Positions 1 through 64,000 of a DNA stretch of 64,000 nt are shown here, piece by piece. The translations under genes and the position numbers were made by a program. The DNA is from Polystyrenella longa (GTDB lineage: Bacteria; Planctomycetota; Planctomycetia; Planctomycetales; Planctomycetaceae). Numbering within the stretch: the stretch's first letter is position 1; every line of letters starts with the position of its first letter. Below the pieces are notes generated by a model that saw only the letters and a program-made list of their open reading frames with translations, had not been told where the DNA came from and ran no database searches. The stretch spans positions 285,211-349,210 of the forward strand of contig NZ_CP036281.1 of NCBI RefSeq assembly GCF_007750395.1, in the 5' to 3' direction.

Positions 1-934
1 GGAGGGCTGGAGCATGTTTCAGAATACCGCCCATCGCGTAAACCGCCATGTCGGAAAGTCCACCGTAGCCGGAGCCAGCGAACAGGGACTCCCCTTCTTT
101 CCACAGTGAAAGATGCAGGTGCAGACCCGAGCCATTGTCGTTCCATAATGGTTTGGGCATGAAGGTCGCCGTCTTTCCATGTTGAACGGCGACGTTCTTG
201 GCGATGTATTTGTATTTCAGAATGTTGTCCGCGGTCTCCAGTAGCGGACGGTATTTCATATCGATTTCGCATTGCCCGGCAGTCGCCACTTCATGATGCT
301 GCGCTTCAACGTCGACACCGCACTCCATCAATATCAGCATGATCTCCGTTCGAAGATCCTGCAGCGTGTCCGCAGGAGGGACAGGAAAATAACCTTCCTT
401 ATACCGAATTCGATACCCGGCATTAGGAACGGATTCTGCCTTGCCCCGGTTCCATTGGCCTTCCACGCTGTCGACATGGTAGTAGGATTCATGTTCGTTC
501 TGATCAAACCGCACGCTGTCAAAGACAAAAAACTCGGCTTCCGGGCCAAAGTTCGCCGTGTCCGCAAGGCCGGTCGACTGCATGTACTTTTCGGCTTTGC
601 GGGCGACGTTTCGTGGATCTTTGTCGTAGTCTTCGCGTGTGATGGGATCCTGAATATTACAGAACAGGCAGAGCGTTCGATTCATAAACGGGTCGACAAA
701 CGCGGTTCCCGCTTCCGGAACGACTAGCATGTCGCTCTCATTAATTGCCTGCCAGCCATACATCGACGAACCATCGAATCCGAAGCCAACCTCGAAGCTC
801 TCTTCCGTCAAAGCTTTGACCGGAATCGTAAAATGCTTCTGCGTACCGGGAAAGTCCATGAAACGGAGGTCAACGGCGCGGATTTCCCGCTCGCGACAAA
901 GGGCGAGTACTTCTTTTGGTGTCATCATCGTCAT
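1..934 (-). CDS. glnA: Glutamine synthetase type I, N-terminal part (runs off the left edge)
   Basis: Makes glutamine from glutamate, ammonia and ATP in the cytoplasm; the main ammonia-assimilation enzyme. The window holds about 311 residues from the start. Visible family motifs are DGSSMYGW near residue 55, EAEFFVFD near 135 (metal-binding glutamates) and MPKPLWNDNGSGLHLHLS near 262, all typical of bacterial GSI. The adenylylation-site region lies outside the window, so regulation by adenylylation cannot be judged. The start is taken at the ATG ending at 934; two further in-frame ATGs (928, 925) and a GTG (940) lie within five codons, and no strong ribosome binding site picks one. The family assignment is secure; the isoform subtype is not. 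Confidence 0.95.
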   Translation of the reverse strand, partial: MTMMTPKEVLALCREREIRAVDLRFMDFPGTQKHFTIPVKALTEESFEVGFGFDGSSMYGWQAINESDMLVVPEAGTAFVDPFMNRTLCLFCNIQDPITREDYDKDPRNVARKAEKYMQSTGLADTANFGPEAEFFVFDSVRFDQNEHESYYHVDSVEGQWNRGKAESVPNAGYRIRYKEGYFPVPPADTLQDLRTEIMLILMECGVDVEAQHHEVATAGQCEIDMKYRPLLETADNILKYKYIAKNVAVQHGKTATFMPKPLWNDNGSGLHLHLSLWKEGESLFAGSGYGGLSDMAVYAMGGILKHAPAL

Positions 935-1275
935 ATCCACAAATAGCTGAAATCAGCTTCTTCAGTTGTCTGCTGAATGACGGTCCGGTTAACATGGAGC
1001 CGGTTTCCGATTCAGCGTGTGGCTGTAATAAAGCAATTGTTATACCGAATATATCAATTCAAAGACATGGGTGCTTAAATCGTGTGCATCTCTAAGGTGA
1101 TTCTGCGTGGTCTACCTAGAGGCAGCGTACTATCACATTGTTCTGCAATAAGTTAAGCGAATCTTTTGCCTGCTGTCCGTTTAGTCCATGATAGCTCGGC
1201 TCCATCAATTCTGTCATTGCTAAAGCGAATCACTCCTGAAAACTGCTTAAAAAATATGCAGGCCCTGTCCGTTCT
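935..1275. other. Intergenic region between divergent glnA and the LigD-N-like gene
   Basis: About 340 bases carrying the 5' regions of two divergently transcribed genes. It is AT-richer around 1021-1080. I see no open reading frame with coding character and no clear operator palindrome. It probably holds the glnA promoter. Confidence 0.5.
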
Positions 1276-1665
1276 ATGAATCGACGTTTCACTATCCTGA
1301 TTCACGACTTCCCCTTTCTGCACTGGGATTTGCTGGTGGAGGATGGGGAGACATTGCGTACCTGGCGATTGCACGAGGAACCGGATCAATCGCTGAAAAT
1401 CGTCTGCGAGCCTCTGCCCGACCATCGCCTGATCTATCTCGACTATGAAGGTCCAGTGAGTCGAGATCGAGGCAACGTACAGCAATGGACTACCGGTCGG
1501 TGCGAACTGAGCGTACCCGCTGAGGGACGTATTGAGTTGGAATTGAGCAGTCCCCGCCTGACAGGGAAAATGTCGATTCGCCAGGAGAACGACGGCCGTT
1601 GGTGCTGTTATCCACCCGGAGCCGAATTGCCACCCGCTTCCGCTGAGGGGGCCGCCTCGGATTGA
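1276..1665 (+). CDS. Small LigD N-terminal-domain-like protein (DNA polymerase ligase 3'-phosphoesterase fold)
   Basis: A 129-residue protein that is essentially one domain. The opening pattern HDFPFLHWDLLVEDGETLRTW (residues 10-30) resembles the PF13298 family (the LigD 3'-phosphoesterase domain), where H-x(n)-HWDL-E carries metal-binding residues. In LigD this domain trims DNA 3' ends during non-homologous end joining; here it stands alone with no ligase, polymerase or Ku gene nearby. Its role in repair is therefore inference. Its 3' end overlaps the tail of the convergent minus-strand gene by 58 bases. No strong ribosome binding site is visible before the ATG. Confidence 0.7.
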   Translation: MNRRFTILIHDFPFLHWDLLVEDGETLRTWRLHEEPDQSLKIVCEPLPDHRLIYLDYEGPVSRDRGNVQQWTTGRCELSVPAEGRIELELSSPRLTGKMSIRQENDGRWCCYPPGAELPPASAEGAASD

Positions 1666-2378
1666 ATGCGGTCGTCTTCCGAAGGAGAAGCGGCAGCCGG
1701 AATGTCGTCAGACTGGAAAGAGCGACTCCCTTTGATTTGCAATTGGCCCTCTTCAATACTTACCTCGTCGAGTTGCCAATTAAGTTCGGCCAGCTGGTCA
1801 AGCCGAACGGTGAGCAACGTTCCCGACTCCTCGTCGTTTTCACTCCATTCAATTCCGACGGGCAGTTCGTTCTGCTGGTGGCTTAACGTTTCTTCAATGA
1901 TCTGCTGCCATGAGAAGGGGAGCAAGCCTGTCGTGATTTCCTCGATCCGAATCTGCACTTCGTCTTTCTGGACCGAGACCACCTTCAAAGGCGCGGTGAC
2001 GACTCCCTGAAATTCGTTATGAGTGACTCGAAAGGCGAGTACAAATTCGCCGGCTTTAAGCTGAACTCGTGGCTCCGAAATTTCTTGTGGGAGATATATC
2101 TCAACCTGATCCTGAAATTCTGAAGAGGCCAGCCAACTGTTAGCTTCTACTTCGGAAAGAGTGAACTCCCACTCCGGTTTGGTTTCGATATCCTGTTGCA
2201 GGATCTCTCGTTTCTCTTCTACCTTCTTCAGGTTTTCCTGACGAACGGCGATGGGGATATCAATTCGTTTGGCGTACTCTCGGGGAGTTTGCATCGAGAG
2301 CCAGATTACCCCACCCATGCCTGCTGCAAGAAGCAGGAAGATGATTACCAGGAATTTAAAAATCCGTTTTGCGCTCAT
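1608..2378 (-). CDS. Membrane-anchored protein of unknown function
   Basis: A 256-residue protein with one N-terminal hydrophobic segment (residues 7-27) behind a Lys/Arg-rich start, so probably anchored with the bulk in the periplasm. Residues 45-62 are charged and helical. The central part (about 70-215) alternates hydrophobic and polar residues as in beta-rich lipid- or envelope-binding domains, and the tail (225-256) is low-complexity Ser/Ala/Pro/Gly. I do not recognise the family. It lies 33 bases downstream of mazG on the same strand, so the two are probably co-transcribed. Its last 58 bases overlap the convergent LigD-N-like gene, giving a possible antisense contact. Confidence 0.75.
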   Translation of the reverse strand: MSAKRIFKFLVIIFLLLAAGMGGVIWLSMQTPREYAKRIDIPIAVRQENLKKVEEKREILQQDIETKPEWEFTLSEVEANSWLASSEFQDQVEIYLPQEISEPRVQLKAGEFVLAFRVTHNEFQGVVTAPLKVVSVQKDEVQIRIEEITTGLLPFSWQQIIEETLSHQQNELPVGIEWSENDEESGTLLTVRLDQLAELNWQLDEVSIEEGQLQIKGSRSFQSDDIPAAASPSEDDRIQSEAAPSAEAGGNSAPGG

Positions 2379-2411
2379 TACCCCTCCCGGGACTTCAGTT
2401 ATTCATAGATG

Positions 2412-3338
2412 TTATTCGTTCGATGTTGGTGGCTGGCGACGTTCTTCCTGTTTTCCCTGTTGATAAAGTCGCTCCATATCCTGAAGTGTTGCGTCGGCTA
2501 TTGTGCGGCCTTCATTGGCCAGTTGTCGTTCAATATATTGCACTCGTTTTTCGAACTTTTGATTACTCTTTCGGAGCGCTTCTTCCGGATTGATTTTCCA
2601 GCGGCGAGCAATGTTCGCCAACACGAATAGAACGTCGCCCAACTCTTGTTCAACGCGATCTCGACGCGCTTCGTCAAGAATGGGTTCATCGGATACTGGC
2701 GCGCTGTCGACTCCCGCAGTGACGGGCGGAGGAGGGCCGTTGGGGAAGAGTTCCTCCTGGAGTTCGTCCATCTCTTCCCGTAACTTATCAAACAGCATCA
2801 ACCGATCAGGAAAGTCGTAACCCACACGCGCCGCCTTCGTCGAAAGCCGTGCGGCGCGGGCGAGTTGCGGGAGTGCTTTGGGTAACCCGTCGAAGATGGA
2901 GTCCCGTTTCTTCTCGGTCGCTTTCGCTTTTTCCCAATGTTGCCGAACGTCTCCCGCCGACTCGACTTTGACCTCACCAAAGACATGGGGGTGTCGTCGG
3001 ATCATTTTCTCGGTGATCGTTTTTATGACCTGGCAGATATCGAATCGGTTCTCATCGGCCCCAATTTGAGAGTCGAGCATCACTTGTAACAGGACATCTC
3101 CAAGCTCTTCGGTGATATGTTCATCGTTTCCACTGTCGATCGCTTCCAGTAGTTCGTGCGTCTCTTCGAGCGTGTAGGGTTTGATTGTTTCGAGCGTTTG
3201 TTCCCGGTCCCACGGACAGCCCTCCGGCGACCGAAGTTTGGCGATCACCTGACACAACTTCCAGAACAACTCTTTAACGCGGGCTTCTTCAGGAGGAACT
3301 CCCTTCGAGGCAAATGATTCTGGAACAGAAGTCGACAT
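2412..3338 (-). CDS. mazG: Nucleoside triphosphate pyrophosphohydrolase MazG
   Basis: Hydrolyses (d)NTPs to NMP and pyrophosphate, cleaning aberrant nucleotides and lowering nucleotide pools under stress. The protein has two MazG repeats. The first contains [25 protein letters not shown] and [10 protein letters not shown] (residues 35-90); the second contains [10 protein letters not shown] and [17 protein letters not shown] (about 185-255). These acidic EExxE/ExxD clusters bind Mg2+. At 308 residues it is longer than E. coli MazG (263), mostly through a Pro-rich insert (about 198-222) in the second repeat and a charged C-terminus. It is first in a likely two-gene unit with the anchored orphan at 1608-2378. 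Confidence 0.93.
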
Positions 3339-3549
3339 GTTGATTCCATATGGAGTTTTGGAAAAGGAGTGAAGTCTATCAGGGGATAGAGATCATACCA
3401 GACGGATGGCATTAGCCCTTTCTATTTTTAGATACTGCAGATTAAAAGGGAACCGTTGCCTTTCCGGAGAATTGGATAAACAGAGGAGGAATTTATAGAA
3501 AACGTGATTCCTTAACACCGTTTTCAAACATCATTCTAACGAATGTATC

Positions 3550-3589
3550 AAAAAAACGTGACCGCAGAAACGATGTCTCCGCGGCCACG
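3550..3589 (-). terminator. Rho-independent terminator of the DUF1080 gene
   Basis: Read on the minus strand, CGTGGCCGC pairs with GCGGTCACG around a loop and is followed by TTTTTTT. It lies 46 bases past the stop codon of the DUF1080 gene. Confidence 0.85.
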
Positions 3590-3635
3590 CTTGTTTTCAA
3601 TTCAACCGGTGAACCTGTCGCCAGATTAACTCTGA

Positions 3636-4616
3636 CTAGTCTTTTTCCACGATCCAGATATTGCGGAAGTGAACCGGGTTACCATGGTTCTGCAGGAAGA
3701 GGGGGCCTGCTTTTTCATCGCTGCGCCCACCGCCCGGGGTTGCGTGAGGCAACTTCAGGTTGTCGTGGATTTTCACTCCGTTGAGTTTGATTGTGACGAC
3801 GCCGTCTTCCACTTTTTTGCCTTCGTCATCAAATTTGGCGCCTTGGAAGTCGACGTCGTAGGTTTGCCAAGAAAGCGGGGGAAGACACATGTTTAAGATT
3901 GGTCGCGAAATTTTGTAAATGCCACCACACTCATTGTCGTAGCCCGGCAGTCCGAAGGAATCGAGGACCTGGGTTTCGTATTGGTCAGTAAGGTACATGC
4001 CGCTGTTACCGCGGGCCTGTCCCAGTGCTTCTGGCATAAAGGGAGTGCGGAACTCGAGGTGTAAGGTGAAGTTCTCGAAAGATCGTTTGGTGCGAGGGGC
4101 TCCGTCTTTCCCCAATGTTCCAAGATGGCCATCCACGATTTCGCCACCATTCCAGGCTTCAAGGTCGGTCCCATCAAACAGGACTGTCGCGAACTCAGGA
4201 GCTTTAGCACCTAGTGTCGGTGACTGACGGACAGTTTTGGTTAAGGAAAACGAATCCCCTTCCAGCACAGCAATGCTCAGCGTGTCTCCTTCGATTTTTC
4301 CTTCAGCCATTTTTCCTTTCAGGTTAACGACGCCATCCGTCAGTGTTCCGTCCAGAACAATTTCATCTTTCAGCGTCCAACCTGCACCAGGCAATCCCCC
4401 CCCCAGTACATGGACTTCGAATTTTCCTTTGCCACGAGCGATGACTTGGGCACCCATTTTGGTGTCGCCCGCCATTCCCTCGTATTCACCCTGGATCTGA
4501 AAATCGATACCGGCTTCTTCGGCGGAAAGATAGGTAGGGCTTTTTTTGTCCGCTGCCGATGCAACGAGAGAAAGCGAAAGGAACAGGGCTACGGGAGCCA
4601 ACAGCAAAGAACGCAT
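3636..4616 (-). CDS. Exported DUF1080 (3-keto-disaccharide hydrolase-like) protein
   Basis: A secreted protein with the concanavalin-like fold of the DUF1080/PF06439 family, which is greatly expanded in planctomycetes; characterised members act on 3-keto-glycosides, but the substrate here is unknown. The chosen start gives MRSLLLAPVALFLSLSLVASA, a clear signal peptide, and is preceded by GAGGT five bases upstream. An in-frame ATG at 4628 and a longer reading to 4724 lack such a site. Family markers are LFDGTDLEAWNG (about 145) and the C-terminal GPLFLQNHGNPVHFRNIWI. An N-terminal module of about 100 residues with Gly-rich beta pattern precedes the catalytic-type domain. It ends in a strong terminator and stands alone. 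Confidence 0.9.
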   Translation of the reverse strand: MRSLLLAPVALFLSLSLVASAADKKSPTYLSAEEAGIDFQIQGEYEGMAGDTKMGAQVIARGKGKFEVHVLGGGLPGAGWTLKDEIVLDGTLTDGVVNLKGKMAEGKIEGDTLSIAVLEGDSFSLTKTVRQSPTLGAKAPEFATVLFDGTDLEAWNGGEIVDGHLGTLGKDGAPRTKRSFENFTLHLEFRTPFMPEALGQARGNSGMYLTDQYETQVLDSFGLPGYDNECGGIYKISRPILNMCLPPLSWQTYDVDFQGAKFDDEGKKVEDGVVTIKLNGVKIHDNLKLPHATPGGGRSDEKAGPLFLQNHGNPVHFRNIWIVEKD

Positions 4617-5025
4617 AACAGACCTCATTATTAATTCGTTGATGGAGTGTAGATGCAGGCGTAAATTCAGGAGGGCGAACAGGAAGCAGCTCAACCCGCG
4701 TTGGGGATGAGAACATTCCCCCATTCGTAGAAGGAAGGAGGGCGATGCCAGTGGACGACGACCTGTGGGAGTCTCAGTCTGACGATTCAGTCTGTCAATT
4801 CAGCCCGAATCCCGGTTTGTCCAAACCAGCATCTCTATCCAGCTTACAACCAACAACCCCCCGTCGCCAAGTGTCTGGCCGGGGAAAAAGGGCTGGGGCA
4901 AGGGTTACGAAGTGCTGAACAGACAACCGTTTTAACGATTTTCACCGATAGTCCCGACGAAGTAGTCCCCTTAAAAAACGAAATAAGTGATCCGTCTATT
5001 CTACGTTGACTAAACTCACTTACCC
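4617..5025. other. Intergenic region upstream of the DUF1080 gene and downstream of citrate synthase
   Basis: About 400 bases without a convincing reading frame. It must hold the promoter of the DUF1080 gene. I see no recognisable riboswitch or repeat. The right end abuts the citrate synthase terminator. Confidence 0.5.
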
Positions 5026-5064
5026 AACAAAAAAAGGAGTTCAGTTAACCGTCTGAACTCCTTT
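5026..5064 (-). terminator. Rho-independent terminator of citrate synthase
   Basis: On the minus strand a perfect 12-bp stem AAAGGAGTTCAG / CTGAACTCCTTT (5053-5064 with 5033-5044) with an 8-base loop is followed by a run of T. It sits 35 bases past the gltA stop codon. Confidence 0.92.
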
Positions 5065-5099
5065 CAATGATTCGTAGCCGAACAAACCTTCTTCGCTAC

Positions 5100-6242
5100 T
5101 TAGCGGTCGCCGATCGGTTTGACGGTGCGTTCGTCTGGGCCGGTGTAGTTGGAGGAGGGGCGGATGATTTTGTTGTCCGCGTATTGCTCAAGTACGTGGG
5201 CACACCAACCGGCGATGCGGCTGGCGGCGAAGATGCAGGTGAAGAGCTCTTTCGGAATGCCCATGTAGTACTGCAGGCTGGCCGAGTAGAAGTCGACATT
5301 GCAGTTCTTGTTGATCAATGGTTTGATCGTTGCTTCCATTTTCTCGGAAATGTCGTACCAGACAGGTTCGCCTTTTTCATTTCCGAGGCGTTTGGAAAGT
5401 TCTTTCATGTGTTTCGCACGGGGGTCTTCCACCTGGTAGACGGCGTGACCAAAGCCCATGAACTTTCCTTTGTTCGCTTTGACTTCTTTAACCCACGCTT
5501 CGACTTTGTCGGCGGACCCGATTTCGTGCAGCGTTTTGATGACTTCGATATTCGCTCCACCGTGGAGTTTCCCTTTCAGGGCTCCTATGGCACCCGTGAT
5601 GGCAGAGTAAATGTCACTGAGCGTCGCGGAGATCACGCGGGCGGTGAAAGTACTGGCGTTGAATCCATGTTCGGCGTGGAGAATCAAAACGAGATCCATC
5701 GCTTTGATCTCATCGTCGGTGGGGTCAACTCCATTCAACATATACATGGTGTTAGCGGCGAAGCTGAGACCAGGTTTGGGATCGAGAATTTCTTTCCCAT
5801 CGCGGTGGCGACGAATCGCAGCAACCAGTGTGGCCATGAGGGAGGTCAAACGAATCGCTTTGCGGAAGTTCGCTTCGGTTGATTCGTCTTCTGCTTCGGA
5901 ATCGTAGACTCCCGCAATCGAGATGGCCGAACGCAGAGCGGTCATGGGAATGACATCTTGCGGTAGCGATTTGACGAACTCTTTCAGTTGTGGTGGCAGC
6001 GACTGGTAGGTGGCCATCAACTCGGAGAATTCTTTCAGCTCTTCTTTGTTAGGGAGTTCCCCTTTGAAGAGCAGATAAGCGACTTCTTCGAAATTGGTGT
6101 TTTCCGCCAGGTCATCAATGTTGTATCCGCGGTAAAGAAGTTTTCCTTCTTCACCACTGATGTAGCAGACAGAACTGTCTGCGGCTTTGACTCCCTTTAG
6201 ACCTTTGGAGACGTCTGGCTTCGGCTCTTTACCATCACTCAT
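5100..6242 (-). CDS. gltA: Citrate synthase (type II-like, short form)
   Basis: Condenses oxaloacetate with acetyl-CoA to citrate, the entry step of the TCA cycle. The 380-residue length fits the short Gram-positive/archaeal type of citrate and 2-methylcitrate synthases rather than the 430-residue E. coli form. Active-site motifs are HAEHGFNAST (about 188), GALKGKLHGGAN (about 223), MGFGHAVY (about 262, catalytic His) and DFYSASLQYYMG (about 317, catalytic Asp). The C-terminal RPSSNYTGPDER matches family members. The start ATG ends at 6242. The gene stands alone with its own terminator. 2-methylcitrate synthase activity cannot be excluded, but no prp genes are adjacent. Confidence 0.93.
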   Translation of the reverse strand: MSDGKEPKPDVSKGLKGVKAADSSVCYISGEEGKLLYRGYNIDDLAENTNFEEVAYLLFKGELPNKEELKEFSELMATYQSLPPQLKEFVKSLPQDVIPMTALRSAISIAGVYDSEAEDESTEANFRKAIRLTSLMATLVAAIRRHRDGKEILDPKPGLSFAANTMYMLNGVDPTDDEIKAMDLVLILHAEHGFNASTFTARVISATLSDIYSAITGAIGALKGKLHGGANIEVIKTLHEIGSADKVEAWVKEVKANKGKFMGFGHAVYQVEDPRAKHMKELSKRLGNEKGEPVWYDISEKMEATIKPLINKNCNVDFYSASLQYYMGIPKELFTCIFAASRIAGWCAHVLEQYADNKIIRPSSNYTGPDERTVKPIGDR

Positions 6243-7725
6243 GAGTATGTTTCTAACTTAACAATTAAACCTGGTTCGGAATGTACGAATCGTGTGTATG
6301 ATTTTCTCGGACTGTCGGAATGCGATTTCAATTCAGTCGCGTTTCCATTGCCGGGGTGTTGTCTGTTCAGCCAGCTTCCTGCAGCCATTTGGGGCGCCGA
6401 GTTTCTGTTCTTCAGGACCCCTCTCGGTCAACACCGAGGTCTTCCATTCCGGGTGGAGTGGTAAGCATGTAGAGGTTTTGATCACGGAAGGGTTGGCGCC
6501 GAAGTGAATATAGTACCGATTCGTATCTTGCGCTTCAAACAACTTCAAAGCACTCTGACGGAATCTCAGGCAGAGGAGCCAAATCGGCACTGTTGCAGTA
6601 TCTCCGGGGGAGGGCTGGTTGGGAAGTCTTCGCCAATTCCGTGAACATTCGGCGAGGTTTCTCCCAGTGATGACTCAAATAAGTGTTCTCAACATTGTAT
6701 CTCCACAAGGTAAAGCGTCGCGAACCGAATCCCCTGAAGAGTCATTTTGCGAAAAATTGCAGATCGACCGAGTCGAGTGGGAGGGCCTGGCCAGCCAATG
6801 GGCCCGAAGGGAGGCCGGAATCGACTTGATGGCCGATTTCGGCTGTCGGGGAGGTTTCCTGGAGGGAATTTCTTCAAAACCAGTAGAGGAAGGGTTCGCC
6901 CCTGACCGATCCACTGAAAATGATTCGGCCCGAGTCGACAATAAGGTGAACTCATTCGATATCCACTACGAGCGGATAGTATACCAGCGTTCCGCGCGAG
7001 TTCAACGAACCTGGCCTGTCAGGATGTCTCCTGTCTGTGAATCCCGTAAGCGTTCGATCTGCCTTTCGGTTGTTTTGAGGCTGTTGAAGAGCGTTTGCAG
7101 GGTGAAATGGCGGCGAAAACCTGTTTTATACCGACTTTCCTACCGGAGAATGGCTTCTTTTTAGATTACGCCGGTTGCCCAGTTGAATGGTCGTCCGAAT
7201 AATTCTGGAAGTTGTATGCAGTTCTGGAGCTCCGCTTCGGGCAGATTTTGGATGTACGCGTATGGCAGGTTGAGGGCGAGAACCACCATTCTCAGGATCG
7301 TCAATGTAGTCAGTAGGAAGAGCGCTCTGTACAAAAGCGTAGAGGATTTTCGACTTTCTTTGGACTTGAGAAAAATCTGGAAAACGGACTTGTTTTTTAG
7401 AGAAAAATTGTGTGGTGCTCACTTTTTTCTGGTAGAGTGTTTTTCACTCGGAGTGCGAGGATTGAGTTTGTCAATCGGGTCTCGAGAGAGAACGGATGCT
7501 GTCACAGAGAGCCCCCTCTTGCTGAAGAGTCGGTCCAGGCGAGCCGGTCGAAATATTTAGTCGAAGTCCCACCTTGTTTAACTTCGATCTGAGTCGACCA
7601 ATTATCAGCCCCAAACTGACTGACTGAGCAGTTGCCAGCATCCTGTTTCGATCGCGACTGCCGCTTTGCGGACTGACGAACAACTGACAGTCCCTGTTAC
7701 CTGAATAAGACAGGCGTCTGAAACT

Positions 7726-7740
7726 ACAGGAATTTCCTGT
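7726..7740. promoter_or_regulatory. 15-bp palindrome, candidate operator copy 1 upstream of the sigma factor gene
   Basis: ACAGGAATTTCCTGT is a perfect inverted repeat around one central base. It shares the core GAATTTC and the layout AC-2-GAATTTC-2-GT with the palindrome at 8010-8024. A third palindrome, CCTGAAATTCAGG, lies at 7753-7765. The function is inferred only from symmetry and repetition. Confidence 0.35.
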
Positions 7741-8009
7741 TCAGATTTCCTGCCTGAAATTCAGGTTAAAGGATTTCCCCCGCCGGTTTTGGTCGCTGAC
7801 GTTGTATCCACACGTCGGTGTATTAATATTCTGGAGCAGGGTGATTCTGGCGAATAATCGCCGGGGATGATTTTGAGTCTCATACTATTAATGAATTTGT
7901 TCACTTCTTCAAAACGAGTGAATGTTTCAGAATCAGGAACGGGGATTCGAGGTCAGTACTGTCATTTCGTTCTGATTTCAGACTGTTCGAACACAGTTTT
8001 CATTATCTC

Positions 8010-8024
8010 ACTAGAATTTCTAGT
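8010..8024. promoter_or_regulatory. 15-bp palindrome, candidate operator copy 2 upstream of the sigma factor gene
   Basis: ACTAGAATTTCTAGT is a perfect inverted repeat with a single central base, about 138 bases before the sigma-factor start. It matches the 7726-7740 palindrome at AC, GAATTTC and GT. It could be an operator or part of a leader hairpin. Confidence 0.35.
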
Positions 8025-8161
8025 ACCATGCGAAGATTTTCTTCGTCGTTTACGACCATAATGAATGCAGCGAAAGCTGAGTCTGGTCGAATAACAATTG
8101 GTCAGGAGTTACGTAAAGGGATGTACGTTTTGTTTCACAATTTGTTTAAAGGGAGTCTATC

Positions 8162-9919
8162 GTGCATCGTTTAAACGATGACTTGAAAGCACTCATCAGT
8201 AAAGCAAATTCCGAAGGTCAACTAACCTTTCAGGCAGTAGATGATTTTCTGCCTGACGAGGGGGGCGATCCTGCACTGATCGATCATCTGGTGATGGCGC
8301 TGGAAGAAAATGCGCTGGAAGTGGTTGATGATCCTCAGGCTTACTCTTGGAAGGCTGACGAAGATGCTGATCAGGGTAAAAAGTCGACCCCAGAAATCCG
8401 TGTTGAAGAAGAGGAAGTAACTCCAGAAGTTGCCTCCGCGATGGCCAATGCGCTGGCCGCTGCCGAAACCTCGGCACTTTCTTCACGCGATCCTATTCGG
8501 ATGTATCTGAGCCAGATGGGAAATATCCCTCTGCTTTCCCGCCGACGGGAAATCTTTCTGGCGAAACAGATTGAACTGACACGGAAACGGTTCCGCCGCA
8601 CATTGCTGGAATCCGATTTCGCGATTGCTCAAACGGTCGAAACATTCGAAAAAGTGAACATCGGCGAATTGCCGTTCGAAAGAACGTTGCGTACCTCTGA
8701 AACCGAGAATGTACAAAAAGAACAAATTCTCGGTCGGATGTCTCACAACCTTTCGACTCTGCGTAATCTGATGAACCAGAACCGGGAGGACTTCCATTCG
8801 CTGGAAGATATTACTTCCAAGACGGCTCTAAAAGAGATCCGCGGAAAAATGATTCGTAGACGCCGAAAGATGGCGACCCTCTGCGAAGAACTCAGTTTGC
8901 GAACCCAACGCTTACAACCCATCATGAAACGGTTGCACCAGATTGCAGATCGAATGATGGAACTGGATCGACAGATCAAGCGTTACAGCAAAAGTCCGGC
9001 GTCCCATACCGATGTTGCGGTTCTTCGGCGAGAGCTGGACGAATTTGTCGAGATGACCCTTGAAACTCCCGCCGAGTTCAAAGGCCGATCCGACGAAATC
9101 AAAAATCGCTTTGACGGTTGGACAGAAGCCAAACAGCAACTGTCTGGCGGTAACCTGCGGTTGGTGGTTTCGATTGCCAAAAAGTACCGTAATCGTGGTC
9201 TCAGCTTTCTCGACCTCATTCAGGAAGGGAATGCCGGCCTGATGCGAGGTGTTGAGAAGTATGAATACCGACGTGGGTACAAATTCTCGACTTACGCCAC
9301 CTGGTGGATTCGTCAAGCTATTACGCGTGCCGTTGCCGACCATGCCCGGACTATTCGTATTCCAGTTCACATGTTCCAGAGCATCTCGACGCTGAAAGCC
9401 AAGAGCGAACAGATTCGTCAGGAAACCGGTCGCGAACCGACGATGGAAGAACTGGCCGAAGCGGTCGATCTTACTGTCGAAGAGACCGAACGGATCATGA
9501 AAACCTGGAAGCACCCGATCAGTCTCGATACGCCTGTAGGCGAAAGCGAAGACAGCAGCTTCGGTGACTTTCTGGAAGATGGTAACGAAGGGAACCCGGC
9601 CGATTCGGCGATGCGGCAAATGCTGCGGGACAAAATCGAACATGTTCTCAAAAGCCTGACCTACCGTGAGCGGGAAATTATCCGTCTGCGATACGGCCTG
9701 GGTGATGGTTACAGTTACACCTTGGAAGAAACAGGGCGTATCTTCAAAGTGACCCGGGAACGTATTCGTCAGATCGAATCGAAAGCCCTCAAGAAGCTAC
9801 AACATCACACTCGTAGCGATCATTTGAAAGGCTTTGTCGACGACATGCTTTCTGTGGAAGCGACCGGTGAAGAAGGAACCGAGGCAGCTCCCGCACAGGA
9901 GCCGGCCCTGGCCATTTAA
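8162..9919 (+). CDS. rpoD: Housekeeping RNA polymerase sigma factor (RpoD/SigA)
   Basis: Directs RNA polymerase to most promoters. The start is GTG with GGGAG six bases upstream. Domains in order: a region 1.1-like helical segment (residues 1-55); an acidic linker (65-95); region 1.2 with [20 protein letters not shown] (108-127); a non-conserved helical region (135-320); regions 2.1-2.4 with [20 protein letters not shown] (331-350) and the promoter-melting [17 protein letters not shown] (375-391); region 3 (405-450); region 4.1 with [18 protein letters not shown] (499-516); and the helix-turn-helix [17 protein letters not shown] (530-546). The Ala/Glu-rich tail after 563 is extra. It stands alone behind a long palindrome-rich upstream region and has a strong terminator. 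Confidence 0.97.
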
Positions 9920-9963
9920 AGTGATCCATCACGCTGTGATGGTAAAAATATGTAAAGCCCATG

Positions 9964-10000
9964 AAAACCGCCTTTCTCAATTGAGAAGGGCGGTTTTTTA
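9964..10000 (+). terminator. Rho-independent terminator of the sigma factor gene
   Basis: A 17-bp stem runs from AAAACCGCC to GGCGGTTTT with one G-T wobble and almost no loop, followed by TTTTTTA. It lies 45 bases past the rpoD stop. Confidence 0.93.
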
Positions 10001-10198
10001 TTGCGCGGTCGGTTCGCTGAGTATTGAAAATCAAGTTCCACGTCCTTCCATTTCGCTTGGTGGCAGTGGCATCGAATTATCTCAGTTCTGCCTCGGAGTA
10101 CACAGTCAAATCCAGCTCGAATTGCAGTCTTTTCAACTCCGATTTGTCGATGGCCTAATTTACCGCAATCGTAGATGTGCTCCTGTACTGGATACTCA

Positions 10199-10432
10199 TT
10201 ATTCTCCGGAGTCGGGCAGTTGAGCTTCATCGAGTCGAATTAAATTCTGCTTCCAGAACGGCCAGCCCCCGATGGAAAACTTATGCCCGCCTACTTCGCC
10301 TGCAATCAATGATATCTCTCGATCCGCCGAACGAAACATCCAGTGATCGGCAGCGATGATGACCACTACAATGAGGCAGCATGTATTGATGGCGATTTTG
10401 ATGAAATGCGGCGTGGTCTTGAGCATTCTCAT
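10199..10432 (-). CDS. Small single-span membrane protein of unknown function
   Basis: A 77-residue protein with one hydrophobic segment (about 11-28) followed by a polar tail with EISLIAGEVGGHKFSIGGWPFW. It begins 3 bases after the stop codon of the upstream 243-residue gene, so the two are very likely translated from one message. I do not recognise the family. The tight spacing is the main reason to accept it as real. Confidence 0.5.
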   Translation of the reverse strand: MRMLKTTPHFIKIAINTCCLIVVVIIAADHWMFRSADREISLIAGEVGGHKFSIGGWPFWKQNLIRLDEAQLPDSGE

Positions 10433-10435
10433 TTG

Positions 10436-11167
10436 TCAATCAAGTTCATCGAAAGTAACTTCCCAGTAGGATTCGCCCCACGACACGGCGTTCTTTTTAT
10501 CCGAGGCGATTTTCATTCGATGACCTCGGACTTTCATTTTAAGGGTATTGGGGCCACTCCATTCAACCAACTCTTTTAATTGCAAGATTGCGCCGTAGTT
10601 GGCTCGGGTCGACCCTAACAGCTTTTTCGAGAGTTGCTTTGAGCTCCGGTTTTTGAAAAGGTGGGCGAAGATGTGAACTTGAAACGGCTCCATTCGGTAG
10701 GACAACTTTGCATTGTAATCTCGTGACGGATGTCTGATGGGTGTTGTAAACAAATGCTCAAAGATCATTTTGTCTTGCATGCAAAGGTCATAAGCCAGAT
10801 CGATACTGGCGGTCTCCCCTCCCAGTTTAGTTGCCAGGTGAACGAGGACGTCACGAATCAAATCGAGTATCAAAAATTTCTGCTCATAAGCATTCAGCGA
10901 ATCCAAACTGTTTATATTGAATTGGCGTGAAGTAAATAGTATGCCTGACCCGTCAATATGTAGGTTTTTTGTTTCGCAGGGAGGGGTTTCTACCAGTTCA
11001 ATGCAAACCTTCCGAACTTCTCCGGCGGCGAGCTTTTGTTTCCGTAAATGATGGAGGAAATGAGAACTGGTCGAAAAGCACAATGCTGGAAATCGCACAT
11101 TGAATTCTGAGCCGTGGATTCGTTTCAAGTCTTCGGTAAGGTAGATGCCAATATCACGTAGATACAT
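10436..11167 (-). CDS. Protein of unknown function, first gene of a two-gene unit
   Basis: A 243-residue soluble-looking protein without signal peptide or clear membrane segment. It is rich in Leu, Lys, His and Phe, with a helical-looking middle (about 85-135) and a C-terminus ending in SWGESYWEVTFDELD, which looks beta-stranded. I recognise no catalytic motif. It is followed by the coupled 77-residue membrane protein. Codon use looks less biased than in its neighbours, which could mean recent acquisition, but I could not compute this. A tandem TAACC repeat lies 19-33 bases upstream of its start. Confidence 0.6.
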   Translation of the reverse strand: MYLRDIGIYLTEDLKRIHGSEFNVRFPALCFSTSSHFLHHLRKQKLAAGEVRKVCIELVETPPCETKNLHIDGSGILFTSRQFNINSLDSLNAYEQKFLILDLIRDVLVHLATKLGGETASIDLAYDLCMQDKMIFEHLFTTPIRHPSRDYNAKLSYRMEPFQVHIFAHLFKNRSSKQLSKKLLGSTRANYGAILQLKELVEWSGPNTLKMKVRGHRMKIASDKKNAVSWGESYWEVTFDELD

Positions 11168-11185
11168 ATAAATCGTTCGCTAGTT

Positions 11186-11200
11186 GGTTAGGTTAGGTTA
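11186..11200 (-). repeat. Short tandem repeat (3 x TAACC on the minus strand) upstream of the 243-residue gene
   Basis: GGTTA is repeated three times exactly on the plus strand, 19-33 bases before the start codon at 11167. Changes in copy number here would alter promoter spacing. No further evidence. Confidence 0.4.
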
Positions 11201-11498
11201 TCGTTATTCCATGCCTTCACAGTAATGGGCGTTAGCAACTCGTGTTGAAAATCCTTGCCCATGATAATCCGGTTAGTGCCCGGCCTGCACAAGATGTCTC
11301 ACTGCAGGCACGTTTTCGTGCGATTTCGTGGCTTTTGTGGTTCCTGTCCATCCCTCCACCGCTTGATGAAAACGCACTGTATGAGCTATCTTAACGCTTT
11401 GCCCCCTCAGTGCATGGGGGAAATGTACACTCCATCGTGTTGTTGGGCCCTGTCGAGGGCGGGTGGCACTCGATGAATCAGAGAAAAAGGATAGAGGA
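11201..11498. other. Divergent intergenic region upstream of fabI
   Basis: About 300 bases between the minus-strand orphan pair and fabI. It must hold both promoters. I see no strong operator-like palindrome. An in-frame extension of fabI begins at 11463 but is poorly supported. Confidence 0.4.
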
Positions 11499-12299
11499 AT
11501 GGGATTATTTACCGGGAAAAAAGGACTCGTACTGGGGATCGCCAACGATCATTCCATTGCTTGGGCAATCACAAAGCAGTTGCAGGCGGAAGGGGCCGAG
11601 ATGGCCTTTACTCATCTGCCGGATAAAGACCCCGAGCGTCCCCGGATGGAGCGACGCCTGCGTAAGCTGGTGGATGACTTCGCGACATTCATCCTGCCGT
11701 GCGACGTTACCAATGATGAAGACATGGACGCCGTCTTTGACAAAGCGAAAGAGCAGTGGGGCGAAATTGACTTTGTGCTGCACTCTATTGCTTACGCTCC
11801 GATTAATGACCTCAAAGGTCCCGTTGCCGAAGTGAGCCGCGATGGGTTCAAAACGTCGATGGAAATCAGCGTGTACAGCCTCATGTCAGTCGCTAACCGG
11901 GCGCAGCATATTCTGAAAGAGGGGGGCAACATCCTGACGCTGACTTACCTTGGTGGCGAAAAGGTCATCCCCGGTTACAACGTCATGGGTATCTGCAAGG
12001 CGGCTCTCGAAAGCACCGTGGAATACCTGGCTTACGAACTGGGGGCTAAAGGGATTCGCGTGAACGCTCTTTCCGCTGGGCCGCTGAAAACACTCAGCTC
12101 TTCCGCTGTGGGTGAATTTGACATGATGCTCAAGCTTTACACCGACATGTCTCCACTCCGCCGGAACATCACTCCGGAAGAAGTTGGCAAATCGGGTGCC
12201 TTCCTGCTCAGTGATATGGCCAGCGGTGTGACGGGAGAGAACCTGCACGTCGATTCGGGATACCACATCATGGGCGCGGGCTCTACTGAAAAGGATTAG
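11499..12299 (+). CDS. fabI: Enoyl-[acyl-carrier-protein] reductase (NADH), FabI
   Basis: Carries out the last reduction of each fatty-acid elongation cycle. It is a short-chain dehydrogenase of 266 residues. The N-terminal nucleotide-binding stretch is [18 protein letters not shown] (7-24). Diagnostic FabI features are [13 protein letters not shown] (96-108), [19 protein letters not shown] (146-164) and the catalytic Tyr160-x6-Lys167, with SAGPLKTL near 190-200. The ATG at 11499 is preferred over 11463 because family members start MGLFxGKKGLV and AAGG lies eight bases upstream. It stands alone. A 74-nt repeat element begins 7 bases after the TAG stop. Confidence 0.95.
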
Positions 12300-12305
12300 A
12301 GGCCA

Positions 12306-12379
12306 TTTCAAAACCCGGTTGTGGCTGTCTGATACTCTACATGGACAGGGTGAACGTGACCCATCAGAGGGTTTTGAAA
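12306..12379 (+). repeat. 74-nt hairpin repeat element, copy A (downstream of fabI)
   Basis: The outer arms TTTCAAAACCC (12306-12316) and GGGTTTTGAAA (12369-12379) are perfectly complementary. The conserved core CCGGTTGTGGCTGT follows the left arm, and an inner stem CTGTC...GACAG is visible. Copies B, C and D share the length, the core and the terminal pairing. It begins 7 bases after the fabI TAG stop. There is no T tract, so it does not look like a standard terminator. Confidence 0.75.
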
Positions 12380-12537
12380 CTACTACTAGAGGCGGCCTGT
12401 TCCGGAAAAAGTCATTCCTCGAACTGCACGGCTAGATGAGCTAGCCGCGTGGTTCTTGAGGTGATGGTCGCCCCGCTCGAGGAAAAGTGTCAATGGTTCG
12501 TGGTTCGTGGTTCCCACTGCAGCCAGGATAGGTTCCC

Positions 12538-12945
12538 ATGTCGAATGAGATGAAACTTCCGAAGCGCATCGGCATCGCCATCGTCGAACATGACGGGAAA
12601 TATCTGATTGGCGTGCGGCAAGCAACACAAACATTGGCGGGGAAAGCGGAGTTCCCCGGTGGAAAATGTCTGCCGGAAGAATCGGCCGCCGATTGTGCCG
12701 TTCGCGAGTGCCAGGAGGAAACGGGGCTCGATGTTCGTGTGCAGAAGATGATTTACGAAATCGAACATCGCTACTCCCACGATGTTGTTGCTCTTCAATT
12801 CTGGTTATGTGAATTGATAGATACAGACAAGGCTGATTCTCTGGCTCCCTTTGTCTGGCGTTCGCGCGAAGAGCTAACGGAACTCGATTTCCCGGATGCA
12901 AACGGGCCGGTCATTCAACTGTTGCTGGAAACGGAGTCTGCATGA
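12538..12945 (+). CDS. Nudix hydrolase (MutT/NUDT-like)
   Basis: A 135-residue Nudix protein that hydrolyses a nucleoside diphosphate linked to another group. The complete Nudix box G-x5-E-x7-REC-x-EE-x-G-L spans residues 42-64, with REC at 56-58 and the Mg2+-binding EE at 60-61. The size and the N-terminal IGIAIVEHDGKYLIGVRQ resemble 8-oxo-dGTP diphosphatases, but a related substrate is equally possible. Its last four bases overlap the start of the alcohol dehydrogenase gene, so the two are translationally coupled. The short tandem GGTTCGT repeats just upstream (12495-12511) are odd. Confidence 0.88.
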   Translation: MSNEMKLPKRIGIAIVEHDGKYLIGVRQATQTLAGKAEFPGGKCLPEESAADCAVRECQEETGLDVRVQKMIYEIEHRYSHDVVALQFWLCELIDTDKADSLAPFVWRSREELTELDFPDANGPVIQLLLETESA

Positions 12946-13913
12946 TGCGCGCCCTGGTTTTAAAATCAGGCGAATTAGCATACGCCTCTGACTATCAGGC
13001 CGCACCACCGACGCCCCCTTCGAAGTCATCGTTGATAACCGTTCGTGTGCTGCAGGCCGGCATCTGTGAAACAGACCTGCAACTGGTGGCGGGCTATATG
13101 GGCTACGAAGGTGTCCTGGGGCATGAGTTCTGTGGCATCGCGATGGAAGGGAAGTATGCGGGGCAACGCGTCGTAGGTGAGATCAACTGTGCCTGCGGCA
13201 ACTGCGAATATTGCCAACGCGAATTGGGTCGTCACTGTCCCCAGCGCACCGTGATCGGCATTCTGAATCACGACGGTGCCTTCGCCGATCAGTTGTATGT
13301 TCCGGAAGAGAATATCCTGCCGGTCCCGGATTCGGTACCGACGGAAGAAGCGGTTTTCGTCGAACCCTTGGCCGCGGCGTTAGAGATTCTCGAACAGATC
13401 GAATTCAATGCAACGGACCGAATTGCCATTCTGGGCGACGGTCGACTGGGGAATCTGTGTGCCCAAGTGTTGCAGCAGCAACCGGGCGAAGTCATCGTAC
13501 TGGGACGGCATCAGGCGAAACTTGATCGGCTCGATCAGTTAGGCATCGCCGCCGCGCTTGCCGACAACGTCTTGGCAGAACGGCAGTTCGATTACGTCGT
13601 TGACTGCACCGGTTCCGCGAGCGGGATTGAATCGGCTCTTGGATACGTTCGACCGCGGGGAACGATCATTCTCAAGACGACTATCGCCGGAACGCAGCCG
13701 CTTAATCTCGCTCCCTTTGTAATTGATGAATTGACACTCGTCGGTTCCCGGTGTGGTCTGTTCGCTCCGGCCCTCCAGGCACTGGAAGAGAGGGCGATCG
13801 ACGTGCGCGGCCTGATCGATTCTCGCTTTCCGCTGGAGCAAGGTCTGGCTGCATTCGAACGGGCAAGCACGCCCGGCGTCATGAAAGTTCTGCTGGATAT
13901 CAGTGATGAGTAA
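12942..13913 (+). CDS. Zinc-dependent medium-chain alcohol dehydrogenase
   Basis: Oxidises or reduces an alcohol/aldehyde pair with NAD(P). At 323 residues it is somewhat short for the MDR family. Catalytic zinc ligands are Cys42 (AGICETDL) and His61-Glu62 (GHEFCG). The structural zinc lobe Cys85-x2-Cys88-x2-Cys91-x7-Cys99 is complete. The Rossmann motif is ILGDGRLGNL (about 164-173), and VVDCTGSASGIE near 210 follows the family pattern. It is coupled to the upstream Nudix gene through ATGA, and a second ATG lies immediately after the first. The natural substrate is not evident; threonine- or sorbitol-dehydrogenase-type roles are possible. Confidence 0.88.
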   Translation: MMRALVLKSGELAYASDYQAAPPTPPSKSSLITVRVLQAGICETDLQLVAGYMGYEGVLGHEFCGIAMEGKYAGQRVVGEINCACGNCEYCQRELGRHCPQRTVIGILNHDGAFADQLYVPEENILPVPDSVPTEEAVFVEPLAAALEILEQIEFNATDRIAILGDGRLGNLCAQVLQQQPGEVIVLGRHQAKLDRLDQLGIAAALADNVLAERQFDYVVDCTGSASGIESALGYVRPRGTIILKTTIAGTQPLNLAPFVIDELTLVGSRCGLFAPALQALEERAIDVRGLIDSRFPLEQGLAAFERASTPGVMKVLLDISDE

Positions 13914-14047
13914 CAGTCGCGACCCGAGCCAAATTCAGGCTTGATTTTGGTATCTGCACATGCGAGCATGTGCTGTGTTGTTGAATTGGCAGCACCGTGT
14001 TGAGGACTGCCGCATCGTGCAATGCCGTTGTGGTAACTGCCGCTTAA

Positions 14048-15427
14048 GTGAAAACGCGGTCGTTATTTTCTTTGTGCGGGATCATTCTTTTATTCGCTTC
14101 GCCCTTCGGGATTCAATTCGTGTTTGCGTCCACTATCTCGATTCTGTTCCTCGGGGCTTTCCTGTTTTACCCCTTCTGGTTGTGCTTCATGCTGGTCATG
14201 GGGTTGATCATGAGTGGGCTCACTCGAGGTGACCGTTCGCTTGAATGGATGGAAGAAGATATACGAGCGTCAGTCCAGGGGGGAGCGGTTTCCAGAACCC
14301 AATCGGAACGGCTCATCGCGAATGTCTATATCGCGTTGATCATGTTGGGTATCTTGTTTTTCTACATGGCGATCCCAGTATTACTACTCATTCCTGTCTT
14401 GCTGGGGCTAGCGACTCTCGGGGCGATCTTTTCAGGATTTGGGGGGTCCACGGGAAGCATTGGACTTCTCATTATTACGGGGACGATGTTCTGGTCAGTG
14501 GTTCGGGGCCTGTTCGCATTCGGCAGCGGGGGCCCTCCCGGCATACCGATCAAGCGTAAGCATGAACCAAAACTGTATCGGATGACGGATGCCGTAGCGG
14601 CGCGTGTCGATACTGATCCTATCAATCGCATCTATCTGGCGCCCGGTTCAGAAATCTGCGTCTTTCAGACAGGTCGCGGTCCATTTGGTATTCTGGGGTT
14701 GAAACACCGCGCCCTGGTACTGGGAATGTGTAGTCTGCATACATTGACCGTATTGGAATTTCAGTCGATCCTGGCGCATGAGTATGCACATTTCGGACAT
14801 GGCGATACCAAGATCAGCCGTCTGATTCATCAGGTGATGCTCACAATGGCTCAGACACTCGACACGATGGCCCAGACCGGTGGCTGGCTTCGATTACTGA
14901 ATCCGGTTTACTGGTTTTTAATCCTGTATTTCAAGGCGTTTGAGTTGATGACGGCTGGTTATTCCCGGTCCCAGGAGTATCTGGCAGATCGTATGGCGAT
15001 TGCCGTTTACGGTTCAAATACTTTCAAGAAAGCATTAGTTAAGGTTGCCACAGAGGCAATCGTCATGGAAGAATGTTTGATGAGTCGCGAGTTCGACGCG
15101 GTGGCGGAGATGGACTTCAAAAAGACGAACGCCTACGAGGAAAACCGGCATTTTATGTCCAAGGTCCTCGATAAGCAAAAGACGAAAAAACTGTATCGAC
15201 AACTCGTCAGTGAGCGAGGATCGATCTTTTCTACTCACCCGACTGTTCGTGAACGGGTCGATGCGATCAAAGGAGTGAATGACGTCGTTGATCGGAAGAG
15301 AAATCCAGCGGTCGCCCTTCTCAGAAATGTGAAGGCCACGGAAATTGCCCTCTCAAAATACTTAAGAAAGCATTTCCGGCGGCTGGTAAAAAGTCTGATT
15401 GATTATTACGAAGCCAATCAATATTAA
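14048..15427 (+). CDS. M48-family zinc metalloprotease, integral membrane
   Basis: A membrane-embedded Ste24/HtpX-type protease for damaged or misfolded membrane proteins. It starts with GTG and has hydrophobic segments at about 6-26, 30-56, 94-120 and 125-160. The catalytic zinc motif His244-Glu-Tyr-Ala-His248 (HEYAHFGHGD) is followed by the third-ligand region SRSQEYLADRMAI (about 308-320). A further amphipathic or membrane-associated segment lies at about 280-300. The start is uncertain: there is no ideal ribosome binding site before GTG, but starting later would remove the first membrane spans. A weak hairpin without T tract (15431-15462) follows the stop. Confidence 0.88.
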   Translation: MKTRSLFSLCGIILLFASPFGIQFVFASTISILFLGAFLFYPFWLCFMLVMGLIMSGLTRGDRSLEWMEEDIRASVQGGAVSRTQSERLIANVYIALIMLGILFFYMAIPVLLLIPVLLGLATLGAIFSGFGGSTGSIGLLIITGTMFWSVVRGLFAFGSGGPPGIPIKRKHEPKLYRMTDAVAARVDTDPINRIYLAPGSEICVFQTGRGPFGILGLKHRALVLGMCSLHTLTVLEFQSILAHEYAHFGHGDTKISRLIHQVMLTMAQTLDTMAQTGGWLRLLNPVYWFLILYFKAFELMTAGYSRSQEYLADRMAIAVYGSNTFKKALVKVATEAIVMEECLMSREFDAVAEMDFKKTNAYEENRHFMSKVLDKQKTKKLYRQLVSERGSIFSTHPTVRERVDAIKGVNDVVDRKRNPAVALLRNVKATEIALSKYLRKHFRRLVKSLIDYYEANQY

Positions 15428-15487
15428 ATGGCAACCCTCTCACCCTGTTGAGGTCCGGTTGCTCTATTAACTCTGAGACGAAGTCCT

Positions 15488-16390
15488 ATGCTAATCTCCA
15501 ATCTGTCCCCACATATTTCTACTCGACACTATTCTTTCCCAAGAATGCTGTTGACCAGTCTATCGCTGTTTCTACTAATGACGGTGATGGTCGATCCTTT
15601 GAGTGCAGAAGATAAACCTGTGGGTGAGCTGTTTGAAGAGGTCGACTTTAGCACGGGCAAATTAACGGACGCGCTTGCACCGCCGAAAACTGATGGTGAA
15701 TCTGAAGATTCTCAACCGACTAAGACGGCGGAATCGAGTCCGGAAATTGATATTCCTTCGGGGAAATGGACTGTCCGGTTTATCAGTCAGAATGCCTCTC
15801 CTAAGCCAAGTCTGCTCCCCAAAAACTCGGGGCTGGATATCCTTCTCGATTTGCAAATGGTGGGCGCGAAGCAGGACAACCCGCATCTCCTCGGTCACTT
15901 TAATTCCGAAGCAGCCTGGTATGTTCAACAGGGATACCTGTTGCCAGTAGACAAAAAAGACTCCGCTCTACGTATCGCAACCGTCAAAGACTTCGAATTG
16001 CAGGGCATCTGGAATGTGGAAGGCCGTGGAGGCTGGTTCATCTTGTTGGGTTACGACGATGGTCATGGGTACGTGTTGGAGAATACGAGGTTTATTTCCA
16101 AGGAAAGTGGGGGTCCCTGGCACCTGTCCGAACTGCGTGGTGGTCGTGGATTACCGGAGACTTTTGACAAAGTCTGTCACGAGCACAAATACGAATGGAA
16201 AGGAGATCAACCGATTCGCCTGACGGTGCAGGATAAACAGCTTTCCCTTAAGGTCGGCGAGAAGGATTTACTCAAAGAGGTACCACTCGCGAATTATGGC
16301 CCGGGTGAGTTGATTGTAGGGACCTTCAAAGGAAAGTATGATCCTAAGCCGCTGAAGATCAAGTCGCTGCGAATTCGCTCGCTCCCTTAA
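15488..16390 (+). CDS. Exported protein of unknown function (DUF1080/LamG-like beta fold suspected)
   Basis: A 300-residue protein with a hydrophobic segment MLLTSLSLFLLMTVMVDPLSA at 20-40, a likely signal peptide. The first ATG at 15488 adds 19 polar residues; the ATG at 15545 would give a more regular signal peptide. Residues 50-90 are a Ser/Glu-rich linker. The remainder has alternating beta pattern with GIWNVEGRGGWFILLGYDDG and a C-terminal LIVGTFKGKYDPKPLKIKSLRIRSLP, reminiscent of concanavalin-like domains of planctomycete DUF1080 proteins. That link is inference. Copy C of the 74-nt repeat lies 71 bases downstream. Confidence 0.75.
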   Translation: MLISNLSPHISTRHYSFPRMLLTSLSLFLLMTVMVDPLSAEDKPVGELFEEVDFSTGKLTDALAPPKTDGESEDSQPTKTAESSPEIDIPSGKWTVRFISQNASPKPSLLPKNSGLDILLDLQMVGAKQDNPHLLGHFNSEAAWYVQQGYLLPVDKKDSALRIATVKDFELQGIWNVEGRGGWFILLGYDDGHGYVLENTRFISKESGGPWHLSELRGGRGLPETFDKVCHEHKYEWKGDQPIRLTVQDKQLSLKVGEKDLLKEVPLANYGPGELIVGTFKGKYDPKPLKIKSLRIRSLP

Positions 16391-16460
16391 GGCCTTCTCT
16401 GCGAACTCGGTTCTGACCTTGGTTGTTCTGAGTATTAGTGTCTGTCTATTAAAGAACCCA

Positions 16461-16534
16461 TCCTGAAGCCTGGTTGTGGCTGTCATCCGGCTAGCAAAAC
16501 AAGGGATAACGAGCCCCTTGGCGGGGTTTCAGGA
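16461..16534 (+). repeat. 74-nt hairpin repeat element, copy C
   Basis: Left arm TCCTGAAGCC pairs with right arm GGTTTCAGGA (16525-16534). The arm sequence differs from copies A and B, but pairing is kept by matching changes on both sides. The core TGGTTGTGGCTGTC is conserved and total length is 74. It lies between the exported orphan and the M20 gene, 71 bases after the stop. Confidence 0.65.
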
Positions 16535-16563
16535 CCGCTTAATTACTGTGAAAAGAGTTTCTG

Positions 16564-17769
16564 GTGCACATCTCCACGACCAGTCCGGTCGACTTGTTGA
16601 AACAGCTCATTGCCATCCCATCCGTTAATCCGATGGGCCAATCGGTCTCGGGTGATATTTATTACGAGACCGCCGTGACTCGCTGGCTGGTCGGTTTGTT
16701 CGAAGAACGAAAAATTCCCTACCGCGTGCAGGAAGTCTCTCCGGGCCGAGCGAACGTCGTCGCAGTTTGCCATGCTCCCGGCGCTACGAAGACGGTAATG
16801 CTCGACGCCCACCAAGATACGGTTCCCGTCGAAGGGATGACGATTCCTCCCTTTGAACCGACTGAAAAAGAGGGTCGCATCTACGGGCGAGGTGCCTGCG
16901 ATGTCAAAGGAGGAATGGCGGCGATGCTATCCGCGTTTCTTCGCTTGACAGAATCTGAAGCGACGTTGCCGAATCACGTCCTGCTTTCCTGTTCTTGCGA
17001 CGAAGAAGCAACATTAGGAGGAATTCAGCGATTGGCGGACGAATGGTCAAACGCAAACGATTCCCAGTCCGAGCCGGAAAGTTTGCTGCATCGGTCGCCC
17101 GATCTGGCGATCATCGCCGAGCCAACTGAACTCGATGTCATCAACGCACACAAAGGAGTGGTGCGCTGGAAGATCAACGTTGCCGGTCGGGCCTGTCATT
17201 CGTCGGCTCCTCGGGAAGGGGAGAGCGCGATTTACCGCATGGGGCACATTCTGCGGCTGTTGGAAGAATACGCGGAGCAACTGGAGTCAGAACGAAAAGC
17301 ACACCCCCGGCTGGGCTCGGCGACGATCAGTGTCGGTATTATCAAAGGGGGCAGTTCCGTCAACATTGTGCCCGAGCATTGCGAAATCGAAATCGATCGA
17401 CGGTTGATCCCGGGCGAAGAAGGACTGGCGGCCCAGGCGGAATTGCATCAGTTCCTGAGTTCCCACGTCGACTTTGAGATCATTTTTTCCGAACCCTGGG
17501 TGAATGTTCCCCCCCTCTCGGATACGGAGAACGGACTGCTGAGCAAAGTGTTACTGCAGACAATTGAACCGGTCGCTGGCGAGAGAACATCGATTGCGGT
17601 TCCCTTCGGCACCCACGCCTCACCGGTTGCCGCTGCAGGCGTTCCGGCAGTGGTTTTCGGACCAGGATCGATTGATCAGGCTCACACCAAAGACGAATGG
17701 ATCGAAGTTAAGCAACTCGAACAGGCGGCGGAAATCTACTATCAGTTCTGTCTGGCAGAATTGAAATAA
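16564..17769 (+). CDS. M20-family amidohydrolase (acetylornithine deacetylase / DapE-like)
   Basis: A 401-residue zinc-dependent deacylase or peptidase. Metal and catalytic residues are all present: His83 and Asp85 (DAHQDTVPVEG), Asp113 (GRGACDVKGGMAAM), the Glu147-Glu148 pair (SCDEEATLGG), a further Glu in IIAEPTELD, and a C-terminal His in GPGSIDQAHTKDEW. A dimerisation lid spans roughly 190-300. The pattern fits the ArgE/DapE/carboxypeptidase G2 group. No arginine or lysine genes flank it, so the substrate stays open. The start is GTG at 16564, with GAG eight bases upstream. Confidence 0.9.
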   Translation: MHISTTSPVDLLKQLIAIPSVNPMGQSVSGDIYYETAVTRWLVGLFEERKIPYRVQEVSPGRANVVAVCHAPGATKTVMLDAHQDTVPVEGMTIPPFEPTEKEGRIYGRGACDVKGGMAAMLSAFLRLTESEATLPNHVLLSCSCDEEATLGGIQRLADEWSNANDSQSEPESLLHRSPDLAIIAEPTELDVINAHKGVVRWKINVAGRACHSSAPREGESAIYRMGHILRLLEEYAEQLESERKAHPRLGSATISVGIIKGGSSVNIVPEHCEIEIDRRLIPGEEGLAAQAELHQFLSSHVDFEIIFSEPWVNVPPLSDTENGLLSKVLLQTIEPVAGERTSIAVPFGTHASPVAAAGVPAVVFGPGSIDQAHTKDEWIEVKQLEQAAEIYYQFCLAELK

Positions 17770-18068
17770 AACAGATTCTCGCACTTTGATTAACAATCAA
17801 AATCGAATTGATAGTAGCAGTTCCTAAAACATCAAAGGATTCGAACTCATTCTGAAAACTGGATTTGGCTGCATTTGAATCTGCAATTCAAAGGTGAATT
17901 TAATCGACCTGAGGATCTTTAACTTAGCTCTAAAACTCATGGGTCGCATCGTTCTGGAAAAGTTAATCATGCTCGACTGGTGTTGATTTTGATTCTTCTG
18001 GACTGATCTTGACGAACATTAGTGTTTTCGAGACAGTTTGAAAAAATTACACATAGGGATACTTCGAG
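17770..18068. other. Intergenic region upstream of the 142-residue orphan
   Basis: About 300 AT-rich bases with no coding signal. A stretch at 17851-17875 resembles the left part of the 74-nt repeat (TCTGAAAACTGGATTTGGCTGC), but the matching right arm is missing, so it may be a decayed copy or chance. Confidence 0.4.
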
Positions 18069-18497
18069 ATGAAATGGATTCACAGGATCATCGTGGCATA
18101 CTTGGTGGCAACCACCATGCATGTTCCGTTTCCTGTGTTTGATGGCGACAACCTACGGAGTGGTGAAGTAAGGTCGCATCAGTCAGTGTCCTACAGTGAT
18201 CGATTCGATGTCGATTTCATCCTGCTAGGTTATGATCTTCCAGATGATTCCGATGATGGACCTGTTGATGATGATCCTGAGGATGGATCGCACTCCGCCT
18301 TGGGGCTCCCTTTTTCTGTCACGAGAACTTTCTCCAACTCTGTCCTTCTCAGTGGCTTGTGTTACTATGCGCATGCATGGAATGATTGCTGGAATCTTGT
18401 CTGCATTCGAACCGCTTGCTCAATAGATGACCTTTCGTTTCGTGATATTTCATTTGGAAAGCTGTGTCAGAACGGAATCGCATGCCTGCGATGTTAA
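18069..18497 (+). CDS. Small orphan with signal-like N-terminus and acidic middle
   Basis: A 142-residue reading frame. The N-terminal MKWIHRIIVAYLVATTMHVPFP looks like a signal or anchor. Residues 45-78 are strongly acidic, with GYDLPDDSDDGPVDDDPEDG, a composition suited to Ca2+ or cation binding. After about residue 85 the character changes to Cys-rich sequence of uncertain quality, so a frameshift or decay near 18320 is possible. GGGATACTTCGAG precedes the ATG. It lies 87 bases before lpxA. The family is unknown to me. Confidence 0.5.
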   Translation: MKWIHRIIVAYLVATTMHVPFPVFDGDNLRSGEVRSHQSVSYSDRFDVDFILLGYDLPDDSDDGPVDDDPEDGSHSALGLPFSVTRTFSNSVLLSGLCYYAHAWNDCWNLVCIRTACSIDDLSFRDISFGKLCQNGIACLRC

Positions 18498-18584
18498 GCG
18501 GGAAATTGGTTCCGCTTGTTCTTCACATCAACCAGCTTTTCACCAGGCAGCGTGTATACTTGCTGTCTCTACAAGAGAAATATC

Positions 18585-19385
18585 ATGAAAATTCACCCAA
18601 GTGCATACGTCCATGCGGACGCTGTTGTACATCCGTCCTGCGAACTTGGTCCTAATGTCGTTATTGATGGACCTGCACATATTGGCCCTGATTGCCGAAT
18701 CGGCCCGTCAGCAATCATATTGGGGCACACGGAAATTGGTTCCGGTTGCACTATTCACTCTCACGCCGTAGTGGGTGATGTTCCACAGGACCATAAATAT
18801 CGAGGAGATTTGAGCTACTGTCGAATTGGCAGAGACTGTGTTATTCGAGAAGGAGTAACCATTCATAGAGCCAGCGTTCAGGAACACTCCACGATCGTCG
18901 GAGATCGCTGTTATCTAATGACGAATTCTCACGTTGCCCACGATTGCATCTTGTCTGATGACGTAACATTAGTGAGCGGTGCTCTCTTGGGAGGTCATGT
19001 CCAAATTGGTCGTAAAGCCATTATTTCGGGGAATACTGGCGTGCACCAATTCGTACGAATTGGTGCGATGACGATGATTGGGGCCGTCGCCATGATCAGT
19101 CAGGATATCCCGCCATACGTCATGACCAACCACAATGGAGAAATAGCAGGTCTTAATGCCATTGGATTAATAAGGGCTGATATATCCAGAGAGGAGCGGC
19201 AGGAAGTGAAGGCTTTGTTTAAGGTTATTTATCGATCTGGTATGGCGTTAAAAAGGGCCGTTGAACTTGCTGCGGAATTGGCAAAGACAGATGCCGGTCG
19301 CCAATTTATCGAATTCTTCGATTCGGAATCTCTCCGTGGCATTCGTAAATACAATGCCAACGGACGGCAACGGATAGTCGCCTAG
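18585..19385 (+). CDS. lpxA: Acyl-ACP:UDP-N-acetylglucosamine O-acyltransferase LpxA
   Basis: First step of lipid A synthesis: transfers a 3-hydroxyacyl chain to the 3-OH of UDP-GlcNAc. The 266-residue protein has a left-handed beta-helix of hexapeptide repeats (residues 1-190) and a C-terminal helical domain (about 200-260). The catalytic-region motif NSHVAHDC (His119 in the position of E. coli His125) and the trimer-core GNTGVHQFVRIGAMTMIGA are typical. The ATG at 18585 is preferred over 18516 because LpxA proteins begin close to the first hexapeptide. It stands alone rather than in an lpxD-fabZ-lpxA-lpxB cluster. It implies that this planctomycete makes lipid A or a relative. An IS remnant begins at its stop codon. 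Confidence 0.93.
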   Translation: MKIHPSAYVHADAVVHPSCELGPNVVIDGPAHIGPDCRIGPSAIILGHTEIGSGCTIHSHAVVGDVPQDHKYRGDLSYCRIGRDCVIREGVTIHRASVQEHSTIVGDRCYLMTNSHVAHDCILSDDVTLVSGALLGGHVQIGRKAIISGNTGVHQFVRIGAMTMIGAVAMISQDIPPYVMTNHNGEIAGLNAIGLIRADISREERQEVKALFKVIYRSGMALKRAVELAAELAKTDAGRQFIEFFDSESLRGIRKYNANGRQRIVA

Positions 19386-19719
19386 AGCCTTTACTGAAAC
19401 CGTCAGATTAGTGAACAGTTTGGTGGCCTGTTGATTTCATGGTTATCTCTCAGCGTTCAGGAGGCTCTATACAACGACACTCAGTGATGATCAATGGCTT
19501 CTGGCCTCGCGACACAAGAAGAATCGACAGAAGAAAACAACTCAGGATCGTTCAATCCTATACCTCTGGCTTAAACGCAGGAAAGTCGAACGGACGATCA
19601 GCTGACCGAAGTCCCCTTGTCGGCTGGTCGTGCACTACGAGTATTACACTCAACTCTATCGTGGCTTCGAGCAACTCACCTGGCTTTTCACTCTACTTAA
19701 ACAGTTTCGAAACTGCCTC
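19385..19719 (+). mobile_element. Decayed IS5-type insertion sequence remnant
   Basis: A left end GAGCCTTTACTGAAAC (19385-19400) and a right end GTTTCGAAACTGCCTC (19704-19719) are imperfect inverted repeats of each other (10 of 16). Between them lies only the C-terminal part of an IS5-type transposase, so the element has lost most of its length. The left end overlaps the last base of lpxA's stop codon. No clean target-site duplication is visible. Confidence 0.5.
19483..19710 (+). pseudogene. IS5-family transposase fragment (C-terminal end) with an in-frame stop
   Basis: Reading the frame of the codon at 19510 gives RHKKNRQKKTTQDRS, then LKRRKVERTIS, a TGA stop at 19603-19605, then CRLVVHYEYYTQLYRGFEQL and TWLFTLLKQF. 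This matches the IS5-type pattern HRRNRKxxTQDGR...RRWKVERTFAWLxxFRRLVVRYE...GFxxLxxIxxLLRxF. The stop falls exactly where the family has Trp (TGG to TGA). The N-terminal two thirds, including the first Asp residues of the DDE triad, are missing. It is a dead remnant. Confidence 0.75.
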
Positions 19720-19961
19720 CAAGACAAAATCTGGCTCTTTGAATATCAATCGAGTCTTATCTGAAGCCAAAAATTGCGTCCTCTCTCATTTTCGTAATCG
19801 AAAATGATCATCTCAACTTGTGGATATCTTCCATCTCCGTAACAATTTACGCGACCATTCGCGGAGAAATGTACTGAGAGAACCGGTAGTACTCGCGCTC
19901 ACTCGGCTCGGTTCAAACGGTCACGGCCGATTCTTTTCGCCATCGGTGGAAGGAGCACGTC

Positions 19962-22037
19962 ATGACCAGGAGGATGATGATGGAATTGATGCAGCAAATT
20001 ATTGACGACAAGCTTTTCCTGCTTGATCTCGACGCACGTGATATGAAAAGCGTGCTCGAGCAGACAGTCCAGTATATCGTCGATCATGATCATGTTGAGG
20101 AAGCTCATCAGACCGCTTTGCTGGAAAGTCTGATGGAGCGGGAACGAATTCGCTCGACGGCCATTGGGCACGCAGTTGCGGTTCCCCACGCCTACCTGGA
20201 GGGCGTCCCCCGTCCAATGGTGGTCTTCGTTCGTCTGAAACACTCCCTCAACCTGGGTGCTCCCGACCGAATTCCCACCCGATTTGTCTGCGTATTACTT
20301 GGTCCGCCCAATGCGGTTCAGGAACATCTGGATGCGCTGACTTTAATCGCTCAGCTGATGTCGGACGATGAGTTCCGTTATGAAGCGGGAGCGGCTCTGA
20401 ATGAACAGCAACTGGCTGATGCCTTTCAGCATTTTGTTCTGCGTAATTCGCCCGAGGCGAGTGCTCAGGCCAAAATACCGGAAGGAATGCATTTTTCCGG
20501 GAAATTCCTCGGAGGAATCATCCAGGACGTGCAACGTCGTGTGCCACATTACGTGAGTGACTTTGTCGATGGGTTGAATGCCAAGACGATCGCGTCCTCT
20601 GTCTTCCTGTTCTTTGCCTGCCTGGCTCCGGCGATTACCTTCGGCGGGATTATGGGACAGCAGACCGATGGCAGTATCGGTGCCGTGGAGATGCTGGTTG
20701 CGACCGCCGCTTGCGGCGTGATCTACGCGCTAATCGGTGGACAACCGATGACGATTCTCGGTGGGATCGGTCCGATGCTCGTCTTCACCAAGATTTTGTA
20801 TGACTTATGCCAGAGTTGGGATGTCCAGTTTCTGTCTGCTTATGCCTGGGTTGGTTTCTGGACGGCTGGTTTTCTGTTTCTTTTCGCAGTGACTGAAGCA
20901 AGTTGTCTGATGCGCTTCTTTACGCGCTTTACGGATGAAATCTTCGCCGCGCTGATGTCTCTCATCTTCATTTATGAATCTGTGCGCAATCTGCTCGCCA
21001 TCTTTAATGAAGGATTCGAGAACGGGGGCCGGTCACACGACACCTCATTCCTGTCACTTCTCCTCGCACTCGGCACATTCTATATCGCCATGTCGTTAAT
21101 GCGAATGCGACGGAGTCGGTATCTGGTTCCGTATATTCGAGAGTTCCTGGCCGATTTTGGTCCTGCTATCGCGATGGGCATCATGATCGCGATAGCCTGG
21201 ATGTGGAGTGGTGAAGTCGAACTTCATAAATTAACCGCCCCGGCCGGATTTAATACCACTTCGGGTCGCTCTTGGTTGGTTAATCCCTTTGATACACCCG
21301 GTTGGCTGCGTATGGCGGCGGCGGGACCGGCTCTGCTGGCGGCATTATTGATCGCGTTATCACAGAATATTACTTCTCGTCTTCTTAACAGCCCTGACCT
21401 CAAAATGAAGAAGGGGTCTGCCTATCATTACGACCTGCTGTTAATCGGTTTGATGGTGGGCGTCTGTTCGCTGTTCGGACTTCCCTGGCTTGTCGCGGCG
21501 ACGGTTCGATCACTGGCCCATGTTCGGGCACTGGCGACAGTCGAAGAAGTGGTCTCTCCCAATGCTGAAACCAAAGAGCAGGTGATTCACGTCAATGAAA
21601 ACCGTCTGACTGGTCTGGTGATCCATGTCTTTATCGGCTTCTCAATACTCTTATTGCCTTACCTACAGATTACACCTCTGTCTGTCCTGTATGGTCTCTT
21701 CCTGTATATGGGTGTGGTTTCTCTGTTTGGGAATCAGTTCTTCGAACGACTGGGTCTACTGGTGATGGATTCGAATCTCTATCCCCAAACCCACTACATG
21801 CGCCGCGTTCCTCCCAGAACGATTCACCGCTTTACCATCATTCAGCTTGCCTGTCTGACGGTGCTCTGTTTGGTCAACCTCAGCGATAAACAGTACCTGA
21901 AGATCCTCTTCCCGCTCTTCATCGCTCTGTTGGTTCCCGTCCGTCTATTAATGAACAAGCTGTTCCAACGCGACCACCTACTCGCGCTGGACGCCGATGA
22001 AGAACCGAAGGAAGAAGAGATGCAGTGGGCAGGGTGA
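19962..22037 (+). CDS. SLC4-type bicarbonate/anion transporter fused to an N-terminal PTS EIIA domain
   Basis: A 691-residue two-domain protein. Residues 8-160 are a PTS EIIA-type domain (fructose/Ntr class): RERIRSTAIGHAVAVPHA carries the phosphorylatable His76. After a linker, residues 178-655 form a multi-span HCO3_cotransp domain (PF00955); GGIIQDVQRRVPHYVSDFVD, ACLAPAITFGGIMGQQT and IGGQPMTILGGIGPMLVF correspond closely to the band 3/SLC4 signature blocks. The likely role is bicarbonate or anion uptake or exchange under control of a phosphorelay. The start at 19962 has GGAAGGAG seven bases upstream. No PTS gene lies next to it. The physical fusion is certain from one uninterrupted frame; the regulation is inference. 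Confidence 0.88.
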   Translation: MTRRMMMELMQQIIDDKLFLLDLDARDMKSVLEQTVQYIVDHDHVEEAHQTALLESLMERERIRSTAIGHAVAVPHAYLEGVPRPMVVFVRLKHSLNLGAPDRIPTRFVCVLLGPPNAVQEHLDALTLIAQLMSDDEFRYEAGAALNEQQLADAFQHFVLRNSPEASAQAKIPEGMHFSGKFLGGIIQDVQRRVPHYVSDFVDGLNAKTIASSVFLFFACLAPAITFGGIMGQQTDGSIGAVEMLVATAACGVIYALIGGQPMTILGGIGPMLVFTKILYDLCQSWDVQFLSAYAWVGFWTAGFLFLFAVTEASCLMRFFTRFTDEIFAALMSLIFIYESVRNLLAIFNEGFENGGRSHDTSFLSLLLALGTFYIAMSLMRMRRSRYLVPYIREFLADFGPAIAMGIMIAIAWMWSGEVELHKLTAPAGFNTTSGRSWLVNPFDTPGWLRMAAAGPALLAALLIALSQNITSRLLNSPDLKMKKGSAYHYDLLLIGLMVGVCSLFGLPWLVAATVRSLAHVRALATVEEVVSPNAETKEQVIHVNENRLTGLVIHVFIGFSILLLPYLQITPLSVLYGLFLYMGVVSLFGNQFFERLGLLVMDSNLYPQTHYMRRVPPRTIHRFTIIQLACLTVLCLVNLSDKQYLKILFPLFIALLVPVRLLMNKLFQRDHLLALDADEEPKEEEMQWAG

Positions 22038-22260
22038 TATGGTGGGGCAGAGACCACCGAGTCGATTCTCTCCCTTTAGGTGTCTGTTCCTGCCGATAAC
22101 AATCTATTATAGGCGTGTTTTCAATACCTGATTGCGTCCGTTGAAAAAGACTACTGGAACTGTGCACTGGATTAGAGCTGGTCAGTCAAAGGAGGGAATC
22201 CTTTAGGACGACGACTTTAATCGACAGATCAAGTGCTGCCTGAGTTCACTGTTATTCAAC

Positions 22261-23208
22261 TCAGCCCCGTGGGTGATGGGCCGAATGCACGTTCTTGAGA
22301 CGGGTGTGGTCGACGTGGGTGTAGATTTGCGTTGTGCTGATGTTGGCGTGGCCGAGGAGTTCCTGCAGGGCGCGGATTTCGGCTCCACGGGCCAGCATGT
22401 GGGTCGCGAAACTATGTCGGAGGGTGTGCGGGCTGATATTGCCTTTCGCTCCGATTCGAGTGGCGTACCGCTTAACCATGATCCAGACGACGTCTCTAGT
22501 CAGCTTCTTCCCGGATCGGGTCACGAAGAGATAGCCTGAATCTTCGCGACGGGTCATGGGGGGGCGTTCGAACTTCAGATATTTTTTGAGTGCCGTGATC
22601 GCTCGCGGGTTCAAATTCACCATCCGCTCTTTACTCCCCTTACCGAGGCAGCGGCAATAAGCTTCTTCCAGGTAAAGATCGCGGAGCTTCAAGCCGGTGA
22701 GTTCCGACGCACGGCATCCGGTGGCATAGAGTACAGAAAGGATCGCTTTGTCGCGAAGAGGGTAGGCGTCTTCGTGGTTGGGCGCTTCGAGCAGCTGGTC
22801 GACACGCTCCGGGCTGAGGACAGATGGAAGTTTCTGAGCCAGCTTAGGTGAATTAATCAGTTCCGCTTTGCTTTCGAGGATCACCCCTTCCAGTACCATA
22901 TAGCGGAAGAACATCTTGATGGAGATCAAGTGTCGAGCAATGCTGGTTGCGCTCAGGTTAGTATCGCGCAGGTGCTCAATGTAGCGAGAGAACAGATTCA
23001 GTTCGATCTCATTGATCTGGTTCGGGCCTTCGACTTTGTACCAGTCGACAAAACGGCCGACGTCGGTCCGGTAGGCCGAAATCGTGTTTTTTGCCATCCC
23101 GCATTCTGCTTCCAGATAATACAGAAACGGGTCGTAATGACGACTAAGATCCTGTCGAGGTTCTGTCGTGAATTTCGAACCGGGCGGTGGTCGCTTGCGG
23201 GGTGGCAT
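22261..23208 (-). CDS. xerD: Tyrosine recombinase XerD (site-specific, chromosome dimer resolution)
   Basis: Resolves chromosome dimers at dif together with XerC. The 315-residue protein has an N-terminal SAM-like core-binding domain (20-110) and a C-terminal catalytic domain with the full set: Arg166 (TGCRASELTGL), Lys193 (GKGSKER), His261-x-x-Arg264 (HTLRHSF), His287 (LGHANI) and nucleophile Tyr296 (TQIYTH). The start at 23208 has AGGAGG eight bases upstream; the reading frame extends to 23433, but that extension has no such site and no family similarity. It lies 279 bases downstream of the UvrD-like helicase on the same strand. XerC-type function is the alternative. Confidence 0.92.
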   Translation of the reverse strand: MPPRKRPPPGSKFTTEPRQDLSRHYDPFLYYLEAECGMAKNTISAYRTDVGRFVDWYKVEGPNQINEIELNLFSRYIEHLRDTNLSATSIARHLISIKMFFRYMVLEGVILESKAELINSPKLAQKLPSVLSPERVDQLLEAPNHEDAYPLRDKAILSVLYATGCRASELTGLKLRDLYLEEAYCRCLGKGSKERMVNLNPRAITALKKYLKFERPPMTRREDSGYLFVTRSGKKLTRDVVWIMVKRYATRIGAKGNISPHTLRHSFATHMLARGAEIRALQELLGHANISTTQIYTHVDHTRLKNVHSAHHPRG

Positions 23209-23486
23209 ACTTTCGATCCTCCTGAATTCGTTCAAATTAGTCGGTCTACAGTTAATATCGAACGAAATTCGAATATTGGAACCACGAAATACAGTAAATA
23301 GACCAAAAAGAGTACAGAAAGAGTTGGTTGGAACAATCACCTCGAATGGGCCCTGTCCAACAGTCGCATAAAAAGGATGATCGAATCGACCGGTGAAGCC
23401 AATCCGGAAAATTCGCCCATACTTCTCGCCCATATTTTATTGTATTGAGAATCTATCGTCGTGAGGCCGTTTCGAACTACTCCGAA

Positions 23487-25781
23487 TCATCGCATGCCGA
23501 TGGGTTGCAGGGGGCAGCGATCGGCTCGGAAGGTTTTGCCGACTTCTCCGCTGACGAAGTCGACGGTCACGGTCGCTTTGGAAGTTGGACCGGAGACGTG
23601 GACGATTTTGCCGCGACCGTAGCGGGGATGACGGACCTGCATACCGACATCGAAATGAAAACTTCCCGGATCGAGTGGGGGCTCTTCCGCAGAGGAACTG
23701 TTCAAGTCACTCGGTTGATTTGCTTTTAAAGCGTCCAGTTTGTCTCCCAGCAGATGCAGATTGTCGACGGTGATTTCCTGAGAGAGTTCGTTCCAGTCGT
23801 GTGCGGGTTCTTTAGGGCGACTCCAGTCCCGATCGTATTGTGACGAGGTGGACGTCCCAAAGCCGGAGGCCATATTCAGTTGTTCGAGCGACATCTCCCG
23901 CACAAAATCGGATGGGATCGTATGCAGTGTTTTCCCACGGAAAGCACGTTGGCGCGTTTGTGTCAGGACGAGGCCACGTTCGGCGCGGGTGATACCGACA
24001 AAGAGCAAACGGCGTTCTTCTTCGTATTCGCTGGCGTCGTTGGTTTTGAGTGCCCGCTCGTGCGGGATCAGATTCTGCTCGACTCCAATGATAAAAACGT
24101 GAGGAAACTCCAGGCCTTTGGCCGCATGCATGGTCATCAACGTGACCTGTCCTGCCTCGGAATCGATGGCATCGAGATCGGAGGCAAGTGAGGTCGATTC
24201 GAGAAATCCTTCGAGAGTCGGATCGTCCGGGTTTTCTTTGTCGTACTGTCGGGCGACGGTCAGGAGCTCTTCGATGTTCGATGTCTGTTCGTAATCCGCT
24301 TCCGTAAACTTCATCCCTTTCAAGTAACCGATGCGATCGATCACGGAGCGAAGTAATTGTTCCATTGAACCGGAGTCGGCCAGAGAGAAGTGATCCATCA
24401 ATTCGCCGAATTTTTTAAGCGCGAACTTCGCCCTCTTGTTCAAGGTCGGATGCTCTTCGACATGGTGGATCGCTTCTGTCATGGTCCACCGGTTCTGTGC
24501 TGCCCACCGGCGAAGTTTGTTCTGTGTCTGTTTACCAATACCGCGTGTCGGGCGATTTACGATTCGGGCGAAAGCGGCGTAGTCGTCTGGATTACAAATC
24601 AGACGGAGATACGACAGCATGTCTTTGATTTCTGCCCGCTCGTAGAAAGCGACCCCTGCGGCAACCTGGTAGGGGATTTGCCAACGCGTCAACGCGAGTT
24701 CAAGCTCCCGTGAGAGCGCGTTCACCCGATAAAAAATGGCGACGTCCGACCAGTTGACCCCTTCGCTTTCTGCCAGTTGTTTGATCGACGCGGCAACCAT
24801 GTCCGCTTCTTCTCGCCCATCGGTATAGGTGTGAAGTTCGACCGGTTTACCGACATCGTTGTTGGTGAACAGTTCCTTGGGTTTACGTTGGACATTGTGG
24901 GCGATTAATTCATCGGCCGCTTTTAGAATCGATTTAGTACTGCGGAAGTTGTCCTGCAGACGAACGAGTTGCGATTCAGGATAGTCTCGTTCAAAGCGGA
25001 GGATATTATCGATGCGGGCGCCACGCCAACCATAGATCGACTGGTCCGGGTCGCCCGTGGCACAGATGTTCTGTTGATCATGGGACAGCATGCGGATCAA
25101 CTGGTACTGGGCCAGGTTGGTGTCCTGGTATTCGTCGACCAGCGTGTATTGATAATGCTCGTCGATTTGGGCGCGGAGTTCGTTGTTCTCGGCCAATAGT
25201 TGGACGACGTGCATTAACAGGTCATCGAAATCGACGGCATTGGAACGGAGCAGCAGCTTCTGGTATTCGGGGAAGGCCCGCGCGACGACCGCCTGATAAT
25301 GGTCGCCCGTGCTTTCGTTGAAATTTCGAGCGAACTGATTTGCCGAAACGAGATCGTTCTTCGCCTTACTGATCTGGTTTAGAATGTTCCCCGGCGGGTA
25401 ATGGACGGGGTCGATATCGAGATCGTTCAGGACCTGTTTGAGGACCGATTTCTGATCGGACGTGCTGAAGATAGTAAAGTTCGACTTCAAACCAATCATG
25501 CGGGCGTTGCGGCGGAGCAGGTAGGCGCAGAATTTGTGAAAGGTGCTGATCCACATTTGCCGACCGGGAACCAGTCGACGAACCCGGTCGGACATTTCGC
25601 GGGCCGCTTTGTTGGTGAAGGTGATCGCCAGAATCCGTCGCGGATCGACTCCGCGGTCGACCAATCGGGCGATGCGATGGGTGATCACGCGAGTTTTTCC
25701 TGAACCGGGACCAGCCAGTACGAGCAGAGGCCCAAACTGATGTTCGACGGCGGTTTGTTGTGATTCTGTGAGTCGCTCCAT
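23487..25781 (-). CDS. UvrD/PcrA-type superfamily 1 DNA helicase
   Basis: An ATP-dependent 3'-5' helicase for nucleotide-excision and mismatch repair and for clearing recombination intermediates. The 764-residue protein has the Q-motif LTESQQTAVEH (4-14), Walker A AGPGSGKT (23-30), the Walker B-type DEYQDTNLAQYQLIRML, GDPDQSIYGWRGA, RLQDNFRST and, near 560, VTLMTMHAAKGLEFPHVF with RRLLFVGITRAERGL. The C-terminal GMQVRHPRYGRGKIVHVSG matches the Tudor-like tail of PcrA, which contacts RNA polymerase. The ATG at 25781 begins the conserved MERLTESQ; a longer frame to 25838 is unlikely. Confidence 0.94.
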   Translation of the reverse strand: MERLTESQQTAVEHQFGPLLVLAGPGSGKTRVITHRIARLVDRGVDPRRILAITFTNKAAREMSDRVRRLVPGRQMWISTFHKFCAYLLRRNARMIGLKSNFTIFSTSDQKSVLKQVLNDLDIDPVHYPPGNILNQISKAKNDLVSANQFARNFNESTGDHYQAVVARAFPEYQKLLLRSNAVDFDDLLMHVVQLLAENNELRAQIDEHYQYTLVDEYQDTNLAQYQLIRMLSHDQQNICATGDPDQSIYGWRGARIDNILRFERDYPESQLVRLQDNFRSTKSILKAADELIAHNVQRKPKELFTNNDVGKPVELHTYTDGREEADMVAASIKQLAESEGVNWSDVAIFYRVNALSRELELALTRWQIPYQVAAGVAFYERAEIKDMLSYLRLICNPDDYAAFARIVNRPTRGIGKQTQNKLRRWAAQNRWTMTEAIHHVEEHPTLNKRAKFALKKFGELMDHFSLADSGSMEQLLRSVIDRIGYLKGMKFTEADYEQTSNIEELLTVARQYDKENPDDPTLEGFLESTSLASDLDAIDSEAGQVTLMTMHAAKGLEFPHVFIIGVEQNLIPHERALKTNDASEYEEERRLLFVGITRAERGLVLTQTRQRAFRGKTLHTIPSDFVREMSLEQLNMASGFGTSTSSQYDRDWSRPKEPAHDWNELSQEITVDNLHLLGDKLDALKANQPSDLNSSSAEEPPLDPGSFHFDVGMQVRHPRYGRGKIVHVSGPTSKATVTVDFVSGEVGKTFRADRCPLQPIGMR

Positions 25782-26522
25782 CAATCGACCTGTTTTTGCA
25801 ATTCCATTCGATTTTTGAAAATGGTGTCCCGATTCCACCGAAAGGCTGTTTTCATGCTGCCTGCATGCATTTCGGTTGTAAGCGATGCAGGGTGGGGACG
25901 TCCACTCAATTCGATTCGGGAACTGACGAAAAAGAACCTGTCATCTCTGGGAATAGGAGTTTTGGGATATCTTAAGAGTTTACGAATTCAGAAAAGCCCC
26001 CATCGTACCGCAATTGTTATTTTGCAGGTCCAATTATAGAATCAGGGTAATCGAAGCAGAATAGGCAGAGTGTTCTTTTGCCGATGCTGGATAAGAATGT
26101 CTTTGTTCAGCGAAGTATTCGCGAAAGATCACGGGTTTGATTTGAATAGAAATTCGACATGTTCACTCGCATGAGCAGTTTGGATTCGAGAGCCACTATT
26201 TTCGCCTCGATTGTATTAGCGAGCCCCTCAAAATTTACCCAACTGTTACCCCTCGATTCTGGTTGGCCTCTTTTCGGGACTTCACCAGTGGAGACAGACT
26301 TTCCTTTCGTCTGCCTTTCTAGAAGCCCGATAATTCCGATATTGTCTGTTGCGCAATCACCTATGACAGTGCAACAGCGTCGGGGCAAGCCAGGTTTCGT
26401 TCTCCGTGAGAGAAGAAACCCCTCTGAGGTGACAGTTACTTCACGCAACACTGTTACGTCATACCACACAGCTACTCCCCGTAGCTTCATGACGCCAAGA
26501 CATCGAGGAACAAGGAGCAGGA
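25782..26522. other. Intergenic region between the helicase and the 733-residue exported orphan
   Basis: About 740 bases of divergent upstream DNA. Overlapping frames on both strands (26107-26490 minus, 26159-26677 plus) have Ser/Thr/Arg-rich translations without domain character and are not accepted. GACAGACTTTCCTTTCGTCTG near 26291-26311 can form a small hairpin. Promoters for both flanking genes must lie here. Confidence 0.4.
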
Positions 26523-28724
26523 ATGAACCGCGTCACACGTATGCATCAACTCAAGTGGCTGAAGGGCATCGTTGCCTTCAGCTGTATGGTTTCTATTGCA
26601 GCTGCTTTCCAGCCACCCACGGCCGGTCTGCAGGGAATTCTTCCCGATATGTCGCCTTACGACGTCTCTCTGGATGAATTCGAAATTATTCCCGCCAAAC
26701 AGGAAAACTGGCGAGAATGGTCCGATGCGACCGCCATCATGGTGGCCGACCTTTATGAAAACCCCGAATTGGATGCCGCCGGGCAGACAGAACTTCTCGA
26801 CAAACTGGATGAACGCCTGGCATTCATGAGCTCGGCTCTGAAGAATCCCTCTTACCGAGCCTTGCACGGCGAATTCGCCGTTCTGTACGGTCGAGTTTCC
26901 CGTCGCGCCGATCTGGCCCGGGCAGCCTTGGAGACATTAACTCTCGACCCTGCTTCCATCACCCAACAGCAACGGGAAGATGCGATGGCCGGTCTGCAGA
27001 ATTCTGTTTCAGCACTGACCCGCGATATGAAATCACGCGGTACCCGGGGAACGGGCTGGTTAGCTTACTTCAAAATCGATCCGCTCACCGGTTTGACGGT
27101 CGATTCTGAAAATGCAGCAGAAGCTCTCAACGCTTCCAAAGCGGTCTTCGACCAACGCGATTCACTGGATGACGAACTGAAGTCATTCGTGACCAAACCG
27201 GTATTCGACAATGTTGCAGCGGAAATCAACAATACGCTATCTGTCTGGAATGCTCCTCCTCCCGAGGATTACGATGTCCAGGCACTTCGTGACGAGCTGG
27301 CTGCCGTTGTGGTCGCAGTAGAAGGTTACGAAGAATCGAACGAAGCTGAATACGCCGCAGCTGTCCGTCAGTACGCCGATTCCTTTGGTGAAACTGCTCT
27401 GGATGGTGGCGAACTCGTTCGTGCTGCTTTGCAGAAGCATTACTTGAATAGCAACGTGGTGTTCGAAGCTTCCGAGCAGTTCCTGTCTAAAATGGCTTCC
27501 AACTCCCAGACCCGCAGTCGACCCATCAGTGAGACCGTCGGCAACGCCCGTGTTTCGGGAACGGCCACGACGAACTACAACACCTCTGTTAATCTGCGTC
27601 CCAATCCCAATATTGCTGAGATGGAACTGCAACTTTCCGGGACCGTGCGGACGAATACCGTTTCAGTCGTTCCGGATGCACGAATCGGCATGGGTGGAAA
27701 TCACACCTTCTCCGCCAGTCAGCGACTGACATTTAACGGTGACAAATTGAGCCTGTACTCCGAGCCTTCTTTCAATGTTAATGTGAACAACTACACGACC
27801 AGCATTAACACGAAAGCGGATGGAACTCTGTTCGCTGGTACAGGACGACGCCGGGCACAAGAGGCGATTGCTGCCCGCCGCGGTCAGACCGATTCGATGG
27901 CACGGAATAAAATTACGAACGAAGTACTCCCTGAGTTCCGTTCGGAAGTTTCACAACAGGTCAGCAAGATCAACAATAGCTTGCAGGAAAGTCTCGTTTC
28001 CAAACTGAAAGACAAAGGACTCTATCCGTCCAAACAGTCGACCAGTTCTACGGATTCCGTGTTAACGTTGGCCAGTACCCTTCTGAAAGATTCCAAACTC
28101 GCAGGCGACCAACCCAACGTCTCTGCCACACTTTCTTCGGGCGCAGCAGTTCATATCCATGAATCTGCAGTGAACACGATTCTGGATGAATTGAACTTTG
28201 CCGGTCGCACGATGACCGAAACCGAAGTCAAAACAGAACTCGAAGAGCATCTTTCCGAATGGCTGGGTAAAGATTTCCAGTTCCCGGTTGAAGACGTCAA
28301 TGCCGAAGGAGAACCAGTCGAAGAGGGTTCAGAAGATGCCGATGAAGAGACCGTGTTCATCTTTGACGCTGAAGACCCCATTCGCGTTCAGTTCCGGAAT
28401 AACGAAGCTCACTTTATTGTGCGTGCCGGATTCCAGCGTGAAGGCAAAGATGACCTGGAAACCCAGATCATCACTGTTCCACTGTCTTTCACCATGAAAG
28501 ACAGCCAGACAGTCCTGATTGAAGCGGACACCCCCTCTGTAAGAAGTGAGGGCGGAGCAAATGTCGCTCAGTCTAACGCGATCAAAAAACGGATCATGAG
28601 TGCCTTCCCACCACGGGAACGGTCTCGTCAGGTTGAGATCGAACGTGATGGACGCAGTCCCATCCGCCTGAACATTCAGGAAATCAATGCCCTGAACGGC
28701 TGGATGACGATCAAAGTCCTCTAG
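26523..28724 (+). CDS. Large exported protein of unknown function
   Basis: A 733-residue protein with a signal peptide (about 1-29, cleavage likely after SIAAA). Three parts are visible: an Ala/Glu/Leu-rich helical N-terminal half (50-330); a beta-rich stretch full of Asn, Thr and Ser (about 335-440), with repeated phrases such as TNTVSV, SFNVNVNNYTTS and ASQRLTFNG; and a C-terminal half with helical segments (450-570), an acidic linker EEGSEDADEE (about 598-611) and a final beta-rich part. I recognise no known domain. It has GGAGCAG before its ATG and its own terminator. It could be a structural or cell-envelope protein of planctomycetes; this is inference. Confidence 0.85.
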   Translation: MNRVTRMHQLKWLKGIVAFSCMVSIAAAFQPPTAGLQGILPDMSPYDVSLDEFEIIPAKQENWREWSDATAIMVADLYENPELDAAGQTELLDKLDERLAFMSSALKNPSYRALHGEFAVLYGRVSRRADLARAALETLTLDPASITQQQREDAMAGLQNSVSALTRDMKSRGTRGTGWLAYFKIDPLTGLTVDSENAAEALNASKAVFDQRDSLDDELKSFVTKPVFDNVAAEINNTLSVWNAPPPEDYDVQALRDELAAVVVAVEGYEESNEAEYAAAVRQYADSFGETALDGGELVRAALQKHYLNSNVVFEASEQFLSKMASNSQTRSRPISETVGNARVSGTATTNYNTSVNLRPNPNIAEMELQLSGTVRTNTVSVVPDARIGMGGNHTFSASQRLTFNGDKLSLYSEPSFNVNVNNYTTSINTKADGTLFAGTGRRRAQEAIAARRGQTDSMARNKITNEVLPEFRSEVSQQVSKINNSLQESLVSKLKDKGLYPSKQSTSSTDSVLTLASTLLKDSKLAGDQPNVSATLSSGAAVHIHESAVNTILDELNFAGRTMTETEVKTELEEHLSEWLGKDFQFPVEDVNAEGEPVEEGSEDADEETVFIFDAEDPIRVQFRNNEAHFIVRAGFQREGKDDLETQIITVPLSFTMKDSQTVLIEADTPSVRSEGGANVAQSNAIKKRIMSAFPPRERSRQVEIERDGRSPIRLNIQEINALNGWMTIKVL

Positions 28725-28754
28725 ATCGGCTTTTCTGTCTGAGTTGAATTGAAT

Positions 28755-28789
28755 AACGCCTGCTTCGAAATCGGAGCAGGCGTTTTTTT
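28755..28789 (+). terminator. Rho-independent terminator of the 733-residue orphan
   Basis: Stem AACGCCTGC / GCAGGCGTT with an inner extension and a short loop is followed by TTTTTT. It lies 31 bases past the stop codon. Confidence 0.92.
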
Positions 28790-28947
28790 GTATAGATAGA
28801 ATTTCCCGATCCGTTAAAAAAAGTGCTTTGGGGGAGAGATTAAAGATCCTTGTTCTGAATAAGGACGTTATCCCACAGGATGGCTTCGACTGGAAAAACC
28901 GGTCCTGCCCCTATCATGCTACTGCGGCGAAGCGAGGAGAAATTCGA

Positions 28948-29559
28948 GTGAAAAGATTCTTGTTCGGTCCATCGCAACGTAAGATCTGGTCTGAAATTGC
29001 CCAGGATATCGGCGGCGACTTCGTCGAGGGTGGGTTCTGGAGACCGGCAGTTCTGACGCAGGAACATCGTCACTGGAAACTGACGCTCGATACCTATACA
29101 CAATCGTCGGGGAATACCTCCATCAGTTATACCCGGTTGCGAGTTCCTTTTTTGAACCCGCAAGATTTTCGGTTTCGTGTTTACACTGCCAGTATATTCA
29201 CCCGGTTGGGTGAATTGCTGGGAATGCAGAATATCAACGTAGGAGACCCGGGATTTGACCAAAAGATGGTCGTCAAAGGAGATCGAATCAACGTCATCCG
29301 AGAGGTCTTGAACCATCCAGATATTCAGGCCAAGTTTCTGATGTTTTCGTGGATTGAGTTTAGGATCGATGTGGAAAAAGGCTTCTTCTCCTCCAAATTT
29401 CCGGAGGGAGCCACGCAGCTTAAATTTACACTCAAAGGGGTTCTCAGAGATCAGGAACGGATCAAAAACCTCTTTCTACTGGCGATTATGCTGATCGAAC
29501 AGATGGTAAAGCTGAGACATATTACACCCGCTCCGGTACAGATGAACGTGCGGACTTAG
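28948..29559 (+). CDS. Protein of unknown function (about 203 residues)
   Basis: A soluble-looking protein starting at GTG with GAGGAG upstream; an upstream in-frame start at 28828 has no comparable site. The opening VKRFLFGPSQRKIWSEIAQD is followed by IGGDFVEGGFWRPAVLTQEH. Alternating strands and helices follow, and the last hydrophobic helix (IKNLFLLAIMLIEQMVKL) may pack against a membrane. There is no signal peptide. I do not recognise a catalytic motif. It sits 160 bases after a terminator and is followed 7 bases past its TAG stop by copy B of the 74-nt repeat. Confidence 0.7.
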   Translation: MKRFLFGPSQRKIWSEIAQDIGGDFVEGGFWRPAVLTQEHRHWKLTLDTYTQSSGNTSISYTRLRVPFLNPQDFRFRVYTASIFTRLGELLGMQNINVGDPGFDQKMVVKGDRINVIREVLNHPDIQAKFLMFSWIEFRIDVEKGFFSSKFPEGATQLKFTLKGVLRDQERIKNLFLLAIMLIEQMVKLRHITPAPVQMNVRT

Positions 29560-29565
29560 AAGCCA

Positions 29566-29639
29566 TTTCAACACCCGGTTGTGGTTGTGCTTGACGATAC
29601 AAATAGAGAGTTAATATTACCCATCAGAGGGTTTTGAAA
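29566..29639 (+). repeat. 74-nt hairpin repeat element, copy B
   Basis: Left arm TTTCAACACCC pairs with GGGTTTTGAAA (29629-29639) with one mismatch. The stretch ACCCATCAGAGGGTTTTGAA on the right side is identical to copy A, and the core CCGGTTGTGG is conserved. The length is 74 and it begins 7 bases after a TAG stop, exactly as copy A does. Confidence 0.75.
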
Positions 29640-29780
29640 CTATTTACATCGGGGTCCCTATGTTCACTTAAGGGGCGTCTCGGAAAACACGGCTATGTTT
29701 GTCTGGGATGTATGACTAAAATGGATGTTCTCCCTTGATGAAAACAGTCGAAAAATATTGGAACTGGCCGACCGGATTCG

Positions 29781-32711
29781 ATGTCGTTATTGATGCCCCC
29801 CTCAAATTATGAACCTCCCGGCTGGATGCGCAGTGGGTTGCGACGTTTGACGATCTCCGTCTTGCGGCAACCGAAGCTGACCCTCGGACTGGTGCTGGCT
29901 TCAGTAATTGTTTCGGTCGGATTAACCGTCGGCTTTCTGAAATTCAAGACTGAACGCTCGGACCTGATCGATCCTTCGGCCCCCTTTCATCAGCGGTGGC
30001 TCCAATATACAGAAAGCTTTGGTGACAACTCGGATCTGGTCGTCGTGGTGGAAGGGGAAACTCCCAACCGGATCAAGCAGGTCCTGGACGAACTGGGGCA
30101 GCGGCTTGAAGCCCGCCCCGAGCAATTTGCGGATGTTCTCTACCGGGTTGAACCTGGCCGTTTGCAAAAAAAAGGTTTGTATTACCTCCAGCCCGAGCAA
30201 TTGGCGACTGGGCTCGAACGACTGGAAGAAATTCGGCCCGCACTGGAAGGGAACTGGCGATACCTGGGATTGAGCGGTCTGCTCGGAGGATTCAGCCAGA
30301 AACTCAGCTCGACTGATGCTACTACCCAGCAGCAGGCTGTCACGGAATTAAATCAACTGCTCGCGAGTCTCGATCATTATCTGGTGGATCGGGAAGACTA
30401 CCAATCCCCCTGGCCGGAAGTGATCGAGATCGATCCTATGCGAGAGCAGCAGGCCAATCAGATCGTCTATCTGCTAAATGACAGTGGCACGATGGGATTT
30501 TTGAAAGCCAAGCCTGTTTATTCCCGTGATGGGTTTGAAGGGGCGGCACCAGTGATCGATTTACTCCGAGAACTGATTGCCGATGTTGATCGGGAGTACT
30601 CCGATTTTGAAATCGGACTGACTGGAATTCCCGTTCTTGAAAGTGACGAAATGCGTCGCTCTCAGGCCGACATGATTGTCGCCTCGGTTATCTCTTTCCT
30701 GGGAGTCGGGTTACTCCTGTTGATCGGCTTTCGGGGTGTCCGCCATCCCATGATTGCGCTGGCGATGTTATCGGTCGGTCTGGCCTGGTCGTTCGGATAT
30801 ACGACGATCGCGATTGGCCATCTGAATATTCTTTCGGTTTCCTTTGCCGTTATTCTGATTGGATTGGGGATCGACTTTGGGATTCACTATTTGAGCCGGT
30901 ACTTGCAATATCGCCATGAAAAGCGACCAATGTTTTCTTCTCTGGTGCGTACGTCCGAGAGCGTGGGACCCGGAATTATCACAGCGGCGCTCACGACATC
31001 CCTGGCGTTTGCCTGCGCGACGTTTACCCCTTTTCTGGGCATTGCAGAACTGGGACTCATAGCAGCGGGGGGGATTCTACTGTGTGCTCTGGTTACGTTT
31101 ATTGTAATCCCCCCGTTAGTAGCGTTTTCAGATCAGAAGTTGCTCGAACGACGTTTACCGTCACCATATGACGCAGCCCGGTTTCGTCGCCTGCTCAGTC
31201 GACACCCTATCCCGGTAGCCGTTTTGTCGCTCTCGATTATCACAGGTATTGGTGCGAGTGCGTTTACGCCGACGGCAGAGGGACTCGAGCTGAATGTGAA
31301 GTATGATTACAACCTGCTGAATCTGCAGGCGGATGGTCTGGAGTCGGTGGAGACGCAGAAACGGATTTTTCAGAAAGCCAAAGACTCCCTGCTGTTTGCC
31401 GTCTCTCTGGCCGACAGCCCGGAACAAGCTCTTGTTTTGAAACAACAATTTGAACAACTTCCCTCGGTCGCCCATGTGCAGGAACTGGCTTCTCAACTTC
31501 CTCCTCATTCTGCGGAAAAGACCCAATTACTGGTGCAGGGATACAGAGCCCTGCTTAACTCCTTACCGAGTGCGACCCCCGTATTGCCCCCACCGTCGCT
31601 GCAACAGGTTGAACAGCTATCGTTGCGGATCGATCAACAGTTAGGGCAGGCATTTGATTCTGAAAAGGTACTTTCGACTCGTCGCCTGCTGAGACAGGTC
31701 TGGAACAGACTTGCCAAGTTAACCCAAGAACAACAGGTGGATTGGCTCGCTCAGTTTCAGCAGCGTAATCTGCAATCGTTGCTATTCGAACTGAATCGGC
31801 TGTACGCTGTCTCCGATCCAGATCCTGTCAGTGTGGCCGACTTCCCCGATTCACTCAGTTCGCGGTTTCTCAGTCCGGATGGAAAATGGCTGTTGCAGGT
31901 CTACCCGAAGGAGCAAGTTTGGGATATCGAACCGTTAACTCAATTTGTGGAAGACGTTCGTACGGTCGATCCGCTGATTACAGGGACGCCGCTGCAAAAC
32001 TATGAAGCGGCGCAGCAGATTTCCGAGAGCTATCAGATAGCGGCGTTCTATTCGCTGGCCGTCATCTGTCTGGTTTTGTTGATCGATTTTCTGGAAGCGC
32101 GACAGAAGTGGGCCGTCTTTCTGACACCGATGTTATTGATCGGTATCGCCGCGTTGTTTCTTCCGGACGCCTTCTTCGCTTCTTCGCCGCTGTTTTTAAT
32201 ATCTGCCTTTACCATCATGTCACTCGCCTTTGCCTTTGCACTGGATCCGCATAACAGCTGGGAAGCTTTGCTTGCCATGTTTCCACCGCTGGCGGGGGGA
32301 TTGCTGATGTTTGGATTGATGGCTCTGCTTGGAGTCGATCTGAACCCGGCGAATCTGATTGTCCTGCCGTTGGTGCTGGGGATCGGAGTCGACGATGGGG
32401 TCCATGTGATTCACGATTTCCGGATGAATCCGGGACGATATAAAATTTCCGCCAGTACGTTGAACGCCGTCGTGCTGACCTCTTTCACTTCGATGATTGG
32501 ATTTGGCAGCATGATGGTCGCTGCTCATCGAGGACTTTACAGCGTCGGTCAAGTGCTGGTGATTGGCATTGGCAGTTGCATGTTCGTTTCGCTGGTTGCT
32601 CTTCCGGCGATCTTAACGATCATCGACCAATATCGAACTCCGGACGAAAAGGCCTATTTCAATTCCGATGAGGAAGAAGGAACGATCCCGTTCTCTTCGG
32701 GCGTTGCGTAA
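29781..32711 (+). CDS. MMPL/RND-family membrane transporter, HpnN-like
   Basis: A 976-residue RND-type exporter with two repeats, each a large periplasmic loop plus a six-helix bundle. TM1 is at about 34-54. The first loop begins FKTERSDLIDPSAPFHQRWLQ, as in hopanoid-associated HpnN transporters. The first bundle (about 300-460) contains LIGLGIDFGIHYLSRY and the second (about 755-950) LVLGIGVDDGVHVIHDF, both carrying the charged proton-relay residues of MMPL proteins. It probably moves lipids such as hopanoids from the inner towards the outer membrane. No hpn genes lie beside it, so the cargo is inference. Confidence 0.85.
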   Translation: MSLLMPPSNYEPPGWMRSGLRRLTISVLRQPKLTLGLVLASVIVSVGLTVGFLKFKTERSDLIDPSAPFHQRWLQYTESFGDNSDLVVVVEGETPNRIKQVLDELGQRLEARPEQFADVLYRVEPGRLQKKGLYYLQPEQLATGLERLEEIRPALEGNWRYLGLSGLLGGFSQKLSSTDATTQQQAVTELNQLLASLDHYLVDREDYQSPWPEVIEIDPMREQQANQIVYLLNDSGTMGFLKAKPVYSRDGFEGAAPVIDLLRELIADVDREYSDFEIGLTGIPVLESDEMRRSQADMIVASVISFLGVGLLLLIGFRGVRHPMIALAMLSVGLAWSFGYTTIAIGHLNILSVSFAVILIGLGIDFGIHYLSRYLQYRHEKRPMFSSLVRTSESVGPGIITAALTTSLAFACATFTPFLGIAELGLIAAGGILLCALVTFIVIPPLVAFSDQKLLERRLPSPYDAARFRRLLSRHPIPVAVLSLSIITGIGASAFTPTAEGLELNVKYDYNLLNLQADGLESVETQKRIFQKAKDSLLFAVSLADSPEQALVLKQQFEQLPSVAHVQELASQLPPHSAEKTQLLVQGYRALLNSLPSATPVLPPPSLQQVEQLSLRIDQQLGQAFDSEKVLSTRRLLRQVWNRLAKLTQEQQVDWLAQFQQRNLQSLLFELNRLYAVSDPDPVSVADFPDSLSSRFLSPDGKWLLQVYPKEQVWDIEPLTQFVEDVRTVDPLITGTPLQNYEAAQQISESYQIAAFYSLAVICLVLLIDFLEARQKWAVFLTPMLLIGIAALFLPDAFFASSPLFLISAFTIMSLAFAFALDPHNSWEALLAMFPPLAGGLLMFGLMALLGVDLNPANLIVLPLVLGIGVDDGVHVIHDFRMNPGRYKISASTLNAVVLTSFTSMIGFGSMMVAAHRGLYSVGQVLVIGIGSCMFVSLVALPAILTIIDQYRTPDEKAYFNSDEEEGTIPFSSGVA

Positions 32712-33156
32712 CAGGAATGTTAAGGCAGGTCGGGCTAATTGGTTGCGGCGCCGAGAATTCATACTGGCAGGAGTTCGGTTCTAGTAATTGATCCCTGATT
32801 AGGTTAGTCTGAAGTGGATTGCCATCGGATCCCCGGATGGTGAAAAGCAGGGTGGAGAAAATCGAGACAAGCTTGTCGCCTCTCTATGAGGTCGAGTTTA
32901 AGTTGATCATCTCCGCTCGTTCCGAAAGGATGCTGGTCTCGCAGAACAGATTGATCATTCGGAGATAATTCTCGCGAAAGCAATTCTTGTTTTCCGGCTC
33001 GGTCCTCGGATTTCTGTTCTGCAATTCCCCTCTCTCACAACTAGAACAGCATTGTGGCCGTTCCGACTGTCAAAGTTGGAACTCACCATTTGCCAAGGTT
33101 GTCTTGTCACCATTTTTTCATTTGATTTCCAGAAACGCATCTACGAAGGTGAAGCA
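32712..33156. other. Intergenic region upstream of the RDD gene cluster
   Basis: About 445 bases. It contains an ordinary mix of sequence, with ACAAGCTTGT (near 32867) as the only clear palindrome. No gene is visible. It probably holds the promoter of the three RDD genes. Confidence 0.4.
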
Positions 33157-33951
33157 ATGGCGAAAGTATTGTGGTACTACCAGCAGTCCGGTGAAGAAGG
33201 GGGCCCTGTTTCGAGCGCCGATCTACGAAGAATGGCTGCTCGGGGAGAACTGGCCCCTCAGGATAAAGTCCGACGGGAAAATATGCAGGATTGGGTCGAG
33301 GCACAACGTCTTCAGGGAGTCGAGTTTCAGACCGCCACTCCTCCTACGGTGGCTCCTGCGGTGGCCCCCGCAAAATCTAAATCAAAACCTGTGCGCAAGC
33401 AGGAATCCGAAAGTGACAAGCATGCGTTCCATGATATTGGCGAAGTCGCAGGCATCCTCCGCCGCTGGGGGGCTGCAGTAATCGATTCGGCCATTTTTTT
33501 GGTACTCGCCTTTGCCGGTTCTTTCTTGGGAATGATCGTCTGTTCGTCACTCTTGAGCTCTGATGTTTTTGATAAGCTGGCAGCTGTAGAACCTGACGTA
33601 GAGGATCCTCTGGCAGCGACTGAGCAGATGATGACACTGATCCAGGACAATATGAATGAATTGATTGCTCCTCTGGCGGTGATCTTTGGTTGCATGATTC
33701 TCTTACCGTTTCTCTATGAGCTTATTTTTGAATCCAGTCCGCTCAAAGGAACACTGGGGAAGATCATCTTCCGCACTGAAATATCACGGACAGATGGTGA
33801 TCCTCCTGGATTTCTTCGCATTTTAGCCCGTACTTTCTTGAAGTTTATTCTGGTCTACACCCTCTTCATCGGTGCCGTGACGATTCTCTTCACCAGAAAA
33901 CGCCAGGCGATGCACGATATGATTTGTGGCACGGTTGTCGTGATGAAATAA
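33157..33951 (+). CDS. GYF_2-RDD membrane protein 1
   Basis: A 264-residue protein with an N-terminal GYF_2 domain (residues 3-55: VLWYYQQSGEEGGPVSSADL, then ENMQDWVEAQRLQG), a Lys/Pro-rich linker (60-95) and a C-terminal RDD domain with membrane spans at about 107-135, 175-200 and 235-257. The RDD marker GTLGKIIFRTEISRTDG and the final RQAMHDMICGTVVV are conserved. GYF_2 domains are thought to bind proline-rich peptides; RDD domains have been linked to ion transport. The start MAKVLWYY at 33157 is chosen over 33052, which adds non-family residues. It is first of three related tandem genes. Confidence 0.85.
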   Translation: MAKVLWYYQQSGEEGGPVSSADLRRMAARGELAPQDKVRRENMQDWVEAQRLQGVEFQTATPPTVAPAVAPAKSKSKPVRKQESESDKHAFHDIGEVAGILRRWGAAVIDSAIFLVLAFAGSFLGMIVCSSLLSSDVFDKLAAVEPDVEDPLAATEQMMTLIQDNMNELIAPLAVIFGCMILLPFLYELIFESSPLKGTLGKIIFRTEISRTDGDPPGFLRILARTFLKFILVYTLFIGAVTILFTRKRQAMHDMICGTVVVMK

Positions 33952-34014
33952 TTCTGCTCTGCGCCAGTGGATGTTCCTCCTCTCGTTATTTTACCATCCT
34001 TTTCGGAACTCATC

Positions 34015-34683
34015 ATGTACCCTATTAAATGGTATTACCAAATCAATGGTGAAGAACATGGACCTGTTACCAGTGACGATCTCCGGCGGATGGCCGTGGC
34101 GGGAACTTTAAACCCGAACGACCTGGTTCGCAAAGAGGATATGGATGAGTGGTTACCGGCAACCCGTCTGAAGGGGCTTGAGTTCGCGAACACGGATTAT
34201 GCTCCCTACGATGAAGAGTACGATCCCGACAGTGAAACTTATGACGAGACCGAATACGTACGCACTCGTGGAGAAGGAGATCATGCACAAAGACTGGAGT
34301 ATGCCGGTTTCTGGCTGCGATTCTGTGCGCTTATGGTGGATACAATCGTGACGGTCGTTATCTTCATATTGATGGAAGAAGTGATGTGGGTCCTTGGAAA
34401 CAACGCAGTGATGGGCACAGTGATGGAATATGCCCTTGGAATTCTTTATTTCGCCTTTTTTGAAAGTTCTGCGTATCAGGGCACACCCGGGAAACTTCTG
34501 TTGGGTATTAAAGTGACCGACCTCCACGGTCGACGCATTAGCTTTCTGCGTGCTTTGGGAAGAACATTTGCCAAGTATCTATCTGCAATTATTTTCTTAA
34601 TCGGTTACATCATGGCGGCCTTCACCAGTAAGAAACAGGCGTTGCATGATTTGATCGCCAGTACTCTGGTAGTGAAGAGTTAG
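34015..34683 (+). CDS. GYF_2-RDD membrane protein 2
   Basis: A 222-residue paralogue of the gene just upstream. GYF_2 domain at 4-55 (IKWYYQINGEEHGPVTSDDL), then an acidic Tyr/Asp/Glu linker (about 60-85) and an RDD domain with hydrophobic segments at about 102-122, 128-150 and 185-205. TPGKLLLGIKVTDLHGRRISFL and KKQALHDLIASTLVV are RDD signatures. The linker is acidic here but basic in paralogue 1, suggesting different partners. The start ATG at 34015 follows ATC; an earlier GTG at 33967 is in frame but unlikely. It lies 63 bases after paralogue 1. Confidence 0.85.
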   Translation: MYPIKWYYQINGEEHGPVTSDDLRRMAVAGTLNPNDLVRKEDMDEWLPATRLKGLEFANTDYAPYDEEYDPDSETYDETEYVRTRGEGDHAQRLEYAGFWLRFCALMVDTIVTVVIFILMEEVMWVLGNNAVMGTVMEYALGILYFAFFESSAYQGTPGKLLLGIKVTDLHGRRISFLRALGRTFAKYLSAIIFLIGYIMAAFTSKKQALHDLIASTLVVKS

Positions 34684-34726
34684 GCTTCGAACGAAGTGCC
34701 TGAAATAAAATCGCAGGGAGCCCACA

Positions 34727-35227
34727 TTGAACGTTGAGACTGATTCGAACGAGGATCAATATGCGGCCCTCTTTGCAGCGGACGGGGTTGAAGAGACGCA
34801 GTATGCTGGACTGTGGATGCGATTTGTGGCCCTGGCTTTCGATCTTGGAATCCTCTTGATCCTGTCGCCGCTGGTCCTGTTCTTCTGGATTTTCATGGAT
34901 CGAATGTTCAATCTCATCAGATGGGTGAATGGGGAAGTCGCTGTTCTCTGGGTTGCTGATGGGCTCTCCTTGTTTCTATTGGTCTGGCTTTATTTCACTC
35001 TGATGCAACGCTCGGCCGACAAAGCGACATTTGGAAAGCAGATCGTCCGCATTCAAGTCGAGAGTACTTGGGTATATCCCTTTAGCCTTGTACGAGGGAC
35101 GTTGCGGTTCTTCGTGAAGTTCTTCCCATTGACGGGCTTGCTCAGCGTGCTGTTCGTCGCGTTCCATCCTCATAAGCGGGCTTTACACGATATGGTCGCC
35201 GGTACGGTGGTCGTTCGCAGGAAGTAG
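34727..35227 (+). CDS. RDD-family membrane protein 3 (no GYF_2 domain)
   Basis: A 166-residue RDD protein with membrane segments at about 29-55, 70-92 and 130-146. ADKATFGKQIVRIQVES and HKRALHDMVAGTVVVRRK are the conserved RDD blocks. The start is TTG with GGGAG seven bases upstream, an uncommon start that fits the spacing. It lacks the GYF_2 module of the two upstream paralogues and lies 43 bases after the second, so the three are probably one operon. The function is unknown beyond family-level association with membrane transport. Confidence 0.8.
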   Translation: MNVETDSNEDQYAALFAADGVEETQYAGLWMRFVALAFDLGILLILSPLVLFFWIFMDRMFNLIRWVNGEVAVLWVADGLSLFLLVWLYFTLMQRSADKATFGKQIVRIQVESTWVYPFSLVRGTLRFFVKFFPLTGLLSVLFVAFHPHKRALHDMVAGTVVVRRK

Positions 35228-35326
35228 GGCAGCGATCCTTTTGAGTTGGCGGAGGACTCGGTATGATCGAGATTCAATGACGCGTTTACCGATGCTTTTT
35301 TCCTGCTTTTGAGATGTGGAACTGAC

Positions 35327-36427
35327 GTGCTGAATAATTTAATTGGTTTGGATAAATTCGATCTCGATACACCCTGTCTGACGATCGACCTTGATGTTCT
35401 GGAATCGAACATTGGCCTGATGGCCAGCTTTATGAAAGAGCGGGGCAAAGAGTGGCGTCCGCACCAGAAATGCCATAAAACTCCTGCCATCGCCTGGAAG
35501 CAGATCGATGCGGGGGCACATGGAGTCACCGTCGCCAAAGTCTCCGAAGCAGAAGTCTTTGCCTCTGCCGGTATCCGCAATATTCTGATCGCCAACATGA
35601 TTGTCGGTCAGCCCAAATTACAGAAACTGGCTGTACTCTGCCGCGAGAATCACATCATCGTCGGTTGCGACCATTACGTGCAGGCGGAAATGCTTTCCAA
35701 AGTCTGCGTCGAATATGGCGTTACTTGTGGAGTGCTGGTCGAAGTCGATATCGGGCTGAACCGGGTCGGCGTCCGACCGGGGCGAGACACGGTTGAGCTG
35801 GCACGGGGAATCGATAAACTCCCGGGAATCAAGCTGGAAGGAATCATGGGGTACGAGGGGCACCTGTTGCTCATTGAAGATCCCACGGAAAAACTGGAGA
35901 AGATTAAAGAGTCAGTCGGGCTATTACGCCATTGTCAGGAAATGCTGGTGAAGGAAGGGCTTTGTTGCGACATTGTCAGTGCCGGCGGAACCGGGTCTTA
36001 CCAGATTACGTCCGACTTGGACTGGGTGACGGAGTTACAAGCGGGCGGAGGAATCTTCGCCGATCCGTTCTATCAGACACGCTGCAAAGTTGATGGTCTC
36101 GGATACGCATTGTCGGTAATGGCCACTGTTGTCAGTAGACCCAATTTGACGAAGGCGGTATTGGATTCGGGGCGAAAAACAATCAATCCCGACATCTGCC
36201 TCCCGGTCCCCAAAGACTACGACGACGCGGAAGTCGTCCGTATGTCGGCCGAACATTGCGAACTGGAACTGGGACCAAAGTCCCAGGAACTGAAGATCGG
36301 TGACAAAGTCGAACTGCTCGTGGGTTATGCCGACTTCACCACGCCGCTGCACGATAACTTCATCGCCTGCCGCAATAACAAAGTCGAAGCGATTCTGCCG
36401 ATTCACGGTCGCGGAAAGATTCAGTAA
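35327..36427 (+). CDS. PLP-dependent alanine-racemase-fold enzyme (D-threonine aldolase / DSD1 type)
   Basis: A fold-type III PLP enzyme of the DSD1 (D-serine dehydratase / D-threonine aldolase) group. The N-terminal LDTPCLTIDLDVLESN (about 13-28) and RPHQKCHKTP (44-53), which contains the Schiff-base lysine, open the TIM barrel. VDIGLNRVGVRPG and VSAGGTGSYQIT bind the cofactor phosphate. The C-terminal PLHDNF and PIHGRG lie where family members bind the divalent metal. The start is uncertain: GTG at 35327 has GTGGA upstream, and TTG at 35309 adds six residues. The substrate is probably a D-3-hydroxyamino acid. It follows the RDD genes by 100 bases. Confidence 0.87.
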   Translation: MLNNLIGLDKFDLDTPCLTIDLDVLESNIGLMASFMKERGKEWRPHQKCHKTPAIAWKQIDAGAHGVTVAKVSEAEVFASAGIRNILIANMIVGQPKLQKLAVLCRENHIIVGCDHYVQAEMLSKVCVEYGVTCGVLVEVDIGLNRVGVRPGRDTVELARGIDKLPGIKLEGIMGYEGHLLLIEDPTEKLEKIKESVGLLRHCQEMLVKEGLCCDIVSAGGTGSYQITSDLDWVTELQAGGGIFADPFYQTRCKVDGLGYALSVMATVVSRPNLTKAVLDSGRKTINPDICLPVPKDYDDAEVVRMSAEHCELELGPKSQELKIGDKVELLVGYADFTTPLHDNFIACRNNKVEAILPIHGRGKIQ

Positions 36428-36461
36428 CCGCGACCAGTATCGATATCTTGGTGGCGGAGCT

Positions 36462-37418
36462 TTAGCTACGCCAGGCTTTACGGAGGAATGCCGGGGCGCC
36501 TCCAATGGCAGCGCCACTGATGAAACCAAACAGGTGCGCCCAGTTGGCGATGTTTCCGAGAATGCCGAGGAAGCAAAGAACCTGGAAGATGACCAGAAAT
36601 GCCAACAGTCGTGGCGGCATGAAGAACCCGGAAGCGGGATCCAGTTTACCTCGCAGCCAGATGAATCCAAACAGGCCAAAGATGACGCCCGACATGCCTC
36701 CGAAGAACGGATTTACTCCATGAGAGATGTAAAAGTCGATCACGAATTGAGCGAGGTTGGATACCAGTCCGATAATCAGCACCATTAGCAGAAATTGAAA
36801 CGATCCTATTTTAGATTCGATTGTTGGACCGAGGTCTTTCATCCACATCATGTTAAACAGAATGTGTAAAATTCCGAAGTGAATAAAGATAGGTGTGATG
36901 TATCGCCAGTATTGATGAATCGAGGCGGAATGGAGCACAGCGCCTTCGATAGTATCGGGTGGATTCAGGTTATAAGCATCTACATTCAGGAAAAGCATTT
37001 GAGGAACCGGACCCGTGTCCCGTTTGGCTCCGACATCAATTCCGAAATTGGAACTCAATAATCCCACCAGAATGCTGAGCCCGATGAGGAACAATGTTAC
37101 TGGGCATTTGGAAATGTGAGCCGGTTCCCACTGTCTGCGCACATCAACCTGTCGAGCAGCCTGTTTGCGTTCTTCTTTCAACGCTTCTTTGTGCCATTTG
37201 CGACCTTGAATGGCTCCTTCGCGAAACTTTTCAGCTTTGGGATCCTGCTTGAACGCCTCTAACTCTGCGCGGGCGACATCGATTTGGTCTTCGTCGATGA
37301 TCCAGATGTGCCAACCTTGATCATCCTGGTCGACGCTGGAAGAGATCTTTTTGGAGAGGAGATACTCTGCGAATAATCTGGTCTCTTCGGGAGAGTCCAG
37401 TTTTCCAATCAGGCGCAT
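36462..37418 (-). CDS. Rhomboid intramembrane serine protease (GlpG-like)
   Basis: Cleaves transmembrane segments within the bilayer. The 318-residue protein has an N-terminal cytoplasmic GlpG-like domain (1-50), a charged linker (60-98) and six or so membrane spans. The catalytic dyad is Ser243 in GGMSGVIFG and His295 in NWAHLFGFISG; His185 and Asn189 (HILFNMMW) form the oxyanion region. It lies 103 bases downstream of the TGS-GTPase gene on the same strand and converges with the PLP-enzyme gene. The substrate is unknown. Confidence 0.92.
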   Translation of the reverse strand: MRLIGKLDSPEETRLFAEYLLSKKISSSVDQDDQGWHIWIIDEDQIDVARAELEAFKQDPKAEKFREGAIQGRKWHKEALKEERKQAARQVDVRRQWEPAHISKCPVTLFLIGLSILVGLLSSNFGIDVGAKRDTGPVPQMLFLNVDAYNLNPPDTIEGAVLHSASIHQYWRYITPIFIHFGILHILFNMMWMKDLGPTIESKIGSFQFLLMVLIIGLVSNLAQFVIDFYISHGVNPFFGGMSGVIFGLFGFIWLRGKLDPASGFFMPPRLLAFLVIFQVLCFLGILGNIANWAHLFGFISGAAIGGAPAFLRKAWRS

Positions 37419-37521
37419 GGAACGAATTTCTTTTTTCAGGTTGAATTAAACGGAGTGGTGCGTTGGTGTGGAAGGTCGTTCCTAAAGGATCATTATGAAT
37501 AGAGCGGGGAAATGGGGGCTC

Positions 37522-38508
37522 TTAATGTAACTCCACCAAATCTTTGTCGCACAATTGGTGGTCGCGCCCCACTGTCTGTCCGTCGTGGGCACTTTCTCCC
37601 CATACTTTAGCAAATTTCATGCTGTCGAACAGTTCGCGATGAATGACATAGGCGAGGTCTTCTACGGATCCTCCACGGGGAATCGTGAACGGGGAGGAGT
37701 AATCCGCTGGTTTTCCCGGTGCTTTCGTATAAATACGGATGCAATCGAGAAGCTGGAAAATTTGTGTTCGTAATTCTTCCTGGTCGGCTTCGTTTTCCAA
37801 GTCGACATAGAGTGGCTCGAAGGGGTGATCTCGCATTTCCCTCAGGAATTCGACTCGCATGCGGGCTTCTGCGTTTTTGCCCCGGGTGACGACAAAGAGC
37901 GTTTTGATCTGGATCCGGGAGAAGTCGTCCTCCACGAAACCGGACTGACTGGCCAGGACTGTTTTTCGTTGTTCCAGTTGCTGCAGTAATTCCACTGTCG
38001 CTTCAGGGCTGTCGTCCGAACTGCCATCGAAACAGAGAACGGCCGCGTCCGCTGTACGAACCAGATTGATTTGGTAAGGTTCCAAATTGGAAATCGTTAT
38101 CGGAGGTGTGTCGATCAGCTGCACACGAACATCTTCCCATTCCATAATAGCGGGCAGGGGTTCGCGGGTAGAGAAGGGGTAATCGGCGACTTCGGGTTCG
38201 GCGTTTGTCAGTTCCTGAACAAGGCGACTCTTTCCAGAATTTGGACCACCCACGATGACAATCTGCCCGGCACCTTGCCGGGGATACCTGTAACTGACCC
38301 CTTTCTTGGGGGCCGACTTTTCGGTCTGCAAGGCGTCGCGGGCTTCTTTCAGCCTGTGTTTCAGGTCGCCCTGCATCCGCTCTGTTCCCTTGTGCTTGGG
38401 AATCAGTTGCAACATCCGCTGCAGGCAGTCGACCTGTTCCTGCGCGGATTGAGCGCGTCGAAATTCTTCTTCAGCTTTGTGGTACTGGGGCGTCAGGTTG
38501 GCGGGCAT
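37522..38508 (-). CDS. Obg/DRG-superfamily GTPase with C-terminal TGS domain
   Basis: A 328-residue protein: a helical N-terminus (1-70), a G domain with P-loop GGPNSGKS (87-94) and G3 LIDTPP (131-136), and a C-terminal TGS domain (about 270-328: FTIPRGGSVEDLAYVIHREL to CDKDLVELH). DRG and Obg proteins of this type bind ribosomes or RNA. The usual G4 motif NKxD is not present; the corresponding strand reads LFVVTRGKNAE, so nucleotide specificity may be altered. It probably shares a transcript with the downstream rhomboid gene. Confidence 0.85.
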   Translation of the reverse strand: MPANLTPQYHKAEEEFRRAQSAQEQVDCLQRMLQLIPKHKGTERMQGDLKHRLKEARDALQTEKSAPKKGVSYRYPRQGAGQIVIVGGPNSGKSRLVQELTNAEPEVADYPFSTREPLPAIMEWEDVRVQLIDTPPITISNLEPYQINLVRTADAAVLCFDGSSDDSPEATVELLQQLEQRKTVLASQSGFVEDDFSRIQIKTLFVVTRGKNAEARMRVEFLREMRDHPFEPLYVDLENEADQEELRTQIFQLLDCIRIYTKAPGKPADYSSPFTIPRGGSVEDLAYVIHRELFDSMKFAKVWGESAHDGQTVGRDHQLCDKDLVELH

Positions 38509-38636
38509 GGTTTGGAAATCAAAAACAAAAAGAGGAGACGCGAATACAGAACTCGACCTGCCGAGTTTGGGTTCAGTTTAGCGGGTCCCAACGCCGTAAA
38601 GCCACGGTACATCAAGCTTTTCACCGACAATTACAG

Positions 38637-38664
38637 GCATTGAGTTAAGGGCATTGAGTTAAGG
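38637..38664. repeat. 14-bp perfect tandem duplication
   Basis: GCATTGAGTTAAGG occurs twice in direct succession between the GTPase and DUF1501 genes. It is probably a replication-slippage product; no function is suggested. Confidence 0.7.
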
Positions 38665-38697
38665 TAGTCTAATCGTACCGACCAGGAAACGTACAGG

Positions 38698-40188
38698 TCA
38701 GGCGATCACGTCGTGGATGACATTTCCCGCGACGCCAGTCAGTCGCATGTCGAGCCCCTGGTGTTTGAACGTCAACTGTTTGTGATCCATACCTAAGAGA
38801 TGGAGCAACGTGGCATGAAAATCATTGACGTGCATCGGGTTATCAGCAACATGAAAACCGATGTCGTCCGTCTTGCCGTAACTGAACCCTTTCTTGGCAC
38901 CTCCCCCTGCCATCCAGACAGAAAACGCATCTTTATGATGATCCCTTCCCGCGCGATCATTCACGCGACCCGTATTGCTGGTGTCCTGCACCATGGGGGT
39001 GCGACCAAACTCGGCCCCCCAGACGACGAGGGTGTCGTCCAGTAGTCCACGTTGTTTCAAGTCTTTTATTAGAGCCGCAATAGGTTGGTCGACCTGTTGG
39101 CACTTCTTGATCATGTTCGATTTGACGCTGCCGTGGTGGTCCCAACCCTGGTCAAACAACTGGACAAAGCGGACGCCCCGTTCGACAAGGCGGCGGGCGA
39201 GCAGGCAGTTGTTGGCAAAACTGGCCTTGCCGGGTTCGGAACCGTATTGTTCGTGTATATGTTTTGGTTCGCCGCTGACATCCATCAGTTCGGGGACGGC
39301 CGTCTGCATCCGGTAGGCAAGCTCATACTGTTTGATGCGGGTGGCGATTTCCGGATCACCGACATCTGCCAATTGAAAGCGGTTCAAACGGTTAATACCA
39401 GAAATGATGCTTTCCCGGTCTTCGGGCGACATTCCTTGCGGGTTGGAGAGGAAGAGGACGGGGTCTCCCTGAGATCGAAACTCGACTCCCTGATATACGG
39501 ATGGGAGAAATCCGCTTCCCCATAGACTGTTCCCCGCACCGGCAACCTGACCGGTGATCAGCACGACAAACCCAGGCAGGTTCTGATTCTCTGATCCGAG
39601 ACCGTAATTCACCCAGGAACCGAATGAGGGACGCCCAAATCGCTCGAAACCGGTTTGGAAAAAGAGTTGCGCGGGAGCATGGTTAAAGTGTTCGGTGTGG
39701 AGCGATTTAACCAGACACAATTCATCGGCCACTTCACCCAGTTGGGGAATCAGTTCGGAGAGTTCGAGACCACTCTCTCCCTGTTTTTTGAATTGAAAGG
39801 GACTCCCAAGTAAAGAGGGCTGCTTCCGGATGAACGCCAGTCTCAATCCTTCCCAGAGGTGATCAGGAACCAACTCTCCGTTCAACCGTTGTAGTTCTGG
39901 TTTGTAGTCGTATAGATCGAGATGAGACGGAGCACCTACCATGTGCAGAAAGATTACATTTTTTGCGCGAGGCTCGAAGTGCGTTGCGTGGGTGGACTCG
40001 GTAGCATCAGATTTAAGCGTGTTGCTGGCCAATGATTCCTGGGCCAGTAAGGTGGAGAGTGCCATCCCGCCAACACCCATGCCGGCCTGCTGAAAAAAGC
40101 TACGGCGCGATTTGATCAAAGCCGCCTCGCGCAAGCTCGCTAGCTGCTCAGCTGGGATCGAATGAGGGTGTCCAGGACGGGTAGGCAT
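38698..40188 (-). CDS. Tat-exported DUF1501 protein (sulfatase-like fold)
   Basis: A 496-residue DUF1501 protein, an alkaline-phosphatase/sulfatase-like fold found in large numbers in planctomycetes, next to DUF1549/DUF1553 genes. The twin-arginine motif [10 protein letters not shown] (27-36) plus a hydrophobic stretch to about 48 directs Tat export. Conserved family blocks are [33 protein letters not shown] and [22 protein letters not shown]. The metal-binding His/Asp residues of the fold are present, but the substrate is unknown. It begins 2 bases after the stop of the DUF1553 gene, a very tight operon. Confidence 0.92.
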
Positions 40189-40190
40189 GA

Positions 40191-42818
40191 TTACCCTTTC
40201 GTGATGGTTTCATCAAGATTAAGTAGGATATTCGCGATGCTGAACCAGGCTGCGAGCTCCACGGGTGTGGCCGTTTTGTCTACCAGGGAGGTCAGCTTCA
40301 AAGCGGATTGAGGTAGTCTTTCTTCTGCCTGCTTCGGATTCTCTTGATACCGGGCTAGTTCAGTTTGATATAGTTCGGCTAACGTGTTGATCTCGTCTTC
40401 TGAGGGCTCTCGGGAAATGGCGAGTCGCATCCCGTAGGTTAGCTTCTCACGCAGATCACCTTCGGTCTTCGTCGAGGCCAACCGGTCCGCCAAGCCCCAA
40501 GCCATTTCGACGTAGGCGGGGTCGTTCAGGAGTGTTAATGCCTGCAAAGGAGTGTTGGTCGAAGAGCGACTGATCACGCAGCTGGCGCGGTCGGGAGCGT
40601 CAAAGTTGATAAAACTGGGATAAGGGGCACTTCTGCGCCAGATAACATACAGCCCCCGGCGATAACGATCTTCATCAGTTTCGATTTTGTATTCAGGGGC
40701 ATTGCGTCCCACATGCTTCCAAATCTTGTCCGGTTGAGGTGGGTACACGGGAGGGCCGCCGAGTTTGTGTGTCAGCAAACCGCTGATGGCGAGGGCATTG
40801 TCGCGAATCGATTCTGCTGACAATCGTTGACGCGGTCCCCGGGGATAAAGTTTATTTTCAGGATCCAATTGAAGATGGGCGTTCGTGACTTTGGTCGATT
40901 GGCGATAGGTGGCCGACATGACGATCCGCTTATGAACATGTTTACGTGACCAACCATTTTCCATGAAATCGACAGCCAGCCAGTCGAGTAACTCCTGATG
41001 TGTGGGTGGTTCACCCTGAGTGCCCAGATCTTCCAAAGTTGCAACGATTCCTTGACCGAAGAAATGCGCCCACCAGCGGTTCACCGTCGTTCTAGCCATG
41101 AGTGGGTTCTCGGGCGAGACGAGCCAGTTTGCGAATTCAAGACGTGTTCCCGTTTCTACATTGACTGGGTCTACTGCTGAGTTGAGAGGATGCAGAACAG
41201 CGGGTGTGGTAGGAGTAACCGTTTTCCCACGGGAGAGAAAATCGCCTCGTTTGAAAATGAAGGTCTCCCGCATTTCATCTTGTTCCCGCATCACCAGAGA
41301 CGTCGGTGGCTCTCGTTGTTGTAGCTCAAGATCGAGGTCAGAGAGTTTCTTCTGCAGCCCTGATATCTCCGTGTTTTGCTTTTCAAAGTAGCTCTGCAGA
41401 TATTCATTTTGTTGTGAAGACCGCTTCTCTCGTGGAAAGTTCAGCGTGTCCAGAGTTTTGGCTTCAGCGGAACTCAACTCCTGTTTCGAATTCTTTTTCG
41501 ACGTCAGTTCGCCCTGTTTCTTTTCTTCCCACTTTTCCTGTTGAACTTTCTGTTCTTCGCGAATGATTTCCAGATTTTCACCCAGCGTCTCTCGTTCCGT
41601 CTTCAGTTCGTCGTATTTCAGTTGTTCGATTTTACTAAGAGGTTTCGCCAGCTTGGGACCGTAGAAGTTAAAGGTGACGCTGTCTCCTTCCTGTTCGACT
41701 TCGAGTGGCGTGTTGTTGAAGTACGCCATTAACTGATAATAGTCCTGTTGAGAAAACGGGTCGTATTTGTGGTTGTGGCATTGAGCACATTCCAGAGTCG
41801 TGCCGAGCCAGACGGAGCTCGTCGTATTCACTCGATCTATAATTTGATTAACGCGGTTCTCTTCGGGATCGACCCCTGCTTCGACATTGCAGGTGGTGCA
41901 GCGATGAAAGCCGGTGGCGACTTTCTGACTCCAGGTTGCGTTGGGAAGTAAATCGCCCGCCAGTTGTTCAACCGTAAACTGATCGAACGGTTGGTCGTCG
42001 TTGAGCGCATTGATTACCCAGTCTCGATAGAGCCACATGGTCCGTAGCTGGTCCGCCTGGAAACCGTTGGAGTCGGCATAGCGGGCCATGTCGAGCCAGT
42101 GCTGTGTCCATTTCTCTCCGTAGCGAGGGGACGCTAGCAAACGATCCACGATTTTTTCATATGCGGAATCAGAAGGATCCGTTAGAAAGGAATCGACTTC
42201 TTCCGGAGTGGGAGGGAGTCCAGTCAGGTCGAGATAGACGCGCCGCATCAGCCTTGCCGGATCAGAGGGGGATGCCGGCTTGAGTGAAACAGAACTTTGT
42301 TCCAGTTTGCTCAAGATGAAGGCGTCAATCGGATTCTGAATGGGAGCGTTGAGAGTGACTTCGGGTGGATTGGCTTTAATGGGTTTGATGTAGGCCCAAT
42401 GTTGTGTTTCCTCTTTAGTAGAAGACCAGTGGGCGCCGGAGTCGATCCACCGTTTCAATAACGCGATTTCTTCATCTGATAATCTGTCTGCTGTATCAGC
42501 GGGTGGCATACGCGTCTCGTCAGGGGCGGAGATTCTTTTAATCAACTCGCTTTCGGCGCTTGTCCCCACTGCGACGGCGGGTTCGCCTGAATCATTCAGC
42601 AGGAGCAAATCCTGATGAGATTGAAACCTCAATCCTCCATCACGCTCGTCGTTGCCATGGCAATACATGCAGTTGTTTTCGAGGATGGGGCGAATATCTC
42701 TTTCGAAGTTGATCTCCGGTTTTTCCGCGTAAGCCGATGCAGAAAGTCCGATCGCCGACAGAATAAGGAAGACCACGCAAGAGAGAAGCGAGCGTTTGAG
42801 TTTGGGTGAACAGATCAT
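40191..42818 (-). CDS. Cytochrome-C-like PSCyt1 / DUF1549 / DUF1553 (PSD1) protein
   Basis: An 875-residue exported protein in the planctomycete three-domain arrangement. After a signal peptide (about 1-31) comes a PSCyt1 module with haem-type CMYCHG (Cys50-x2-Cys53-His54), then DUF1549 (about 160-370) with [13 protein letters not shown] and a second [12 protein letters not shown], a coiled, charged linker (about 400-520), and DUF1553 (about 575-830) with [20 protein letters not shown] and [20 protein letters not shown]. It is thought to work with the partner DUF1501 protein, possibly in oxidising or degrading complex polysaccharides; that role is inferred from recurrent pairing. It is the first gene of the two-gene unit. 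Confidence 0.93.
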
Positions 42819-43075
42819 TGTAGTTGAACGGGTTTGATTTCAGGCGAGAAATGAAATGAGTCCGGGCTGCAATACAGCGTAATTTATTCTACAGCATGCC
42901 TGATCAGAGGGATAAACTGGATACCGCAATTCCAGCGTTTCACGAGAAGTTTCGATTGAGACGGATTTCAGCTTGGTAGGTTCGATTGCCCCTCGTTGAA
43001 AACGCTTTCTCCAGGCAGGAACTCGGTTTACAATCAGAAGGCTTCCTTCTTGTACTTCATTTGGTGACGATTCCC

Positions 43076-44155
43076 ATGAATGTGAACATCGCTTTAAACC
43101 TGCTCCGCCGTTTTGTCTTTTGGGAGTTGGTTGTTGTCGTCAGTCTTGTATGTCCTTGGACAGCGATTGCTGAGGAACCTCCGGAGGTATTACAAAAGTG
43201 GCTTCAGCCGCAGCAATGGGAACGTGATACGGATGGCCCGATTCTCTCGCTGGGGGAATCGGGAGACTTCGATGACACGCATCTGTTCGCACCTTCTGTT
43301 GCCAGGTTGGAAGACGAATATTATCTCTGGTATAGCGGCTCGACGGGGAAGGTGAAAGAGCGTGTTTTTCATCTTGGCTTAGCGACTAGCAAGGATGGCC
43401 GATCTTTCACGAAGTCGAATCCGAATCCTGTTTATCAATTCGGTGATGGCAAACATTCGATAATGACGACGACCTTCCTGAGGAAAAACGACGGAACCCC
43501 CATCAAGGAAGATGGGAAGTTGCGAATGTGGTTCAGCTCAACTGACTTCACGAATCCGTCAGGATTTCATGGCCTGTATGAGTCATTCAGTGATGACGGT
43601 ATTCATTGGTCGGATCCGAACGGACCGTTGCTCGAAGCGGTCTATGCTCCCACGATTCTGAAAGAGGGGGATCAATATCGCATGTGGTACACCGATGTCT
43701 CTGCGGACCCGTGGTGCATTCGCGCAGCGGAAAGTCACGATGGGCGTGCCTGGGACGTGCATCCCAAACCCGTGTTGGAAGTATCAGCGAAGTGGGAAAA
43801 GTCGCGACTGTTTTATCCGTGTGTGATGCAGACTGAGGGTGTTTATCTGATGTGGTATGGTAGTTATTGGTCAGACCGTCCTCAGACAACGGCCATCGGT
43901 ATGGCGGCCAGCGTGGATGGATACACTTGGTTCCGGAACCCTGATAATCCCGTGCTTCGGCCAGACTCCACGCGGTCCTGGGAATCGCATTACACGACCA
44001 GTCAATCCGTCATCCGTGACGCCGATGGAAGGTTTCGAATCTGGTACGCGAGTCGCAGGCAGCCCCCATTCGTCAATAAATACTTCGCTATCAACACCGC
44101 CAAATGGTCGGGCCCCGAGCCGCTAAAAAGCAATTCGGGAACCGACGGGAAATGA
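43076..44155 (+). CDS. Exported five-bladed beta-propeller, GH43/GH32-like glycosidase
   Basis: A 359-residue protein with an N-terminal signal or anchor (about 10-32), starting at the ATG at 43076; the frame extends upstream to 42986 without good support. The blades are marked by repeated Tyr/Met-Trp motifs: YLWYSGS, RMWFSST, RMWYTDV, LMWYGSY and RIWYASR. This is the pattern of clan GH-F/GH-J style propellers and predicted glycosidases of bacterial polysaccharide loci. Acidic residues such as DDTHLFAPSVA at blade 1 could be catalytic. It is transcribed divergently from the DUF1553-DUF1501 pair, which fits carbohydrate breakdown. The substrate is unknown. Confidence 0.8.
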   Translation: MNVNIALNLLRRFVFWELVVVVSLVCPWTAIAEEPPEVLQKWLQPQQWERDTDGPILSLGESGDFDDTHLFAPSVARLEDEYYLWYSGSTGKVKERVFHLGLATSKDGRSFTKSNPNPVYQFGDGKHSIMTTTFLRKNDGTPIKEDGKLRMWFSSTDFTNPSGFHGLYESFSDDGIHWSDPNGPLLEAVYAPTILKEGDQYRMWYTDVSADPWCIRAAESHDGRAWDVHPKPVLEVSAKWEKSRLFYPCVMQTEGVYLMWYGSYWSDRPQTTAIGMAASVDGYTWFRNPDNPVLRPDSTRSWESHYTTSQSVIRDADGRFRIWYASRRQPPFVNKYFAINTAKWSGPEPLKSNSGTDGK

Positions 44156-44185
44156 CAGAAAAGGAACGCGAAAAGACGAGGTGCC

Positions 44186-45658
44186 TTATTCGTTTGTTTC
44201 TGGTCGCAAGAGCGGGAAGTAGATAACGTCGCGGATGGAGCGGGTGTCGGTGAGCAGCATCACCAGACGGTCGATACCGATTCCCAGTCCACCAGCGGGA
44301 GGCATACCGACTTTGAGGGCGCGGATAAAGTCGCTGTCCATTTTGGCCATCGAATCTTCTTCATCCTGTCCATCCAGCTGAGTGCGGAAGAGTTCTTCCT
44401 GCAGATACGGGTCGTTGAGTTCCGTATAGGCGTTGGCCAGTTCCATTCCTTTGACGAACAGTTCGAACCGCTCGGCCACGGCCGGGTTGCTCGTTTTCCG
44501 TTTGGTCAGGGGGCAGATCGAAGCGGGGTAATCGATCACAAAGACAGGCCCTTCGAGCTTGTCTTCGACCAGTGCTTCGAAAATTTCGTTCACGATGACA
44601 TCGTGGTGTTTGTTTTCTGTTTCGATGTGGTTTTTCTTCGCGACAGCCAGTATCGCATCGTGGTCATCCATTGCGCAACCTGCATATTCCTGAATCAGGT
44701 CTGCATAGGTTTTGCGGGGCCATGGCGGGGTGAAATCGATGGTCTCGTCTTCACCCCAGGGGATGACCATCGACTCGTTACTCACTTTAATGGCATTGAC
44801 CACGATCGCTTCTGTCAAATCCATCATCGACTCGTAATTGCCATAAGCCTGATAGATTTCGATCATCGTGAATTCAGGGTTGTGGGTGGCGTCGATTCCT
44901 TCATTCCGGAAAACGCGACCAATCTCATACACCCGTTCCACACCACCAACCATCAGCCGTTTGAGATGCAACTCCAGGGCGATCCGCAAGTAGAGATCCA
45001 TGTCGAGTGCGTTGTGATGTGTTACGAAGGGCCGCGCCGCGGCTCCCCCCGCTGTCGCATGCAGGACAGGAGTTTCTGCTTCGATGAAGTTCTGGTCGTT
45101 TAATGTCTGCCGCACGGCCTGAATGATTTTGGTCCGTTTCAGCATCCGGGGCAGGACACCCTCATTATAAATGAGGTCGATGTACCGCTGTCGCAGCAAC
45201 ATTTCCATGTCTTTGGGACCGTGGAATTTCTCCGGCGGCTGTGACATTGATTTACAGAGGATGGTGACTTGAGTCGCTTTGACAGTCACTTCGCCTGTGT
45301 TGGTCCGGCGCATGGTACCATCGATACCGATGATGTCCCCGAGGTCGAGGGCGGTGATTAATTCCCACTGCTCTTCGGAAAGGTCATTTTTCATCGCCAT
45401 GATCTGAACGCGACCAGACCAGTCCTGAATATGGAAAAACCGCAGTTTCCCTTTGTTGTTCCGCAGCATCATCCGGCCAGCGACGCGGACCGGTTCTCCT
45501 TCGACTCCCGATTCTTCAGGGGCCTTGTCGCGGATGTCGGCAATCGCCTGATGATTGTCGAAACGCTGTCCCCAGGGATCGAGACCCAGCGATTGGATTT
45601 TTTCCAGCTTTTCCAAACGGGCCTGTTCAAATCGATTTGGTTTATTCTGCTCAGACAA
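44186..45658 (-). CDS. lysS: Lysyl-tRNA synthetase, class II
   Basis: Charges tRNA-Lys with lysine. The 490-residue protein has an N-terminal OB-fold anticodon-binding domain (about 58-140: [24 protein letters not shown] shortened in helix regions) and a class II catalytic core with motif 1 around [10 protein letters not shown], motif 2 [18 protein letters not shown] (about 252-269) and motif 3 [14 protein letters not shown] (about 459-472). Length and motifs match bacterial LysS. It converges with the propeller gene, leaving only 30 bases between stops. Confidence 0.96.
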
Positions 45659-45844
45659 GAGTTCGTTCCCAGGTAGTCAACGTAAGAGTTAGCGAAGGTC
45701 GTAAGGCGATATACATCAACTGGTTACGAGAAGCGCCTCTGCCCGGGCGCACTTCCGCTGGTCAAGCGTATGATCTTAACGTGCAGATCCGGTTTCGTAC
45801 ACTGAAGGAGGCGTTACGCTAAAGAAGGTTCTCGCAGAGCCAGC

Positions 45845-47536
45845 TTATTCCGCAGCGGGCTTCTGACGAACGCTTGCGGGAGGGTCCCAGCCCTGAGGTC
45901 GGGGTTGCTGCGAGTCGTAGGCGACGGTTCCCAACATCACTTCCATCGATTGCGTTTTTTCTGGAGGAATGTTGATCTGTACCTGGGTAAATCCGTTTGC
46001 ACGCCAGGCCTGATATCCGTCTGTCCGGCTCTCTTCCAGTTCATGCCCGTTCAAGCGGACATCGATCAATTTGGGATCCTGGTACGGCAACCGGAACCGA
46101 AGCGACATGCCCCCTTCGATGGGCTTCCACTCTTCCTGTTTTGTCTCCGCGCCGATAATCGTGGCGAGTTTTAATTCTGGACCCGCTTCGACATAGACTT
46201 TCAACGTTTCCGATTGAACCTCTTTGAACGGAGTCAGGTTCTCCAGATAGGATTCGAGTTTTCCCTCTTTGAAGATCTCCCGGGTCCTTGGTGCCGCACC
46301 AATAAAGTACGAATCCCGACCAATAGTTTGAGGATAGAGAACACCCTGGCTGAATTCTTTCTGGCGATTCCATAATTCCACTCGGCTTTTCCGTCGGGCG
46401 GAAGCGGTGTCACCATAAGCGACGACGAAGTGCCCAATGAAATTCTTCACTCGGTCGACGGGGTAACCGGTGTTCGGTTCCCCCTGCCACGACTCGTTCC
46501 CAATTCGCAGCAACTCTTTTAACCGCAACAAACCGCTTTCTTCCCAACCGACTTCAAACGCGAGTACTAAACTATGGTATTTCGCATAGGCGTATTGGGC
46601 GGTGTAGAAGTTCGCCCGACCTGACCAGGTTTTATCCGCAATGCCCGCCATCTGATCGCCATGAAACAGTCGCTGCGCATCGGCCTCGAACCGGTCGTAA
46701 CCGTAACCTCCTTTTTCACCGGCGGCATTAAGGCGTTCGGTGATTCGCCAGTCCCAAGGGCGTAAGGCAAAATTCGAATAGGCCGATCCGGTGACTTCGA
46801 ACATCGTCATTCCCTGAGACATCTTCCGGTCCCCTAATTGGTCGTCGGGGATCTCCTGCAGTCCTATTCCATGAACATCGGCCACGACTTCGGGTTGGTA
46901 CTCATCGACGACGTCCAGAAAGGCAGCCACCTCGGGCGCGTCATCGCGGGCGAGGTAAGTCATTGTGTTGAAATCCCAGTTTTTGATTGAGCCACCGGTA
47001 TAGGGGTCAATCGAGGCCTGGTTTTGAAATCGATCCGAAACAAACAAACCACGCGGATGCATCACGGGCATAATCAACACGATCTGTCGTTCCCGGGTTT
47101 GTTTAGCCTCTTCGGAATCGCCCAGTAACCACTCGGTCAGCTTGAGGACGCTTGTCGTCCCAGTTCGTTCCGGACCACCGTGCAATGCCGTAATAAGACA
47201 AACTTGTTTATCTTCATCTGAAGTTTTCTCGTCGGTCACTTTGAGCATGAACAAGCGATAGCCATCGTTGGTGACTCCTCTCCTCTCCAGATCGCAGAAT
47301 TCCGGATAAGTGTCGGCCCAGTACTGCAATGTCCCTTCGTATTCTTCCTGCGTGAAGAACTCTACTTTTTCATTCCAATAGGCAGGGACTTGTTCCAGTT
47401 TCTTTGCCAATGCAGTTGCAGTGTCGGTTGTCTCTTGTGCCGAAAGAGGAAGTGGAGCTAACAGACAGAGGAATACAGCAGTAAGTGTTTGGAGTATCAG
47501 TGACGGGAGTAGTCTGATGCGGTGATAGGAATGCAT
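45845..47536 (-). CDS. Exported M14-family zinc carboxypeptidase-like protein
   Basis: A 563-residue protein with a signal peptide (about 1-33, ending LPLSA). The carboxypeptidase domain (about 60-350) includes ITALHGGPERTGTTSVLKL; the zinc motif reads His119-Gly-Gly-Pro-Glu123, with three rather than two residues between the ligands compared with the usual HxxE. The third zinc ligand region VVADVHGIG and the catalytic glutamate region LVLAFEVGWEESG are present. The C-terminal part (about 430-540) is beta-rich and may be a carbohydrate- or envelope-binding module. It probably trims peptides in the periplasm. It is separated from lysS by 186 bases. Confidence 0.82.
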   Translation of the reverse strand: MHSYHRIRLLPSLILQTLTAVFLCLLAPLPLSAQETTDTATALAKKLEQVPAYWNEKVEFFTQEEYEGTLQYWADTYPEFCDLERRGVTNDGYRLFMLKVTDEKTSDEDKQVCLITALHGGPERTGTTSVLKLTEWLLGDSEEAKQTRERQIVLIMPVMHPRGLFVSDRFQNQASIDPYTGGSIKNWDFNTMTYLARDDAPEVAAFLDVVDEYQPEVVADVHGIGLQEIPDDQLGDRKMSQGMTMFEVTGSAYSNFALRPWDWRITERLNAAGEKGGYGYDRFEADAQRLFHGDQMAGIADKTWSGRANFYTAQYAYAKYHSLVLAFEVGWEESGLLRLKELLRIGNESWQGEPNTGYPVDRVKNFIGHFVVAYGDTASARRKSRVELWNRQKEFSQGVLYPQTIGRDSYFIGAAPRTREIFKEGKLESYLENLTPFKEVQSETLKVYVEAGPELKLATIIGAETKQEEWKPIEGGMSLRFRLPYQDPKLIDVRLNGHELEESRTDGYQAWRANGFTQVQINIPPEKTQSMEVMLGTVAYDSQQPRPQGWDPPASVRQKPAAE

Positions 47537-47947
47537 AGGTGATTCATATGTAGGCTAAAGTGACGATGGTGGGATCAATGAGGCTGAGTAATGGGGGCTA
47601 GGTGATGGGCCGTCCTTCTCCTATCTTCGCAGCACGACTTATGTACATGCAACCGTCAATCTCGAAGAAGTGATTGAACATTCATTAAATGAGGGCGATC
47701 AGGTGACGGTATTGCTGAGATGGACCGCCGAGGGAATGGTGGGGACATCATCATTGATTTGATTTCATCCGAGACTATCTGCTGAGTGTCGATTCTCTAG
47801 CGGGCCTGTGGTATAAACTGACAGTGCTGCATTTCTGCGACGGCCGTTTTCTAGGGTGCCGTCTTCTTCTATCGTCCGACATTTCCATTTCTGAACCTGA
47901 CTGAGGGCAACAGTACCTTTGGTCATCTCGAGAAAGTTCCCTTCCCT
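47537..47947. other. Divergent intergenic region between the M14 gene and the acyltransferase gene
   Basis: About 410 bases. The only reading frames here belong to a shadow antisense to the acyltransferase. No palindromic operator or repeat was noted. Promoters for both genes are expected. Confidence 0.4.
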
Positions 47948-50032
47948 ATGTCGACCACTGCCCCTCCTCCGGCTTTGCCCAACAGGATTGTCTCGCTGGA
48001 CCAGTTCCGCGGGTACACCGTCTTCGGTATGTTTCTCGTGAACTACATGAGTAGCTATAAAGACATCACTCCGAACATCCTGCTGCATCATCACACGTAC
48101 ACCAGCTACGCCGATCTTATCATGCCGCACTTCCTGTTCTGTGTCGGTTTCGCTTTTCGGTTGACGTTCGGACGCCGCGACTACAAAGAGAGTCCGGCCA
48201 AAGCACACTGGCGCGTGGTTCGTCGAATCATGGGGTTGATGCTCGTTACTTTTTCCGTCTATCACATCAGTCGGCCAGCGAACACCTGGGAACAATTCAC
48301 GCAATTGACGTTCTGGGATGTCTTTGAGCAACCCATTAAAAGTCGCTGGTCAAACACGCTCGGTCAGATTGCCATGACGTCGCTCTGGATTCTTCCCTGG
48401 TTGCGGACGAGTATCAGGACTCGCATCATGGTGATGATCTGCTCCGGTGTTGCGCATCAAGTTGCCTGCTATTACGGATACTTTCTCTGGGCGAACACCT
48501 CTCCCAACGGCGTCGATGGTGGTCCCCTCGGTTTCCTGACCTGGACGATTCCTTCCCTGCTGGGAACAATCGCCTGTGATTGGGTTGTGAACGCCCGCGA
48601 AGCGAGTCCGCAACGGCACGCACCACTGAAGAAAATGTTTTGCTGGTCCATCGTCGTGATGCTCATTGGCTGGCTGCTTACCTTTCCCGCTCGCACCTAT
48701 GATATTTCTCCGCCGGAAATGGCCGAGCTGAAAGAAGATCATTACCGTCATCGGGATCGCATCAATGATGAAATCAAAGCGATGAACAAACCGCTGCATG
48801 AAAAATTGAAACCCTTCAATAAATATGTGGGCGACCTGGCCGGAAAAGTGACCAAGCAAGACTACGAAACCAAACAGGAAATCGTGGCGGGTTTGATGAA
48901 GGCTCAAGACCTCAATCCGGAAACGACTTATCCCACGGAACAAATCGTTGCTACTGCCATAGAAGAATGGGAAACGAAGTACGTCGAAAACCACGAAGGT
49001 GAATTGGGCGAACTGCATCAGCAACTCGAGTACTACCAGGAGTCGCTGAAAGCCGAGACGGTCTTGCCGACCGAGGAGCAGGAATCGCTGAAAGTCACCG
49101 TCGCACGCAAGTACGAAAATGTACTCACGGCGGAGATCGAACGGAAAAAAGAGCTCCGTAATCAGTTGATGACGGAAGCGAATCTTGACCCTGAAAAAGA
49201 CGAACCGACCGACGAGATCAAAAAGAAAATCATCGAACAGTTCACGCAGGAACCGGGCGAAACAGTGACCGGTTTACGTGCTGAGTTGGCCGAGTTGAAG
49301 CCTCAGTACATGGAGCAACTTTCTCCTTACTATGATGATCTCGTAGAAGCCCAAACACGACTGGCTTCCACCCAGGCCGACACCGTCCCCGAGCCTGAGG
49401 CGACCGCCGAAGAGGCACCCGAAGATGAAGCTCCGGAAGAAGAGAAGAAGCAAAAGAAGAAGGATAAGAAAGAGAAACCAAAACCGCCTCAGCAACAACT
49501 CGTCGAGCACCTTGAGGTACTTGCCGAAATTGACTGGAACTCAATTCCCTCCTACGGTTGGTCCGACTTGAAACTGGCGGAGAACCCGGTTGCCTTTGAT
49601 TTTTCGCGTTGGAGTGCGTTGCCACTCAGTGAAAAAATCGGGCGCAACCCGATGGAGCGTCCACCGTATGAAGATTCGAAAGTCGTTGACTATCATGCCC
49701 GTGACGCCTTCTACTGGAACGCCTGGATGATGAGTCAACGAGCGGGAACCGTCGCTTATCCAACGTTCGCTGCAGGGGCTTCGCTGTTGATGTACCTGCT
49801 GTTCTACATCCTTTGCGATATGTGGGGCTGGCAGGTTCCACTCTTCCGCACCTGGGGTACGAATGCCCTGGCCGCTTACGTCTTGTTCGAACTTGTCTGC
49901 GGTGCAGTGAAGCAGTTCGTTCCGCGGGATCCCGTCTGGTGGTTCGGTTGGGGCAGCCTGGCCGTCGGTCTGTTTTTGATGTGGCTTGTAATTCGCGGTT
50001 TAGAGAAGAACAAAATCTACATCCGCATGTAA
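47948..50032 (+). CDS. HGSNAT-like (DUF5009) membrane acyltransferase with a large soluble insert
   Basis: A 694-residue multi-span protein. The N-terminal RIVSLDQFRGYTVFGMFLVN (13-32) is the signature of heparan-alpha-glucosaminide N-acetyltransferase-like proteins, which pass acetyl groups across the membrane to sugars. Hydrophobic segments lie at about 22-37, 58-72, 92-106, 138-152, 158-180, 196-212 and 230-247, then near 600-690. Residues about 253-530 form a hydrophilic, strongly charged stretch with coiled-coil character, ending in a Lys-rich run (KKQKKKDKKEKPKPP, about 500). This insert is absent from ordinary family members of about 370-400 residues. It is followed by a strong terminator. 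Confidence 0.83.
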   Translation: MSTTAPPPALPNRIVSLDQFRGYTVFGMFLVNYMSSYKDITPNILLHHHTYTSYADLIMPHFLFCVGFAFRLTFGRRDYKESPAKAHWRVVRRIMGLMLVTFSVYHISRPANTWEQFTQLTFWDVFEQPIKSRWSNTLGQIAMTSLWILPWLRTSIRTRIMVMICSGVAHQVACYYGYFLWANTSPNGVDGGPLGFLTWTIPSLLGTIACDWVVNAREASPQRHAPLKKMFCWSIVVMLIGWLLTFPARTYDISPPEMAELKEDHYRHRDRINDEIKAMNKPLHEKLKPFNKYVGDLAGKVTKQDYETKQEIVAGLMKAQDLNPETTYPTEQIVATAIEEWETKYVENHEGELGELHQQLEYYQESLKAETVLPTEEQESLKVTVARKYENVLTAEIERKKELRNQLMTEANLDPEKDEPTDEIKKKIIEQFTQEPGETVTGLRAELAELKPQYMEQLSPYYDDLVEAQTRLASTQADTVPEPEATAEEAPEDEAPEEEKKQKKKDKKEKPKPPQQQLVEHLEVLAEIDWNSIPSYGWSDLKLAENPVAFDFSRWSALPLSEKIGRNPMERPPYEDSKVVDYHARDAFYWNAWMMSQRAGTVAYPTFAAGASLLMYLLFYILCDMWGWQVPLFRTWGTNALAAYVLFELVCGAVKQFVPRDPVWWFGWGSLAVGLFLMWLVIRGLEKNKIYIRM

Positions 50033-50052
50033 GACTGAACCGTATAAAAACC

Positions 50053-50098
50053 AAGACCTCCTCATTCGTCATTGCTGCGAGCGGGGAGGTCTTTTTTT
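50053..50098 (+). terminator. Rho-independent terminator, probably bidirectional
   Basis: Stem AAGACCTCC (50053-50061) / GGAGGTCTT (50085-50093) followed by TTTTTT on the plus strand serves the acyltransferase gene. On the minus strand the same stem is followed by GGTTTTTA and could serve the aquaporin gene, which ends 35 bases away. Confidence 0.9.
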
Positions 50099-50132
50099 GT
50101 GAGAATGCAGATAAGGAAACACGTTCCCTCGA

Positions 50133-50804
50133 TCAGATGTTTTCCTGAACGGGTGAGGGATTGTTGCGGGAGATTTTCCAGAAGACGACCCCCAGCAGCG
50201 CTCCGAGTATTGGGGCGACGATGTAGACCCAGAGGACATCCATCTGTCCCGAGACCAGTGCAGGGCCGAGCGAACGGGCCGGGTTCATAGACGCACCGCA
50301 GATGGGACCGGCGAAGATCGCTTCCATTGCGATTAATCCTCCAATAGCAATGCCGGCGAGGGTACCCACTTCTTTGGAGCCGGTGGAAACGCACATGACG
50401 GTGTACATCAAGAGAGATGTCAGAATCACTTCCAGCACAAACGATTGAAACGGGGTTCCGCCCGAGTAGGGGGCCGTCCCTCCCAGGCTGCCCACCAGTC
50501 CGAATAGGAAACGAAGAACCAGGCTGGCGACGATCGCCCCCAGGCACTGGGCGATGATGTAGGGAAGAACATCCTTTCCGGCGAATCGCCCACAACTCCA
50601 GAAGGCGATGGTGACTGCCGGATTGATATGCGCGCCCGAATATTCACCGATGGTATAAATGATGACCATTACGATCAGGCCGAACACGATTCCAATTCCA
50701 AGCGGCGTGACTGTACCCGGGTTGACGGTATTCGCAATGACGGCTCCGGTTCCAGCAAAGACGAGGAAAAAGGTCCCCAGAAATTCAGAGATATAGCGGT
50801 TCAT
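50133..50804 (-). CDS. MIP-family aquaporin
   Basis: A 223-residue water or small-solute channel of the inner membrane. It has six hydrophobic spans and both half-helix motifs: GAHINPAVT (NPA at 61-63) and GASMNPARS (NPA at 174-176). AEFLG-type opening MNRYISEFLGTFFLVFAGTG and the length fit the AqpZ-like branch rather than the longer glycerol facilitators, but selectivity cannot be fixed by eye. It has no glpK neighbour. It converges with the acyltransferase gene across a shared terminator. Confidence 0.93.
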   Translation of the reverse strand: MNRYISEFLGTFFLVFAGTGAVIANTVNPGTVTPLGIGIVFGLIVMVIIYTIGEYSGAHINPAVTIAFWSCGRFAGKDVLPYIIAQCLGAIVASLVLRFLFGLVGSLGGTAPYSGGTPFQSFVLEVILTSLLMYTVMCVSTGSKEVGTLAGIAIGGLIAMEAIFAGPICGASMNPARSLGPALVSGQMDVLWVYIVAPILGALLGVVFWKISRNNPSPVQENI

Positions 50805-51171
50805 GGTCGCGCACCTGTGTTGAGACGGTTCAAAAGGAGAGTCAGGAGAAAAGGTTGTGTTATAAAGTCATTAAACCGAGTTTAATCCTGAACGATACAA
50901 GGGGTTAAATTCAACAATCAGAGCCTGCTTACGGCGCCGGTAGGGCGAAAAATCTCCTGGCGGGTCGCATTCGAGGAAAATTCTCACCGAAATGTAACCA
51001 TCACATTGTTGAGCGGCACTGTAGCGGTAGTGGAGAAGTGGACTGTCTGGCCAGACACCCTTTTCGAGTCTGATTTGAGTGTGAAATAAATGCGAAATGA
51101 GTGAGGCGACAGTCCGCACAGCTTGTGTCCGGTAGCGCTTCTCGTTGAATCAAAATCAATAGGAGAGAAAC
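50805..51171. other. Divergent intergenic region upstream of aquaporin and the Spy-like gene
   Basis: About 370 bases with promoters for both directions. It contains the 14-bp perfect palindrome at 51044-51057, listed separately. No reading frame is convincing. Confidence 0.4.
51044..51057. promoter_or_regulatory. 14-bp perfect palindrome, candidate operator upstream of the Spy-like gene
   Basis: TGTCTGGCCAGACA is a perfect inverted repeat, about 115 bases before the Spy-like start codon. It could bind a dimeric regulator. There is no second copy in the window that I noticed. Confidence 0.35.
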
Positions 51172-51855
51172 ATGTCGAAAAAAGTGATTTGGACAGCCGT
51201 CCTTGGGAGTGCTTGTGTGTTTGGAATCGTGGGTATCAAACACATGCAGGCGGAGGTGGGAGAAACAATCAGTACGATGAAAGCGGTCGGAGAACTAAAG
51301 GGGACGCTCTCGCAAGATGCGGGGTTCTTGTTTTTGCTTGCTGACGCCAGTTCGGAAGAACCCCACTTCAAAGGAGAAGGGGGCGGAGGTGGAAAGTTTC
51401 ACGAACGGAGGCAGGGACGGTTTCCGTTTATGAAAGGACCGATGGGAGAAGACTTCCGCAAGATGATGGGCGGAAATATCGGTCGCTTGATGGTCCTTCG
51501 TTCGGAAATCGACCTGACTGATGATCAACGTCAGGATATGAAAAAGATCTTCAAGAACAATCGCCCGGAGATCCAGGAAAAAATCGGCGGGTTAGTTGAA
51601 GCCCGGATGGCATTGGTGGATCAGGTACTGGCCGACGCCGCGACTGACGAAGAGATTAAAGCCTCTGCGGAGAAACTTGGCGACGCCATTGGCGAGATGG
51701 CACTCCTCGCTCGCAACCTGAAAGGGGAAGCGAAAAAGGTGCTTACGGAAGAGCAACAAACGAAAATTCGTGCGGTGATCGACGAAAACAGATCGGTCCG
51801 TCGAGAGTTCCATGAAAAAGTAAAGCAGGAAAAAATTCAGGAAGCGGATGAGTAA
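51172..51855 (+). CDS. Spy/CpxP-like periplasmic protein
   Basis: A 227-residue exported protein with an N-terminal hydrophobic segment (5-23). After a Gly/Arg-rich stretch (residues 68-85, with GGGGGKFHERRQGRFPF) comes an all-helical Spy/CpxP-type domain (about 95-220): LRSEIDLTDDQRQDMKKIFK and ARNLKGEAKKVLTEEQQTKIR are the two LTxxQ-like repeats of the family. Family members are periplasmic chaperones or metal-stress sensors. AGGAG lies eight bases before the ATG. It sits upstream of the ECF sigma operon with a long inverted repeat between, which suggests a shared envelope-stress response. Confidence 0.82.
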   Translation: MSKKVIWTAVLGSACVFGIVGIKHMQAEVGETISTMKAVGELKGTLSQDAGFLFLLADASSEEPHFKGEGGGGGKFHERRQGRFPFMKGPMGEDFRKMMGGNIGRLMVLRSEIDLTDDQRQDMKKIFKNNRPEIQEKIGGLVEARMALVDQVLADAATDEEIKASAEKLGDAIGEMALLARNLKGEAKKVLTEEQQTKIRAVIDENRSVRREFHEKVKQEKIQEADE

Positions 51856-51876
51856 ATCTAACCTCAGCCTGGATTC

Positions 51877-51969
51877 TGAAAGATCAGCCTGGGATACATT
51901 CACCTGCTCGACTCGGAGATGAGTCGAAATCGAAATCGAAAGTGAGTGTAAACCGAGGCTGGTCTTTCA
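51877..51969. repeat. Long inverted repeat between the Spy-like gene and the ECF sigma operon
   Basis: TGAAAGATCAGCCT (51877-51890) and AGGCTGGTCTTTCA (51956-51969) pair over 14 bases with one G-T wobble, enclosing about 65 bases that hold a smaller hairpin (GACTC...GAGTC) and three tandem CGAAAT-like units. A short T-rich stretch follows. It may be a terminator for the Spy-like gene or a structured leader of the sigma operon. Confidence 0.5.
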
Positions 51970-52096
51970 ATTTCGCTATCTTAATCTCCACTGGATGTAT
52001 TCATCGGTTTTCGGATAAAACAGAGTGAACGCATCCTGATAGATGTTCCTGTGTGTTACCGTTTACTTCTTTCCTTTTCCTATTGCTGGTTGGATC

Positions 52097-52723
52097 ATGA
52101 CAGCTTCTAAAGCGTCGACTCGACAAGCGGATCAATCTGCTGATCGAACAGAACCAGATTCCTGTTCGCAGGAGGAAGAGGGTCAGGAAAAAATCTGGAT
52201 AGAAGGCACGTTGGCAGGAGAGAGTGAGGCCTTCGCGAAACTGGTGGAACGATATCAACAGGAAATGGCCGCCCAGATGTGGCGGTTCTCAAGGGATCGC
52301 AACGTTCACGAGGAACTGGTACAGGATGTCTTCGTTGAAGTTTATCGGAGCCTGGGATCGTTTCGGTATGAATCACCTCTGTTGCACTGGGTGCGGAAAA
52401 TCGGGGTGCGAGTCGGTTATCGCTACTGGAAACAGAAGGATCGCAAAAAAGAAAAGGTCTCCCTGTCTCAGATGCCGTATGATTCAACAGAGGCGAATAC
52501 CGATCAACTTCAGTCAGCAGAACAGGCCGGCAATTTACTGCATGCCATGCTGGAACAGTTACCGCCTCGCGATCGGATGATTTTGACCTTAATATACTGG
52601 GAAGAGCATACGGTAGAAGAAGCGGCCGAAGTGACCGGTTGGAGTAAGTCGTTAGTTAAGGTGCAGGCCTTTCGAGCCAGGAAAAAGCTCAAGCAACTTC
52701 TGCAGGAGCAGGGGACAACATGA
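52097..52723 (+). CDS. ECF-type RNA polymerase sigma factor (CnrH/RpoE-like)
   Basis: A 208-residue alternative sigma factor. Region 2 spans about 50-120, with FAKLVERYQQEMAAQMWRFS, HEELVQDVFVEVYRSLGSFR and LLHWVRKIGVRVGYRYWKQK. Region 4 spans about 150-203, with LEQLPPRDRMILTLIYWEEH and the helix-turn-helix TVEEAAEVTGWSKSLVKVQA. The first 35 residues are a polar Gln/Ser/Glu-rich extension. The ATG at 52097 is chosen over the in-frame 52043, which would add hydrophobic residues unlike the family. It overlaps the next gene by four bases (ATGA), tying it to its probable anti-sigma factor. Confidence 0.92.
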   Translation: MTASKASTRQADQSADRTEPDSCSQEEEGQEKIWIEGTLAGESEAFAKLVERYQQEMAAQMWRFSRDRNVHEELVQDVFVEVYRSLGSFRYESPLLHWVRKIGVRVGYRYWKQKDRKKEKVSLSQMPYDSTEANTDQLQSAEQAGNLLHAMLEQLPPRDRMILTLIYWEEHTVEEAAEVTGWSKSLVKVQAFRARKKLKQLLQEQGTT

Positions 52724-53037
52724 ATACAAATCAAGACAAGAACCAGGCGGCGAAACAGCAATCGCACGATATCGATATTGACCAACTCCTGACGGGTCTG
52801 GCAAAGTCGGCGCGAACGGAGACTGCCCCCCAGGTCGATGTGACTGCGGCGGTCCTTGCCCGGCTGGAGGCGGAACGGTCGGAAACGTATGTATTTTCGG
52901 AGCGCATCTGGTGGACCTCGACGGTGGGGTCGCTGGTCGCGGCGGGCATCGCCATGATGATCGGTTTTCAGTCCTGGACGGAACTTACTGATCCTGCCTT
53001 TGAAGTCCTGCAAACAGTACAGGTGGCCTTACAATAA
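52720..53037 (+). CDS. Small single-span membrane protein, probable anti-sigma factor (CnrY-like)
   Basis: A 105-residue protein: an N-terminal cytoplasmic part (1-63) with a short amphipathic helix VTAAVLARLEAERS, one membrane span (about 68-83) and a short periplasmic tail. It lacks the zinc-binding HxxxCxxC of ZAS anti-sigmas, as CnrY does. It overlaps the ECF sigma gene by ATGA and the next gene by TAATG, so all three are translationally coupled. The anti-sigma role is inferred from position, size and topology. Confidence 0.7.
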   Translation: MNTNQDKNQAAKQQSHDIDIDQLLTGLAKSARTETAPQVDVTAAVLARLEAERSETYVFSERIWWTSTVGSLVAAGIAMMIGFQSWTELTDPAFEVLQTVQVALQ

Positions 53038-53516
53038 TGAACGCAGAACTGAATTCAGACGCTCCCGCGATGGAGCCTTCGTTGCCTTCTCCTCGACCGA
53101 AAAAAAGTCGCTGGCGCACTTTGCTGCAACTGGTCCTGGTGGTGGTCATCTTTGGTAGCGGAGTGGTGACCGGAGGGGCACTGGCGATGCGGATGGTGCG
53201 TCATAAGATGAAGAACTTCGAACTCGAATCCGAAACGATGATCGAACGAATTCATGAACGGCTTGTCTGGAAATACGATCTGAACGAAGAGCAAAGCGCT
53301 GAGGCGAAGCAAATCGTCCGGAATAAGATCGAAGACCTGATCGCCCTGCGTCAGGAGTTTCGCCCGCGACTTGCCGCAGAAATGGGATCCTTCGAAAACG
53401 AGATCGCCGCCATTATGGATGAATCCCAGCAAACCGAATGGCGCGAGAACTTCCGCCACTTTTGCGAGATAACCTTCCCGGGTGTTTATAAACCGGATGC
53501 GGAGTCGGGGGAGTAG
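53037..53516 (+). CDS. Membrane-anchored CnrX/Spy-like periplasmic sensor
   Basis: A 159-residue protein with an N-terminal cytoplasmic stretch (1-26), one membrane span (27-50) and a helical periplasmic domain with LVWKYDLNEEQSAEAKQIVR, then FRPRLAAEMGSFENEIAAIM and ESQQTEWRENFRHF. This follows the Metal_resist/CnrX-like pattern (PF13801 type), where His, Met and acidic residues sense metal or envelope state and release the sigma factor from its membrane partner. His in MIERIHERL and Met residues nearby are candidate ligands. The start codon shares its A with the upstream stop. The signal it senses is unknown. Confidence 0.72.
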   Translation: MNAELNSDAPAMEPSLPSPRPKKSRWRTLLQLVLVVVIFGSGVVTGGALAMRMVRHKMKNFELESETMIERIHERLVWKYDLNEEQSAEAKQIVRNKIEDLIALRQEFRPRLAAEMGSFENEIAAIMDESQQTEWRENFRHFCEITFPGVYKPDAESGE

Positions 53517-53657
53517 TGATCATCGAGTACGGGTGTGATGTTCCGTCTCCAGTCAGGTGGCAACCTCCCCAGTCGTGAGCGCTTTCTGAATTCGGTTAGC
53601 GTTGCTTCGAAAAGGTGTTTCTCGTCTTAATGTTAGCCATAGCTCGCCGGACACTGG

Positions 53658-54239
53658 TTACCAGAACTTGTACCAAGGCTTCTTGTTATCTGCCTTTGGC
53701 GTTGAGCCGATAGCAGGAGGAACGGTCTTGCAACCATCAATGAAGTTATAAGCAGCGACGTTAAACCCCGTTTCAACACCGATATCGTTCGCACATTCTT
53801 TAACGAAGAAGGCCGTTGCCATCGCTGCTGACTGGGCAGCTTCCTTGAGCTCTAGCCCATTCGATTTTGCGATTCCGATGGCGTCGTCTTGCAGTAGTGA
53901 CAATGATTGGACTGTGGAAAAGTCGGGCTTTGTACCCAGCTTTGACTGCTCACCGCCAAGCTTCTCTTTATCCATCGATAGCCCGAATTGTTGAAGCATG
54001 CTACTCATAATTCCAATGAGCTGTGGCCCCTTTTCATTGGCTTCTGTCGAAAGAATAACCGTTCCAGGTTCCAAAGAGTCAATGTTCAGATTGAAAGACC
54101 GTAATAGAAGGCTGCCCGCTAATCTTGCAATACTCGCGATGGCTGTCTCAGGATGCACGGCGCCATTTGAACCAACACGACTGGTTACAAGATCGACCAG
54201 TTCACCTGCGGTTTTGTTCTGTGAATCGGATATTGACAT
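53658..54239 (-). CDS. Soluble protein of unknown function (193 residues)
   Basis: A 193-residue protein without signal peptide, rich in Ala, Ser and Leu. It looks all-helical in the middle (about 28-150), with ETAIASIARLAGSLLLRSFN and KEAAQSAAMATAFFVKECAN. It ends with a basic tail KADNKKPWYKFW. I do not recognise the family. It stands alone, converging with the sensor operon. A lone gene with its own promoter and no neighbours of related role gives no functional clue. Confidence 0.65.
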   Translation of the reverse strand: MSISDSQNKTAGELVDLVTSRVGSNGAVHPETAIASIARLAGSLLLRSFNLNIDSLEPGTVILSTEANEKGPQLIGIMSSMLQQFGLSMDKEKLGGEQSKLGTKPDFSTVQSLSLLQDDAIGIAKSNGLELKEAAQSAAMATAFFVKECANDIGVETGFNVAAYNFIDGCKTVPPAIGSTPKADNKKPWYKFW

Positions 54240-54664
54240 ACTGCGTCTCTAATGCAGAGTAAAGTGATGGATATAAACTAACATTATCAGGGTTATTGTC
54301 GAGTATCAATAGAGTGCTCAGGACTTGAAGTGTATCGACCCGATGACCCGATTCAAAAAAAGTCTTGAAGGTTGAAGTCGAAAGTAATGAATAACCCGAT
54401 GCGGAGTAATTGCTCTCACTGGGGAAAGCTTCGTGGTCTATGTTCCATGCTCCTACAGTTAATCTGAACAAAGTAAGCTACCCGCTTGCGAATCGACCGG
54501 TGGCCGGGAATGCAGTTGCATCGAGACTCTGTAAAACATCTTCCGGAATTTATCGGAGAAGTTCTAGGTTTTCGACTGTGGCAGAGCGATCGTTGCTTTA
54601 GGATGAAGATCGCTTAAATGTGTTGAATTAAGATTCAAGTCTGTTTTTAGCAAGGTTCCTTTTA
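54240..54664. other. Divergent intergenic region upstream of the alpha/beta hydrolase
   Basis: About 425 bases without a credible gene. It must carry the promoters of the 193-residue orphan and of the hydrolase. I noted no repeat or operator-like symmetry. Confidence 0.4.
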
Positions 54665-55546
54665 ATGAATATCCGTCGTTCTTTGTTTACTGTTGTTGTG
54701 GGTTTGAGTGCGGGGTTGTGGGTTGGGATTGAGCAGGTTCAGGCGGAAGTGAAAACGATCGCCGATATTGAGTACGCCAATATTGAGGGGACCTCGTTGC
54801 AGTTGGACTTGTATCTGCCGGAAGAGGAGAAGCAACCTCGGTTGGTCGTGTGGGTTCATGGTGGGGGATGGGTGCAGGGAAGTCGGAAGAAACCGGCGTT
54901 TGCCTGGATGGCGGAAGAAGGGTATGCCGTGGCGAGCATATCGTATCGGTTCTCCGACAAGGCGGCCTTCCCGGCACAGATTTATGATTGCAAAGGAGCG
55001 ATTCGCTGGCTTCGCGCCCATGCGGAGGAGTACGGTTACAATGCCGACAAAATTGTGGCCGGTGGCGCCAGTGCGGGTGGGCATCTCGTCGCGCTGCTGG
55101 GAACGTCGGGCGATGTGCAGGAGCTGGAAGGGAGTGTCGGAGGCAACTTGGATCAATCGTCGCGCATTCAGGGAGTGATCGATCTGTATGGGGCGACCGA
55201 CTTCATTCTGCGGAGTCAAACCCAAACAGAGAAACTGAACTCGCCTGATTCGTACGTTTACCAACTGTTCGGTGGCCCACCCAAAGAGAAGATGGAATTG
55301 CTGCGGTCCGCCTCGGCCGTCACTTTCATCAGTGCTGATGATCCGCCGATGCTGGTGCTGCATGGGGTGGAGGACAAGGTTGTGCTACCAGGACAATCCG
55401 AGCGTATCAATGAAGCTTACCTGGAAGCAGGCTTGCCCGTCGAGTTGATCATGATCGACGGCGCGGGACATGGCGGCTCCCCCTTCAGTACGCCCGAAAT
55501 CAAACAGAAGATGCGCGAGTTCGTGATGAGTTGCTTCGCGGAGTAG
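54665..55546 (+). CDS. Exported alpha/beta-hydrolase (BD-FAE/carboxylesterase type)
   Basis: A 293-residue esterase-type hydrolase with a signal peptide (about 1-27, ending QVQA). Catalytic features are the oxyanion motif HGGGW (65-69), nucleophile Ser137 in GGASAGGH, Asp237 in HGVEDKVV and His269 in GAGHGG. The arrangement is that of the hormone-sensitive-lipase/BD-FAE group, which removes acyl groups from sugars or small esters. AAGG lies ten bases upstream of the ATG. It is monocistronic as far as visible. Confidence 0.9.
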   Translation: MNIRRSLFTVVVGLSAGLWVGIEQVQAEVKTIADIEYANIEGTSLQLDLYLPEEEKQPRLVVWVHGGGWVQGSRKKPAFAWMAEEGYAVASISYRFSDKAAFPAQIYDCKGAIRWLRAHAEEYGYNADKIVAGGASAGGHLVALLGTSGDVQELEGSVGGNLDQSSRIQGVIDLYGATDFILRSQTQTEKLNSPDSYVYQLFGGPPKEKMELLRSASAVTFISADDPPMLVLHGVEDKVVLPGQSERINEAYLEAGLPVELIMIDGAGHGGSPFSTPEIKQKMREFVMSCFAE

Positions 55547-55668
55547 TCCGTTCAGCGAGGGTAGGCCGGACAATCAATGCGTGTTATCCGGATCGTACGA
55601 AACGCATTAAGAGCGTTCCGTTCTCCTGGCGGAATTCAAGTTCGCTGTGCTGATTGACCCCAACTCCT

Positions 55669-58236
55669 TTACGGCTGGTCGAATTCGTCGAATCGTTTGC
55701 CCAGTTCTTCCTGTTGTTTGCGAAGCTTTTCGATGTCGTCGCGGAGCGATTTGATTTCGGAGCGAGAGGCGTCGGCATCTTCGATCTGTTTGACGGCGTT
55801 GGTGGCGCTCAGGCGGCTCCAACCATCGGGGTCGTTCTCGGCCATATCACGTAGTTTTGAGAGCGCGCTGCCAGCCCCTTCGCCGATTTTACCCAGACTG
55901 GCCGTTGAGGACCTGCGTGTTAAAGGAGAAGGTGAGTTCAGATACTCAGTGAGACGCGTCACGATCTGTTTTTGTTGTCCGAGGGGGAGGTTGTTCTCTT
56001 CGATGTATTGCACGATTCCATTCATCGCTGCACGTCGGCAGGCGTGGTAGCGGTCAGGGCTGGTCCATTGGAGTAATAGATCGAGTGCGCGGGGGTCGTG
56101 GCAATAACCAAGGCTCTCCAGGACAGCGCAGCGAATGACGTCGCGGTGAGAGTCACGGTCGAGTAACTCGATCGTTTTATATAAGGGAGCATTCTGCCGC
56201 ACAGTGGACAGGGCGGAGATAGTCGCTGCGACAACGTAGTAGCTTTTGTCTCCCGCTTCCAGTTTCTTCTCTAAGGCATCGGCGACGACACTATCTTTTT
56301 CAAATTTCTTTAAGGCATTCACGACTGCTCGACGGGTTTTAGGATGGGGATGCTCCAGAGCTTTAATCAGGATGTCGCGCGCCTGTGGGGTCTGAGCTTT
56401 ACCAATCGCCTGGGCGATTTCAATTTGCACTCCGTAGAAGGAGTCATCCTCTAACGCCTTCTGAAGTAACTTCAGATTTTCGGCGGAGGCGGCCTTGGCG
56501 AGGTGGTCGGCTGCCCGAATTCGTTCGTTGATGGTCGGGGCGTATTCGAGTTGATTCATCCAGAGGACGCGGCTTTTGTCTTCTTCGATTTTAGAAAGCA
56601 GACTGAACTCGGGGTCTATACGGACAAGGCGTGGTGTGGTAGGTAGATCGAGGAAATAGATACCTTCTTTATCTGTGATGAATTCTTCGAGTACCGCTTT
56701 TTCGTCGTCCTTGCCCCAGACTTCGATCTTGAGAGGAAATTGGAACGGGTCCCATTTCTGAGTCTGTTCGATTTCAATTCGAACCTGCTTTTTGCTGTTG
56801 TTGTACGAGGTTTTGACTTTGAGCTCCGGGTGACCGGGGCGTTCGGTCCAGTCGTAGAAGAAACGCTCCAGGGATAAACCGAGAAGTCGTTCGAAGACTT
56901 TTCGCAGGTCGTCTGTCTCTGCCGTGTTAAACGAGTACTCAATTCCGTAGCGGTTGACGCAGCGGAAGAAATCTTCATCACCCACGTGGCGACGCAACAT
57001 GTGGAGCACCCAGGCCCCTTTGGGGTAAGCACGCACGTCGAACATTTCTGTTGGGTGCTCATAACGGCGATCGACGAGTGGTTTGGAAAGTGCCGCACCT
57101 GATCGAGCCCGGTTGCTGTCTTGAAACAGATGGTAGTCGCGTTCATCGGCACCGGACTGATGTTCGTCCCAGAGAATTTCGCAGTAGGAAGCAAAGCCTT
57201 CATTCAGCCAGATGTGAGACCAGTCTTTACAAGTGACGAGGTCTCCCCACCATTGGTGAGCAAGTTCATGGGCGATCAGCCAGTCGGAAGTGGTGTCCAG
57301 CGAAGCACGTTCATCGAAGAGAGTACCGTCATGAAGCGAAGTGGCGCTGGTGTTTTCCATTCCCCCCGAGGTGAAATTATACAGCACCACCTGAGCGTAT
57401 TTTTCCCAAGGATACTCGATTCCGAATCGCTCGCTGAAGAAGGTGAGCATTTCGCTCGTGTTTCCGAAGGTACGGGCGACATCCTCGGCTCGTTTGGGTG
57501 GGATGTAAAACTGAACTGGCTTGCCGTTCCAATCTTCTTCAACCAATTCAAACGTACCAACGACCAATGTGACCAGGTAGGAAACGTGGCTGGCATCCTG
57601 TTTCCAGTGATGTTTAACCTGCTCGGTTTCAGGAAGATCCGTTTTGGAAATCAACTGTCCGTTGGACAGAACTGTCAGTCCGGCTTTAGTGGTAACGATC
57701 AGTTCGCTCGATTGTCGTTCGTGCGGATGATCAAAGCAGGGAAACCAGTAGCGATTCGTTTCAGGTTCCCCTTGTGTCCAGACGAGGCTTGGCGAAGCAG
57801 CTTCCGTCTTGGCGGTAAAATAGAGACCGACTTTCGGTTTGTGGACGGAGTAGTCGATGGCCAGTTGAAAGTCTGTTCGACGAGGGAGTGGTTTATTGAA
57901 GTAAACAGTCAGGGTTTCGGCTGTTCGATCAAATCGAAGTTCCTGTGGCTCGTTCTCTTTAGCTGAGGTAAGACGTACTGCAGTCACTTCAAGAGCGACA
58001 GCATCGAGCGTGAGTTGTTCCAGTTCGCGGAAGGGTTGGAAATTGATCGTCGCAGTACCGCTGATGGTTTCCTTCTCGATGGCGACGGTCAGATCGAGTT
58101 TGATATGTTCGACATCGACGGCACGATCTTCAATGGTTCGCAAAGGCTTCTCTTCAGCGAAGAGAGAAGGCCATTGCAAAACAGATGAGGCGATCAGGAG
58201 TAAAAACATCAGCGTATAAGAACGGAGGCTCTTCAT
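55669..58236 (-). CDS. Exported M1-family zinc aminopeptidase with C-terminal HEAT repeats
   Basis: An 855-residue protein. A signal peptide (about 1-27) precedes the M1 N-terminal beta domain (about 30-220), and the catalytic domain carries GGMENTSATS (the GxMEN exopeptidase motif) and His323-Glu-Leu-Ala-His327 (HELAHQWWGD) with the third ligand Glu346 in LNEGFASYCE. After the beta-sandwich, residues about 570-810 form HEAT-type repeats (LLQKALEDDSFYGVQIEIAQ, ILIKALEHPHPKTRRAVVNA, AVLESLGYCHDPRALDLLLQ). The final 35 residues are coiled coil. The start is the ATG at 58236; a TTG at 58257 is in frame but less likely. It probably digests periplasmic peptides. Confidence 0.92.
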   Translation of the reverse strand: MKSLRSYTLMFLLLIASSVLQWPSLFAEEKPLRTIEDRAVDVEHIKLDLTVAIEKETISGTATINFQPFRELEQLTLDAVALEVTAVRLTSAKENEPQELRFDRTAETLTVYFNKPLPRRTDFQLAIDYSVHKPKVGLYFTAKTEAASPSLVWTQGEPETNRYWFPCFDHPHERQSSELIVTTKAGLTVLSNGQLISKTDLPETEQVKHHWKQDASHVSYLVTLVVGTFELVEEDWNGKPVQFYIPPKRAEDVARTFGNTSEMLTFFSERFGIEYPWEKYAQVVLYNFTSGGMENTSATSLHDGTLFDERASLDTTSDWLIAHELAHQWWGDLVTCKDWSHIWLNEGFASYCEILWDEHQSGADERDYHLFQDSNRARSGAALSKPLVDRRYEHPTEMFDVRAYPKGAWVLHMLRRHVGDEDFFRCVNRYGIEYSFNTAETDDLRKVFERLLGLSLERFFYDWTERPGHPELKVKTSYNNSKKQVRIEIEQTQKWDPFQFPLKIEVWGKDDEKAVLEEFITDKEGIYFLDLPTTPRLVRIDPEFSLLSKIEEDKSRVLWMNQLEYAPTINERIRAADHLAKAASAENLKLLQKALEDDSFYGVQIEIAQAIGKAQTPQARDILIKALEHPHPKTRRAVVNALKKFEKDSVVADALEKKLEAGDKSYYVVAATISALSTVRQNAPLYKTIELLDRDSHRDVIRCAVLESLGYCHDPRALDLLLQWTSPDRYHACRRAAMNGIVQYIEENNLPLGQQKQIVTRLTEYLNSPSPLTRRSSTASLGKIGEGAGSALSKLRDMAENDPDGWSRLSATNAVKQIEDADASRSEIKSLRDDIEKLRKQQEELGKRFDEFDQP

Positions 58237-58773
58237 GACTTCTATTCTTGTTAACAAAAAGGAGGAGGGAGTCGGGAGGCCAGTTCAGGGGGGACTTCCA
58301 GAAGAAGCCAGTTTGGGGCAGGGGCTCCTGTCGAGTCGTACTGTCCGCAATTCAGCATATCGCATGCGGGTAGGCAAACGGAAGTGTCTGTGTGAAATAG
58401 GCTCTGTGGCGGGTTCGGGTGGAATTGCCCGTCATGACATGAGGCTCATGATCAGGACTAGTTAGGTGCTCACAGAAGGTGAAAAATTCTGCAATACAGG
58501 CTTTTGCTCAGAGTTCTGTTCAGCAAGGATAGTCAGGAGAAGCCGGTGCAGGGGGCAGGTTCGGCTCTCGAATCGTGCGTTGACGATTGCATCCCCCGGT
58601 GGAGCTGAGTAGTTTGGGAAGACATCAAAGCTGCTTTATCCGTGTGGGATTGGCTACACGAATAGATAATTCCTATTTAATACTGATCCTTATTCACGAA
58701 TGCCGTTGCTGACTTTCTCTCCGATGAGTCAACCGGGCCGACGTGAAACATTACTCTTGCGCGAGGAATTCTA
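58237..58773. other. Divergent intergenic region between the M1 aminopeptidase and the sialate esterase
   Basis: About 540 bases. Small frames on both strands show no coding character. It must carry two promoters; nothing more specific is visible. Confidence 0.4.
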
Positions 58774-60327
58774 ATGAAGAAACTGAACTTGTTCCGCTTG
58801 TCGATGGCGACGGCGTTGATGGCGATTTCTACTTCTGCATTTGCAGACGTTAAGCTGCCAAGCATCATTGGGGACAACATGGTCCTGCAGCAGGGAAAAG
58901 AACTTCCCTTCTGGGGTTGGGCCGATGCGGGAGAAAAAGTGACAGTCACCGTGGGCGAGAAATCTGCTTCGACCACTGCCGGCGACGATGGCAAGTGGAT
59001 GGTCAAGGTTCCTGCTGTTGACGCCTTTGGACCGATTGCCGTGACGGTTGCGGGAAACAATTCGATTGAAGTCCAGAACGTGCTCGTCGGAAATAACTGG
59101 GTCTGTGGCGGTCAGTCAAACATGGAATGGCCAGTCGTGAAATCCAACAATCCCGATGAGGAAATCGCCAATGCCGATTACCCTCAAATTCGCATGTTCA
59201 AAGCGGTTCACACCGTTGCCGCTGAACCCCAGAAGGACGTGGTGGGGAATTGGGTTGTCTGTAGCCCGGATACCGTAGCTCTCCATTCTGCAGTGGGTTA
59301 TTTCTTTGGACGGGAACTGTTAAAACGGACAGAACAACCGGTTGGGCTGATCGAATCGAACTGGGGCGGAACCCCGGCCGAGTCGTGGACCAGCATGGAT
59401 AAGATGAAGTCGGTCGATGAGTTGCAACCCATCCTGGACCGCTGGGACGGGATCATCGCGAATCATGACAGCATCATGAAAAAATACGAAGAACAGATCA
59501 CTGCTTGGAAAGCCAAAGTGGCTGCGGCGAAAGAAGCCGGCGAAAAGGAACCTGGAAAACCTCGTCTGGGCTATCATGCCAATCATCACCATCGCCCATC
59601 CAGCCTGTACAACGGGATGATTCATCCGCTGGTTCCCTTCGCCATTCAAGGAGCGATCTGGTACCAGGGCGAATCGAATGCGGGGCGTGCTTATCAGTAC
59701 CGCACATTGTTCCCCGAGATGATTACCAACTGGCGTGAAAAATGGGGACAGGGAGATTTCCCCTTCTACTTTGTGCAGTTGGCCAACTTCATGGCAGTGG
59801 AAGACAAACCGGTTGACAGTGCTTGGGCCGAACTTCGTGAAGCACAGTCGATGACTCTCAGTCTGCCCAATACAGGACAGGCCGTCATCATCGATATTGG
59901 TGAAGCGAAAGATATTCATCCTAAGAATAAACAGGATGTCGGTTACCGTCTCGCTCTGATTGCCCTGCATGATGTGTTTGGGAAAACGGACGTTGTCTAT
60001 TCTGGACCGACCTACAAATCGATGGAAGTCGAGGGGAAAGAAGCTCATCTACAATTCGATCACGTGGGGGGGGGATTAGTTGCTAAAGGTGATGGCGAGG
60101 AATTGAAAGGATTCGCGATTGCTGGCGAAGACCAGAAGTTCTATTGGGCCGACGCACGGATTGAGGGAGACACTGTCATTGTGTCCTCCGACGAAGTGAG
60201 CGTTCCCGTATCAGTTCGTTACGCCTGGGCGAATAATCCGATCTGCAACCTGTTCAACGAAGCAGGATTACCCGCATCTCCATTCCGTACGGATGAATGG
60301 AAAGGGATCACAGCAGACAGCAAATAG
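58774..60327 (+). CDS. Exported sialate O-acetylesterase-like SGNH hydrolase
   Basis: A 517-residue protein with a signal peptide (1-24, ending SAFA). It removes O-acetyl groups from sialic acid or other sugars. The nucleophile Ser115 lies in VCGGQSNMEWP, with an N-terminal beta domain before it. SNWGGTPAESW, GAIWYQGESNAGRAYQY and AQSMTLSLPNTGQAVIIDIG are family blocks. GAGG lies eight bases before the ATG. Planctomycetes carry many such genes for algal and host glycans; the exact substrate is unknown. Its TAG stop is followed after 7 bases by copy D of the 74-nt repeat. Confidence 0.92.
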   Translation: MKKLNLFRLSMATALMAISTSAFADVKLPSIIGDNMVLQQGKELPFWGWADAGEKVTVTVGEKSASTTAGDDGKWMVKVPAVDAFGPIAVTVAGNNSIEVQNVLVGNNWVCGGQSNMEWPVVKSNNPDEEIANADYPQIRMFKAVHTVAAEPQKDVVGNWVVCSPDTVALHSAVGYFFGRELLKRTEQPVGLIESNWGGTPAESWTSMDKMKSVDELQPILDRWDGIIANHDSIMKKYEEQITAWKAKVAAAKEAGEKEPGKPRLGYHANHHHRPSSLYNGMIHPLVPFAIQGAIWYQGESNAGRAYQYRTLFPEMITNWREKWGQGDFPFYFVQLANFMAVEDKPVDSAWAELREAQSMTLSLPNTGQAVIIDIGEAKDIHPKNKQDVGYRLALIALHDVFGKTDVVYSGPTYKSMEVEGKEAHLQFDHVGGGLVAKGDGEELKGFAIAGEDQKFYWADARIEGDTVIVSSDEVSVPVSVRYAWANNPICNLFNEAGLPASPFRTDEWKGITADSK

Positions 60328-60333
60328 CAGCCT

Positions 60334-60406
60334 CTCTGAAACCCGGCTTATGGCTGCGGTGGGATTGTTAAACAAGGTCAATTCGCCGCAGCAGAAGGTA
60401 TCAGGA
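60334..60406 (+). repeat. 73-nt hairpin repeat element, copy D
   Basis: Left arm CTCTGAAACC and right arm GGTATCAGGA (60397-60406) pair at seven positions. The core CCGGCTTATGGCTG diverges slightly, and an inner stem GCTGCGG / CCGCAGC is perfect. As with copies A and B it begins 7 bases after a TAG stop. It is the most diverged of the four copies. Confidence 0.6.
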
Positions 60407-60510
60407 CCTGCTAATAATTAAAAAAAGATTAAATGAGGCGTTGATGAAACTTCGGATCGTCCGTTTAAGGACTTAGCTGAAGTGCGTCTCTGGCATTAGC
60501 CGTGACTAAG

Positions 60511-60550
60511 CGGACACAACATTGTTTCGACAGTGTTGTGTCCGTTTTTC
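60511..60550 (+). terminator. Strong rho-independent terminator 180 bases downstream of the sialate esterase
   Basis: CGGACACAACA (60511-60521) pairs perfectly with TGTTGTGTCCG (60534-60544), followed by TTTTTC. It could end the esterase transcript after a long 3' region that includes repeat copy D, or end a separate small RNA. Confidence 0.92.
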
Positions 60551-61056
60551 CATTTACCGGGACCACAACAGGAGTTACGGCGGACAGGGACAAACCTGTC
60601 TACGTGACAGGACCGAACCCTGTTTGGCTGATTTTTGACAGAATTGGGATGAATCCAGTCAGAACTACTTGTGCTAAGCTAGTTTAAAGGCTGGAATAGA
60701 GTGTGGGTCTAACGTCTAATTTCTCAGACTTGATTCTTTCCGAAAATCCATGTCATCAGTTCGGTTCATCGGAACAGTCCACGACTCCAAATTCAAATTG
60801 GGGAGAGAAGTCTGCTAAAAACTTCTTTCGCAATCGCCACTTTTGTTCACTTCCATAGCTCATCGATAAAACATCCGTTTTCAACTTCAACAGGAATCGG
60901 AACCAACTCTGTTCGATTTCGGCCTCTGTTTCGTGATTGTCTTTCTGTTCACCGGAGATGCAATTCGATTCCAAAACGTACCTTCCTCCTCCCAACCTGA
61001 ATTCTGATCTCGTTCCATTCGGAAGCTCAGCGGATCAAATCAAAGAGAATGTGCCC
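60551..61056. other. Intergenic region upstream of moxR
   Basis: About 500 bases between the terminator and moxR. A minus-strand frame at 60756-60995 and an upstream extension of the moxR frame to 60937 exist but lack good starts. The moxR promoter should lie here. I saw no operator symmetry. Confidence 0.4.
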
Positions 61057-62019
61057 ATGCAGAACGTAACGCAGACAGCCAAGAAAATTATTGGTAACGT
61101 CGAAAAGGTAATTATCGGTAAGCGTCAGGAAATTATCATGGCGCTTGTGGCTCAGTTTTGTGAGGGACATGCGTTGTTGGAAGACGTTCCGGGTGTTGCA
61201 AAGACGATGCTTGCTCGTTCTCTGGCCGTTTCGACCGGTTGCGATTTCAACCGAGTCCAATGTACCCCCGACCTGTTGCCGGGAGACATCACCGGGGCTT
61301 CCATTTTCAGCCCCAAGACCGCCGAGTTTGAATTCCGACCCGGTCCAATCTTTACTCAGATTCTGCTCGCGGATGAGATTAACCGTACGACTCCTCGAAC
61401 ACAGGCGGCGTTGCTGGAAGCGATGGCGGAACGCAAAGTGACATTGGATGGAACCACCCACGATCTGGGAGCTCCGTTCATGGTGATCGCCACACAGAAC
61501 CCGGTCGATCACGAGGGTACCTTTTCGCTTCCAGAAGCCCAACTCGACCGATTTATGGTTCGGTTGAGCCTGGGATATCCTAATCCAGAAGATGAAGACC
61601 GTATGTTGGCGAATCTTCAGCTGGGGCATCCTATCGATTCGATTGAACCGGTCGTCAATGCTCAAGATATTGTGGACTGCCAGAATGCAGTGCGTGAAGT
61701 TCATGTCGACTCCAAAGTGCGTTCTTACATTCTGGCCATCGTGCACGCCACGCGAAAACATGATGACATCAGCCTGGGTGCGAGTCCTCGTGGTTCTATC
61801 GCACTGTTCCGTGCATCACAGGCACTGGCGGCGATTCGCGGTCATGACTTTGTGATGCCCGACGATGTGAAGAAAATCATATATGCGGTAATGGCTCACC
61901 GTCTCATCGTCAAGCCGGAAAGCCGTCTTCGTAAAATCACACCACAGGCTGTATTGAAAGAAATTTTGAACGACATCCCTGTGCCGACCATTACCCAGAA
62001 AAAAGCAGTCGCTACGTAA
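61057..62019 (+). CDS. MoxR-family AAA+ ATPase
   Basis: A 320-residue chaperone-like ATPase. Walker A is LEDVPGVAKTML (41-52) and Walker B LLADEINRTTPRTQAALLEA (103-122); sensor 1 is VIATQNP and the lid contains the family GASPRGSIAL near 250. MoxR proteins help assemble or activate partner proteins with vWA domains, usually in an operon with DUF58 and transglutaminase-type genes, as here. The ATG at 61057 is chosen because family members start near MQNVTQTAKKII; GTG at 61051 is a close alternative. A DUF58 gene follows 59 bases later. Confidence 0.94.
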   Translation: MQNVTQTAKKIIGNVEKVIIGKRQEIIMALVAQFCEGHALLEDVPGVAKTMLARSLAVSTGCDFNRVQCTPDLLPGDITGASIFSPKTAEFEFRPGPIFTQILLADEINRTTPRTQAALLEAMAERKVTLDGTTHDLGAPFMVIATQNPVDHEGTFSLPEAQLDRFMVRLSLGYPNPEDEDRMLANLQLGHPIDSIEPVVNAQDIVDCQNAVREVHVDSKVRSYILAIVHATRKHDDISLGASPRGSIALFRASQALAAIRGHDFVMPDDVKKIIYAVMAHRLIVKPESRLRKITPQAVLKEILNDIPVPTITQKKAVAT

Positions 62020-62078
62020 TACGGAACTGCGTTCCTGTCCTCTTGTTTCTGCCTTTATCCTGATTAGCCAGCCAAACT

Positions 62079-63383
62079 ATGAGACTTTTCTTTATCAGCC
62101 TGGTGGTTCTTGTTGTTGCGATTTATCTGCAACTCGGGTTCTTTGTGTATGCCACCTACGTGTTGATGGGTGTCTTGCTGCTCAGCTATTATTTGACCCG
62201 AAATGCGGTCGAGAATCTGTCCGTACGGCGGTATTGTGTAGTTGAAACTGCCGAAGTGGGCGAGTACGCCGAAGTGGAATTGCGAATCGACAACAGCGGT
62301 TCGATTCCAGTTCCGTGGGTGATCCTCGAAGATTCGGTTCCGATGGATGCTCTCACGATGAAACCTTCGAAAATTACCATCGAAGGAGAGCGGATGTCGA
62401 TTATTTCAGTCGGCAGCAAAGGACAGAAAAAGCTCAAGTACAAGATTGTGTTCAATTCACGAGGATATTACCAGATCGGGCCAACGATGCTCGAAAGCGG
62501 CGATGTCTTCGGATTGAACCGCCGCTACCGGGTGTTGACCAAACCGATTTACATCATGGTTTATCCCAAAGTGGTGCCGCTGGCTGGTTTCTCGCTGGAG
62601 TCGCGGCGACCGATGGGTGAAGTTCGTATGTCCCACCGGTTGTTCGAGGACCCATCACGTATCTCCGGCGTTCGCGAATACATCGAAGGGGATGCACTGA
62701 ACCGAATTCATTGGAAGGCATCGGCCCGAACAGGAAAACTGCACTGCAAAACATTTGAACCTTCGTGCGTAATGGGTTCCACCATTCTGCTCGATTTTCA
62801 CGTCGATAATTACCCGAGCGAATACGAACCTTACAAGTCCGATCTGGCCGTTACTGCGGTGGCGTCGATGGCAAACGCAGTCAGCCTGTTGGGTCAACAA
62901 ATCGGGTTGATTACGAATGGACGCGATGCGGTCGACCGGTTGCAGCAGGAAGGCTATAAAACAGAATTCCGTAGCCGGAACGCAGCCCAGGAAAATCTGG
63001 GAATGAAAACAACAAACGATCGGTTGAGTCCCCTGATTGTGGAGACACGACGTGGTTACGATCAATTCATGCAGATTCGCGAAACGCTCGCCCGAGTTGA
63101 ATTAACGGACGGACTCAGTTTCGCGCAACTCGTCGAAGAATCCCGCTCTCGAATGGTTCGTGACGCCACTATTGTAGCTGTGTTGGGTAAAGTCGACGAA
63201 GATATTGCCGCGACACTCGGAAGCTTGCGACGTCAAGGGTTTGCCGTAACGGCGATTCTTATTCGGTTCGACGAAGATGATCTTTCCGAAGCCATGGGTA
63301 AGCTAATTACTGAAGGAATTGACACCCGTCGTGTCAATCACTTGGACGACATCGCCTATGTCTGTTCGCAGGAACTTGTTTAA
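62079..63383 (+). CDS. DUF58-domain membrane protein
   Basis: A 434-residue protein with two N-terminal membrane segments (about 1-19 and 22-41), a beta-rich middle and the DUF58 signature around REYIEGDALNRIHWKASART (about 200-219), followed by a vWA-like fold. DUF58 proteins are regular partners of MoxR ATPases; the complex is linked to envelope integrity or protein maturation, but the mechanism is not established. It lies between moxR and a downstream membrane-protein gene in a clear operon. Confidence 0.92.
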   Translation: MRLFFISLVVLVVAIYLQLGFFVYATYVLMGVLLLSYYLTRNAVENLSVRRYCVVETAEVGEYAEVELRIDNSGSIPVPWVILEDSVPMDALTMKPSKITIEGERMSIISVGSKGQKKLKYKIVFNSRGYYQIGPTMLESGDVFGLNRRYRVLTKPIYIMVYPKVVPLAGFSLESRRPMGEVRMSHRLFEDPSRISGVREYIEGDALNRIHWKASARTGKLHCKTFEPSCVMGSTILLDFHVDNYPSEYEPYKSDLAVTAVASMANAVSLLGQQIGLITNGRDAVDRLQQEGYKTEFRSRNAAQENLGMKTTNDRLSPLIVETRRGYDQFMQIRETLARVELTDGLSFAQLVEESRSRMVRDATIVAVLGKVDEDIAATLGSLRRQGFAVTAILIRFDEDDLSEAMGKLITEGIDTRRVNHLDDIAYVCSQELV

Positions 63384-63499
63384 TAAACATGATTGCCAGC
63401 GACAGACAAATTTATGATTTAATTTCGTAGTTATTATACAGTTATTCTCGAACGACCTGAATCAAAAACAGTGTCCGCTCTTTCCCCTGAGGCAAGGCT

Positions 63500-64000
63500 A
63501 TGGCCCGTCGAAAAGAAAAACGGAAATCTACCCCCCGCCCCAAGGCGGAGAAGGTAGTCAAACCGTCAAGCAAACAGCGCCCGCAGAAGAAAGTGAAAGA
63601 AGCGTCAAATCAGGACTGGGTCGACCATGTAGGCATGCTCCTCAGTCCGATTCTGATCATGTTCATGGTAGGCTGCTTGCTCTACTTCTTCGTGAATACG
63701 TTCTACGAAGGCTTTTACGCCAAACGCCTGTTTATAATCATGGGGTGTTTTACCTTCGCGATTGTATTTATCTCTCGTATTTCGATTACGGCTGGGTCTA
63801 CTCGCGGTGGAATATATGGTCTCGCACTGGCGATTGTGACAGGGCTGGCCATCATCAGTTATGTCAGTCAGCCGATACCCGCTATTGTGTTGACGCTTAT
63901 TGTCTGGTGGTGCGCTAAGAAGATGACCTGGGATTGTACGCTCATTGATGATGAAGAAGATGCGTCAGGGGAAGGGCTGCTGCAACATACTGGGTTTGAG
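63500..64000 (+). CDS. Membrane protein of unknown function, third gene of the moxR operon (runs off the right edge)
   Basis: 167 residues from an ATG at 63500, preceded by GAGGCAAGG. A Lys/Arg-rich N-terminus (1-42) is followed by hydrophobic segments at about 52-72, 77-95 and 105-133, then an acidic stretch CTLIDDEEDASGEG. The C-terminus is outside the window. In related operons a transglutaminase-like or DUF4129-type membrane protein often follows DUF58, but nothing visible here proves that. It starts 116 bases after the DUF58 stop. Confidence 0.75.
   Translation, partial: MARRKEKRKSTPRPKAEKVVKPSSKQRPQKKVKEASNQDWVDHVGMLLSPILIMFMVGCLLYFFVNTFYEGFYAKRLFIIMGCFTFAIVFISRISITAGSTRGGIYGLALAIVTGLAIISYVSQPIPAIVLTLIVWWCAKKMTWDCTLIDDEEDASGEGLLQHTGFE

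Follow-up and report, generated by a model that had tools for sequence, protein, structure and literature searches.

Among described proteins, the closest to the one reported here are the animal SLC4 transporters (AE1/band 3, AE2, NBCe1 and SLC4A11), whose cytoplasmic domain has already been reported to resemble the EIIA proteins of the PTS in structure (PMC4664831 and PMC5608694), and one fish slc4a11a is annotated with a PTS_EIIA_2 domain in PMC7692064. Bacterial SLC4-like proteins, one of which, from Nitrococcus mobilis, is mentioned in PMC8738779, are said to lack a cytoplasmic domain in a 2015 review (PMC4664831). The other related system is PtsN (EIIA-Ntr), a free EIIA protein that is reported to act on K+ transporters and in E. 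coli, when unphosphorylated, to inhibit the K+/H+ antiporter YcgO (PMC13104625). We found no description of a bacterial EIIA-SLC4 fusion in the open-licence literature, as judged by titles and the beginnings of abstracts, and the architecture may well be on record in sequence databases.

Such a fusion is encoded in the planctomycete Polystyrenella longa, in a 64,000-nucleotide stretch of its genome (the window; contig NZ_CP036281.1, positions 285,211 to 349,210). As the initial annotation had proposed, one uninterrupted 691-aa frame joins an EIIA domain to an SLC4-type transporter (Table 1), both domains scoring over their Pfam cut-offs: PTS_EIIA_2 (PF00359) at 82.4 bits (cut-off 27, E 4.1e-23) and HCO3_cotransp (PF00955) at 583 bits (cut-off 27, E 8.9e-175) in two stretches. 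Band_3_cyto (PF07565) also matches the N-terminus, at 50.7 bits (cut-off 34.3, E 2.6e-13), its best stretch spanning only positions 203-281 of the 294 in the profile. Two TIGRFAM models are matched under their cut-offs, the anion exchange protein model TIGR00834 at 563 bits (cut-off 599.45) and the PtsN equivalog TIGR01419 at 60.2 bits, far under its 138.7. When the protein was searched against the PDB with phmmer, human AE2 came out on top (E 1.6e-123, 417 bits), followed by AE3, the NBCs, AE1 and SLC4A11, with plant BOR1 (203 bits) and yeast Bor1p (145 bits) much lower, and PtsN structures matched the N-terminus. The animal SLC4 proteins listed in our opening share with the bacterial one both the domain order and a full-length match over the SLC4 membrane domain; the VTVLP dimerisation motif, named in PMC5608694, is not recognisable by eye in the short bacterial linker.

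Table 1. Features of the EIIA-SLC4 gene of P. longa, in window coordinates
Feature	Position	Strand	Basis
EIIA-SLC4 fusion gene, 691 aa	19962..22037	+	open frame without internal stop; Pfam domains
Shine-Dalgarno-like AAGGAG, ATG 6 nt further on	19950..19955	+	read from sequence
PTS EIIA domain (PTS_EIIA_2), residues 13-156; Band_3_cyto also matches residues 83-159	19998..20429	+	
Short linker (about 20 residues) from EIIA to membrane domain	20430..20486	+	domain borders
SLC4 membrane domain (HCO3_cotransp), about residues 176-680	20487..22001	+	Pfam, phmmer
His76 codon, predicted phospho-histidine (GHAVAVPH76A)	20187..20189	+	translation, EIIA alignment
His122 codon (EH122L), second conserved histidine	20325..20327	+	H in 60/65 rows, gap 4, T 1
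Ser467 codon, at AE1 Glu681 position	21360..21362	+	alignment of 65 rows
Arg516 codon, at AE1 Arg730 position	21507..21509	+	R in 62/65 rows, gap 2, P 1

An assembly chimaera or a chance joining could be ruled out, because the identical architecture recurs in an 87%-identical homologue on a Planctomycetaceae MAG contig and in many planctomycete genomes. EIIA-SLC4 is a real, recurrent bacterial family. At the level of the phylum, 13 of 392 genomes had PF00955 over cut-off (17 at E 0.001), as did 30 of 150 genomes of the family and 45 of 397 of the class. These three sets overlap, and loci were retrieved from every genome over this cut-off; four further planctomycete genomes (L019-L022) hold a PF00955 match under it. 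Several genomes carry at least two EIIA-SLC4 copies: two or three are present in, for example, G421, G448 and G465 (loci L084, L085, L091, L092, L095 and L096), G421 holding two on a single 12-kb contig. One 275-aa frame, L109 (G164:C485), combines part of the EIIA with a stretch from the later portion of the membrane domain and is a deletion remnant or a misassembly.

Downstream of the P. longa gene, on the opposite strand (window 22261-25838), lie ordinary neighbours, an XerD-type recombinase (over cut-off) and a PcrA/UvrD-type helicase. Across the fetched loci, no operon partner conserved for the whole family was seen beyond the carbonic anhydrase and SulP cases described below: the three largest neighbour clusters (56, 55 and 17 loci) seem to be the EIIA-SLC4 gene read antisense or in an alternate frame, and those that follow in size (9 and 7 loci) resemble families widespread among planctomycetes. 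Scans of plasmid and phage sequences matched 139 records and 1 record respectively, none covering 80% of the query at one place, and the 21 matches listed cover 13-23% of it, at the EIIA end. A scan of viral contigs with the EIIA alignment gave 49 stretches fitting the pattern, of which 0 were confirmed.

The fused EIIA is specifically akin in sequence to the band 3 cytoplasmic domain. At E ≤0.001, all 61 SLC4-fused EIIAs matched PTS_EIIA_2 and 60 of them also Band_3_cyto (best E 5.7e-29), whereas the 42 other planctomycete EIIAs (29 of PtsN type, 3 from P. longa itself and 10 fused to different domains) matched PTS_EIIA_2 in 42 cases and Band_3_cyto in none. A profile built from the fused set reached PtsN in the PDB at E 4.1e-28, NBCe1 at 2.3e-21 (79.5 bits), AE2 at 4.9e-21 (78.5 bits) and AE1 at 1.4e-17, with SLC4A11 found weakly (E 0.008); the control-set profile reached PtsN at 2.9e-32, its best SLC4 row being AE2 at E 1.4e-4 (24.5 bits); another four to six SLC4 chains scored E 0.03-0.44, as distant kinship would predict. 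NBCe1 and AE2 match the fused-set profile in two stretches, between which 77 and 98 of their residues, respectively, replace 15 and 19 profile positions that hold the phospho-His loop.

An EIIA-like fold, which the initial annotation had linked to that of band 3, was also predicted. Of five models of the EIIA part built from two sequences, the best (mean pLDDT 68.6; 40-44 for the other four) aligned in VIA-align with SLC4A11 at Z 13.4 (rmsd 3.5, 146 aligned), PtsN at Z 13.0 (2.9, 139), AE2 at Z 12.7 (3.9, 161) and AE1 at Z 12.3 (3.3, 155), Z values within 1 of each other counting as ties. Foldseek likewise returned AE2, PtsN and band 3 intermixed in its top rows. The full-length model, again from two sequences, is too poor to judge contact between the domains (pLDDT 37.7). 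With the animal N-terminal domains the fused EIIA thus has in common a predicted fold (that of SLC4A11, AE2 and AE1) and a specific sequence similarity, and with PtsN the EIIA_2 family, the RE and PH positions and the same fold; it differs from PtsN in its covalent fusion to a transporter and from all 42 other EIIAs in matching Band_3_cyto.

The predicted phospho-histidine in GHAVAVPHA, which had been described as kept in the P. longa protein, proved to be kept across the family. By eye, P75-H76 lines up with the PH in PtsN from E. coli (GNGIAIPHG), and His occupies this column in all 59 readable rows, the window included, of an unselected set of 65 rows of at least 400 aa (window included; the duplicate L100 and the triple fusion L049 excluded). 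Six rows are unreadable here: four (L086, L080, L048 and the second L084 copy) open only past the EIIA, at a contig end or close to one; L081 has a frame shift that leaves the PH in a neighbouring frame; and L052 is a planctomycete SLC4 frame without EIIA. In an alignment of 61 EIIAs, no variation occurs at I68, G69, P75, H76 and G114 and very little at R60, E61 and H122; this invariance is in part due to selection, because 60 of these sequences come from 63 locus matches picked by the pattern G.{5}PH (the window being the 61st). The three dropped were the fragment L081, the 5' part of L113 and a separate EIIA beside L113; one of the 61 includes a piece of membrane domain and is probably the rearranged L109 frame. 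The bacterial domain therefore keeps the loop that carries a large insert in NBCe1 and AE2, and the histidine that is replaced by Val in human AE2 and AE1 and by Gln in SLC4A11.

In the membrane domain, the AE1 Glu681 position holds Asp in 32 of the 65 rows, Ser in 15 (P. longa among them), Thr in 8, Glu in 6 and others in 4. The position of AE1 Arg730, which we take to be the anion-site arginine, keeps Arg in 62 of the 65 rows, in favour of an SLC4-type anion transporter; it is occupied by Leu in NBCn1, His in SLC4A11 and Gln in both BOR1 and Bor1p. Since P. longa has Ser467 at the first position and NBCn1 and SLC4A11 do without Arg at the second, neither coupling nor substrate can be read from these residues.

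We next consider the trees, all of them unrooted and limited to planctomycete rows, human SLC4 proteins, BOR proteins and two proteobacterial PtsN. A first EIIA tree of 53 rows (21 of the 61 fused EIIAs, 28 of the 42 others and 4 human domains) has a single branch (support 98/95) that parts all 21 fused and all 4 human rows from all 28 other EIIAs. In a second tree of 51 rows, from which SLC4A11 and three long control rows were left out and to which the two proteobacterial PtsN were added, the 21 fused and 3 human rows grouped at 99/98; within them, human AE/NBC grouped with 18 of the 21 fused rows at 99/94, the three outside being those that appear as L045, L047 and L049 in the first tree, and an exclusive bacterial clade was not rejected (p-AU 0.204). 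Trees of the membrane domain (25 and 22 rows) set the BOR proteins apart and left about half of the inner forks below 80, so that the SLC4 phylogeny called for earlier is clear on the BOR proteins and not on the inner order. The p-AU values obtained there for animals as a single clade (0.027) and for planctomycetes (0.098) are read neither way because the SLC4A11 and BOR branches are long. The suggestion that the bacterial fusion reflects an ancestral arrangement thus gains support from the Band_3_cyto matches (60/61 against 0/42) and from these unrooted EIIA trees. Among the sequences sampled, EIIA-SLC4 comes closest, as judged by these comparisons, to the two-domain SLC4 proteins of animals, and one shared origin of the two architectures appears most likely.

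A phosphodonor for His76, whose absence would have counted against the initial annotation, is encoded in the P. longa genome. In its single 6.1-Mb contig we found one HPr match (69.5 bits) and one EI match (575.5 bits), both over cut-off, together with four EIIA_2 matches. A ptsN-like gene, HPr and EI adjoin each other behind an HPF gene, a cluster that recalls rpoN-hpf-ptsN-rapZ-npr of E. coli K-12; the ptsN-like product, at 80.2 bits, is also under the TIGR01419 cut-off of 138.7. Profile searches for HPr, EI and EIIA_2 found no further PTS gene within the window, and PTS_EIIC (searched with PF02378 only) gave 0 matches in the genome, the same search being positive in 7 of 14 controls. In PMC2405797, planctomycete EI falls in a group that, some Proteobacteria apart, lacks PTS transporters. 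Given the presence of EI, HPr and ptsN, the absence of PF02378 matches and this published grouping, the PTS of P. longa looks regulatory. Elsewhere in the genome (L055:6815-7534), an HTH_17 domain is fused to EIIA, perhaps as a PTS-controlled DNA-binding protein.

Gene context bears on the substrate. Of the 67 loci (688 kb), 5 have a beta-carbonic anhydrase fused to or near EIIA-SLC4, against an expectation of about 0.25 (Poisson P about 6e-6, a guide only, as the loci come from related genomes). The expectation derives from 34 matches in 95.4 Mb (15 genomes) and is again 0.25 (21 matches in 57.9 Mb) without the five genomes that had been picked for a nearby carbonic anhydrase. In L049 (12447-13889), beta-carbonic anhydrase (Pro_CA E 3.8e-45), EIIA and the start of SLC4 form one frame, inside which the contig ends; in L087, L092, L129 and L088 (the last cut by a contig end) the anhydrase gene lies near the fusion. 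None was found within the window or in the fetched stretch of the other 62 loci. L092, L128 and L129 each have a SulP transporter next to the fusion, that of L128 scoring 78.7 bits with the BicA model, far under its cut-off of 880; in L092 (692-6508), beta-carbonic anhydrase, SulP transporter and EIIA-SLC4 run on the same strand. The anhydrase fused or adjacent in five loci supports bicarbonate as the most likely substrate, as far as sequence and context can indicate it. PEP carboxylase was considered as a reason for PEP-gated bicarbonate uptake and rejected, no such gene having been found in the P. longa genome.

EIIA is joined to other ion transporters in the same class. Among ten EIIA frames picked for their length, six carry a Na+/H+ exchanger, three a c-di-AMP cyclase and one a CNNM domain. 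The six exchangers and the one CNNM-CBS protein (L171, L174-L178 and L180) resemble EIIA-SLC4 in linking EIIA to an ion transporter, but in them EIIA is C-terminal and does not match Band_3_cyto. In L172, L173 and L179, from three planctomycete genomes, EIIA accompanies a DacZ_P/DAC c-di-AMP cyclase, and PTS control of c-di-AMP is possible.

We consider it likely that EIIA-SLC4 is an SLC4-type transporter of an anion, most probably bicarbonate, with an N-terminal EIIA domain that works as phosphate acceptor in a regulatory PTS, and that it is the closest sampled relative of animal SLC4. PEP would phosphorylate EI, HPr would hand the phosphate on from EI to His76, and the contact of EIIA with the membrane domain would change with the phosphorylation of His76, such that transport would track the PEP state of the cell. 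By analogy with free PtsN, the unphosphorylated domain would probably restrain transport, both the sign and the physiology being guesses. We propose this relay because EIIA is fused to ion transporters in the class and PtsN is reported to inhibit YcgO. It is less probable, though worth some weight, that the bacterial EIIA is merely a structural or docking domain as in animals, either unphosphorylated or phosphorylated to no effect on transport: AE1 and AE2 are reported to transport without the N-terminal domain (PMC4664831), and L052, like the plant and fungal BOR proteins, shares the SLC4 membrane domain and has no EIIA. A catalytic site should not survive in a mere scaffold, however, and His76 is present in every readable row where AE2 and AE1 have Val and SLC4A11 has Gln. 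A transporter of borate or another anion, as in the BOR proteins, is rather improbable; BOR1 is among the PF00955 relatives and sequence gives no certain substrate, but phmmer scores drop from 417 bits for AE2 to 203 for BOR1 and 145 for Bor1p, BOR1 and Bor1p have Gln at the position where the bacterial family retains Arg, and carbonic anhydrase occurs as fusion partner and neighbour.

As to descent, the animal SLC4 cytoplasmic domain would be an EIIA in which the histidine of the active site has been lost and a large insert acquired next to it. The direction from bacteria to animals is argued for by the intact PTS site in bacteria and by the loss of a site being easier than its regain, a PTS not being known from eukaryotes. 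On balance, and with somewhat more reserve than for the relay, we favour a bacterial EIIA-SLC4 as the ancestor of the two-domain animal SLC4 proteins; the cytoplasmic domain of band 3 would then be a retired PTS phospho-acceptor, and planctomycetes would still run the original, PEP-state-controlled transporter. Given the 99/94 grouping with 18 of 21 fusion rows, a planctomycete-like donor may even have been the source of AE/NBC. That bacterial and animal SLC4 proteins gained EIIA-like N-terminal domains independently seems to us quite unlikely. These bacteria do have EIIA fused to proteins of several other types, and the BOR1 and Bor1p chains used, as well as one planctomycete SLC4, show no EIIA-like domain, but convergence leaves unaccounted the identical domain order, the Band_3_cyto matches confined to SLC4-fused EIIAs and the supported branches (98/95; 99/98) that join these with the human cytoplasmic domains. 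Least probable of all, to the point of being very hard to credit, is a move of the fusion from eukaryotes to planctomycetes: human AE/NBC do stand among planctomycete rows, membrane-domain support is weak and the trees are unrooted, yet the intact bacterial site would have had to be regained after descent through lineages not known to have a PTS, and at the active-site loop the space of 15 and 19 profile positions is taken up by 77 residues in NBCe1 and 98 in AE2.

A bacterial family that retains the intact site and is akin to the band 3 domain makes the origin of the cytoplasmic half of human SLC4 proteins testable, and EIIA-SLC4 offers a testable switch for bicarbonate transport. Together with the other EIIA fusions, it suggests a general device of bacteria with a regulatory PTS, in which relay domains are wired directly onto ion transporters.
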